DNA of 37,149 bases, from NCBI GenBank assembly GCA_017521195.1, contig JAFXGP010000037.1, positions 1 to 37,149 on the forward strand, read 5' to 3'. The DNA comes from Lachnospiraceae bacterium (GTDB lineage: Bacteria > Bacillota > Clostridia > Lachnospirales > Lachnospiraceae). Every line of letters starts with the position of its first letter. The stretch's first letter is position 1. Made by a program: the position numbers and the translations under genes. Positions 1 through 37,149 of the stretch are shown piece after piece. The notes under the pieces are model-generated. The model did not search any database, was not told the DNA's origin, and saw only the letters and a program-made list of their open reading frames with translations.

Positions 1-32
1 ATTAGAAACTTTTATTTCTGTTCTTTTTACTC

Positions 33-866
33 CTAAGCTATCCGAAATCGTATACTTTCCTTCAAACTCTCTACATCCGTATCGCCTTTCAGAAAATCTT
101 TCCAAAATTTCTCATTTGCAGTAAATCGCAAATCTTCATCATCTGAAAACTGCCCAATAAACTCCATTACTTTATCATACTGCTTTTTGCTCTCAAAAGA
201 TATTGACCATTCATATCCATCTGTCAAACCTGCTTTTTTACAAAAAATTCCTTCTTCTGTATAACATGTAATATAGCGAATTTCTTCTCCATTCGTATCC
301 GATGCTGGATAGGTGCATGAGGTACTTTCTGAAATAATCATATCCAATGCATTTTGTTCTACGGCATCTTCTTCCTTAACCGACTGCTGTTTTTCCATTT
401 CAGTATGGCGTTCCTTCATCAATGCTTCAAGGACCTCTTCAATAGAATCAAATTTCTCTAAAAATTCATTCCACTCTTCCACAGTAAAAGTCTGGTTTCC
501 AATTTGGAAAGTTTCATTTATCTCTCCATTCTCTATTTTTTCCTGCATTTCTTCTATCTGCTCACGTATGGCTTCCATGTAATTCTCATCGGAAACCTCT
601 GCACCTTCAAAGAAACCAAGCCAGTATTCTTTGGAGGATACCATGCCAAAATCTGTATCCGAGTACGAACAAACTTGATTCCACTTTTGCAAATTTCCAA
701 CAGTAGTAATGCCTATTCGTTTTCCATTGTCTGACGATTCAGAAAGCGATGTTGCATTGCCAATTGTCTCATTATTTGAAACGGACGAATTACGCCCTAC
801 TGAACGATTCTGGTTCTGTATCGCATAGTCACCTGCATAATACGAACTCACGCCATATATACCCAT
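33..866 (-). CDS. Uncharacterised 277-residue protein, last gene of the LytTR-controlled cluster
   Basis: Function is not recognised. The start is placed at the ATG of MGIYGVSSYYAGDY because AAAGGAG lies 4 nt upstream; an in-frame codon 11 residues further up would fall inside the structured leader RNA. The first ~50 residues are rich in Asn, Ser, Gly and Tyr and look disordered. A charged helical segment (~85-185) contains the string FQIGNQTFTVEEWNEFLEKF. The C-terminal third (~180-260) carries STSCTYPASD, RYITCYTEEGIFCKKAG and YEWSISFESKKQYDKVMEF, which from memory recur in many small Clostridia proteins of unknown role. There is no signal peptide or membrane segment. The gene follows the 183-residue gene and is separated from it only by the structured leader, so it is probably the end of the operon. 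I am confident that it is a gene, not of its role. Confidence 0.85.
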   Translation of the reverse strand: MGIYGVSSYYAGDYAIQNQNRSVGRNSSVSNNETIGNATSLSESSDNGKRIGITTVGNLQKWNQVCSYSDTDFGMVSSKEYWLGFFEGAEVSDENYMEAIREQIEEMQEKIENGEINETFQIGNQTFTVEEWNEFLEKFDSIEEVLEALMKERHTEMEKQQSVKEEDAVEQNALDMIISESTSCTYPASDTNGEEIRYITCYTEEGIFCKKAGLTDGYEWSISFESKKQYDKVMEFIGQFSDDEDLRFTANEKFWKDFLKGDTDVESLKESIRFRIA

Positions 867-932
867 AGTGCTCCTTTCCGCAACCCATCTGTCAGTCAAG
901 GTTGCACCGCTCTCCGGAAAGGTCCAAGCGGC
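867..932 (-). promoter_or_regulatory. Structured 5' leader RNA, copy 1, with Shine-Dalgarno-pairing pseudoknot
   Basis: On the minus strand the leader begins just after the stop codon of the upstream gene. It can form P1 (927-931 with 907-911, CCGCU/AGCGG) and P2 (900-905 with 880-885, GCAACC/GGUUGC). The P1 loop holds CCUUUCC (916-922), perfectly complementary to GGAAAGG (873-879), which is the Shine-Dalgarno sequence of the next gene. P1 and P2 are separated by one nucleotide, and P2 abuts the Shine-Dalgarno strand. The P2 loop carries GACUGACAGAU, identical in copy 2. Such a pseudoknot would block ribosome binding. Known small riboswitches such as preQ1-II and SAM-II work in this way, but the sequence does not match those I remember. 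Confidence 0.72.
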
Positions 933-1484
933 TTATTCCATACATTCATAAAATCTTTTAAACGACATATATCCTGCCATATTACCGACATCATATTGTA
1001 ACTGCATAAATTCCTTAACCAATGCCTTGAAATCCATCTTGGTATTCATGCTCTCTGCATCATACGTCAAATCGCCATTTACACCTCTGGAGGCAGTAAG
1101 AAAATCTCCAAATCCATTTTTAGTCTGTCCGGTAAGGTCAAGATATGTAGAATATGCCAGCATATCAATATAGCTTGCATCCTCAGGGTTTACCTGTGTA
1201 GGATTCACAAAGTATTCTGTTTCTTCTCCATTCTTGCCCCAATGCTTTACCATATACTGAGGATTACCATCTGTATAGCCTTCTGCTTTAAATACAGATG
1301 CACTGCTTCCATCCGGATAGCCCACAGAAGTAAGTGCTCTGCTCCCCGAATCCTCATCGGTCATTTTCAGATTAATGCAAGTCCCTGTACTAAAAGAACT
1401 CGCCACCTGATTAGTGTTCCGATTCACTCTGTTGTTGTAGTAGTTGACGCCGCCCATAGCACCGCCGATTCCTGAAATTGACAT
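933..1484 (-). CDS. Uncharacterised 183-residue protein preceded by a structured leader
   Basis: Function is not recognised. The ATG of MSISGIGGAMGG is preceded by AAAGGAG with 6 nt spacing; extending the frame upstream would run it through the leader hairpins. Residues 1-40 are Gly/Asn rich (GVNYYNNRVNRNTNQ). The remainder is a compact domain with YMVKHWGKNGEETEYFVNP, DASYIDMLAYSTYLDLTGQT and a C-terminal helix FKALVKEFMQLQYDVGNMAGYMSF. There is no Sec signal or membrane helix. The N-terminus resembles in composition those of the neighbouring genes. It probably forms a translationally controlled pair with the following 277-residue gene, because both carry the same leader. The gene call is secure and the function unknown. 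Confidence 0.85.
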   Translation of the reverse strand: MSISGIGGAMGGVNYYNNRVNRNTNQVASSFSTGTCINLKMTDEDSGSRALTSVGYPDGSSASVFKAEGYTDGNPQYMVKHWGKNGEETEYFVNPTQVNPEDASYIDMLAYSTYLDLTGQTKNGFGDFLTASRGVNGDLTYDAESMNTKMDFKALVKEFMQLQYDVGNMAGYMSFKRFYECME

Positions 1485-1550
1485 ATAATCTCCTTTCCGC
1501 AATCCATCTGTCAGTCCGGATTGCACCACTTCTCGAAAGGTCCAAGTGGT
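1485..1550 (-). promoter_or_regulatory. Structured 5' leader RNA, copy 2, with Shine-Dalgarno-pairing pseudoknot
   Basis: This has the same architecture as the element at 867-932. P1 pairs 1544-1549 with 1526-1531 (CCACUU/AAGUGG). P2 pairs 1518-1524 with 1499-1505 (GCAAUCC/GGAUUGC). The P1 loop sequence CCUUUC (1535-1540) is complementary to GAAAGG of the Shine-Dalgarno region (1492-1497). Relative to copy 1, one P1 pair changes from G-C to A-U and one P2 pair from C-G to U-A. Both changes are compensatory, while the P2 loop core GACUGACAGAUGG and the unit UUGCGGAAAGGAG are unchanged. The pattern indicates selection on RNA structure rather than on a peptide. Confidence 0.72.
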
Positions 1551-1564
1551 ATAAAAATTTTTAA

Positions 1565-1614
1565 TATATAAAAATAGCATCTATTTTCATATTCAATCCT
1601 TTGAAAATAGACGC
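1565..1614 (-). terminator. Hairpin with U-rich tail (intrinsic terminator or attenuator)
   Basis: A 13-bp stem pairs 1602-1614 with 1577-1589 (GCGUCUAUUUUCA with UGAAAAUAGAUGC, one G-U pair) around a 12-nt loop. The minus-strand continuation is U-rich (UAUUUUUAUAU). It lies after the 229-residue gene and before leader copy 2. It could end the main cluster transcript, or act as a partial terminator reducing expression of the last two genes. Confidence 0.65.
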
Positions 1615-1656
1615 CATCCTTTGCTACTAATTATATCGGCAATTATTCATTTTGCT

Positions 1657-2346
1657 TTATAGAACAGCTTTTATCAAATTCTCCACAAAGCCATCCGGGA
1701 TATATTCAGGTTCGTAATATTTAATATCCCCATATCCTAATTCCTGCTTTATCTTCTGCATATCATTGAGAGCATTAGCCTCTTTTATGCTTCGTTCCTG
1801 ATGTTCCTTGCCAAAACGTGATTCAACAAAAGCATTAAATTCACTTAACAGAATAGATAGCTCATCCTCTTTAGACAGTTTTCTATATCCATCTTCGGTT
1901 GAATCATCCGCAATAAATCTAACTCTGTTACCTTCCTCATACCCGGATGTAATTTCATCACAGATTTCTCTAAACTCCTTCAACAATATTTCGCCCTTTT
2001 TCTCTATTGTCAAATTTTCATTGAAATTATCCTCAATGAACTGAACATAGCTATCCTGCATTGCCCTTGATAATCTGTTTGTAAAACTCTCCACAGGCTG
2101 ATGTTCTGAAATATATTTCAGTTCTTCTGTTTGCTTTTGTATATCTACACTGCCTTTCAACTTGCTGCCATGTAAAGCACGCAAGCCCTCCTCTGAAATA
2201 TTTACCTTGATAGCTGGAATATTTTTACCTGCTTCTGTATCACAAAATCTAACAGGCTGATTATTTTGTTGCTTAGCCATTTCAAACAAATCTATATTTG
2301 GTTTCTGGTAAGTACCATTTACGTTCCCATACAAACGAACTTCCAT
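1657..2346 (-). CDS. Uncharacterised 229-residue protein of the cluster
   Basis: Function is not recognised. The start ATG (MEVRLYGNVNGTYQ) has GGGAGG 9 nt upstream. The N-terminal ~70 residues include IKVNISEEGLRALHGSKLKG, a string I associate with small uncharacterised Lachnospiraceae proteins. The middle (75-200) is mostly charged helix (SFTNRLSRAMQDSYVQFIED, ILLKEFREICDEI). The C-terminus is YYEPEYIPDGFVENLIKAVL. There is no signal peptide, membrane segment or catalytic motif. It lies 57 nt downstream of the 245-residue gene with no terminator between them and is followed by the hairpin at 1565-1614, so it is probably the last gene of the main cluster transcript. Confidence 0.82.
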   Translation of the reverse strand: MEVRLYGNVNGTYQKPNIDLFEMAKQQNNQPVRFCDTEAGKNIPAIKVNISEEGLRALHGSKLKGSVDIQKQTEELKYISEHQPVESFTNRLSRAMQDSYVQFIEDNFNENLTIEKKGEILLKEFREICDEITSGYEEGNRVRFIADDSTEDGYRKLSKEDELSILLSEFNAFVESRFGKEHQERSIKEANALNDMQKIKQELGYGDIKYYEPEYIPDGFVENLIKAVL

Positions 2347-2403
2347 GTGTGATTACCTCCCATTTTTCATAGCCAACACTTTATACATCTATTTCTTTTC
2401 ATC

Positions 2404-3141
2404 CTAGCCTTTGAAATCAATCGTTGTTCCCAAATATTTTTCAGTATCCGTCTTTACAGTATCTGCCATTTGCAAATAATTATAATCTTCTATCTTCTTT
2501 ACCAGTTCCTCTATGGAATTCGCTGAAATAACAACTCCCTGCGCTTCTTTTTTCTCCAACCGTTTCTCTGCTAATTTTTCCTCCCGCTCTTTTTTCTGAG
2601 CTTTTTTCTGAGCAGCTTTCTTTTCTTCTTTTTTCTCAGCTCTTTGTTTTTCCAATCTATCCGCCTGCGCTTTAAAAGACTTGTCCATAACTGCAAAGAA
2701 GGAAGATGTACCATTATCATTTACCTGCATACCGAATCCTTTAACATTTGCAGAATTCCCCAATGCTTGCTTCAACTCCGGCAATTTATTCTGTGCAGAA
2801 GCAATCATGCTTTCGTACTGCTTACGATACTGCTCATCTGTTGCCATACGTTCAATCTTTTCCTCATCAATCAAAACAACCATTTTATTGGGGTTTGCAA
2901 AATTTCCGGCATTCGCTTTTGCCATTTCCTTCATATCTTTGCTTACCAAAATAAAATCCATATTTTGATATTTAGCCTTCAATTCTTCATAATACTTCTT
3001 TGCATTTTCACTAAGTTTTGGCTGACCAATCGTCTTTCCGGTCACTCCATATTTCTTCACTTCTTCAGCCTGTTTTGTTTCCTTAGCTACATATGTGTTG
3101 CTTGTTACATTTGTACTATTAGCAATTGTTCCTAAATCCAT
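2404..3141 (-). CDS. Uncharacterised 245-residue protein with Lys/Glu-rich coiled coil (possibly DUF6033-like)
   Basis: The start is set at the ATG of MDLGTIANSTNVTSN, 6 nt after AAGGAGG; an upstream in-frame codon has no ribosome site. Residues ~45-165 form a domain (YYEELKAKYQNMDFILVSKD, MVVLIDEEKIERMATDEQYR, then a VNDNGTSSFFAVMD-type strand region). A highly charged coiled coil (~165-205) of KKE/AQKK repeats follows, then a short C-terminal helix. The central domain aligns by eye with the 323-residue protein at 4738-5709: the run NFVINPYFLERLGTDEAVRK there corresponds to MVVLIDEEKIERMATDEQYR here. The two are probably paralogues. From memory the family resembles DUF6033, unverified. No signal peptide or membrane helix is present. 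Confidence 0.82.
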   Translation of the reverse strand: MDLGTIANSTNVTSNTYVAKETKQAEEVKKYGVTGKTIGQPKLSENAKKYYEELKAKYQNMDFILVSKDMKEMAKANAGNFANPNKMVVLIDEEKIERMATDEQYRKQYESMIASAQNKLPELKQALGNSANVKGFGMQVNDNGTSSFFAVMDKSFKAQADRLEKQRAEKKEEKKAAQKKAQKKEREEKLAEKRLEKKEAQGVVISANSIEELVKKIEDYNYLQMADTVKTDTEKYLGTTIDFKG

Positions 3142-3253
3142 ATTGCTACCTCCTTGTATTCTATGTGGCAAATCCATTTACCTATATTCAATCACTTAAT
3201 ATATCGTCTAAACGCGTCTGAAAATTAATATTACATACTAAAGCAATACTACA

Positions 3254-3423
3254 CTACACTTCCTCATCCACCTTCTTTGATACAAGCTCAGATAAGGTAT
3301 TGTTATATGTCCCATTGCTCTTATAAGTTCCACTGTAACGTGCTGCTGCATTAGAAATACTATTTGCTTTCATGGATACCTTATCAGCAAAGGAATTATG
3401 TCCGATAAAAAGAGAATTCCCGT
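3254..3423 (-). pseudogene. Detached C-terminal coding tail of the gene at 3370-3894
   Basis: Reading the minus strand in another frame from about 3423 gives DDGNSLFIGHNSFADKVSM, then KANSISNAAARYSGTYKSNG, ending in SELVSKKVDEEV and a TAG at 3254-3256. The composition (Asn, Ser, Ala, Tyr and a helical end) fits this protein group, and no start codon or ribosome site precedes it. It is the remainder of the upstream gene, displaced by a frameshift or small deletion. It overlaps the new 3' end of that gene by about 50 nt. Confidence 0.7.
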
Positions 3424-3894
3424 CATCCAAACTGCATTTCTAAGCACATCCTTTGAGTTAGAATCACCTGCCTGCTCCACAACATCATTGTAATCTTCCA
3501 CACATGATTTCACAGCCTTTGTGATAGCATTCCAATCGTAATCTTCGACTTCGATTTCCTCCCTGGTCTTTTCATCCTTTTTCTTGATTTTCTTCTTTTC
3601 CCAAAGTTCATCATTATTTAAGGCATCAGCAGATTTCTTTAACGCATCAGCTCCTGTTTTCATCAATGCCCCCTTCTGTACAGAATCTCCACCAGAAGCT
3701 GCTTTTTCTTCATCTTGTTTCGCATAGTATGCTTTCAAAAGTTTTCCATAACTGCCATTCTTGATGGAAGCATAATCTGCAAGACTGAACCCACCACTTG
3801 TTGATACTGTCTGTGTACTTCCAAACAAATAGGAATAATCTGCATTGGTATTGTATTTACTTGTATAATCACTAAAATCATTTATTTTTGACAT
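3370..3894 (-). CDS. Uncharacterised 174-residue protein, 3' end altered by frameshift or deletion
   Basis: Function is not recognised. The start ATG (MSKINDFSDYTSKYN) has AGGAGG 9 nt upstream. Residues ~40-60 contain LADYASIKNGSYGKLLKAYY, a string I recall from many uncharacterised Lachnospiraceae proteins. It is followed by an Ala/Lys-rich helix and VEDYDWNAITKAVKSCVEDY. The normal frame breaks near NAVWMTG (about 3420-3435): the present product ends in a hydrophobic tail (ILFLSDIIPLLIRYP), while a neighbouring frame continues with a plausible family-like C-terminus for about 55 codons. Either the gene is inactive or a shortened protein is made. It lies 12 nt after the FlxA-like gene in the same operon. 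Confidence 0.75.
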   Translation of the reverse strand: MSKINDFSDYTSKYNTNADYSYLFGSTQTVSTSGGFSLADYASIKNGSYGKLLKAYYAKQDEEKAASGGDSVQKGALMKTGADALKKSADALNNDELWEKKKIKKKDEKTREEIEVEDYDWNAITKAVKSCVEDYNDVVEQAGDSNSKDVLRNAVWMTGILFLSDIIPLLIRYP

Positions 3895-3906
3895 AATAAG
3901 CACCTC

Positions 3907-4722
3907 CTATAAACGCACATCAACATGGGTATATGTAATTGTTTCCGGCACAGATATCTCTACCGACTCTGTTGCATCCGTACTAATGGTTTTAGTCTTA
4001 ACATCAGCACCCACAGCCTCAGTTTCTTCTGTACCTGCCATAGTTGAATCATCTTTTTCATCAGAAACAGCAACTTTCTTATCTGTCTTTTTATCTTTAT
4101 CATCTGTTTTTTCAGTCTGCGGTTCTGTTTTTGCTACTTCTTCCAATTCCTTATTTGCATCTGCCAAAGTATTCATCTGTGCTGATTCTGCTGCCACCGC
4201 CTTCTGCTGAACCTCTGCCAGTTCCTCTTGTTTTTTATCTACATCGTCACCACGAGCCATATCTAATTTGATTTCAGCTTCCAATACACCTGCTCTGCCT
4301 TCCATCTTGTTAGCAATGCTACCCTGCACCTGTGCCAGCTCAAAAGCAGAATCCGCAGAAATCATGGCTTTCATACTTGCCTGCGATAAACCTGTTGCTT
4401 GTTTCCCTGCTTTCGAAACAGTTCCCTGACTTCCTCCTAGCATATCATTCATAGAGGCTTTTTTCTCTCGTTGCTCTTTTCTCCGTTCAATCTGATGCTG
4501 TCTTAACTGATTATTTAAATCTGCAATCTGCTGTTGTAGTTCCTGACGTTTCTTCATTTTTTCTTCAAGACTCATCTCTTTATTCGCAGAAAGTTCCTGT
4601 AACTGTTTTTGCACATTGGTGATTTGATTCTGAATATTCTTGCTGACAGAATCATTAACCTGTGCCATATTATTCATTCCACTACCCAATGCATTTGCTC
4701 CATTTAATCCATTAATTTTCAT
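3907..4722 (-). CDS. FlxA-like coiled-coil protein, 271 residues
   Basis: The start ATG (MKINGLNGANALGSGMNN) has GGGAGG 9 nt upstream. A Gly/Asn-rich N-terminus is followed by a long coiled coil (~25-85: NVQKQLQELSANKEM, KKRQELQQQIADLNNQLRQH) of the kind in the FlxA-like family. A second helical region (~105-195) contains SMKAMISADSAFELAQVQGS and MEGRAGVLEAEIKLDMARGD. The C-terminal 70 residues are acidic and Lys/Asp/Thr rich and probably disordered. FlxA was first described in E. coli as a gene under the flagellar sigma factor, and its function is unknown. There is no signal peptide. The gene follows the 323-residue gene after 15 nt, in one operon. Confidence 0.8.
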   Translation of the reverse strand: MKINGLNGANALGSGMNNMAQVNDSVSKNIQNQITNVQKQLQELSANKEMSLEEKMKKRQELQQQIADLNNQLRQHQIERRKEQREKKASMNDMLGGSQGTVSKAGKQATGLSQASMKAMISADSAFELAQVQGSIANKMEGRAGVLEAEIKLDMARGDDVDKKQEELAEVQQKAVAAESAQMNTLADANKELEEVAKTEPQTEKTDDKDKKTDKKVAVSDEKDDSTMAGTEETEAVGADVKTKTISTDATESVEISVPETITYTHVDVRL

Positions 4723-4737
4723 ATCGTTTAGCCTCCC

Positions 4738-5709
4738 TCACATTAACGATGCCATAGCAAACATATTCTCTTCTTCCGGAGTTGCTTCTCTATCTTCTAC
4801 CTGTCCCATCCTATTTTGTGCCATGGACATTAGCATTTCTACCTTTGCCATTTCCGACTCATCGCAGTACCCTTTTTCCATGCCATCTTTCACAACCTGC
4901 ATATCATTTCTAATCTCTGATATTACCATTCGGAGCTGTTCCCTTGTTTTAGCGGCAGCTATTTTTCTCGCGGTCTTACCTACATTAACACCTACACTGG
5001 TGGACACCGACTCACTTTCTTTTTCCGAATCAGACATAGTTTCTTCTGCCTCTGTTACTTCTTCCTTCTTTATCTCTTCTTCCAGCCACTTCACAGAAAA
5101 ACCTATAAAACGATCACCAAAATATCCTTTCAATTCTTGTTCTGCTTTTCTTTGCTCCTCTAATTTTTCCTGACGGATCTTTTCTGCATAATCTGTCATA
5201 TCCTGCAAAACAGAATTTTGATTTACAGGTTTGCTGACGGACCAGCCTCCCCAGTTTCCATTTTCATCACAGAACCATCCCTGATTTACAATTTCTCTCC
5301 CCTGAGATAATTGTTGTGTACGAAATCTTTGACTAAACTCATATAAATACTTCACATCTTCTTCAAATTGCTTTCTTACTGCTTCATCTGTACCTAATCT
5401 TTCTAAAAAATACGGATTGATCACAAAATTAGTATCTGTTGAATTGCCATAAGTCTGTCCGTAACTTACCGTGCCCAGGAAAAATTTTGTACCATTAAAT
5501 TGCTTTTCTATACCATGAATGTATTTGAGTCCCGCTGATATGGAATCAGGAACTGTTGTTTCATAACTTACTCCTTCTTTTACTGCACCACCCTTAGAAT
5601 TATAATATGAGTTAACAGCATTCTCTGCTTTTTGAATCTCTCTAACTCTTTGTATATTTTGATTATTTATTCCACTGTACGTTACATTTGATATAACCTT
5701 CACTTGCAT
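4738..5709 (-). CDS. Uncharacterised 323-residue protein, first gene of the LytTR-controlled cluster
   Basis: Function is not recognised. The ATG of MQVKVISNVTYSG is chosen because a purine-rich AGGAAGGAG precedes it; the upstream in-frame ATG has no ribosome site. Residues ~40-160 form the domain shared with the 245-residue protein (NFVINPYFLERLGTDEAVRK). GWFCDENGNWGGWSVSK and a charged helix (EKIRQEKLEEQRKAEQELKG) follow. After an acidic Ser/Glu-rich linker, the C-terminal ~75 residues (GKTARKIAAAKTREQLRMVI, ISEIRNDMQVVKDGMEKGYC) make a helical module ending in MEDREATPEEE-like acidic sequence. No signal peptide or membrane segment was found. It is first in the cluster, behind the LytTR repeat pair at 5809-5838. 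Confidence 0.83.
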   Translation of the reverse strand: MQVKVISNVTYSGINNQNIQRVREIQKAENAVNSYYNSKGGAVKEGVSYETTVPDSISAGLKYIHGIEKQFNGTKFFLGTVSYGQTYGNSTDTNFVINPYFLERLGTDEAVRKQFEEDVKYLYEFSQRFRTQQLSQGREIVNQGWFCDENGNWGGWSVSKPVNQNSVLQDMTDYAEKIRQEKLEEQRKAEQELKGYFGDRFIGFSVKWLEEEIKKEEVTEAEETMSDSEKESESVSTSVGVNVGKTARKIAAAKTREQLRMVISEIRNDMQVVKDGMEKGYCDESEMAKVEMLMSMAQNRMGQVEDREATPEEENMFAMASLM

Positions 5710-5770
5710 TCTCCTTCCTGATTTTTTATACCGAAATCTGTTTCCATCCACATATACACTTCTCTTACTT

Positions 5771-5787
5771 TCTATTTCGGAATCATA
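5771..5787 (-). promoter_or_regulatory. Candidate -10 region of the cluster promoter
   Basis: Two candidate -10 elements are visible on the minus strand. TATGAT (5782-5787) puts the -35 position at the edge of the LytTR repeats. AATAGA (5771-5776) lies exactly 32 bp from the repeats, the same distance as TATAAT in the regulator's own promoter. The flanking string TTCCGA(A/T)ATA is shared by both promoters. No good -35 hexamer is present, as expected for an activator-dependent promoter. Confidence 0.45.
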
Positions 5788-5808
5788 GATTTCATACTAA
5801 ACAGACTT

Positions 5809-5838
5809 GATGTGAACCGACTTTTTTATGTTGTGAAG
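5809..5838 (-). promoter_or_regulatory. LytTR-type direct-repeat site upstream of the unknown cluster
   Basis: On the minus strand two 9-bp direct repeats, CTTCACAAC and GTTCACATC, are separated by exactly 12 bp. The same arrangement, with the shared string GTCGGTTCACA, occurs at 8071-8100 upstream of the LytTR regulator. A 9-12-9 direct repeat (21-bp period, two helical turns) is the known geometry of LytTR sites such as those of AgrA and ComE. It lies just after the terminator of the kinase gene and about 100 bp before the first cluster gene. Confidence 0.8.
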
Positions 5839-5841
5839 TAA

Positions 5842-5882
5842 AAGAAAAGACACAATCTGTACCCTTTTGTACAAATTGTGCC
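5842..5882 (-). terminator. Intrinsic terminator after the histidine kinase gene
   Basis: A 14-bp stem with two G-U pairs joins 5869-5882 (GGCACAAUUUGUAC) to 5849-5862 (GUACAGAUUGUGUC) around a 6-nt loop. A U-rich tail, UUUUCUUUU, follows on the minus strand. It lies about 10 nt after the kinase stop codon. It separates the two-component operon from the downstream cluster, which therefore needs its own promoter. Confidence 0.85.
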
Positions 5883-5891
5883 TCTTGTCTT

Positions 5892-7292
5892 TCATTCAAC
5901 CATTAACATAACCGTCAATGTAAAGCTACTTTCATCCTGCCTTATATCTATATCCCCATAATACTTCTGAGCCACTTTACGTATATTAGCAAGTCCAAAG
6001 CCATGGCTGCCTTTATCCTTCTTTGTAGTTTCCGGCAGACCTGTTTCATCATCTATCTCCACATACTTGATAATGCAATTAGTTACCTCCAACATATACG
6101 CATTTTTCTGACGATAGGACGAAATTGAAACATAGGGATTCTCACATCCTTCAGCTCCTTCAATAGCATTCGTAATGGCATTATTTAATATTACACTGAC
6201 ATCAAACGCATTGATATTCGTATCAACCGGATACACATACTTACACCTAAAATCAATCCCTTTTTCCTCTGCTTCTTTCTGCTTCTGTGTCAGGATTACA
6301 TCAGTAACCGGATTTCCGGTTTTAATTTCCGACATATTTTCATTCCATGTTGCTTTTAGTTCCGACAGATAGTTTTTCCATTCTTTTTTCAGGAACACAA
6401 CATCGTCTGTTCCCGCTTCAAATTGACAAAATAAATTTTCCAACACACAGATATGATTTCCCATGTCATGTTTTAATGCCCGGATATTTTGGTACAATTT
6501 TTCCACTTCTCTGATATGTTGCTTGGTGGTCTCAATCTGTTCCGCCAATAAAATATTTTCTCTTTCTTCCTGTTGCTTTTCTTTTAATTTTTGATAAATT
6601 ATAATAGCTATTAATATCGCTACAAACGAGACTATTTGATATATTACCCTTAGCCAAGTGTACTCCGGATGAACATTCCATATATATTTTTCCAAATCTT
6701 CTATATACACGTTAGACACAAAATTAAACGTGAAATAACCTATCATTACCGTTAATAATGTGGCGAAAAGCAGTACCAACTCTATTCCCGCAACATCCTC
6801 CTTTTTATTCACATACACTTTATGAATCAGTTGGATTACCAGATACATCACTGTCAAAGCAATACTGTAATATGCTAATTCTACAATGGTATAAGTTATC
6901 CATTGCTTTATGGGATGCATCAGCATATGCGGCGTTTCAATGAACAACGCAAACATAAGGTCTCGCAATACTAATGTCACACCATATACCACCCATCGGA
7001 ATAAGTACATACAGGTTGCCAAAAAGACTTTTTGCTTTCTGTTTCTTCTTTCCACCAAGCACATGGTAAGGCATGCCACAAAAACTCCCTGCAAATTGGG
7101 ATATGTAACTTCCTGCGGCACACAATAAAAAACAAGCATGGTAATAGAATAGCTTACTCCCACCAAGTACGCCTTTTCCTTCATAAATGGTTTTACGAAC
7201 CGGTAAAATATCCAACCTTCTGTTATAAGTCCCAGAATTGCTATACTATGATTTGCTATGGCCCAATAAGTTTCTATATTATCTGTAAACAT
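5892..7292 (-). CDS. GHKL-type membrane sensor histidine kinase (AgrC/VirS-like)
   Basis: This 466-residue kinase probably phosphorylates the adjacent LytTR regulator in response to an unknown extracellular or membrane signal. The first ~235 residues hold about six to seven hydrophobic segments (for example ~10-30, 40-58, 132-156, 168-192 and 215-233). A coiled linker follows, then an H-box RALKHDMGNHICVLENL with H275 as the likely phospho-acceptor. The GHKL ATPase domain has the N-box SVILNNAITNAIEGA (~366-380) and the G-box SHGFGLANIRKV (~429-440). The start ATG follows the regulator's TAG directly, with AGAGGAG upstream, so the two are translationally coupled. This class often senses peptides, but no AgrB/AgrD-type gene is present here. 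Signal identity is unknown. Confidence 0.93.
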   Translation of the reverse strand: MFTDNIETYWAIANHSIAILGLITEGWIFYRFVKPFMKEKAYLVGVSYSITMLVFYCVPQEVTYPNLQGVFVACLTMCLVERRNRKQKVFLATCMYLFRWVVYGVTLVLRDLMFALFIETPHMLMHPIKQWITYTIVELAYYSIALTVMYLVIQLIHKVYVNKKEDVAGIELVLLFATLLTVMIGYFTFNFVSNVYIEDLEKYIWNVHPEYTWLRVIYQIVSFVAILIAIIIYQKLKEKQQEERENILLAEQIETTKQHIREVEKLYQNIRALKHDMGNHICVLENLFCQFEAGTDDVVFLKKEWKNYLSELKATWNENMSEIKTGNPVTDVILTQKQKEAEEKGIDFRCKYVYPVDTNINAFDVSVILNNAITNAIEGAEGCENPYVSISSYRQKNAYMLEVTNCIIKYVEIDDETGLPETTKKDKGSHGFGLANIRKVAQKYYGDIDIRQDESSFTLTVMLMVE

Positions 7293-8000
7293 CTAGATTC
7301 TCCTCTGATTGTATTTCATGTATTTTTTTACAAATTCAGGATATTTCTGTTTTGCCATAAGAGCCGTACCCTTTTCCAGATAAATAGTTGTGGCATCATA
7401 TTTCTCCACATACTTAAAATTCACAAGATATGCCCTGTGCGTTCTAAAAAAACTATCCCCTGCTGCCGCTTCAAGGTCGGACATCTTTCCATAATACTCT
7501 ATGGTCTCATTCAACTTATGAATAACCACTTTACGATTGAACACTTCCGCATAGACAATATCCCCTATCATTACCTTTGTATGTACCCCGCCATTGTTAA
7601 TCATCACATAATTTGTTTCTGACTCCGGCACATCCGTGTCTTTTGAACACAACTCATCTACTGCTCTGCGAAGTACATCCTCAAACTTTGTAGCATCAAT
7701 GGGCTTCACGATATAGTTAAATGCTCCTACATCAAATGCCTGAAATACATACTCCTCCACCGCAGTCACAAAAATAAGTACCATGCTTTTGTCCTTCTTG
7801 CGAAGTTCTCTTGCTGTTTCCATACCATTTTTACCGGACATTTGAATATCCAAAAATAATATATCTATATTCTTATCTGATAAAAGCAATTCTTCCCCGG
7901 ACGAAAAGAAAACAATCTCTGCCTCCGGATATTGCTTTAATACCTTACTTGCTATTAACTCCCAAATATTGCTTTCATCATCACATATCGCTATCCGCAC
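7293..8000 (-). CDS. LytTR-family response regulator
   Basis: This 235-residue regulator has a receiver domain (1-~120) with the acidic pair D8/D9, phosphorylation site D51 (in FLDIQMSGKNG), T79 and K99 (in YIVKPID). A LytTR DNA-binding domain follows (~135-230: YVMINNGGVHTKVMIGDIVYAEV, FFRTHRAYLVNFKYVEKY). The start is a GTG at 7998-8000 with AGGAAG upstream; the nearby ATG is out of frame. It is the first gene of a two-gene operon with the GHKL kinase. A 9-12-9 direct repeat at 8071-8100 lies in its own promoter and the same repeat precedes the cluster at 5.7 kb, so autoregulation and control of that cluster are inferred. Such regulators often control secreted or accessory functions. Confidence 0.94.
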   Translation of the reverse strand: MRIAICDDESNIWELIASKVLKQYPEAEIVFFSSGEELLLSDKNIDILFLDIQMSGKNGMETARELRKKDKSMVLIFVTAVEEYVFQAFDVGAFNYIVKPIDATKFEDVLRRAVDELCSKDTDVPESETNYVMINNGGVHTKVMIGDIVYAEVFNRKVVIHKLNETIEYYGKMSDLEAAAGDSFFRTHRAYLVNFKYVEKYDATTIYLEKGTALMAKQKYPEFVKKYMKYNQRRI

Positions 8001-8023
8001 ATTCTCACTTCCTTTGCAATTCT

Positions 8024-8038
8024 TATAATGCCATTATA
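8024..8038 (-). promoter_or_regulatory. -10 region of the regulator promoter within a palindrome
   Basis: TATAAT (8033-8038 on the minus strand) is a consensus -10 box 32 bp downstream of the LytTR repeat pair. It is half of a perfect 7-1-7 inverted repeat, TATAATG-G-CATTATA. No good -35 hexamer is seen at 17 bp, which fits dependence on the upstream activator site. Transcription would start near 8026, leaving a short leader. Confidence 0.6.
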
Positions 8039-8070
8039 TCGGAACTTGTATTATGTTTTTATACCCAAAT

Positions 8071-8100
8071 GTTGTGAACCGACCTTTTTCTGTTGTGAAA
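8071..8100 (-). promoter_or_regulatory. LytTR-type direct-repeat site upstream of the regulator gene
   Basis: On the minus strand the repeats TTTCACAAC and GTTCACAAC are separated by 12 bp (AGAAAAAGGTCG). The spacer ends in GTCG, as in the second site at 5809-5838, so the shared core is GTCGGTTCACA. The second repeat ends about 9 bp above the expected -35 position, the usual place for an activating LytTR regulator. The presence of this site in front of the regulator's own operon suggests positive autoregulation. Confidence 0.8.
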
Positions 8101-8124
8101 TAAAAACAGCTGCCAAAATAACAC

Positions 8125-8167
8125 AAAAACGAGGACAACCATATCGCTTGGATACATATTGTCCTCG
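8125..8167 (-). terminator. Intrinsic terminator after rsgA
   Basis: A perfect 9-bp stem CGAGGACAA/TTGTCCTCG (8159-8167 with 8130-8138), with a 20-nt loop, is followed on the minus strand by UUUUU (8125-8129). It begins 13 nt after the rsgA stop codon and ends the prpC-prkC-rsgA transcript before the two-component operon. Confidence 0.85.
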
Positions 8168-8179
8168 TTACCATTCTTC

Positions 8180-9058
8180 TCAATATTTCTTCTTATTCTT
8201 CAGTTCTTCATAAATCAACTGATAATTCTCATATCTCTCTTTACTGATTTTCCCGTTTTCAATGGCTTCTTTCACACTACATCCAGGTTCGTGGGTATGG
8301 CTGCAGCCATTGAATCGGCAAGTATCTCTGTACTCATCAAATTCCGGATAAAACTGTTCCAATTCTTCCTTTTCCATATCAAATACTGCCAGAGAACTGA
8401 ATCCCGGCGTATCCATAATAAAAGTGTCTTCACCAATAGGAATAAACTCCGTATGTCTTGTAGTATGTTTTCCACGTTCTATTTTTTCACTGATGGAACC
8501 GGTTTCCATACTCACATCGGATTGAAGTTTATTAATTATGGAAGATTTTCCCACGCCACTGGGCCCTGCCACAGTAGATGTCTTTCCTTTCAATACGTTA
8601 CGTATTTCTTCAATACCTTGATCCTGCTTGGCACTGACAAAAAGAATCTCACATCCGCTACCAGCATATATATCTCTCAGTTCCTGTTTTTCCACATCAG
8701 TAACTAAATCACTTTTATTAAACACAAGAACACATGGAATATCTTTTTGCTGCATCATAATCAAGAAACGATCCAGCAAATTCAAGTTTGGCTCCGGTTT
8801 TTTTATCGCAAAAATAACCAACGCCTGGTCAATGTTAGCCACCGCCGGACGAATCAATTCATTTTGACGTTCCAGAACTTCATCTATATTCCCTTTTTTA
8901 TTCTCCTCATCTAACAAACTTACTTCTACCAAATCCCCTACTAAGGGTTTTAAATTATTTTTCCTGAAAATCCCCTTTGCTTTACATTCCAAAATTCCTA
9001 TTTCCGGAACATGAACATAGTAAAAACCGGCAATTCCTCGAATAATTTTTCCTTGCAT
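8180..9058 (-). CDS. rsgA: Ribosome small-subunit biogenesis GTPase RsgA
   Basis: RsgA is a circularly permuted GTPase that acts in late maturation of the 30S subunit. The 292-residue protein has an N-terminal OB-fold (~1-70). The GTPase motifs follow in permuted order: G4 VFNKSDLV (~130), then SAKQ, G1 GPSGVGKSS (~170) and G3 DTPGFSS (~220). A C-terminal zinc site CRFNGCSHTHEPGC (~247-260) has the C-x4-C-x-H-x5-C arrangement. Length and motif order match the family. It starts 6 nt after the prkC stop codon, with its ribosome site overlapping the end of prkC, so it is co-transcribed with the phosphatase/kinase pair, a common arrangement in Firmicutes. The usual downstream rpe gene is absent here; a terminator and the two-component genes follow. 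Confidence 0.96.
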   Translation of the reverse strand: MQGKIIRGIAGFYYVHVPEIGILECKAKGIFRKNNLKPLVGDLVEVSLLDEENKKGNIDEVLERQNELIRPAVANIDQALVIFAIKKPEPNLNLLDRFLIMMQQKDIPCVLVFNKSDLVTDVEKQELRDIYAGSGCEILFVSAKQDQGIEEIRNVLKGKTSTVAGPSGVGKSSIINKLQSDVSMETGSISEKIERGKHTTRHTEFIPIGEDTFIMDTPGFSSLAVFDMEKEELEQFYPEFDEYRDTCRFNGCSHTHEPGCSVKEAIENGKISKERYENYQLIYEELKNKKKY

Positions 9059-9064
9059 TTATGA

Positions 9065-11044
9065 CTATTCCTTTGCAAATTTTACGGATCTGCTTAAATT
9101 TCTCTCTTCTCTTCCACCCGGAACAGTTACAACGTTTCCATTTTCATCAGTTGTGGTTGTAGCCGGAAGATCCACATAATAGAAGAAAGTAACCAAACCA
9201 CTTTCTGCTCCTGTAATTCCTGCCACATTCATTGGAAGTGGAAATGTTGATGTTGTAGTTCTGTAAATTTCCTGTCCGTCAGCAGTTGCTAAAACAACCG
9301 TAACTTCCGTTCCGGCAGCATAATCACCATCTTCTTCTCCCGGGCCGGCAATATTTCCAATAAAATTATATGTGCTGGTTCCTACTCCTGTACTGATTTT
9401 CATATCAATTACAGTCCCTGAATCAACATACGAACCAACAGAATAACTCTGGTAACAAACTTTTCCTGCAAGGCTTGAATCTTCATTAGTAGTTTCATCA
9501 ACTTTACCCGGCTGTAATCCTGCTGCCATTAATTCTTCGATTGCTGTGGCCTGATCCTTTCCTACCACATTAGGAACTCTGACTTTTGTAATTTCAGCTC
9601 CAAGGCTCACTCTCAAAGTTACTACATTACCTTTTGCAAGATCTGTTCCTGCTTCCGGAGACTGACTGATAACATTCCCCGCCGTAACATCCGTTGAAAA
9701 GGATTCTTCCTTAGCAACTTCATAACCATTGTCCTTCAAAGTAGCAGATGCTTCTGCATAAGACCATCCCAGAACCTGCGGCACTCCTACCACATTACCT
9801 CCGCTTAAGAAACCACTCTGTTCAGAAGTTCCATTTCCTGAATCTTGTCCAGAATTTTCTGCAGGGTTTTCCATACTTTGCTCAACACCAATTTGATTTC
9901 CTCTGTCTCCCGTGGGAAACACCCCGGCAACCTTGCCTACTAAGTAAATTGCGATCACACCAATTACAACAGCTGCAATAATAGCAAGAATAGTTGTAAT
10001 CTTTTCCATTCTTGGATCGTATTCTTCTTTCTCTTTCTCTTTAACTTCTACTGCTTTTTTCTTTTTAGTACGTTCTTCTTCCAACTCCTTACGAAGACGG
10101 ATAGAATCTCCTGTAACACTACTCTTCTTCTGTACCTGTTGTTTAATTTCTTTTACTTCTTGTTCTGTGATTACTCTGGTAGATGCTGTTTCATCCGGAT
10201 CCACAATTTTTACAAAGTCTTCGTCCGGAGTCATCAGGGAACGTTTTAAATCTTCAACCACTTCCGGCATGGACTGGTAACGTCTGTCCGGACTTTTCTG
10301 TGTACATTTGTACACAATCTGTTCCACACTTACAGGAATTTCTGCAACATAATCTCTTGGACTTGGCATTGGCTCCTGAATATGTTTAATTGCTATGGCA
10401 ACTGTAGTATCTCCATTAAATGGTACACGACCTGTTAACATTTCAAACAAAGTAATCCCCAGGGAATAAATATCACTCTTTTCATCACTGAAACCACCTC
10501 TTGCCTGTTCCGGAGATGTATAATGAACAGATCCCATTACATTAGAAGTAATGGTATTACTGGTTGCTGCTTTTGCAATACCAAAATCTGTTACTTTTAC
10601 TTTTCCATCTTTGGAAATGATTATGTTCTGTGGTTTGATATCTCTATGGATAATACGGTTATTGTGAGCTGCCTCAATCCCCATAGACACCTGAATGGCA
10701 ATACTTATAGCTTCCTTTACGGAAAGGCGTGCTTTCTTTTCAATGTATTTTTTCAGAGTGATTCCTTCTACCAACTCCATAACAATATAGTTAATTCCAT
10801 TTTCATTTCCTACATCATATACATTAACAATATTAGGATGCATCAGACCTGCTGCCGCCTGCGCCTCTACTTTAAACTTGGAAACAAAATTTTCGTTTTC
10901 ACCAAATTCCTGTTTTAACACTTTTACTGCCACAAATCGATTCAGTTTATGACATTTTGCTTTATATACATCTGACATTCCGCCGTTACCGATTTTTTCC
11001 AAAATCTCATACCGGTCTCCAATCAGCATACCTATCTTAATCAT
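9065..11044 (-). CDS. prkC: PASTA-domain Ser/Thr protein kinase PrkC/PknB
   Basis: This 659-residue membrane kinase senses peptidoglycan fragments or lipid II through external PASTA domains and phosphorylates cell-wall and growth regulators. The kinase domain (~11-270) has the glycine loop GNGGMSDVYKA, K41, HRDIKPQN (D135), DFGIAKA (D153) and SVHYTSPEQARGG. A charged juxtamembrane region (~310-348) precedes one membrane helix (~350-376). Two clear PASTA repeats follow (VVGVPQVLGWSYAEASATLK and VRVPNVVGKDQATAIEELMA). The remaining ~105 residues (from STYNFIGNIAGPGEEDGDYA) form a further beta-rich domain that is not a standard PASTA repeat. It is 16 nt downstream of its phosphatase. Confidence 0.96.
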   Translation of the reverse strand: MIKIGMLIGDRYEILEKIGNGGMSDVYKAKCHKLNRFVAVKVLKQEFGENENFVSKFKVEAQAAAGLMHPNIVNVYDVGNENGINYIVMELVEGITLKKYIEKKARLSVKEAISIAIQVSMGIEAAHNNRIIHRDIKPQNIIISKDGKVKVTDFGIAKAATSNTITSNVMGSVHYTSPEQARGGFSDEKSDIYSLGITLFEMLTGRVPFNGDTTVAIAIKHIQEPMPSPRDYVAEIPVSVEQIVYKCTQKSPDRRYQSMPEVVEDLKRSLMTPDEDFVKIVDPDETASTRVITEQEVKEIKQQVQKKSSVTGDSIRLRKELEEERTKKKKAVEVKEKEKEEYDPRMEKITTILAIIAAVVIGVIAIYLVGKVAGVFPTGDRGNQIGVEQSMENPAENSGQDSGNGTSEQSGFLSGGNVVGVPQVLGWSYAEASATLKDNGYEVAKEESFSTDVTAGNVISQSPEAGTDLAKGNVVTLRVSLGAEITKVRVPNVVGKDQATAIEELMAAGLQPGKVDETTNEDSSLAGKVCYQSYSVGSYVDSGTVIDMKISTGVGTSTYNFIGNIAGPGEEDGDYAAGTEVTVVLATADGQEIYRTTTSTFPLPMNVAGITGAESGLVTFFYYVDLPATTTTDENGNVVTVPGGREERNLSRSVKFAKE

Positions 11045-11060
11045 TCAAAACCTCCAAAAA

Positions 11061-11789
11061 TTACAACTGTGGATCCACCAAAATAATTCCCATATTGTCA
11101 CGACCGCCATGCTCATTAGCTTCCTCGACAATTTTATCTATTCTTTCTTCTTCTGTTCCTTCGGCATTTAATATGCTTAATATTTCTTCATCTGTAAGCA
11201 TGTTGCTTACTCCATCGGTACACATAAAAATACGGTCCCCTTTCTTCAGGTTAACTTCAAAAAAGTCCGGATTCACAGAGGACTGTGCTCCAATGGCTCT
11301 TGTTATAATATTCTTATTCTTATGATTGCGTGCCTGTTCTCTATCCAAGCCTCCCATACGTACCATTTCTTCTACATAAGAATGGTCTATGGTAATTTGC
11401 TGTATTCCTTCATTCACAAGGTATAATCTGCTGTCGCCCACGTTAGCCACACGCAACACATCATTCATAACTGTAGCAGCTACCAAAGTTGTTCCCATCC
11501 CTGTCATGCTTTCATCTTCCGATGCTTTCTTACGGATTCTGTAATTAGCCTCTACTATTGCCTGATACAAAATAGTAAAAGCATCCTCTTCTTTGCTGCT
11601 GTTTACAACTTCAACAATGGTTTCTACTGCGTATTTTGATGCATATCCTCCGGCTTTATGACCTCCCATTCCATCTGCAACCAAATACAGATTCGGCAAT
11701 TTCCCCACCGGAAGTTCTGCAGTAAATACGTAATCTTGATTCAATTCCCTTTTGAGACCTATATCGGTCTTTGAAACTGTTTTTCCCAT
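11061..11789 (-). CDS. prpC: PP2C-family Ser/Thr phosphatase (PrpC/Stp)
   Basis: This 242-residue metal-dependent phosphatase opposes PrkC. PP2C motifs appear in order: TDIGLKRELNQDYVF, LVADGMGGHKAGGYAS (metal-binding DGMGGH), GMGTTLVAA, ANVGDSRLYL, IDHSYVEEMVRMG, NIITRAIG, MCTDGVSNMLTDEEI and GGRDNMGIILV. Length is typical of the bacterial short form. The ribosome site is weak (AGAAGTGG region). It is the first gene of a prpC-prkC-rsgA operon. The intergenic region upstream contains the rlmN terminator and a direct repeat that may be an operator. Confidence 0.95.
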   Translation of the reverse strand: MGKTVSKTDIGLKRELNQDYVFTAELPVGKLPNLYLVADGMGGHKAGGYASKYAVETIVEVVNSSKEEDAFTILYQAIVEANYRIRKKASEDESMTGMGTTLVAATVMNDVLRVANVGDSRLYLVNEGIQQITIDHSYVEEMVRMGGLDREQARNHKNKNIITRAIGAQSSVNPDFFEVNLKKGDRIFMCTDGVSNMLTDEEILSILNAEGTEEERIDKIVEEANEHGGRDNMGIILVDPQL

Positions 11790-11887
11790 ATTCTGTCCAC
11801 TTCTCTAATTTAACAAGCATTTTACTGCTCTGATATCGCTGATAATCTTCGAATAAACTCCTTTTTTTATAAGCAAAAATATATAGG

Positions 11888-11917
11888 CATATTAGCCCAT
11901 ATTTAAGACATATTAGC
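11888..11917 (-). repeat. 9-bp direct repeat (12-bp spacer) upstream of prpC
   Basis: GCTAATATG occurs twice in identical form on the minus strand (11909-11917 and 11888-11896), spaced 21 bp centre to centre, about 100-130 bp before prpC. The spacing equals two helical turns, so a regulator could bind both copies on one face. The sequence is unrelated to the TTCACAAC repeats of the LytTR sites. It lies in AT-rich DNA, so chance is possible. Confidence 0.4.
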
Positions 11918-11925
11918 ATACAAAC

Positions 11926-11955
11926 GAAAAAAGGGCAAGAGATAATCTCTTGCCC
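11926..11955 (-). terminator. Intrinsic terminator after rlmN
   Basis: A fully complementary hairpin GGGCAAGAGA-TTA-TCTCTTGCCC (11933-11955) is followed on the minus strand by UUUUUU. It is about 50 nt past the rlmN stop and ends the long murE-to-rlmN transcript. The rest of the ~215-bp gap to prpC is AT-rich and presumably holds the prpC promoter. Confidence 0.93.
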
Positions 11956-12004
11956 AAATATGATATTCTTTTACATTTTTGTCTATTTTTATATACAATT
12001 TCTC

Positions 12005-13057
12005 TTATAATTGATTGCTGATATGTTTTCTTCTAAGCTGTCCGCAGGCGCCATCAATATCACGCCCCATTTCTCTGCGAACCGTAGCGCTGATTCCGCT
12101 TTTTTCTATTCTTACTTTAAACTGCTGAATCTGTTCCTTATTGGATTGTTTATAATCTCTTTCCTTAATAGGATTTACCGGAATAAGGTTCACATGGCAA
12201 TTCATTCCCTTAATCAGATTTACCAATTCCTGTGCATCTTCCTTAGTATCATTTACTCCTGCCACTAGAGAATATTCAAAAGTAATTCTTCGTCCTGTCT
12301 TGTCAAAATAATATTTACAAGCTTCCAAGACTTCTTCCAAGCTGTACTTATTAGCAATCGGCATTAATTTTCTTCTCTTTTCGTCTGTAGTCGCATGAAG
12401 AGAAAGCGCCAATGTAATCTGCAGTTTTTCCTCTGCTAAACGTTTCATATTAGGTACAATTCCACAGGTAGAAACAGTAATATTTCTCTGACTGATATTC
12501 TGCCCTTTATCGTTGGAAATCAAATGTATGAACCTGAGAAAATTATCATAATTATCCATAGGCTCTCCGGTTCCCATAATTACAATGTTGGAAACCCTCT
12601 CCCCGGTATGACGGATGATGGAATAAATCTGTTCCAGCATTTCTGAAGGAAGTAAATTCCGTTCTAATCCGTCCAGTGTAGAAGCACAAAAACGACATCC
12701 CATACGACATCCCACCTGAGAAGAAATGCAGACACTGTTTCCGTGATGATATTTCATCCAAACACTTTCCACCACATTACCATCCGGCAATTCAAATAAA
12801 TATTTTCTGGTACCATCAATGGCTGATTCCTGCACCTGAACAATATTTAACTTAATCAACTCTTCATGGGATTGCAATTTTTCACGCAACTCCTTGGAAA
12901 GATTAGACATCTCATCATAATCAAAAGCCAATTTTTCATGCATCCATTGATATATCTGTTTTGCACGAAATGCTTTTTCTCCCAATTCCACCAGACGATT
13001 TTGCAGTTCGTCCAAGGTTAAGGATTTTATATCCAAACTATTCTTCTGTTCCATCAT
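12005..13057 (-). CDS. rlmN: Dual-specificity 23S rRNA/tRNA adenine C2-methyltransferase RlmN
   Basis: This radical-SAM enzyme makes 2-methyladenosine at A2503 of 23S rRNA and A37 of some tRNAs. The protein is about 350 residues. The N-terminal helical domain contains AFRAKQIYQWMHEK. The radical-SAM cluster motif CRMGCRFC is at ~117-124, followed by MGTGEPMDNYDN, STCGIVP and LALSLHATTDEKR. The C-terminal motif RREMGRDIDGACGQL carries the family's conserved catalytic Cys. The ribosome site is weak; ATG codons at 13057 and 13054 and a GTG at 13063 are possible starts. It follows rsmB after about 80 nt and is closed by a strong terminator. Confidence 0.96.
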   Translation of the reverse strand: MMEQKNSLDIKSLTLDELQNRLVELGEKAFRAKQIYQWMHEKLAFDYDEMSNLSKELREKLQSHEELIKLNIVQVQESAIDGTRKYLFELPDGNVVESVWMKYHHGNSVCISSQVGCRMGCRFCASTLDGLERNLLPSEMLEQIYSIIRHTGERVSNIVIMGTGEPMDNYDNFLRFIHLISNDKGQNISQRNITVSTCGIVPNMKRLAEEKLQITLALSLHATTDEKRRKLMPIANKYSLEEVLEACKYYFDKTGRRITFEYSLVAGVNDTKEDAQELVNLIKGMNCHVNLIPVNPIKERDYKQSNKEQIQQFKVRIEKSGISATVRREMGRDIDGACGQLRRKHISNQL

Positions 13058-13136
13058 CTGCACACTACCACTTTCTTCTTTCTTAACTACTGTCGATATC
13101 TTCTGCCTATTTTTATATCAAAACCGTATATTCTTT

Positions 13137-14483
13137 TTATCCGATTCTTTTTAACTTACATAAAAAGAATCCATCTGTTTCATGAACTCCCGGCAATAGC
13201 TGAAGACCAAATTTCCCTTCATCACCTTTTATCTTATCCGGTAATTCTTCTCTTACAGAAATCACCTCAAAAGGAAGATTTTCTACAATCCACTGTACCT
13301 GTTTCTCATTTTCTTCCTTATTAATTGTACATGTACTGTACATTAAAATACCGTCTTTTTTTACATATTTCCAAACTGTTTGCAAAATCTGTCTCTGCAG
13401 TTTACATACATCTTTCAAACTATCTGGTGTCAGACGGTATTTGATATCCCTTTTCTTGCCCATAATTCCAAGACCGGAGCAAGGTACATCACAGAATAAC
13501 ACATCAGCCCATTCTTCTTTGGATTCATCCCACACACAGGCATCCCACTCTTCTGCCCACAAATTGGATAACTGTAATCTGTCTGCATTTTCCAAAAGGA
13601 AATCCACCTTATACTCTGTTAAATCTCTGGCAATTACCTGGCCTGTACCCTGTAATTTTTCTGCTGCATGAGTAGCCTTTCCTCCGGGTGCAGCACATAC
13701 ATCCAGTATCTGCATTTCCTCTTTTATCCCTGCTACCTGAGCTACAAGCATACTACTGACATCCTGTACCTGAAACAACCCTTCTTCAAAACCTGCTATA
13801 TTTTTTACGCCTTCTGTTTTTCCCAGATTGTAAGCATAAGGCAAATAGGGATGAGCAGATACCTGTATTCCCTGCATCTTCCAGCTTTCTAAAAGCCGGT
13901 TCTTTTCTTCTTCTTCTATCTGTTCCTTTAAACGTATGGTCACCGGTCTTTCTTTCAACAAACCTTCACATATTTTTTCCGCAGTTTCTTTTCCGTATTC
14001 TTTCTGAAAATACTCTACCATCCATACCGGCAAAGAATATTTAACCGATAGATACATCGTAAATTCTGTAGCCTTGTCCGGGTAAGAAATCTGCTGCTTA
14101 TTTCTGGCAATATTTCTTAATACACCATTTACAAATCCCTTTAGAGATGTGAACTTATGTAATGCAGCCAGCTTCACTGCTTCATTACAAACTGCGGAAT
14201 CCGGAACAGAATCCATATATAAAATCTGATACACACTCATCCTCATTAAAGAACGGATCAATGGTTTCATTTTATTTACCGGTGTATTGGAAAACTGATT
14301 AATGATATAATCCAACTCTATGGTTCGCTCCAGCGTTCCCTCGGTCAGACGTTTCATAAAAGCTTTTTCATTACCTTCCAAATAATCATACTTGTCCAAC
14401 ACCTGTCGAATTAAAATATGACTGAATTCATTTCCCGCATATATTTCTTTTAACATGGACAGAACTAAATCTCTTTGGTTCAT
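13137..14483 (-). CDS. rsmB: 16S rRNA (cytosine-967-C5)-methyltransferase RsmB
   Basis: RsmB (Sun/Fmu) methylates C967 of 16S rRNA using S-adenosylmethionine. The 448-residue protein has an N-terminal NusB-like RNA-binding domain (~1-130). A Rossmann methyltransferase domain follows with the SAM loop DVCAAPGGKATHAA (~261-274) and the two catalytic cysteines, C335 in CDVPCSGLG and C385 in YSTCTINKEEN. Length and motifs are standard. The start ATG has GGAG 9 nt upstream. The gene lies 27 nt after the zinc metallopeptidase gene. Confidence 0.96.
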   Translation of the reverse strand: MNQRDLVLSMLKEIYAGNEFSHILIRQVLDKYDYLEGNEKAFMKRLTEGTLERTIELDYIINQFSNTPVNKMKPLIRSLMRMSVYQILYMDSVPDSAVCNEAVKLAALHKFTSLKGFVNGVLRNIARNKQQISYPDKATEFTMYLSVKYSLPVWMVEYFQKEYGKETAEKICEGLLKERPVTIRLKEQIEEEEKNRLLESWKMQGIQVSAHPYLPYAYNLGKTEGVKNIAGFEEGLFQVQDVSSMLVAQVAGIKEEMQILDVCAAPGGKATHAAEKLQGTGQVIARDLTEYKVDFLLENADRLQLSNLWAEEWDACVWDESKEEWADVLFCDVPCSGLGIMGKKRDIKYRLTPDSLKDVCKLQRQILQTVWKYVKKDGILMYSTCTINKEENEKQVQWIVENLPFEVISVREELPDKIKGDEGKFGLQLLPGVHETDGFFLCKLKRIG

Positions 14484-14510
14484 CTTGCATCTCCATATCT
14501 GTCTTTAAAA

Positions 14511-15233
14511 TTAATCTCTGTTATTACGTCTTCCACCAAATAATATAATCAGACGAAGAAGCTGTAAAATAGAAGAAGCTGCTGCCGCAACATAAGTCAT
14601 GGCTGCTGCCGAAAGTACAGATTTTGCTTTTCTCTTTTCATCCGATCCCAAAACACCATAATCTTCTAACATCACCAATGCTCTATTGGAAGCATTAAAT
14701 TCTACCGGCAAAGTTACAATCTGGAATAATACCGCAAGCGAAAATACCCAGATTCCTAAATTCACCAGAAAACTTCCACCGCCTCCAAAAAATAAACCAA
14801 GTAAAATAATCGGTACTCCCAATCTGGAGCCTATATTTGCCGCAGGCACAATGGCTGTACGAAGTTTTAAAGGTCCATAGCCTTCTTTATGCTGAATGGC
14901 ATGACCACATTCGTGGGCTGCCACTCCTATTGCTGCTACTGAAACAGAATTATAAGTAGAATCTGACAAACGCAAAACCTTGGCTGAAGGGTCATAATGA
15001 TCAGACAAATTTCCGCTGACATGCTCCACCGGAATATTGTTAAGACCATTTCTATCCAAAATTTTTCTTGCTACCTGGGCTCCGGTCATTCCTGACATAC
15101 TTCTTACTTTTGCATATCTTTGAAAAGTACTGTTCACCTTGGCAGATGCTACCATTGATAAAATTGCACCTGCTAAAACCATTAAATAGGTCCAGTCAAA
15201 TCCATATCCGTAATATCCCATATTTCCGTACAT
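14511..15233 (-). CDS. Membrane zinc metallopeptidase, YugP type
   Basis: This 240-residue integral membrane protein matches the Bacillus YugP / neutral zinc metallopeptidase family (Zn_peptidase_2), whose substrate is not established. It has a Tyr/Gly-rich N-terminus, a first hydrophobic segment (~14-31), the zinc motif HECGH (107-111) within VAAHECGHAIQH, and hydrophobic segments at ~135-180 and near the C-terminus (~208-232). SDHYDPSAKVLRLSDSTYNS precedes the active site as is usual in the family. The start ATG has AGGAGG upstream. It lies between fmt and rsmB, a linkage seen in many Clostridia, and is probably co-transcribed. Confidence 0.93.
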   Translation of the reverse strand: MYGNMGYYGYGFDWTYLMVLAGAILSMVASAKVNSTFQRYAKVRSMSGMTGAQVARKILDRNGLNNIPVEHVSGNLSDHYDPSAKVLRLSDSTYNSVSVAAIGVAAHECGHAIQHKEGYGPLKLRTAIVPAANIGSRLGVPIILLGLFFGGGGSFLVNLGIWVFSLAVLFQIVTLPVEFNASNRALVMLEDYGVLGSDEKRKAKSVLSAAAMTYVAAAASSILQLLRLIILFGGRRNNRD

Positions 15234-15289
15234 GCTGTTCCTCCTATTCTAACATACTTATTAGTTTTCTGTACTTATATCAGTTCTTT

Positions 15290-16219
15290 TTATCCAAGCA
15301 TCATACCTGTTTCTACTTTATAACCAAGTAAAAAGGCTGCCACATCCATACGTTTTTTGCCTTCCAACTGAATCTGTTTTAACACCAATAAATCTTTACC
15401 GGTTTGTACTTTGATACTGTTCTTAGTTACTTCCACAACACTTCCCGGTACTGCTTGCGCTTCACAAGTTTCCACTTCCGCTTCCCAAACTTTTAATGTT
15501 TTTCCTTGGAAATGAGTATATGCACTTGGCCAGGAATTCATACCTCGAACCAAACGTTCCAAAACAAGGGCTTCTCTTTTCCAATCTATAAGACCCATTT
15601 CTTTTTTAATCATTTTTGCATAGGTACTTAAGGAATCATCCTGTGGTTCCGGTTCTAAAGTTCCGGCTTCAATCTGTGGTATTGTTTCTATTAAAAGTTT
15701 TGCTCCTGCTTCTGCCAACTTATCAAAGAGGCTTTCTCCTGTATCAGTATCTTCAATAGGAACTACAACCTTCGTTAACATATCACCGGTATCCAGACCT
15801 TCATTCATCTGCATAATAGTAACACCGGTTTCTTTTTCTCCGTCTAAGATTGCCCACTGGATTGGTGCTGCCCCTCTATATTTAGGCAATAAAGAAGCAT
15901 GTATATTCACACAGCCGTATTTTGGCATATCCAGAATTTCTTTGGATAGAATCTGTCCAAAAGCTGCAACGACAAACAAATCTGCCTCATATCCTTTTAA
16001 CACTTCCACAGCCTCCGGCGTTTTTATTTTTATCGGCTGGAAAACTTCTATATTATGTTTTACGGCACAAGCCTTTACCGGAGTCTGTTGCATTTCTTTT
16101 CCGCGTCCTTTTGGTTTGTCCGGTTGGGTTACTACTGCAACCACTTCATGTCCTGCCTCTACCAATGCTTCCAATGCCCCTACTGCAAAATCCGGGGTTC
16201 CCATGAATACAATTTTCAT
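15290..16219 (-). CDS. fmt: Methionyl-tRNA formyltransferase
   Basis: Fmt formylates initiator Met-tRNA using 10-formyl-tetrahydrofolate. The 309-residue protein has the N-terminal motif MKIVFMGTPDFAVGALEALV, the active-site region VNIHASLLPKYRGAAPIQWA and the following GVTIMQMNEGLDTGDML. The C-terminal OB-like domain contains SWPSAYTHFQGKTLKVWEAE. The start ATG has AGGGAG about 7 nt upstream. It sits after def, the classical def-fmt pair: Def removes the formyl group that Fmt adds. The 73-nt gap between them has a small CACAAC/GTTGTG hairpin but no clear terminator. Confidence 0.97.
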   Translation of the reverse strand: MKIVFMGTPDFAVGALEALVEAGHEVVAVVTQPDKPKGRGKEMQQTPVKACAVKHNIEVFQPIKIKTPEAVEVLKGYEADLFVVAAFGQILSKEILDMPKYGCVNIHASLLPKYRGAAPIQWAILDGEKETGVTIMQMNEGLDTGDMLTKVVVPIEDTDTGESLFDKLAEAGAKLLIETIPQIEAGTLEPEPQDDSLSTYAKMIKKEMGLIDWKREALVLERLVRGMNSWPSAYTHFQGKTLKVWEAEVETCEAQAVPGSVVEVTKNSIKVQTGKDLLVLKQIQLEGKKRMDVAAFLLGYKVETGMMLG

Positions 16220-16292
16220 TTCAAATCTCCCTTCTGCCTTCTAACATACTGTTCACGGCACAACTCTATTCTTTCTGTTGTGTGTATTTTAA

Positions 16293-16793
16293 CTATTCAT
16301 CCCAATCTTCAAAGTCTTCGTAATCTTCCTCGTCAGATACATTCATTAATTCACCTTCCACTTTTTCTACATAAAGGTGACCATCTAAATGATCCAATTC
16401 ATGGCAGATAGCTCTGGCCAAAAGTTCTGTACCTTCAATTTCATATAATTCCATATTTTCATTGTAAGCAATAGCTTTTACATAATTAGGTCTTGTTACA
16501 ACTCCGCTTTTTCCCGGTACAGATAAACAGCCTTCGCTGCCTGTCTGTTCACCACTTGTTTCAATAATTTTAGGATTAATCATAACCAATAAATCTTCAC
16601 CGGTACAATCAATTACTACAATTCTTTTTAAAATCCCCACCTGTGGTGCTGCCAACCCTACTCCGTTAGCATCATACATAGTTTCAATCATATCCTGGAT
16701 TAACTCTCTGGTTCTTGGAGTTACTTCCTTTACTTCCTTACAAACTTTATTTAAAACAGTATCTCCCATTTCTCTGATATTTCTAAGTGCCAT
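16293..16793 (-). CDS. def: Peptide deformylase
   Basis: This metalloenzyme removes N-formyl groups from nascent proteins. The 166-residue protein has all three family motifs: GVGLAAPQVG (motif 1), EGCLSVPG (motif 2, metal-binding Cys) and HELDHLDG (motif 3, HExxH). It has the short form typical of clostridia, with an acidic C-terminus (SDEEDYEDFEDWDE). AGGAGAG precedes the ATG. It stands 32 nt downstream of priA and upstream of fmt, as in many Firmicutes. Confidence 0.97.
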   Translation of the reverse strand: MALRNIREMGDTVLNKVCKEVKEVTPRTRELIQDMIETMYDANGVGLAAPQVGILKRIVVIDCTGEDLLVMINPKIIETSGEQTGSEGCLSVPGKSGVVTRPNYVKAIAYNENMELYEIEGTELLARAICHELDHLDGHLYVEKVEGELMNVSDEEDYEDFEDWDE

Positions 16794-16824
16794 TTTCTTC
16801 TCTCCTATTTATCCTCAAATTCCC

Positions 16825-19056
16825 CTAGAATGAACTCATCGGGTTAAAATCAAATTGTACTATTTTTCCTTCAATTCCACAAGACCCCAGATAATGTTCC
16901 AGTCTTTTCTTTGCTTCTTTTAAGACCTCTTTATCCTTGTGTTTTAAAATCAGACAAAAGCGGTATACATCATTTATCTTGCTGATACCCGCATTTGCCG
17001 GTCCTATCATAGTCATCCGGTTCTTCACGGAAAATTCTTTCAGGCATTCCTTCATTTTATCCCCCAATAACATTCCGTCCTGTTCGTCTCTTCCAAAAAT
17101 CTGAACCATTAACATATCAGAAACCGGTGGATAACCACCTAAGGTCCGATACAATAATTCTTCTTTGTAAAAATTCTCATAATCCTGAGCTGCCGCCTTT
17201 TTGATACTGTAATGCTCCGGCTGATAGCTCTGAATTACTACCTCTCCCGGAATCTTGCCACGTCCGGCTCTCCCTGCTGCCTGGGTTAATAATTGAAATG
17301 TTCTTTCTCCTGCCCGATAATCATTGACCCCTAATGACAAATCTGCTGCCAGAATACCTACCAAAGTAACCTTTGGAAAATCATGTCCTTTTACAATCAT
17401 CTGTGTACCTATTAACACTTGGGCTTTTTCTTCCATAAACTCAGACAAAATTTCCTCATAACTGTCTTTATTCTTGGTTGTATCCCTGTCCATACGAAGA
17501 ATCGAAACATCTCCAAATAACTGTCGGAAACTTTCTTCTACTTTTTCGGTTCCGGCTTTAAAGCCTAATATATATTTTGAACCGCACTTGGGACAATTCA
17601 CCACATTGGGTTGTTCGTATCCGCAATAATGACATACCAATTTCCCATTGGCATGCTTAGATAAGGATACATCACAATGTGGACACTTCATTACATGTCC
17701 GCAACTTCGACAAGAAATAAATCCGGAATACCCTCTCCGATTTAAAAACAACATAATCTGCTCTTTTTTGGCAAGTCTGTCCCGAATCAACTCCTGCAAC
17801 CTGTCGCTAAAAATAGTACGGTTTCCTTTTTTCATTTCTTCCCTTAAATCTTCAATGTATACTTTCGGAAGGGTTCCTCCCGTTAATCTTTCTTTTAATG
17901 TGAAAATTCCATATTCACCGCTCATGGCTTTATAATAGCTTTCCATGGATGGTGTAGCACTTCCCAGTACCACAGAAGCTCCATGAAGTCTCGCCAGTTC
18001 CTCTGCCACCTCTCTTGCGTGATACTTTGGCATACTTTCACTTTTATAGGTATTTTCGTGTTCCTCGTCTATGAGAATCAAACCCAGATTTTCAAAAGGT
18101 GTGAAGAGTGCAGATCTGGGCCCGATGATAATATCTATCTCTCCTTTTTTGGCTCTTTCACACTGGTCATACTTTTCTCCCGCAGAAAGGGTGGAGTTCA
18201 AAATGGATACCCTGTCTCCAAACCTTCTTTGAAAACGCATCACTGTCTGAAACGTCAAAGCAATTTCCGGAATCAGCATAATCACTGCTTTCCCCTGTGC
18301 CACAACCCTTTCTATCAAGGCCATATATACTTCCGTTTTTCCGCTACCCGTAATTCCATGAATCAGATATGTTTTGCGAATCCCTTTTTCATAGTCTTCC
18401 CAGATATCATCTACAATTTTTTGCTGGGAATCGCTTAACACATTTCTCTCTTTTGCCACATCCTGTTCTTTTAATGGATTTCGATACATAAGTTCACTAG
18501 TTTCTTCCACCAAACCTGCTTTTTTCAAACTGGTAATGGTAGAGACTGATATATGGAATTTCTGCGTCAGCAAGGTGTATGGAATTTCTTCATCTTCCAT
18601 AAACGCCTTTAAAAGACGTGCCTTTGCCGGCTGATGTTTCTTCTCACAGATTTCTGCCTGCACTTTGGCTTCTTCTGCCGAACATTTTCGAAGTAAAATT
18701 CTGTTTTCCTTCTGCTTTACCTTCTGTTTTACCGGCAACACCGTCTGCAACGCCTGAATCATGGTAGAACCATATTCTTCCCGAATCCAGTGTGCCAGTT
18801 TGATTAATTTATTCTCCACCTGAACTCCGGTTTTCACACCTGCAATTTCTTTAATCAGATTTGGGTCAAAGTCAGGAGTCTCCATAAATTCAATCACATA
18901 GCCTTTTCGCAGAGTATTCCCCTTTCCAAAAGGCACTTCCACACAGGAACCTACCTCAATTTTTTCCAAAAGATGTTCCGGCACTTTATAACAAAAAGGA
19001 CGATCCACCTTTTCATGAGATATGTCGATAATAACTCTGGCATATGATATTTGCAT
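16825..19056 (-). CDS. priA: Primosomal replication-restart helicase PriA
   Basis: PriA recognises stalled replication forks and restarts DnaB loading. The 743-residue protein has an N-terminal DNA-binding domain (YARVIIDISHEKVDRPFCYK), a winged-helix region, Walker A GITGSGKTEVYM and the DEEH box in ILIDEEHENTYK. A zinc-binding insert carries four CxxC pairs (CRSCGHVMKCPHC, then CHYCGY and CPKCGS). Helicase motifs V/VI follow in IGTQMIVKGHDFPKV and LTQAAGRAGRG. The start has a strong AAGGAGG site. It follows murE by about 24 nt. Confidence 0.97.
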   Translation of the reverse strand: MQISYARVIIDISHEKVDRPFCYKVPEHLLEKIEVGSCVEVPFGKGNTLRKGYVIEFMETPDFDPNLIKEIAGVKTGVQVENKLIKLAHWIREEYGSTMIQALQTVLPVKQKVKQKENRILLRKCSAEEAKVQAEICEKKHQPAKARLLKAFMEDEEIPYTLLTQKFHISVSTITSLKKAGLVEETSELMYRNPLKEQDVAKERNVLSDSQQKIVDDIWEDYEKGIRKTYLIHGITGSGKTEVYMALIERVVAQGKAVIMLIPEIALTFQTVMRFQRRFGDRVSILNSTLSAGEKYDQCERAKKGEIDIIIGPRSALFTPFENLGLILIDEEHENTYKSESMPKYHAREVAEELARLHGASVVLGSATPSMESYYKAMSGEYGIFTLKERLTGGTLPKVYIEDLREEMKKGNRTIFSDRLQELIRDRLAKKEQIMLFLNRRGYSGFISCRSCGHVMKCPHCDVSLSKHANGKLVCHYCGYEQPNVVNCPKCGSKYILGFKAGTEKVEESFRQLFGDVSILRMDRDTTKNKDSYEEILSEFMEEKAQVLIGTQMIVKGHDFPKVTLVGILAADLSLGVNDYRAGERTFQLLTQAAGRAGRGKIPGEVVIQSYQPEHYSIKKAAAQDYENFYKEELLYRTLGGYPPVSDMLMVQIFGRDEQDGMLLGDKMKECLKEFSVKNRMTMIGPANAGISKINDVYRFCLILKHKDKEVLKEAKKRLEHYLGSCGIEGKIVQFDFNPMSSF

Positions 19057-19079
19057 GGTGGTTCCTCCTTTCGTAACTT

Positions 19080-20540
19080 CTATTTCTGTTCTTTTAAAAT
19101 CTCCCCAATAATCACTCTCTCATCCATTGGATAGTGTACACCTTCAATTTCCTGATAATCCTCGTGACCTTTTCCTGCAAGAACTATAATATCTCCCGGC
19201 TGACCATTTTCAATGGCATAGCGGATGGCCTCTTTTCTGTCACAAATTTCAATATATTTTCCGTCTGTCTTCTGAATTCCTGTTACAATATCTGCCATAA
19301 TGTCTTCCGGCTTTTCAAAACGAGGATTGTCAGAGGTAATAATAGTTAAGTCCGCTAATTTACCACTCACTTCTCCCATTTCAAATCTACGAAGTTTAGA
19401 ACGATTTCCGCCACAGCCAAAAACACTTACCAAACGATTTGGTTCATACTCTTTTAAAGTTCCCAGAAGACTCTCTAAAGCCATAGCATTATGGGCATAA
19501 TCAATCATCAAAGTAAAGTCATCCGATACTTTCACAAGCTCTATACGTCCCTTTACTTTTGCTGCTAAAAGCGCCTTTCTAATGTTTTCTTCAGATACTT
19601 CAAAATGACGACAGATAGCAATAGCTGTCAAAGCATTGTATACACTAAAACGTCCCGGAGTGGAAACTTCTACATCCATATTCAGAAGTCCTGCTACATG
19701 AAATGCTACTCCAATTTGTCCTTTTCCTTTTACCAGTTCCATATTGGTAGCCTGCAAATCAGCACCATCTTCAAATCCATAAGTTTCCAATTGACAGGTA
19801 TATCCGTCAGTTACAGTTTTCCAATGGGAATCGTCACTGTTTACAATTCCCACTTTACACTGTTTGAATAATAATCCCTTACATGCCATATATTCTTCAA
19901 AACTGGAATGTTCATTTGGGCCGATATGATCCGGTTCCATATTGGTAAAAATACCATAATCAAATACAAACCCCTGAGTTCTGTGAAGCATAAGTCCCTG
20001 GGAAGATACTTCCATAACCACTGCATCGCATCCTGCTTCCGCCATTTTTGCAAAACTTTCCTGTAAAATATAGGATTCCGGTGTAGTATTTACCGCAGGA
20101 ATATGTTCATCACCGATAATGGTTTCAATGGTTCCGATTAACCCTACTTTCTTTCCTGCATTTTCCAAAATGGATTTTACAAGATAGGTTGTGGTTGTTT
20201 TTCCTTTTGTTCCGGTAATACCGATTATCTTCATTTTTTCTGCCGGATTCCCAAACCATGCAGCAGAGATAAATGCCATGGCATATCTGGTATTTTCCAC
20301 CTGTATTACAGTTACATCACCTTCTACCTTCACCGGTTTGCAGGTAATTAATGCTGCTGCACCTTTTGTTGCCGCCTCTGCTGCCACACTGTGACCATCA
20401 AAATTAGCACCTTCAATACAGATAAACATGCATCCTTCCACAATTTTTCTGGAATCGTATACTACTGCTGTAATATCTTTATCTAAACTTCCCTGTACAC
20501 AGGTATATTCTAATTTTTCTAATAATTGTTTAATATTCAT
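19080..20540 (-). CDS. murE: UDP-MurNAc-tripeptide synthetase MurE, meso-diaminopimelate type
   Basis: MurE adds the third residue to the UDP-MurNAc-dipeptide precursor of peptidoglycan. The start is set at the third possible ATG (MNIKQLLEKLEY), which has GGGAG 8 nt upstream, giving 486 residues. Mur ligase features are the ATP loop GITGTKGKTTTTYLV, NTTPESY, VMEVSSQGL, TNMEPDHIGPNEH and VFGCGGNRSKLRR. The motif DNPR, in TSDNPRFEKPEDI, marks ligases that add meso-diaminopimelate rather than lysine. A possible promoter lies 90-120 nt upstream, between it and the AraC gene, so murE may start a new transcript through rlmN. Confidence 0.97.
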   Translation of the reverse strand: MNIKQLLEKLEYTCVQGSLDKDITAVVYDSRKIVEGCMFICIEGANFDGHSVAAEAATKGAAALITCKPVKVEGDVTVIQVENTRYAMAFISAAWFGNPAEKMKIIGITGTKGKTTTTYLVKSILENAGKKVGLIGTIETIIGDEHIPAVNTTPESYILQESFAKMAEAGCDAVVMEVSSQGLMLHRTQGFVFDYGIFTNMEPDHIGPNEHSSFEEYMACKGLLFKQCKVGIVNSDDSHWKTVTDGYTCQLETYGFEDGADLQATNMELVKGKGQIGVAFHVAGLLNMDVEVSTPGRFSVYNALTAIAICRHFEVSEENIRKALLAAKVKGRIELVKVSDDFTLMIDYAHNAMALESLLGTLKEYEPNRLVSVFGCGGNRSKLRRFEMGEVSGKLADLTIITSDNPRFEKPEDIMADIVTGIQKTDGKYIEICDRKEAIRYAIENGQPGDIIVLAGKGHEDYQEIEGVHYPMDERVIIGEILKEQK

Positions 20541-20627
20541 TGACATTCTCCCTAATAATTTTTCCATTGCTATCTATATATAACAACAACTTATATTTTA
20601 CTTTATCATATTCCTGAAATCTATAGT

Positions 20628-20657
20628 TTTATATGGATAATCTATATTAAATTTCAA
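20628..20657 (-). promoter_or_regulatory. Possible murE promoter
   Basis: On the minus strand TTGAAA (20652-20657) and TATAAA (20628-20633) are separated by 18 bp, about 90 bp before the murE start. The hexamers are fair matches to sigma-A consensus. The surrounding 130-bp gap is AT-rich, so chance matches are possible. No convincing terminator for the AraC gene was seen in the gap. Confidence 0.45.
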
Positions 20658-20672
20658 CTTTCATAAATTCTA

Positions 20673-21563
20673 TCATGAAACATCCCTTAATTTTCGATAT
20701 TCCTTTGGTGTTAGTTTAACAATTCGCTTAAAAATTTTACTAAAATATGCACTATTTGAAAAACCGGTCTGTATTGCAATTTCCGTAATAGAAAGTGTCG
20801 ACGAATTCAGTAATTTCTTAGCTCTCTCCACACGATATCCCATCAAATATTCAAAAGGTGTTTCGCTAATATTCATTTGAAAACATCGAAGTGCTTCACG
20901 TTCACTAATTGAAGCAGAGGATGCAATTTCAGCCAGCGTCAATTTTTGTGCATAATTAAATTGTACAAATGCCATCATAGTCATTAAACGTTCCTTGCTT
21001 ACTGACGTTGTTGGCGTATACCTTTCCTTCCTATTTGCAATTTCCTTCAATAAAAGAATCCATATTTCTGAAAATATATTTCTTGTTTGAAACTCACTAT
21101 TTTCGACACATTGTAAAGCAGAAGCTTGTCGAAGTTTTTTAAGAATTTCCTTTTGTTCCTCTGTAATACCTCTAATTTCAATTACTTCTATTTCTTTACT
21201 TTGTAAAATAGGATTCATATATTTCGTTTCAAATATACTGCGGAAATGTCCCGACAAAAATGTAGAGTGAAACAAATGAGATTCCATTTCACATGTTGCA
21301 GAATTTTTCATAAAACAAAGAGTATTCGTATTTATGAAAAAGGCTTCTCCTTCCTGAAATTCATAAACTTGTCCTGTAATAAAAACCTGCATCTTTCCTT
21401 TTACAATATAATTAAATTCCAGTTCTTCATGCCAATGCCACGGGATTTGGATCCCCTCTGCATTAAGTTTATGCATTACATAAGGATATTCCATTGTAAT
21501 ACCTTCAATTTCTTCCATTTGTTGTTGATTCACTCTAATATTCTTAACAATATCTACTTGCAC
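20673..21563 (-). CDS. AraC-family transcriptional regulator with N-terminal cupin
   Basis: A regulator of about 296 residues, probably responding to a sugar or other small molecule. The N-terminal cupin domain contains IPWHWHEELEFNYIVKGKMQ and VYEFQEGEAFFINTNTLCFM. The C-terminal ~100 residues carry two helix-turn-helix motifs: LTLAEIASSASISEREALRC and SITEIAIQTGFSNSAYFSKI, followed by FKRIVKLTPKEYRKLR. The start is uncertain. The ATG at 21572 lies directly against GGAG with no spacing, while a GTG at 21563 has GGAG 9 nt upstream and is preferred. It lies downstream of a beta-helix lipoprotein gene on the same strand and probably regulates it. The two form an insert between rseP and murE. 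Confidence 0.92.
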   Translation of the reverse strand: MQVDIVKNIRVNQQQMEEIEGITMEYPYVMHKLNAEGIQIPWHWHEELEFNYIVKGKMQVFITGQVYEFQEGEAFFINTNTLCFMKNSATCEMESHLFHSTFLSGHFRSIFETKYMNPILQSKEIEVIEIRGITEEQKEILKKLRQASALQCVENSEFQTRNIFSEIWILLLKEIANRKERYTPTTSVSKERLMTMMAFVQFNYAQKLTLAEIASSASISEREALRCFQMNISETPFEYLMGYRVERAKKLLNSSTLSITEIAIQTGFSNSAYFSKIFKRIVKLTPKEYRKLRDVS

Positions 21564-21705
21564 AACCCTCATCTCCAAATATTATATTTCCACTTTAGGC
21601 GATATAGTTATATTTTTAGTCTATTTTTTTATTTTTTCTTACATATAACAGCAATATAATGATTATATCAAACATTTTATATTGTGTAAAGAAAGGACAA
21701 AACAT

Positions 21706-21777
21706 ATGGGTTTTTTAGGTTTATTTATTCTTGTATCATGCTCTTTAGCATTATGCTATATTGAAAATTCTTTATAA
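21706..21777 (+). CDS. Possible 23-residue hydrophobic peptide
   Basis: ATG preceded by AAAGGA (9 nt away) opens a 23-codon frame beginning MGFLGLFILVSCSLALCYI and ending at TAA. It would form a single membrane helix with a short acidic tail. A TATAAT box lies upstream at about 21655 in the region divergent from the AraC gene. It is the only plus-strand candidate gene in the window. Such peptides are easily produced by chance in AT-rich DNA, so support is limited to the ribosome site, promoter-like box and helix. No family is recognised. Confidence 0.35.
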   Translation: MGFLGLFILVSCSLALCYIENSL

Positions 21778-21795
21778 GATTTTTCTCCCTCGAAC

Positions 21796-21832
21796 AAAAA
21801 AAGAGTAGACTATACAGAAGTATAATCTACTC
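21796..21832 (-). terminator. Intrinsic terminator after the beta-helix lipoprotein gene
   Basis: An 8-bp stem AGAGTAGA/TCTACTCT (21825-21832 with 21802-21809), extended by an inner TATAC/GTATA, is followed on the minus strand by UUUUUUU. It lies about 14 nt past the lipoprotein stop codon, so that gene is not co-transcribed with the AraC gene by default. Confidence 0.88.
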
Positions 21833-21845
21833 TAAAAATCATGAT

Positions 21846-24179
21846 TTATTTTCCAAAATGTATAATATTTGCTGTTTGGTCGCCTAATGTTCCTAAAATA
21901 GCATCATCAGTATTATCCAGCACCAATGGTCCCCATTCGTTTTCCATAACACCTATAAGCGCAAACCCTGGTAATGGGGCATAAGTATTACCTTCATACT
22001 GTGCAGATTCAGGTATGTTTATTTCAGATGCATTAACAACTTGTGAAGCAGAGAATGCAAAAGTATTTCCCTTAATACTGTAGTTCTCTCCTCCATGTTT
22101 TACAACCAATGCTGCGGAATCCAACACGACAAACCCTAGCCGATTTGGCCAATGAATATCTTCGAATTCCTTCTCTGACTCGATCGGTGGTTTTACATTG
22201 TACAATGTTTCAAAGCCACTATAAAGAATAAAGTTATTTTCAAACAAAACATCTTGGAGCTGATGTTCAGACATTTCGTCTGTTTCCCAATTGACAATCG
22301 GCATACCCATTACAGAATACTCTACAACATTATCTTTAAGTACATTTCCGATACAAGGTTCCGGATCGCCGTCAAAAGTCTCGATTGTGAGCGCATCTTG
22401 GAAACAATGATGCCCATAGCAGTTTCGTATGGTTTCATAGCTTCCATTCAGGTTAAATCCACCACCATCCATATGTGCATGACCAAAACCATGTGCATTT
22501 TGCTGAACACCAAACCAGTTGAGTGCCCCACCATTGAAACCCACTTCACTGTTTTGCACAGTTAAATGGTCATTAGATATGCCTTTCCAATAACCGCCAC
22601 TCACACCTCCACTAGAATAGCGGATACACAAATTGTCCAATGTAGTATAGTCAGACATCTTGCTAAAAGCTTTATATGCAGTAATAAACTCAATCTCTTC
22701 ATACAACTCGCCAGGGTTACCTGCATCACAACGAACATAAAGCGGTCCCATCAAATTTTGGCCGTTTTCGTCTTTATATATTGCAACACCAAGCCATGTT
22801 GCTTCCGTAAGATACTCTGTCTTAGGTGCTTGTTGATACGGCAGTGCACTAAAAGATTCCATATCTTCAAGTTGCTCCTCTATTGTATATGGTGTAGAAA
22901 TATTATTCATACACATAAATGCAGTTCCATCCCAATATGCTACATCTCGTTTAATAATATCCTTACCATTCAACACAACTCCCGCACAATCCGGCATATC
23001 TGTATAGTAAACCCAGATTTTCTCTCCATTTTTACCTTCATGGTACAGTGTCCATTTTTCAGCACCTGTACCATTTTCAGGAGAACCATAAAAACGCGGC
23101 TTTTCGCCAGTACCATAGGCTGAGAGAGTCAGCCCCTCTGTACCCAGAACAGATTCCGGCATTTCTACTTTTCTCCAGAGTCCGCCACGCTCAAAAAATA
23201 TCGCATCACCAAAAGTAAATTTTGCTTTTCCCAGACGTTCTATGGTTGCCCATGCTGTTTCAGGAGAATGTCCATCTGCACTGTCATCTCCGGAATTTGA
23301 AACATAATAAGCTGTTCCGGTATAAGTTTCTCCTTGTACATATTCATCAGATTTCACAATCTTTGTTTCAGTGGAAAGAATTTCCTTCTTACGTTGCTCT
23401 GCCGCCTGCACAATTTCCTGTCCTTCCGGTGTTTCCTTAACCAGATTAAGTAACGTATCCGCTGTTTTCAACACTACATCTTCTTCGGATTCATACAGTC
23501 GGGTAACAGATAATGCTGCATCATACAGTGTCAATGAAGCTTCTAAATTAGGATCTCCATCTTCAATATCAAGTAGTGGCTGACTGGTAATACAAGACAC
23601 CCTTCCCATCAAATACCAAAATGCAGAGGCAACGGCATTACTTCTATCGAAAACTTCCATATTATCCTCAAAAGGTTCTATTTCACTGTTCCAATCAAAT
23701 ATCGGGTAGTCCCACGAAAAATGATGTCCCCAAAGATATGTTTCATTATAATAATTATTAGGGTCTGCATTACAATAATATCGATCTGTAAGCTGGCCGG
23801 CATAAAGAAGGGCAATAGCTGCTCCATCTCTCTTTATTTCTGTATCCGGAGCATCTTTTGTCATTTCCTGCCATTCTAAGTAGGCACTCTCATCATGTAG
23901 TTTTACCATGCTTCCTAACATTTCACAATACTGAGCCCATGTAACGATAGTATCTTCCGGATTGATAGTTATAAGATCATCCTGCAAAAACCCATACCAC
24001 ATTGCTCTCTCATATTCATTGGTAGGAATCATAGCTTCTATTTCCTGTTGAACTGTTTGTTCTGAACCCTGTGCCTGTAATTCTTCCGACTTAGTCTCAG
24101 TCCCGTTACTACAGCCTGACACTACACTCAGCATTAAACTTAAACCAAGCATAAAAAACATCATATGTTTTGCTTTCAT
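21846..24179 (-). CDS. Secreted lipoprotein with right-handed parallel beta-helix domain
   Basis: This 777-residue protein has a lipoprotein signal peptide (hydrophobic ~6-20, lipobox VSGC with C23), so it is probably anchored outside the membrane. Residues ~40-270 form an alpha-helical accessory region. From ~285 the sequence AYYVSNSGDDSADGHSPETA followed by AWATIERLGK is the typical opening of right-handed beta-helix proteins that bind or cleave polysaccharides. Later repeats include FNLNGSYETIRNCYGHHCFQ and VLKDNVVEYSVMGMPIVNWE. Specific polysaccharide lyase or glycosidase activity cannot be assigned. The start ATG has an AGGGG site. It begins 21 nt after rseP without a visible promoter and ends at a terminator; an AraC regulator follows. 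Confidence 0.9.
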   Translation of the reverse strand: MKAKHMMFFMLGLSLMLSVVSGCSNGTETKSEELQAQGSEQTVQQEIEAMIPTNEYERAMWYGFLQDDLITINPEDTIVTWAQYCEMLGSMVKLHDESAYLEWQEMTKDAPDTEIKRDGAAIALLYAGQLTDRYYCNADPNNYYNETYLWGHHFSWDYPIFDWNSEIEPFEDNMEVFDRSNAVASAFWYLMGRVSCITSQPLLDIEDGDPNLEASLTLYDAALSVTRLYESEEDVVLKTADTLLNLVKETPEGQEIVQAAEQRKKEILSTETKIVKSDEYVQGETYTGTAYYVSNSGDDSADGHSPETAWATIERLGKAKFTFGDAIFFERGGLWRKVEMPESVLGTEGLTLSAYGTGEKPRFYGSPENGTGAEKWTLYHEGKNGEKIWVYYTDMPDCAGVVLNGKDIIKRDVAYWDGTAFMCMNNISTPYTIEEQLEDMESFSALPYQQAPKTEYLTEATWLGVAIYKDENGQNLMGPLYVRCDAGNPGELYEEIEFITAYKAFSKMSDYTTLDNLCIRYSSGGVSGGYWKGISNDHLTVQNSEVGFNGGALNWFGVQQNAHGFGHAHMDGGGFNLNGSYETIRNCYGHHCFQDALTIETFDGDPEPCIGNVLKDNVVEYSVMGMPIVNWETDEMSEHQLQDVLFENNFILYSGFETLYNVKPPIESEKEFEDIHWPNRLGFVVLDSAALVVKHGGENYSIKGNTFAFSASQVVNASEINIPESAQYEGNTYAPLPGFALIGVMENEWGPLVLDNTDDAILGTLGDQTANIIHFGK

Positions 24180-24200
24180 TTAACCTGCCCCTCTTTCATC

Positions 24201-25250
24201 TTACGCAAACAATCTCACAATATCGTTATACATAACAAATACCATTAATACCATCAATGCTACAAAGCCGGCAAAGTGTACCATACCCTCTTTTTCCGGT
24301 GGAATTGGTTTTCCTCTAACCGCTTCAATCAACATGAATACCAATCTTCCTCCGTCCAATGCAGGCAATGGCAACAGATTCAAAACTCCCAGGTTTACAC
24401 TAAGGAGCATTGCAATATTAGCTAAATTTAAAAGCAGAACCAATGGTCCGTATGGAGTAGCTTCTTCTGCTACCTCACCAATTACTTGTGCAATACCTAC
24501 CGGCCCGGAAACATCATCTTTGGATGCTTCACCCTGAACCAACATTGCCAGACTCTTTATGGTTGATAAGAAACTATAACGTACCTCATAATATGCATAC
24601 TTGAAAACACTAAGTCCCTTAGCTTCTACTGCTTCTCCATAACCCTGAAGACCTATTAAATGTCTTCCGCTTTCTTCACTGTATTTAGGAACCAGTTGTG
24701 TTGTGAACAGCTCGCCATTTCTTTCATACTCAATCTTCATAGGCTTATCACCATTCAGATAAGTATTGATATAAATCTCTCTGGCAAGATATATCTTCTC
24801 ATCATTCATCCGGGTAATCACGTCACCGGGTTCCATTCCTGCTTCATCTGCCGGATATCCTTCCATGATTCCCAAGATTACAGGCTTATCTGAGCCACTG
24901 AACCCGACCAAAAATATTGCCAGCAAAAAAGCCAATATAAAGTTAAACAATGGCCCCGCGACTACGGATGAGATTCTTGCCCATACCGGCGCTGCATTAA
25001 AGGAATTAGGCGAAGGTTCCCCTTGAACCTCATTTAACCCATCTTCTCCTTCAAACATACAGGCCCCTCCAATGGGGAGTAAACGAATTACATAGTCGGT
25101 TCCGTTCTTATGAAACCCTGCTAGCTTAGGCCCCATACCAATGGCAAATTCTACTACATGAATTCCGTTTACCTTAGCCAATAAATAATGCCCAAATTCA
25201 TGAGCTAATACAATGGCTCCAAATATTAAAACAAAATATATTAATGTCAT
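24201..25250 (-). CDS. rseP: Site-2 intramembrane metalloprotease RseP/RasP
   Basis: This protease cleaves membrane-bound anti-sigma factors and leftover signal peptides inside the membrane. The 349-residue protein has the zinc motif HEFGH (17-21) in the first membrane segment and a central PDZ domain (~125-190: GYPADEAGMEPGDVITRMND). The second active-site motif NLLPLPALDGGRLVF is in the C-terminal membrane region, with a final membrane helix. It begins 3 nt after dxr and is translationally linked to it, matching the common dxr-rseP order. It is followed here by the inserted lipoprotein gene. Confidence 0.95.
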   Translation of the reverse strand: MTLIYFVLIFGAIVLAHEFGHYLLAKVNGIHVVEFAIGMGPKLAGFHKNGTDYVIRLLPIGGACMFEGEDGLNEVQGEPSPNSFNAAPVWARISSVVAGPLFNFILAFLLAIFLVGFSGSDKPVILGIMEGYPADEAGMEPGDVITRMNDEKIYLAREIYINTYLNGDKPMKIEYERNGELFTTQLVPKYSEESGRHLIGLQGYGEAVEAKGLSVFKYAYYEVRYSFLSTIKSLAMLVQGEASKDDVSGPVGIAQVIGEVAEEATPYGPLVLLLNLANIAMLLSVNLGVLNLLPLPALDGGRLVFMLIEAVRGKPIPPEKEGMVHFAGFVALMVLMVFVMYNDIVRLFA

Positions 25251-25253
25251 TTT

Positions 25254-26402
25254 CTACAACCCTGCCACACGACAAACAAACTCATGGCTTTCTGCTTCTG
25301 CTGCCAAAATCTGTTCTACTGTCGGTGCTTCCACTACTTTATGATTCTTCATGGCAGCTTCGATGGATTCCACAATCTGTAAGTATGAAATCTTCTTATC
25401 TAAGAATAAACTCACTGCCTTTTCATTTGCAGCATTATAAACCGTTGGCATACTTCCTCCGATTTCAGATGCTTCATATGCTAATTTTAATCCTCGGAAA
25501 GTATCCATATCAGGCTTTTCAAATGTAATCTGTGCCAAATCATAGAAATCTACTCGTTTTCCACCCATTTGCATTCTGTCAGGATAGAACAGAGCATACT
25601 GAATCGGTAACTTCATATCCGGAGTACCAAGCTGTGCCATAATTCCACCATCCCTGAACTGCACCATGGAATGAATAATACTCTGTGGATGTACCACTAC
25701 CTGAATCTGTTCTAAGCTAACATCAAATAACCATTTTGCTTCAATTACTTCTAATCCTTTATTTACCAAAGTTGAAGAATCTATGGTAATCTTTCTTCCC
25801 ATTGCCCAGTTAGGATGCTTCAAGGCATCTTCTACTTTCATGTATTTTAATTCTTCTAATGTTTTTCCACGGAAAGGTCCGCCGGATGCTGTTAAAAGAA
25901 TTTTTTCAATCTGCTCCGGTTTCTCTCCGTTTAAAGACTGGAATATCGCACTATGTTCACTATCTACAGGCAAAATAGAGATTCCTTTTTCCTTTGCAAG
26001 AGGCATAATAATATGACCTGCCGTTACCAAAGTTTCTTTATTAGCAAGTGCAATATCTTTTCCTGACTCAATAGCCGCAATGGTAGGACGGATTCCAATC
26101 ATACCCACAATAGCTGTTACCAGAATCTCCGACTCCTCCATAGTTGCAATTTCTAAAAGACCATCCATTCCACATAAGATTTCAACGTCCATATCCGCAA
26201 CTCTTGCTTTCAGGTCCTGACATGCTTTTTCGCTCCACATAGCTGCCAGACGAGGTTTAAACTCACGAATCTGTTTTTCCATTAAATCTACATTATTTCC
26301 TGCTGCCAGGGCAACAACCTGTAATTCACTATTTTCTCTTACGATTTCTAATGTCTGGGTTCCGATAGACCCTGTAGAACCTAATACTGCAATTTTTTTC
26401 AT
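25254..26402 (-). CDS. dxr: 1-deoxy-D-xylulose 5-phosphate reductoisomerase
   Basis: Dxr converts DXP to 2-C-methyl-D-erythritol 4-phosphate with NADPH, the committed step of the MEP isoprenoid pathway. The start is the ATG of MKKIAVLGSTGSIG (AAGGA 9 nt upstream), giving 382 residues. Motifs are the NADPH loop GSTGSIGTQTLE, LANKETLVTAGH, PVDSEHSAIFQ (metal-binding region) and ASGGPFRGKT. It is followed directly by rseP and preceded by cdsA with a 90-nt gap that contains a hairpin. The product feeds undecaprenyl phosphate made by UppS nearby. Confidence 0.97.
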   Translation of the reverse strand: MKKIAVLGSTGSIGTQTLEIVRENSELQVVALAAGNNVDLMEKQIREFKPRLAAMWSEKACQDLKARVADMDVEILCGMDGLLEIATMEESEILVTAIVGMIGIRPTIAAIESGKDIALANKETLVTAGHIIMPLAKEKGISILPVDSEHSAIFQSLNGEKPEQIEKILLTASGGPFRGKTLEELKYMKVEDALKHPNWAMGRKITIDSSTLVNKGLEVIEAKWLFDVSLEQIQVVVHPQSIIHSMVQFRDGGIMAQLGTPDMKLPIQYALFYPDRMQMGGKRVDFYDLAQITFEKPDMDTFRGLKLAYEASEIGGSMPTVYNAANEKAVSLFLDKKISYLQIVESIEAAMKNHKVVEAPTVEQILAAEAESHEFVCRVAGL

Positions 26403-26436
26403 ACTTGATGTTCCTTTCATCTTCTAACGACTCAAG

Positions 26437-26482
26437 ACACAGGAATAAGTATCACTCTCTAAATTGTACCCCTTTCCTGTGT
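26437..26482 (-). other. Hairpin in the cdsA-dxr gap
   Basis: A perfect 9-bp stem ACACAGGAA/TTCCTGTGT (26474-26482 with 26437-26445) encloses a 28-nt loop. No U-run follows on either strand, so it is not a standard terminator. It sits about 35 nt before the dxr start and might be an mRNA-processing or stability element. Confidence 0.45.
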
Positions 26483-26490
26483 TTCATATC

Positions 26491-27309
26491 CTACACCAAC
26501 AATGTAAACATAAAATAAATAATCGGTGCTGTTACAAGTACACTGTCAAATCTATCCATAATTCCACCATGTCCCGGAATTAATTTTCCATAGTCCTTGA
26601 TATCATAATTTCGTTTAATTGCAGAAGCTGCTAAATCACCAATCTGGGAAACTATACTTCCGCAGGCACCTATCAGGGCAAATACCCATGTTACCTGACT
26701 TGCATCAGTCATCTGTTCTACTACAAAATATCCAAACAATGCACCGACAATAGCAGAACCTACAACTCCTCCTATAGAACCTTCAATAGATTTCTTAGGA
26801 CTCAATACCGGTGCCAATTTATGTTTTCCAAATAACATACCTACACAGTAAGCACAGGTATCACTAATCCATGAACTGATAAAAATTACCCATACGAAGT
26901 AAACACCATATTCCAGTTCTCTTGTAAGATAAACGAAAGAAAACATAACCGGTGCATAGATAAAGGCAAAATACGTACTCATAATCTGGTTTGCATGATA
27001 TTTTGGAAATTTAAACACATAAACCATTAACAATACCACTAATGCCATAACTGCTATCATTATCATTAATTGCTGATTCTTCAAGACAGCCATATCAACA
27101 TAATAAAGACTGGTAAAAATATACCCCACAACTTCTAAAGTATTCTGTCTTTTTTTATCTTTTTGGATTTCACAAGCCAGACACAATTCATGAAACGCAA
27201 TAATAGATATAAGCCATAGAGTGGCTGCCAACAAATAACCTCCGCTCCCTACGGTAATCAAAGCCAAAAAAACCAACAGAATCCCGCTAATCAAACGACT
27301 TTTAAACAT
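26491..27309 (-). CDS. cdsA: Phosphatidate cytidylyltransferase (CDP-diacylglycerol synthase)
   Basis: CdsA makes CDP-diacylglycerol from phosphatidate and CTP, the branch point of phospholipid synthesis. The 272-residue integral membrane protein has about seven to eight hydrophobic segments. The family signature near the C-terminus comprises SPKKSIEGSIGGVVGS and GKLIPGHGGIMDRFDS. AAGGAGG precedes the start codon. It follows uppS after 6 nt, the widely conserved uppS-cdsA pair. Confidence 0.96.
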   Translation of the reverse strand: MFKSRLISGILLVFLALITVGSGGYLLAATLWLISIIAFHELCLACEIQKDKKRQNTLEVVGYIFTSLYYVDMAVLKNQQLMIMIAVMALVVLLMVYVFKFPKYHANQIMSTYFAFIYAPVMFSFVYLTRELEYGVYFVWVIFISSWISDTCAYCVGMLFGKHKLAPVLSPKKSIEGSIGGVVGSAIVGALFGYFVVEQMTDASQVTWVFALIGACGSIVSQIGDLAASAIKRNYDIKDYGKLIPGHGGIMDRFDSVLVTAPIIYFMFTLLV

Positions 27310-27315
27310 GTTTTT

Positions 27316-28023
27316 TTATTCCTCCTTGAGAAGACCATATCTTCTGTCTCTATGATTGTATGCTTCTACAGCTTTTTCTAATTCTTCTTTTGAAAAATCC
27401 GGCCATGGTACACCTGTAAAATAAAACTCTGTATAAGCCAGCTGCCATAAAAGGAAATTGGATATACGCTGTTCATTACATGTTCGAATTAATAAATCCG
27501 GTGCGGGAAGTCCTGCAGTATCCAGACTGTTTTCCATAATCTCTTCTGTAATATCCTCCGGTTTTAATTCTCCGGCAGCTACTTTTTCAGCAATTTTTCT
27601 GGTTGCACGCACCAGTTCATCTCTTCCGCCATAGTTAATGGCAATAGAAAAATGAAGTCCGGTGTTATTTTTAGTTGCCTCTTCAAGCTGTTCTATGCTC
27701 AATCGGATATCTTCATCTAAACGGCTCTTTTCACCAATCACACGCACGCACATATTATTTTTAGCTGCAGTTTTCAAACAGTTTTTCATATAATTTCTAA
27801 GAAGCTTCATTAATGCATCTACTTCGTCCTTTGGACGATTCCAGTTTTCCGTAGAAAATGCATATACAGTCAAATACTGTATCCCCATTTTATAAGCAAC
27901 TTCACAAATCTCTTCTACAGTTTTTGCTCCTTGAATATGACCATAATTTCTTGGCATTCCCTTAGCTTTTGCCCAACGACCGTTACCATCTAAAATAATA
28001 GCTACATGATTAGGAATATTCAT
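27316..28023 (-). CDS. uppS: Undecaprenyl diphosphate synthase
   Basis: This cis-prenyltransferase makes the C55 lipid carrier of cell-wall precursors. The 235-residue protein has ILDGNGRWAK with catalytic D12, GHIQGAKTVEEI, YAFSTENWNRP and INYGGRDELVRA. The substrate-binding RxxxExRxSNFLLWQ motif appears as RTCNEQRISNFLLWQ; the usual form is RTSGE, so the Ser-Gly pair is replaced by Cys-Asn while the key Arg and Glu residues remain. GGAGG precedes the ATG. A strong hairpin separates it from frr. Confidence 0.97.
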   Translation of the reverse strand: MNIPNHVAIILDGNGRWAKAKGMPRNYGHIQGAKTVEEICEVAYKMGIQYLTVYAFSTENWNRPKDEVDALMKLLRNYMKNCLKTAAKNNMCVRVIGEKSRLDEDIRLSIEQLEEATKNNTGLHFSIAINYGGRDELVRATRKIAEKVAAGELKPEDITEEIMENSLDTAGLPAPDLLIRTCNEQRISNFLLWQLAYTEFYFTGVPWPDFSKEELEKAVEAYNHRDRRYGLLKEE

Positions 28024-28041
28024 TATTTTTCCTCCATTTGT

Positions 28042-28070
28042 AAAAAGCTGCCTTGATAAGGCAGCTTTTT
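28042..28070 (-). terminator. Intrinsic terminator between frr and uppS
   Basis: A perfect 13-bp stem (28058-28070 with 28042-28054; AAGGCAGC core) closes on a 3-nt loop. The lower stem is A/U, so the transcript leaves a run of U at its end. It begins 12 nt after the frr stop codon and ends 18 nt before the uppS start, so transcription of uppS-cdsA-dxr-rseP must rely on readthrough. No room for a separate promoter was seen. Confidence 0.9.
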
Positions 28071-28081
28071 ATAACACAAGT

Positions 28082-28633
28082 CTATACAGTTAAGATTTCT
28101 TTGGATTTTTCATCTACTGCTTTTTCAATGTCTTTGATATATTTATCTGTTAATTTCTGAACTTCATTTTCTAAATCTTTGATTTCATCTTCAGAAACAT
28201 CTTCTTTAGCTAATTTTTTGAAAGCATCATTAGCATCACGTCTGATATTACGTACAGCAACTTTTGCTTCTTCACCTTTTTTCTTAACATCTTTTACTAA
28301 TTCTTTACGACGTTCTTCTGTTAATTCAGGAAATACAAGACGGATTACAGAACCATCATTGTTTGGTGTAATTCCGATGTCGGAAGCCATAATTGCCTTT
28401 TCAATAGCACGGATTAAACTTTTTTCCCATGGTGCAATCTGAAGCATTCTTGGTTCAGGAACAGAAATATTACCTACCTGCTGAAGTGGAGTAGGAGTTC
28501 CATAATAATCTACTTTAATCTTATCCAATACATGTGGATTTGCACGTCCGGCTCTGATTGTCTGATATTCACCTAATAAATGATTGTAAGCCTTTGTCAT
28601 TTTTTCATCAAATACTTTTACTCTTTCTTTCAT
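28082..28633 (-). CDS. frr: Ribosome recycling factor
   Basis: Frr splits post-termination ribosomes together with EF-G. The 183-residue protein has family-typical sequence throughout: the N-terminal EYQTIRAGRANPHVLDKIKV, QVGNISVPEPRMLQIAPW and ITPNNDGSVIRLVFPELTEE, then RRKELVKDVKKKGEEAKVAV. The length is standard. It follows pyrH by 35 nt, the conserved pyrH-frr pair. Confidence 0.98.
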   Translation of the reverse strand: MKERVKVFDEKMTKAYNHLLGEYQTIRAGRANPHVLDKIKVDYYGTPTPLQQVGNISVPEPRMLQIAPWEKSLIRAIEKAIMASDIGITPNNDGSVIRLVFPELTEERRKELVKDVKKKGEEAKVAVRNIRRDANDAFKKLAKEDVSEDEIKDLENEVQKLTDKYIKDIEKAVDEKSKEILTV

Positions 28634-28668
28634 AACAATTTTCTCTACTTTCTTTTATTTTTTATCAT

Positions 28669-29364
28669 TTAAACCAGAACCTTAGTTCCGTTAAAATTAC
28701 CTTTTACTGTATTTACAATACTATTTTCTTCATTTAAACCGAATACCCACATAGGCATCTTATTATCTCTTGCTAAAATGGAAGCTGTCATGTCTACTAC
28801 CTGAAGATTCTTTTCGATTACTTCATCAATAGTCACTTCATCGTACTTCTTAGCATCCGGATTATTCTTTGGATCAGCATCATAAACACCATCAATAGCC
28901 TTTGCAAGAAGAATTACTTCTGCTTCTACTTCGATTGCTCTAAGTACCACACCCGTATCCGTTGAGAAATATGGATGTCCTGTACCGCCTGCAAAAAATA
29001 CTACCATGCCTTTTTCGAAGTATTTATTTGCTCTGTCTTTTGAGAACAATTTTGTAAACGAACCACACTCAAATGGAGTTAATACATTTGTTTTCATTCC
29101 TACAGAACGGAAAATTTCTGATACATAAATACAGTTCATAATAGTTGCAAGCATACCAATCTGATCTGCTTTTGTACGGTCAATATTTTCACTGGTTCTT
29201 CCTCTCCAGAAATTACCACCACCGATTACAATACCTACCTGAATTCCATCGTCCACAAGTTCTTTTACCTGCATGGCAACTTTTCTGACTGTTGGTTCAT
29301 CAAATCCTGTTTTTTTCTCTCCTGCAAGAGCTTCTCCACTGAGCTTTAATAATATTCTCTGCAT
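28669..29364 (-). CDS. pyrH: UMP kinase
   Basis: PyrH phosphorylates UMP to UDP and belongs to the amino-acid kinase fold. The 231-residue protein opens with RILLKLSGEALAG and has VIGGGNFWRGR, DQIGMLATIMNC, FFAGGTGHPYFSTDTG and AIDGVYDADPKNNPDAKKY. The length is usual. AGGAGAG precedes the ATG by about 6 nt. Upstream, 15 nt away, is a bactofilin gene in the place where tsf is found in many bacteria. Confidence 0.98.
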   Translation of the reverse strand: MQRILLKLSGEALAGEKKTGFDEPTVRKVAMQVKELVDDGIQVGIVIGGGNFWRGRTSENIDRTKADQIGMLATIMNCIYVSEIFRSVGMKTNVLTPFECGSFTKLFSKDRANKYFEKGMVVFFAGGTGHPYFSTDTGVVLRAIEVEAEVILLAKAIDGVYDADPKNNPDAKKYDEVTIDEVIEKNLQVVDMTASILARDNKMPMWVFGLNEENSIVNTVKGNFNGTKVLV

Positions 29365-29379
29365 TTGTATCTCTCCTAT

Positions 29380-30060
29380 TTATTTTTTACGACCTGCTTT
29401 TTTAATTTCATCAAAGAAAGATGTTGGGTTAACATCTGCATAACACTGAGAACACATACCTTCAATTACTGCACCATTGTTAATCTGAACAGATTTAGAT
29501 TTAATATTACCCATAACGATTGCTGTTGTATCTAAGATAACCGGTCCGTGAACATCAATATCACCTTTTACCGCACCTGCAATTACTGCACTTGTTGCAT
29601 AAATGTTACCGATAATAACTGTTTCCTGCCCAACTTTTACAGTTCCCAAACTTCTTACTTCACCGGTAATTTTAGCACTTTCTGCATATACTTCCGCAGC
29701 CTGTGAATTACCTTCAATAACACCTGTAATGCTCATCTTTCCTGCAATGTTAATATTACCATGTACTGCACCGACTAATTCCAAGGAACCCTGGGAAGTA
29801 ATATCACCATTGATAACCATACCTGCTGTAATATTACTTACTTCATCAGAAAATGGCTGGTTAAAAATTGCATTCATATCAATTTTTCTTTCTTTCTTCT
29901 CTTCTTTTTTAATTTCTTCTTTTTCTCTTAACATAGCTTCGATCTCTGCAAGATCATCCTCTGCCTGTTTTTCATCAATCACAGTTTCTTTATCTTCTTC
30001 CGGCACCAATTCTGTTACAGCCTGTGATAAATCTTCTTTTAAATCCTGAAAAAATCCCAT
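29380..30060 (-). CDS. Bactofilin-family polymer-forming cytoskeletal protein
   Basis: Bactofilins self-assemble into filaments that scaffold envelope enzymes and morphology proteins. The 226-residue protein has an acidic helical N-terminal extension (~1-65), then a beta-helical bactofilin core (~75-195) with repeating turns such as GDITSQGSLELVGAVHGNIN, KITGEVRSLGTVKVGQ and VIAGAVKGDIDVHGPV. The C-terminal tail has CSQC (~204-207), a possible metal or disulfide pair. AGGAGG precedes the ATG. It lies between a polysaccharide deacetylase and pyrH and is probably co-transcribed, consistent with a cell-wall scaffold role, which is inferred. Confidence 0.9.
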   Translation of the reverse strand: MGFFQDLKEDLSQAVTELVPEEDKETVIDEKQAEDDLAEIEAMLREKEEIKKEEKKERKIDMNAIFNQPFSDEVSNITAGMVINGDITSQGSLELVGAVHGNINIAGKMSITGVIEGNSQAAEVYAESAKITGEVRSLGTVKVGQETVIIGNIYATSAVIAGAVKGDIDVHGPVILDTTAIVMGNIKSKSVQINNGAVIEGMCSQCYADVNPTSFFDEIKKAGRKK

Positions 30061-30075
30061 TGTATTTTCCTCCGT

Positions 30076-30972
30076 CTATTCTTTTGTTGAACGTATTTGC
30101 TGTATGGTTACTGTTTCCTCATCTATCGGTAACAATATGGTATCATCCAGCTGATTGATACCTTCTATGATAAGAGGCAACGCCTCTATCGTACTTTTTT
30201 TCCCTCCGGCATCATGTAACAGTACAATTGCTGTATTACATTTTTTGACTCCTTCGATACAATTATCGGCTATAGTTTCTGCCGAAAGAATTCTGTTCTC
30301 AGCATCTCCACTGGATACATTCCAATCAAAATACTTAATTCCTTCTGCTTCAAGCCACTCCATAATCTGCTCTCTGGTTTGAGCGGAAACAACATTATTT
30401 CCGCTGCCGCCGGGAAACCGGTATAAACTAATATCTTGTCCCGTCTGCTGTTTGATATAATCTCTCATTTTATTGAAATCAGCTTGGAATGACTCTAACG
30501 ATTCATAAACATCACTATATACGTGACTATATGTATGAATTCCCAAAGAATGTCCGTCATCCAATATCTTCTGTAAATATTCATCATATAACGGAGTATT
30601 CATACCTGTCACAAAGAAAGTAGCTTTTACATTATATCTTTTCAAGATGTCCAAAATATCTTTCGTATAAATACTTGGGCCATCATCAAAGGTTAAATAT
30701 ACTTTTTTTAGTCCATTATCTTCTTCAGTAATCACTTCATTCTCATCGGAATACTCATTTCCCGGCTCTTCAGAAGCCAAAACATCTTTCTCATTCCAGA
30801 CAATTTCAAGACTTTTATGTGTCTCTGTTTTTAATTCCTTAATCTGACGTTCCAGATTACCTATTTTAACAGCCAGGATGATACAGAATAAAGACGGCAG
30901 AATTAAAAATACAGCTATCATTGCTAAAATAATCTTTTTCAGCCGTTGAACCCGTTTCTTACGGTCTACCAC
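30076..30972 (-). CDS. Membrane-anchored polysaccharide deacetylase (NodB domain)
   Basis: This is a probable N-deacetylase of peptidoglycan or another surface glycan. A basic N-terminus and one membrane helix (IILAMIAVFLILPSLFCIIL) are followed by a short coiled coil and an acidic linker. The NodB catalytic domain has motif 1 TFDDGPS, motif 2 HTYSH, motif 3 RFPGGSGN, motif 4 DWNVSSGD and motif 5 LLHDAGG, so the metal-binding Asp/His/His set is intact. The start is uncertain. The longest frame begins at 31023 inside an inverted repeat without a ribosome site; a GTG at 30972 with AGAAGGGG upstream is preferred, and ATG 30999 is an alternative. It follows the MBOAT/DHHW pair and precedes the bactofilin. 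Confidence 0.9.
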   Translation of the reverse strand: MVDRKKRVQRLKKIILAMIAVFLILPSLFCIILAVKIGNLERQIKELKTETHKSLEIVWNEKDVLASEEPGNEYSDENEVITEEDNGLKKVYLTFDDGPSIYTKDILDILKRYNVKATFFVTGMNTPLYDEYLQKILDDGHSLGIHTYSHVYSDVYESLESFQADFNKMRDYIKQQTGQDISLYRFPGGSGNNVVSAQTREQIMEWLEAEGIKYFDWNVSSGDAENRILSAETIADNCIEGVKKCNTAIVLLHDAGGKKSTIEALPLIIEGINQLDDTILLPIDEETVTIQQIRSTKE

Positions 30973-31011
30973 TGCCTTCACCCCTTCTTTACTTTTCATA
31001 CTTATTCTAGT

Positions 31012-31036
31012 GTAGTATACCATTTTGTTATACTAC
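31012..31036 (-). promoter_or_regulatory. Inverted repeat, possible operator of the deacetylase gene
   Basis: GTAGTATA and TATACTAC form a perfect 8-bp inverted repeat with a 9-nt spacer. It overlaps the longest possible start codon of the deacetylase gene and includes -10-like TATA sequences. It may be a repressor operator over a promoter, which supports a downstream translation start. The A/T-rich hairpin has no U-run, so termination is unlikely. Confidence 0.5.
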
Positions 31037-31092
31037 TTGGCAAGATAAATTAAATACGGATACATGTCTTTAAATAACGCATGTTTTTATTT

Positions 31093-32232
31093 TTAACGTA
31101 ATGACATACTGTTATTTAATATTATAGTACTGTAGATGAATAAAGTATCCTGTCCATGAAAATCCACCAGATTTCCCAACATCTTACTTTGTACATAGCG
31201 GATATCAATTACTGTAATTTTGGAGTACCCATCCACCAAAAGCGGAACCAGACTGCTGCCAAAAGAATCTCTGAATACAATCAGTTCTTTTTGGTTTTCA
31301 ACCTTTGGATTTTCAATCACCTGAAGAGCACTTGTACCGGATAAAAACATTTCATAAGCATCATGCCCTAAAACTTTCTCCATGTTGTAAATATTCGTCG
31401 GCAATGGCTTTCCTGTATCATAAGAAGTTACAATGCAATCCCTTAATGCTTCGCTTTCCAGATAATACAGCTTATCCGGTTCCACCGACAATGCAGATTG
31501 CCCACAATATACACCATAAAAAGGAACCGGCACTTCTTTTACTTCATATTTCGTATCAGAGGATACTCCTACCATTTCTTTCTGTAGAAATTGCGCTACA
31601 TCTACAATTTCCTCCTGTCGCCAGTGAGTATCCGTTTTATAGTAATCTTGTAAATCCAGCAATCCGGTAATATCTATATACTTGGCAAAATCCACTTTTT
31701 CTTTCATATAAGAAAATAGATTATCGTAATCCATAGCCGGATACCCGTTCTCTTTTGCCAAATAAAAATTTTTATCCGGAACAATGGAAAAATAACACTT
31801 ACTGTTTTCATCCCTCAAATACAGATTGTATATTTCTTCCATTCGTATGGCTGCATTGTCCAGCATTGAAATCTGCATAGGGTATTCTATTTTAGACAAA
31901 TGTCCCTCTGTCATATAAATCCCATTATTATCTTTTTTCCCCAACAAACCATAAGATGCGTACGCCTTTAAAGTTCGAAATTCTTCCCTGAAAGGGAATT
32001 GATCTACAGAATAATCTTCGAATTCCTTCATAAACTTTCCGTTTATGATAGTTTCCGCTGTTAATTTAGGAAATGATTTCAAAACTCTTCTTTCACTTTC
32101 CGAAAACTTATCTTCCGGTTTCAACCAGCAATATACAGATAAGCCAAACAAAACCACTCCCATAACTAAAACCAAAACAAAATTTCTATGAAAAATAAAT
32201 CTCTTTTCTTCATTCACAGGTTTAGATTTCAT
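31093..32232 (-). CDS. DHHW/SGNH-type envelope protein, partner of MBOAT acyltransferase
   Basis: This 379-residue protein has a short cytoplasmic start, one membrane anchor (~16-37) and a large external domain. It resembles the DHHW and AlgX/AlgJ-like group that works with MBOAT proteins to O-acetylate exported polysaccharide. Supporting motifs are YSVDQFPFREEFRTLKAY, SIVPDKNFYLA, TDTHWRQEEI (the DxHW signature, catalytic Asp/His) and FRDSFGSSLVPLL (SGNH-type Ser). It follows the MBOAT gene after 77 nt, a standard pairing. The glycan acylated is not known. Confidence 0.9.
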   Translation of the reverse strand: MKSKPVNEEKRFIFHRNFVLVLVMGVVLFGLSVYCWLKPEDKFSESERRVLKSFPKLTAETIINGKFMKEFEDYSVDQFPFREEFRTLKAYASYGLLGKKDNNGIYMTEGHLSKIEYPMQISMLDNAAIRMEEIYNLYLRDENSKCYFSIVPDKNFYLAKENGYPAMDYDNLFSYMKEKVDFAKYIDITGLLDLQDYYKTDTHWRQEEIVDVAQFLQKEMVGVSSDTKYEVKEVPVPFYGVYCGQSALSVEPDKLYYLESEALRDCIVTSYDTGKPLPTNIYNMEKVLGHDAYEMFLSGTSALQVIENPKVENQKELIVFRDSFGSSLVPLLVDGYSKITVIDIRYVQSKMLGNLVDFHGQDTLFIYSTIILNNSMSLR

Positions 32233-32309
32233 ACTCTAAATCATACCTCTCATCTTTCTATTCAGAAATTTTCATATCTATTTTAACTCATACTCCATTT
32301 TTATATTTT

Positions 32310-33710
32310 TTAAAATCTGAAATACAAAAACGGATTAAAGGAACCATCTACTAAAAATGCAGTAATTATCAAAAATAAGCCTGCCAAAAATATGGGTTCC
32401 ATTACATTAACTACTTTTCTTCCTGCCGGCACATTCATTATTTTTTCATAAATTTTTTTCGGCAATGGTGTTGCTCCTATTATTGCCATAAGAAAAATCA
32501 ACAAATAATTTTTCAAATAATATATGCTTTCCATAGATACGAAACCTTCAGTACCAATTCCAAATAAACCGGCAATATTTTTCCCCGCTTCCTGCATAGA
32601 TACCGCATCAAAAATCATAAAGCTTATCATAATAAAAAATAAAACATATATATGATTCCATACTTTTGCTCTTTCAAGATATTTTCCAAGCCAAAATTTT
32701 TCTAACAAAAGAAATACTACAAAGTAAAGTCCCCATATTATAAAATTCCATGCTGCACCATGCCAAAAACCGGTTAAAAACCAGACCATAAAAATATTAA
32801 ATATCCATCTTCCTTTGGATACTCTGTTGCCTCCTAAAGGAATATATACATAATCCCTGAACCAGGAGCCAAGAGAAATATGCCATCTTCTCCAGAATTC
32901 TGTAATACTTTTTGAAATATACGGATAATTAAAATTCTCCATAAAATGAAATCCAAAAATTTTTCCCAAACCAATTGCCATATCGCTATACCCTGAGAAA
33001 TCAAAGTATATATGAAGCATATATGCAATGCCATACATCCAAAAGAATAAATTTGTTTTTTCAGAAGATTCTCTAAACACAGCACAACATTCTCCCAATA
33101 AGTTGGCCAGTAGTATTTTTTTACCAAGTCCTATCATAAATCTTCTGATACCACCTGCTACCAACTCCGGGTTATGTTCTCTTTTCCGTAACTGCTTTTC
33201 AACATCTATATATCTTACAATAGGTCCTGCAATCAGTTGAGGAAACATTGCCACATAAGCAGCTAAGGTTATTGGGTTTTTCTGTACTGCTACCTGCCCT
33301 CTGTATACATCAATATCATAGCTTAAAATCTGAAATATAAAGAAACTGATTCCTATGGGCAGTGCTATTTTTAACAAAGGCACCTGCATACCTGTTACAG
33401 CATTAAAATTACTGATAAAAAAATCTGCATATTTAAAATATCCCAGCACTGCTATATCAATAACTACAGCTAAAACCAGAAAAATCTTTCCGGCTTTTTG
33501 GTTTCTATATTTTCCGATTAATAATCCCAGTACATATCCTACCGCAATCACCACAAGCATCAGAAAAACATACTTACTTTCTCCCCATCCATAGAAAAAA
33601 AGACTTGAAAGTAATAACACTGCATTTTTTAGGCTATACGGAACTAAAAAATAGATAATCAAAACTACCGGTAAAAAATAAAACAAAAAAGGAATGCTGG
33701 AAAACAGCAT
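32310..33710 (-). CDS. MBOAT-family membrane O-acyltransferase (AlgI/DltB-like)
   Basis: This 466-residue multispanning protein transfers acyl groups, usually acetyl, across the membrane to surface polymers. About ten to eleven hydrophobic segments are seen. Family motifs are FPQLIAGPIVRY, YFDFSGYSDMAIGLGKIFGF, EFWRRWHISLGSWFRDYVYI with PLGGNR, and the catalytic-His motif TGFWHGAAWNFIIWGLYF. GGGAGG precedes the start. DltB is excluded by the lack of dltA/dltC neighbours. Pairing with the downstream DHHW protein points to an AlgI-type O-acetylation system. Confidence 0.95.
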   Translation of the reverse strand: MLFSSIPFLFYFLPVVLIIYFLVPYSLKNAVLLLSSLFFYGWGESKYVFLMLVVIAVGYVLGLLIGKYRNQKAGKIFLVLAVVIDIAVLGYFKYADFFISNFNAVTGMQVPLLKIALPIGISFFIFQILSYDIDVYRGQVAVQKNPITLAAYVAMFPQLIAGPIVRYIDVEKQLRKREHNPELVAGGIRRFMIGLGKKILLANLLGECCAVFRESSEKTNLFFWMYGIAYMLHIYFDFSGYSDMAIGLGKIFGFHFMENFNYPYISKSITEFWRRWHISLGSWFRDYVYIPLGGNRVSKGRWIFNIFMVWFLTGFWHGAAWNFIIWGLYFVVFLLLEKFWLGKYLERAKVWNHIYVLFFIMISFMIFDAVSMQEAGKNIAGLFGIGTEGFVSMESIYYLKNYLLIFLMAIIGATPLPKKIYEKIMNVPAGRKVVNVMEPIFLAGLFLIITAFLVDGSFNPFLYFRF

Positions 33711-33734
33711 ATTGAAATCCTCCCTTATAACAAT

Positions 33735-33771
33735 GAAAAGAAGAACTCCCCAGATTCTGAAGAGCTCTTCT
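33735..33771 (-). terminator. Hairpin terminator after the small lipoprotein gene
   Basis: A 10-bp stem with one G-U pair, AGAAGAGCTC/GAGTTCTTCT (33762-33771 with 33739-33748), is followed on the minus strand by UUUUC. It lies about 20 nt after the lipoprotein stop codon and before the MBOAT gene. The U-tract is short, so termination may be partial. Confidence 0.7.
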
Positions 33772-33792
33772 CATAATCATCAAAACTTCTAT

Positions 33793-34437
33793 TTATTCTG
33801 CTGCTTCAAACTGTGCAGGACACATTAAAAAGAATACCATATTATCTGCACTCTCTACTACAGTTTCTTCTGCTTCTACACAAATATTCCATCTTGGATC
33901 TGCATTATCTCTTAATAACTGCATAAATGCATCTACATCTGCTCCATCTTCCAATTCAAAAACATATCCTACAAAAGGAATAGAACCAACCATTGGTGCA
34001 AACGTAACACCTTTACTAAATCCTGTAATCTCAGCATTTCCAAATCCTGCAAGTAACCCTTCCTCTACTTCCATAGTAGCTCCGGGAAACTGTATCATAG
34101 GATTTGCAAGGATTGCATCTGCCATCTCCTGTGCTGTAATAGCCGCATTTTCAACTTTTAAAATATGGAATTCTTCTGCTAGCACAGTTCCCACAGTATC
34201 ACCATCTACTACATTTCCTGTTTCTCCTTCTACTGTAGCTTCAGTATCAACAGATGGTGTAGGCATTTCCGCAGGTGTATCTTCCGGAGCTGCCGCTGGC
34301 TGATTCATAGTTGGATCTTCTTCCACGATAGCATCCTGCTCCGGTTCTGCATTATTGTTTACTGCACCACATCCGCAAGCAACTAAATTAGCTGCAATTG
34401 CAACACTTAAAATTGTTACTAAAAATCTCTTCATCAT
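33793..34437 (-). CDS. Small secreted lipoprotein of unknown function
   Basis: About 214 residues. The start is placed at an ATG (MMKRFLVTILSV) 9 nt after AAGGAG; an ATG 6 nt earlier is too close to the ribosome site. A lipoprotein signal peptide ends at the lipobox LVAC (Cys ~21). A disordered Pro/Glu/Thr-rich linker (~25-85) follows, then a compact domain (~90-214) containing FHILKVENAAITAQEMADAI, FSKGVTFAPMVGSIPFVGYV and FELEDGADVDAFMQLLRDNA. No named family is recognised. The gene is 30-50 nt downstream of pepT and ends at a hairpin. Confidence 0.85.
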   Translation of the reverse strand: MMKRFLVTILSVAIAANLVACGCGAVNNNAEPEQDAIVEEDPTMNQPAAAPEDTPAEMPTPSVDTEATVEGETGNVVDGDTVGTVLAEEFHILKVENAAITAQEMADAILANPMIQFPGATMEVEEGLLAGFGNAEITGFSKGVTFAPMVGSIPFVGYVFELEDGADVDAFMQLLRDNADPRWNICVEAEETVVESADNMVFFLMCPAQFEAAE

Positions 34438-34489
34438 TTTCATAATCTCCTTTTTCACTATTATGTTATTATTTTCTTTTTCTTTAGTA

Positions 34490-35725
34490 TTATTCGTATT
34501 TCTTTGTTGCCAATCTTATCAGTAGCTGTGTGATTTTTTCCATAGATTCCACACACACATACTCATATCTTCCGTGAAAATTATGTCCACCGGCACAAAG
34601 ATTTGGACACGGCAATCCCATATAAGACAATCTTGCCCCATCTGTTCCACCGCGAATCGGCTGAATACGTGGAATAATATCTAATTCTTCCATACATTCT
34701 TTTGCATAGTCCACTAAGAAGAAATACTCCGGCTCTACTTTTTCCTTCATGTTATAGTAAGAATCTTTCTGCGTTAAATAAACCGTTCCTTCTCCGTACT
34801 TCTGATTTAATACTTCTGCTACTTTCTCCAAATATGCTTTCTTTGCTTCAAATTTTTCCTTGGAATGATCACGGATAATGTAGTTTAATTTCGCACTTTC
34901 TTCATTACCCTGCATATCTGTCAAATGATAAAATCCTTCATATCCACATGTATACTCAGGTTTTTCATTTCTTGGAAGCATCATTTCAAACTCCAACGCA
35001 ATCAAAGATGCATTTTTCATCTTGTTTTTTGCTTCTCCCGGATGTACATTTACTCCCTGTACCTTAACCACACAGGAGGACGCATTGAAGTTCTCATACT
35101 CAATTTCTCCTAATGCTCCACCATCTACGGTATAACCGTAATCGGCATCTAAACGTTCCAAATTAATATGGTCTACACCACTCCCCACTTCTTCATCGGG
35201 GGTAAAACAAATAGAAATCGTTCCATGTTTGATTTCCGGGTGAGTTAACAATTCTTCCGCCATCGTCATGATTTCTGCCACTCCGGCTTTATCATCTGCA
35301 CCCAGAAGAGTGGTTCCATCCGTTGTAATCAGAGTTTTTCCAATATATTCTTTCAATTCCGGGAATTTTTTTGTAGTAAGTTTAATTCCCAATTCTTCAT
35401 TTAATACAATGTCTTGTCCCTGATAATTTTCTACAAACTGTGGATTCAAACATTCTCCCGAAATATCCGGAGCTGTGTCCATATGAGCAATGAATGCAAT
35501 TGTTTTAGGACTTGTTCCCTCATCATTTGCAGGAATTTTACCATAAACATATCCGTATTCCTCATCAAAAAACACATCTGAAACTCCTAAATCAGATAAT
35601 TCCTGTGCTAAAATACGGCCAAGATTTTTTTGTTTTAAAGAACTTGGAAAAGTAGTGGAATTCTCATCCGCTGTTGTATCCACTTTAATATAATTTAAAA
35701 ATCTCTCTATAACTTTACCTGCCAT
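34490..35725 (-). CDS. pepT: Peptidase T (tripeptide aminopeptidase)
   Basis: PepT is a zinc aminopeptidase of the M20 family that removes the N-terminal residue of tripeptides in the cytoplasm. The start is the ATG of MAGKVIERFLNYIKVDT (AAGGAAG upstream), giving 411 residues, the usual length. Metal-binding and catalytic motifs are AHMDTAPDISG, TLLGADDKAGVAEIM, FTPDEEVGSGVDH, GYTVDGG and, near the end, IRGGTDGARLSYMGLPCPNL and GGHNFHGRYEYV. It has its own promoter candidate upstream and follows the HD-GYP gene. Confidence 0.97.
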   Translation of the reverse strand: MAGKVIERFLNYIKVDTTADENSTTFPSSLKQKNLGRILAQELSDLGVSDVFFDEEYGYVYGKIPANDEGTSPKTIAFIAHMDTAPDISGECLNPQFVENYQGQDIVLNEELGIKLTTKKFPELKEYIGKTLITTDGTTLLGADDKAGVAEIMTMAEELLTHPEIKHGTISICFTPDEEVGSGVDHINLERLDADYGYTVDGGALGEIEYENFNASSCVVKVQGVNVHPGEAKNKMKNASLIALEFEMMLPRNEKPEYTCGYEGFYHLTDMQGNEESAKLNYIIRDHSKEKFEAKKAYLEKVAEVLNQKYGEGTVYLTQKDSYYNMKEKVEPEYFFLVDYAKECMEELDIIPRIQPIRGGTDGARLSYMGLPCPNLCAGGHNFHGRYEYVCVESMEKITQLLIRLATKKYE

Positions 35726-35752
35726 ATTATTTTCTTCCTTTCGGCCTTTTAC

Positions 35753-35780
35753 ATCATACCTTACATTTCTTAAATTCAAA
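35753..35780 (-). promoter_or_regulatory. Probable pepT promoter
   Basis: On the minus strand TTTGAA (35775-35780) and TATGAT (35753-35758) are 16 bp apart, with GG before the -10 box. They lie about 30 bp upstream of the pepT start. The 117-bp gap between the HD-GYP gene and pepT shows no clear terminator. Confidence 0.5.
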
Positions 35781-35842
35781 CTGTATAATTTTTAATATTT
35801 TCTTAAGAGTGAAAAAAACGATATCAAATTATTACCATTTAA

Positions 35843-37084
35843 CTAAGAAAACAACTTACTTATTGTTTTATATTTTTCCTTAATTTCCTCATAATTATGT
35901 AAAATTTTACTACAGTTCTCATCCACTTCCCGAACAACCGATTCGTAATTATCAATCAGAATCTTAACAACTTCTCCTGATATCTGATAGTTGTCTGCCA
36001 TTTGCTGCATAATTCCTACCACTTTTTCCTTCGGCATGCTGTCTTTATAACTTCTCTTTCCGGTCAAGGCACTGAAAATATCTGCGACAGCAACAATTTT
36101 TTCTGCCAAAGTCATATCCTCTTCCTTAATTCCATAAGGATAACCTTTTCCATCTAATTTTTCATGATGTCGCATAGCTATGTTATATACATTGTCACTT
36201 ACATGTCCGCCGATAATATTTCCGGTAAGGATAATGTGGGTTTTCATCACTTCCATCTCATCAAAATCAAGTCTGCCCGGTTTTTCTAAGATTTCTAACG
36301 GAATGGCAACCTTTCCTAAATCATGAATATAAGCACCCGTGTATATTTCATCAATTTTCTGTTTGTCCAAGTTCATCAAATTTCCAAGAGCAACTGCTGC
36401 ACTAACCATAGTAATTGTATGAGTCACTGTACTCTCACTGCGGAAATCAATTAAAAAGGCTACCATTCGAATAAGCTTTTTCAATTCTTCCTCAGAAAAT
36501 TCAGCCTGATACAAATATTTTTCTGTATCATTGATATAACTTCCATCCAACAAACGCTTCTGGACATCGAATTTTTCATCCGTTTTGCAAAACAATTCTA
36601 TATTCTCTTTGGAAAAGCAATTAGTCTTTTCTAAAACATCTGAAGTTATAAACTTATTTTGAGTTCTTAAATAAATTTCTACTCTGTCTGCTAAAAAAAT
36701 CAAATTTGCTAATTGACCGTTTTCAGTCTTCATAATCTTTAATTGTTCCCAGGGAGTATGATGATGCAAAATCGCATCTACCCTATCTTCCATTACTTCA
36801 GATACCTTCATTATCAGATATCCATAAACAGAATGATCAAATACCTTTTCTGTTTCAAACTGCACTAATTTATCAATTTCTTCTGTTTTATATGCACCTA
36901 CATCATGAAGTAATCCTAATATATAGCTTTCAATAATTTCCCTCTTGGATTTCTCTTCCACTTCCAGCATTTTTGCGACCAGATATCCCACCCGGCTACC
37001 GTGATCCATCAATTTGGGATTCTGCATTTTTAACATATTACTGATAATATGCATAATACAATTGCTATTTCCCAGAACTTTCAT
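35843..37084 (-). CDS. HD-GYP cyclic-di-GMP phosphodiesterase with tandem HD domains
   Basis: This 413-residue cytoplasmic protein probably hydrolyses cyclic di-GMP. The N-terminal HD-like domain (~25-145) retains LLHDVGA (~58-64) and ILHHHTPWEQL. The C-terminal HD-GYP domain (~215-390) has VTHTITM, YIHDLGKVAIP (254-258 core), KTHIILTG and the signature MRHHEKLDGKGYPYG (~304-318), then VADIFSALTGKRSY. All metal-binding residues appear intact. No sensory or membrane domain is present. The start ATG has GAGAGG upstream. It is the most upstream gene seen; 65 nt of AT-rich DNA precede it to the window end. It is the only cyclic-di-GMP gene in the window. Confidence 0.93.
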   Translation of the reverse strand: MKVLGNSNCIMHIISNMLKMQNPKLMDHGSRVGYLVAKMLEVEEKSKREIIESYILGLLHDVGAYKTEEIDKLVQFETEKVFDHSVYGYLIMKVSEVMEDRVDAILHHHTPWEQLKIMKTENGQLANLIFLADRVEIYLRTQNKFITSDVLEKTNCFSKENIELFCKTDEKFDVQKRLLDGSYINDTEKYLYQAEFSEEELKKLIRMVAFLIDFRSESTVTHTITMVSAAVALGNLMNLDKQKIDEIYTGAYIHDLGKVAIPLEILEKPGRLDFDEMEVMKTHIILTGNIIGGHVSDNVYNIAMRHHEKLDGKGYPYGIKEEDMTLAEKIVAVADIFSALTGKRSYKDSMPKEKVVGIMQQMADNYQISGEVVKILIDNYESVVREVDENCSKILHNYEEIKEKYKTISKLFS

Positions 37085-37149
37085 TAAATCTATTTTCCTC
37101 TCTACTAAATTCTATTATTTATTCTCTATCAATACAAAAACAATTTCTA

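Follow-up and report, generated by a model that had tools for sequence, protein, structure and literature searches.

The closest described systems each share part of the organisation of the leader RNA presented here. The preQ1-II and SAM-II riboswitches are small leaders that pair the loop of a hairpin with the Shine-Dalgarno (SD) strand, while the guanidine-II (mini-ykkC) RNA is built from two small hairpins side by side, with conserved loops. In Clostridia, the c-di-GMP-I and c-di-GMP-II riboswitches are found, some of them before flagellar genes. Translational control of a flagellar protein is represented by CsrA and FliW in Bacillus subtilis, where CsrA binds the flagellin leader and represses its translation. 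The rod proteins, for their part, are axial components of the flagellum and are exported by the same apparatus as the hook.

Flagellum assembly requires hook protein at the proper stage and in the proper quantity. How Clostridia time its translation was not described in the available parts of the literature searched. Two leader elements from a Lachnospiraceae genome are described here and belong to an RNA family that is new and well supported; it centres on the hook gene flgE and occurs in many Clostridia as well as in other members of the phylum.

Two leader elements in the window

The window, that is, the whole stretch of 37,149 nucleotides that was analysed, carries two copies of a compact leader RNA on its minus strand (Table 1). 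An earlier note, made from the sequence alone, had proposed these two copies, and its description proved accurate: the blocks GGACCUUUC, GACUGACAGAUGG and UUGCGGAAAGGAG are common to both elements, and each stem contains one compensatory change, with G929-C909 in P1 of element 1 corresponding to A1547-U1528 in element 2, and C901-G884 in P2 corresponding to U1520-A1503. Both copies can form two adjacent hairpins, and in both the P1 loop is complementary to the SD strand, over 7 bp in element 1 (CCUUUCC:GGAAAGG) and 6 bp in element 2 (CCUUUC:GAAAGG).

Table 1. Leader elements and the genes beneath them in the window. R1 and R2 are the covariance models described below; both include the window copies (R1 seed), so that the bit scores given here are by construction.
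Feature	Position	Strand	Remarks
Leader element 1, W type	867..932	-	sequence; R1 83.7 bits, R2 77.9 bits
Element 1 setting	immediately 3' of stop 935-933 (gene 936-1484), immediately 5' of ATG 866-864 (gene 36-866)	-	
Element 1 P1 hairpin	906..932	-	5' strand 932-926, 3' strand 912-906; covaries in homologues
Element 1 P1 loop	925-913	-	GGACCUUUCCGGA
Element 1 P2 hairpin	880..905	-	5' strand 905-899, 3' strand 886-880; stem covaries in homologues
Element 1 P2 loop, 12 nt	898-887	-	UGACUGACAGAU; near-invariant in homologues
Element 1 Shine-Dalgarno strand GGAAAGGAG	871..879	-	879-873 complementary to CCUUUCC (922-916)
Leader element 2, W type	1485..1550	-	sequence; R1 87.1 bits, R2 72.8 bits
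Element 2 setting	immediately 5' of ATG 1484-1482, gene 936-1484	-	
Element 2 P1 hairpin	1525..1550	-	5' strand 1550-1544, 3' strand 1531-1525
Element 2 P1 loop	1543-1532	-	GGACCUUUCGAG
Element 2 P2 hairpin	1499..1524	-	5' strand 1524-1518, 3' strand 1505-1499
Element 2 P2 loop	1517-1506	-	GGACUGACAGAU
Element 2 Shine-Dalgarno strand GGAAAGGAG	1490..1498	-	1497-1492 complementary to CCUUUC (1540-1535)
Gene under element 1, 277 aa, MGIYGVSSYYAGDY..., no family assigned	36..866	-	Ser/Asn/Gln-rich N-terminus
Gene under element 2, 183 aa, MSISGIGGAMGGVNYY..., no family assigned	936..1484	-	

The folding energy of the two copies is unremarkable (z -0.59 and -1.59 against shuffles), and these weak scores were dropped as evidence for structure; it is the covariation in homologues, rather than folding energy, that places the structure beyond chance. 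Promoter-like matches near the elements numbered 5, against 3.4 (sd 2.0) expected, and a scan for intrinsic terminators found none near them. Upstream of element 2 (1560-1620, minus strand) lies an inverted repeat rich in A and T, with a T-rich stretch behind it, which the scan, requiring G+C pairs, did not report.

The two genes under the elements have no known function, as the earlier note had stated: the protein of gene 36..866 has no Pfam match above the cut-off and that of gene 936..1484 has neither a Pfam nor an NCBIfam match. Each protein is matched in 8 of 98 genomes, the own genome counted, some of the matches of the former being weak. The leader-bearing genes are adjoined by two DUF6033 genes (2404-3177 and 4738-5751, minus strand) and a FlxA-like gene (3907-4722), for which no leader match of their own was listed.

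Searches of Rfam 15 yielded no match at the gathering score in the window and only chance-level matches (E<=10) around the two elements. Equally, 18 related loci gave no match at E<=0.5, and 16 loci from the class and the phylum none at the gathering score. The novelty that a match to either segment would have removed thus stands; membership in a known Rfam family was rejected for the window and for the related, class and phylum loci, as was membership in the preQ1-II or SAM-II classes, whose Rfam models gave no match. The element was not described in the available parts of the literature on flgE leaders or RNA motifs, flagellar riboswitches, DUF6033, TIGR02530 and FlxA, nor in those on flagellar mRNA export signals; "flagell" and related terms do not occur in the main texts of PMC8040213, PMC11109978, PMC6429828 and PMC8632094.

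Homologues and their spread

The full motif pattern was found in only 2 of 61 genomes: the own genome, with just these two copies, and G004 of the same genus, which holds the same pair in near-identical form and with the same loop-SD complementarity. A search of 98 relatives with the downstream proteins brought up further leaders in G010, G001 and G004:C77, with stems that had changed yet remained paired. One leader in G035 (L020:751-802), before a gene with no function assigned, retains P2 with its loop as well as the SD, but no P1 is recognisable.

The covariance model from homologous leaders that the earlier note had called for was built in two rounds, and it uncovered a wide family with covarying stems. 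Within the own family, R1, made from seven sequences including the window copies and giving rough E-values, matched (E<=0.01) in 95 of 397 genomes. The second model, R2, was built from 92 distinct R1 matches, a subset of all R1 rows, on a CM-fitted alignment (A8); a MAFFT alignment of all leader types together was dropped, the 3' strand of P1 having been misplaced in it. R2 matched 84 genomes (E<=0.01) among the 391 searched in the class, mostly once per genome, and 76 of the 84 lie outside the own family; in the phylum it matched 28 of 229, including 26 outside the class. In all these genome searches match counts are lower bounds, and absence of the element is a soft result. A pattern scan of named genomes, biased to AGCCGGACC, added at least 119 stretches, with records of Agathobacter, Butyrivibrio, Kineothrix, Herbinix, Mobilitalea, Acetivibrio and Desulfotruncus among the bearers.

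Leaders were sorted into three types, a grouping of our own. The W type, that of the window, mostly has a GGACCUUUC loop, with GAAAGGAG directly after P2 and a start codon typically 3-8 nt further on; in one leader of this type (L046:1501-1601), the P1 loop is enlarged by an insert of about 37 nt, while both hairpins and the SD are preserved. The F type has an AGCC/GGCU-like P1 and a AGGAGGUC-like SD located further downstream. The M type often shows a GGACUUAUU loop and occurs in several copies per genome. In four genomes (G377, G308, G312 and G743; loci L074, L076, L078 and L288) several M-type leaders are accompanied by tandem small proteins downstream, which start M-[SN]-[IV]-x-GIG. G743, which falls outside the own order, shows no hook-gene copy among its matches listed.

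Structure and covariation

The structure was assessed on 80 of the 164 hook-gene leaders that passed filters, aligned with MAFFT blind to structure. In this alignment, 90.7% of the cells at the proposed pairs were paired, compared with 69.8% after shuffling and 31.9-53.0% in slid versions; cells changed on both sides numbered 318, compared with 91.2 and 17-79, respectively. Changes on both sides were seen at 15 of the 16 pairs, and RNAalifold recovered P1, two P1b pairs and P2 unaided. Among the six P2 pairs, a mean of 5.93 form in hook-gene leaders (n=124; 3.96 with shuffled partners) and 5.83 in the other leaders (n=86; 4.74 with shuffled partners). The best contiguous P1 stem, refitting allowed, reached 5.44 versus 3.98 (n=109) and 5.89 versus 4.36 (n=74).

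The homologues also refine the picture of the hairpins. P1 contains a conserved GGA bulge beneath an inner stem, P1b, which competes with SD pairing and whose two inner pairs are almost invariant, variation being confined to the outer, loop-side pairs. The P2 loop, which the earlier note had singled out as invariant, is near-invariant in the homologues too: it comprises 12 nt, N-GA[AC][UC]GACAGA-N, and at positions 2, 3, 6, 10 and 11 the same base is kept by at least 97% of hook-gene and of other leaders. P1 with its GGA bulge, P2 with the GANNGACAGA loop and covarying stems, the features by which the family is recognised, were all found. A universal outer helix, P0, was rejected, since a stem of at least 7 occurs only in a subset (113 of 242 leaders, against 72.6 expected).

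The same data bear on whether the element could be a DNA-level or mobile repeat copied between loci and devoid of RNA function. Several genomes do hold many copies (at least 9 in G308), as such a repeat would. Covariation contradicts this explanation, with both-side changes at nearly every pair; moreover, strand and position before start codons are fixed and most genomes of the class have a single match, which makes a mobile repeat extremely improbable.

Complementarity of the P1 loop to the Shine-Dalgarno strand

In hook-gene leaders (n=120), the loop-SD duplex was stronger than in permuted combinations (-9.98 native versus -8.91; z -7.7, 0 of 3000 permutations). The controls behaved differently: z was -1.9 for the reversed SD window, +1.7 for the upstream 32 nt and +2.4 for the early coding region. 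W-type leaders showed the same tendency to a moderate degree only (z -2.5, 21 of 3000 permutations as good), while in the M type the pairing was not significant (z -1.6, 177 of 3000). A pooled test was discarded because its reversed control also reached z -4.1, and only the within-type figures count.

In addition, UC follows GGAGG in 140 of 208 hook-gene leaders compared with 7 of 457 other genes of the same loci (kinship ignored), and it is this UC that would pair with the GA of GGACC. The count was drawn from 243 distinct leaders, after exclusion of 9 with no start found and 26 lacking GGAGG. Both the permutation and the UC tests ignore phylogeny. The commonest hook-gene leaders would pair as GACCU:AGGUC, in place of the CCUUUC:GAAAGG of the window.

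These comparisons make SD masking likely in the hook-gene and W types: in hook-gene leaders, the loop is complementary to the SD beyond chance, and in the M type it is not. The earlier note had proposed for the window a cis-acting switch that hides the SD. The structured leader and its loop-SD complementarity hold for the window and for hook-gene leaders; the pairing is not a universal feature of the family, given the M type, the loss of pairing in some W-type copies (2 bp in L045) and the absence of P1 in L020.

Genes downstream of the leader

The link to flagella comes from the genes that follow the leader, a role across Clostridia and beyond that was not foreseen from the window. F-type leaders precede proteins with a common N-terminal start. 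In the first set, 84 downstream proteins were found and 80 scanned, two duplicates and two short ORFs being omitted; Flg_bb_rod was matched by 18, with FlgE their best NCBIfam model, and DUF6033 by 8; most had no match. An HMM built from the 18 confirmed N-termini, which by itself cannot separate hook from rod genes, was used to classify the others.

By this HMM, after relocation in the loci, a hook/rod-family gene lies downstream of 106 of 118 distinct R2 matches. Outside the own family, 74 of 76 genomes have a copy before such a gene: 73 by the HMM, and G721 by eye, its locus L145 being cut by the contig end and the protein starting MMRSMFSGVSGL. The two exceptions are G743, with M-type copies only, and G758, whose match is spurious. 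The best match was examined for 23 of the 26 phylum genomes outside the class, and all 23 precede a hook/rod-family gene, as do 115 of the 119 pattern matches listed from named genomes (HMM), a further one, L171, being cut at the locus end; L207 (Paenibacillus), L259 and L271 (Paractinoplanes) are chance-like among the pattern matches listed. The window copies fall outside this rule, both preceding genes of no known family; the same genome carries a separate hook-gene leader at G000:C86:15709-15768.

Most of these genes are hook-like. Among the 106, the IGNN signature is present in 100, I[SA]NN in 3 and neither in 3; complete IGNN proteins are at least 350 aa long in 62 of 67 cases, and IGNN occurs in 18 of 23 in the phylum set. 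The proteins of L276 and L134 have hook length, yet score below the FlgE equivalog cut-offs. That all downstream genes are flgE was rejected, as the HMM also catches rod genes: three proteins (L339, L346 and L354) score above the FlgG cut-off of NCBIfam, and for a fourth, L358, FlgG is the best model, though below its cut-off. The name flgE leader therefore fits most cases, with some distant lineages carrying the leader before flgG. Since rod proteins are axial and leave by the hook's export route, these flgG cases fit an axial-protein theme equally well and do not alter the odds given below.

The upstream gene and the stop codon in P1

An upstream ORF is present for 224 of 234 distinct hook-gene leaders. 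In 134 of the 224, its stop codon ends within the P1 strand, 2-4 nt ahead of GGAC; in another 32 the distance to GGAC is 5-6 nt. Like the P1b stem above the GGA bulge, this arrangement, shared by most hook-gene leaders, was not anticipated in the earlier note. The upstream gene was TIGR02530, a flagellar operon protein, in all six tested of ten inspected; its product (e.g., L097:615-1010) has a conserved C-terminal GAV-I-(I/V/M/A), encoded immediately ahead of P1. A ribosome that terminates at a stop codon within P1 or bordering it would open the hairpin. In some leaders, the final codons of the upstream ORF form further pairs with a stretch 3' of P2 (mean longest stem 6.67 native versus 6.02 permuted, 0 of 2000). 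Non-hook leaders have an upstream ORF in 77 of 90 cases, at a median distance of 55 nt.

Such a setting could suggest a structured intercistronic spacer that serves coupling or mRNA stability only, the TIGR02530 ribosome freeing the SD and no trans factor taking part. In its favour, 166 of 224 hook-gene leaders have the upstream stop codon within P1 or bordering it, and a subset shows the last-codon pairing. This explanation leaves the GGA bulge and the near-invariant P2 loop unaccounted for, as well as the non-hook copies with their median distance of 55 nt from an upstream ORF, and it is judged clearly unlikely.

Association with flagella and leader-marked small proteins

The distribution of the leader is linked to that of flagella, for which FlhA (PF00771, E<=1e-30) was taken as the mark. 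FlhA is present in 209 of the 397 own-family genomes, and specifically in 94 of the 95 with an R1 hit compared with 115 of the 302 others (Fisher p 1.3e-30); the lone negative, G184, has a match of 25.9 bits. At E<=0.05, R2 found the element in 36 of 60 FlhA-positive own-family genomes missed by R1 (60 of 115 sampled) and in none of 20 FlhA-negative ones. The other 24 of the 60 are FlhA-positive with no element detected, an absence that is soft. Among 80 randomly drawn R2-negative genomes of the class, 17 have FlhA, so the detected leader is not in every flagellated clostridium.

The proteins under non-hook leaders share a polar N-terminus. In the first set, the N-terminal fraction of S/T/N/Q/G was 0.450, compared with 0.341 for the remaining ORFs of these loci. 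A strongly hydrophobic stretch within the first 45 residues was found in 0 of 62 of these proteins versus 11 of 88. Polar N-termini of this kind would fit export by the flagellar apparatus, and flagellar export substrates may be the common theme of the controlled genes. A regulon of leader-marked small proteins that are export substrates is, however, speculative. In practical terms, the leader provides a sequence tag for unannotated small genes of flagellated genomes, as candidates for new flagellar or flagellum-exported proteins.

A proposed translational switch and its possible partners

Judging from sequence comparison, we infer that the flgE-leader RNA acts on translation. The best explanation, to which a probability of roughly 60% is given, is that the window elements belong to the flgE-leader family and that this RNA is a translational switch on mRNAs of flagellar axial proteins, bound by a trans factor. 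In one state, the CC(U) of the P1 loop would pair inside P1b and leave the SD free; in the other, it would pair with the SD and hinder the ribosome. The trans factor could be a small molecule or else a protein that is produced or released as the flagellum is assembled; by binding the invariant GGA bulge and the GACAGA loop, it would probably shift the balance between P1b and SD pairing. On hook-gene mRNAs, the ribosome terminating on TIGR02530 would open P1, and translation of the hook gene would probably be coupled to it. In some lineages, copies precede small proteins of no known function, as in the window. A bolder version, in which a phylum-wide RNA sensor reads, through a ligand or protein, rod, hook or export status and releases translation of FlgE, of FlgG in some lineages and of hidden flagellum-exported proteins, among them the two window genes in Lachnospiraceae-type bacteria, is tentative and rather improbable as it stands.

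One candidate partner is CsrA. It could bind the GGA in P1 and that in the SD and so repress translation; the conserved GGA in the P1 loop and the GGA of the SD would suit it, and 66 of 80 R2-hit genomes encode it. CsrA is missing from the other 14, one of which is G758 with its spurious match. The complete, single-contig genomes G526 and G617 are also among them, and their leaders (L276, 42.5 bits; L277, 29.3 bits) precede a hook-type gene. CsrA as an obligatory partner was rejected because complete genomes bear the leader without it. Furthermore, the third base of GGA is U or C in 13 of 206 tetramers listed, and CsrA binding leaves the near-invariant GACAGA loop unexplained. A CsrA-bound leader is accordingly held to be very unlikely.

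A small-molecule riboswitch, sensing for example c-di-GMP, would be a special case of the translational switch proposed above. Compactness, near-invariant loop nucleotides and the flagellar setting would all agree with it, and GGDEF domains occur in 80 of 80 R2-hit genomes. That ubiquity discriminates neither for nor against c-di-GMP, which renders GGDEF co-occurrence uninformative; no Rfam family matched either, those of c-di-GMP included. This special case is doubtful, if a serious contender. Of the suggestion that the element is an undescribed riboswitch class, novelty is retained, in that the family is new and has no Rfam match, and the partner may be a small ligand or a protein. In the former case the RNA would represent a riboswitch class not described before; in the latter, a new flagellar checkpoint. 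In either case, a conserved, covarying leader on flgE makes the timing of hook translation open to experiment.

Comparison with known systems

Like preQ1-II and SAM-II, the flgE-leader RNA is a small leader with a hairpin loop able to pair with the SD strand. It differs from them in having no Rfam match and other conserved nucleotides, and in its flagellar gene setting, theirs being queuosine or methionine genes. With the guanidine-II (mini-ykkC) RNA it has in common two small neighbouring hairpins with conserved loops; in contrast, the loop sequences are different, and the two hairpins of the flgE leader are dissimilar, only one loop being able to pair with the SD.

The c-di-GMP-I and c-di-GMP-II riboswitches are likewise found in Clostridia, in part as leaders of flagellar genes, although their architecture is different, none of their Rfam models matches, and the flgE-leader RNA is located within the operon, right before the hook gene. 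Finally, the CsrA-bound flagellin leader offers the parallel of an exported flagellar protein under translational control with a GGA near the SD, whereas the flgE-leader RNA occurs in complete genomes that lack CsrA and possesses, in addition, a near-invariant P2 loop.
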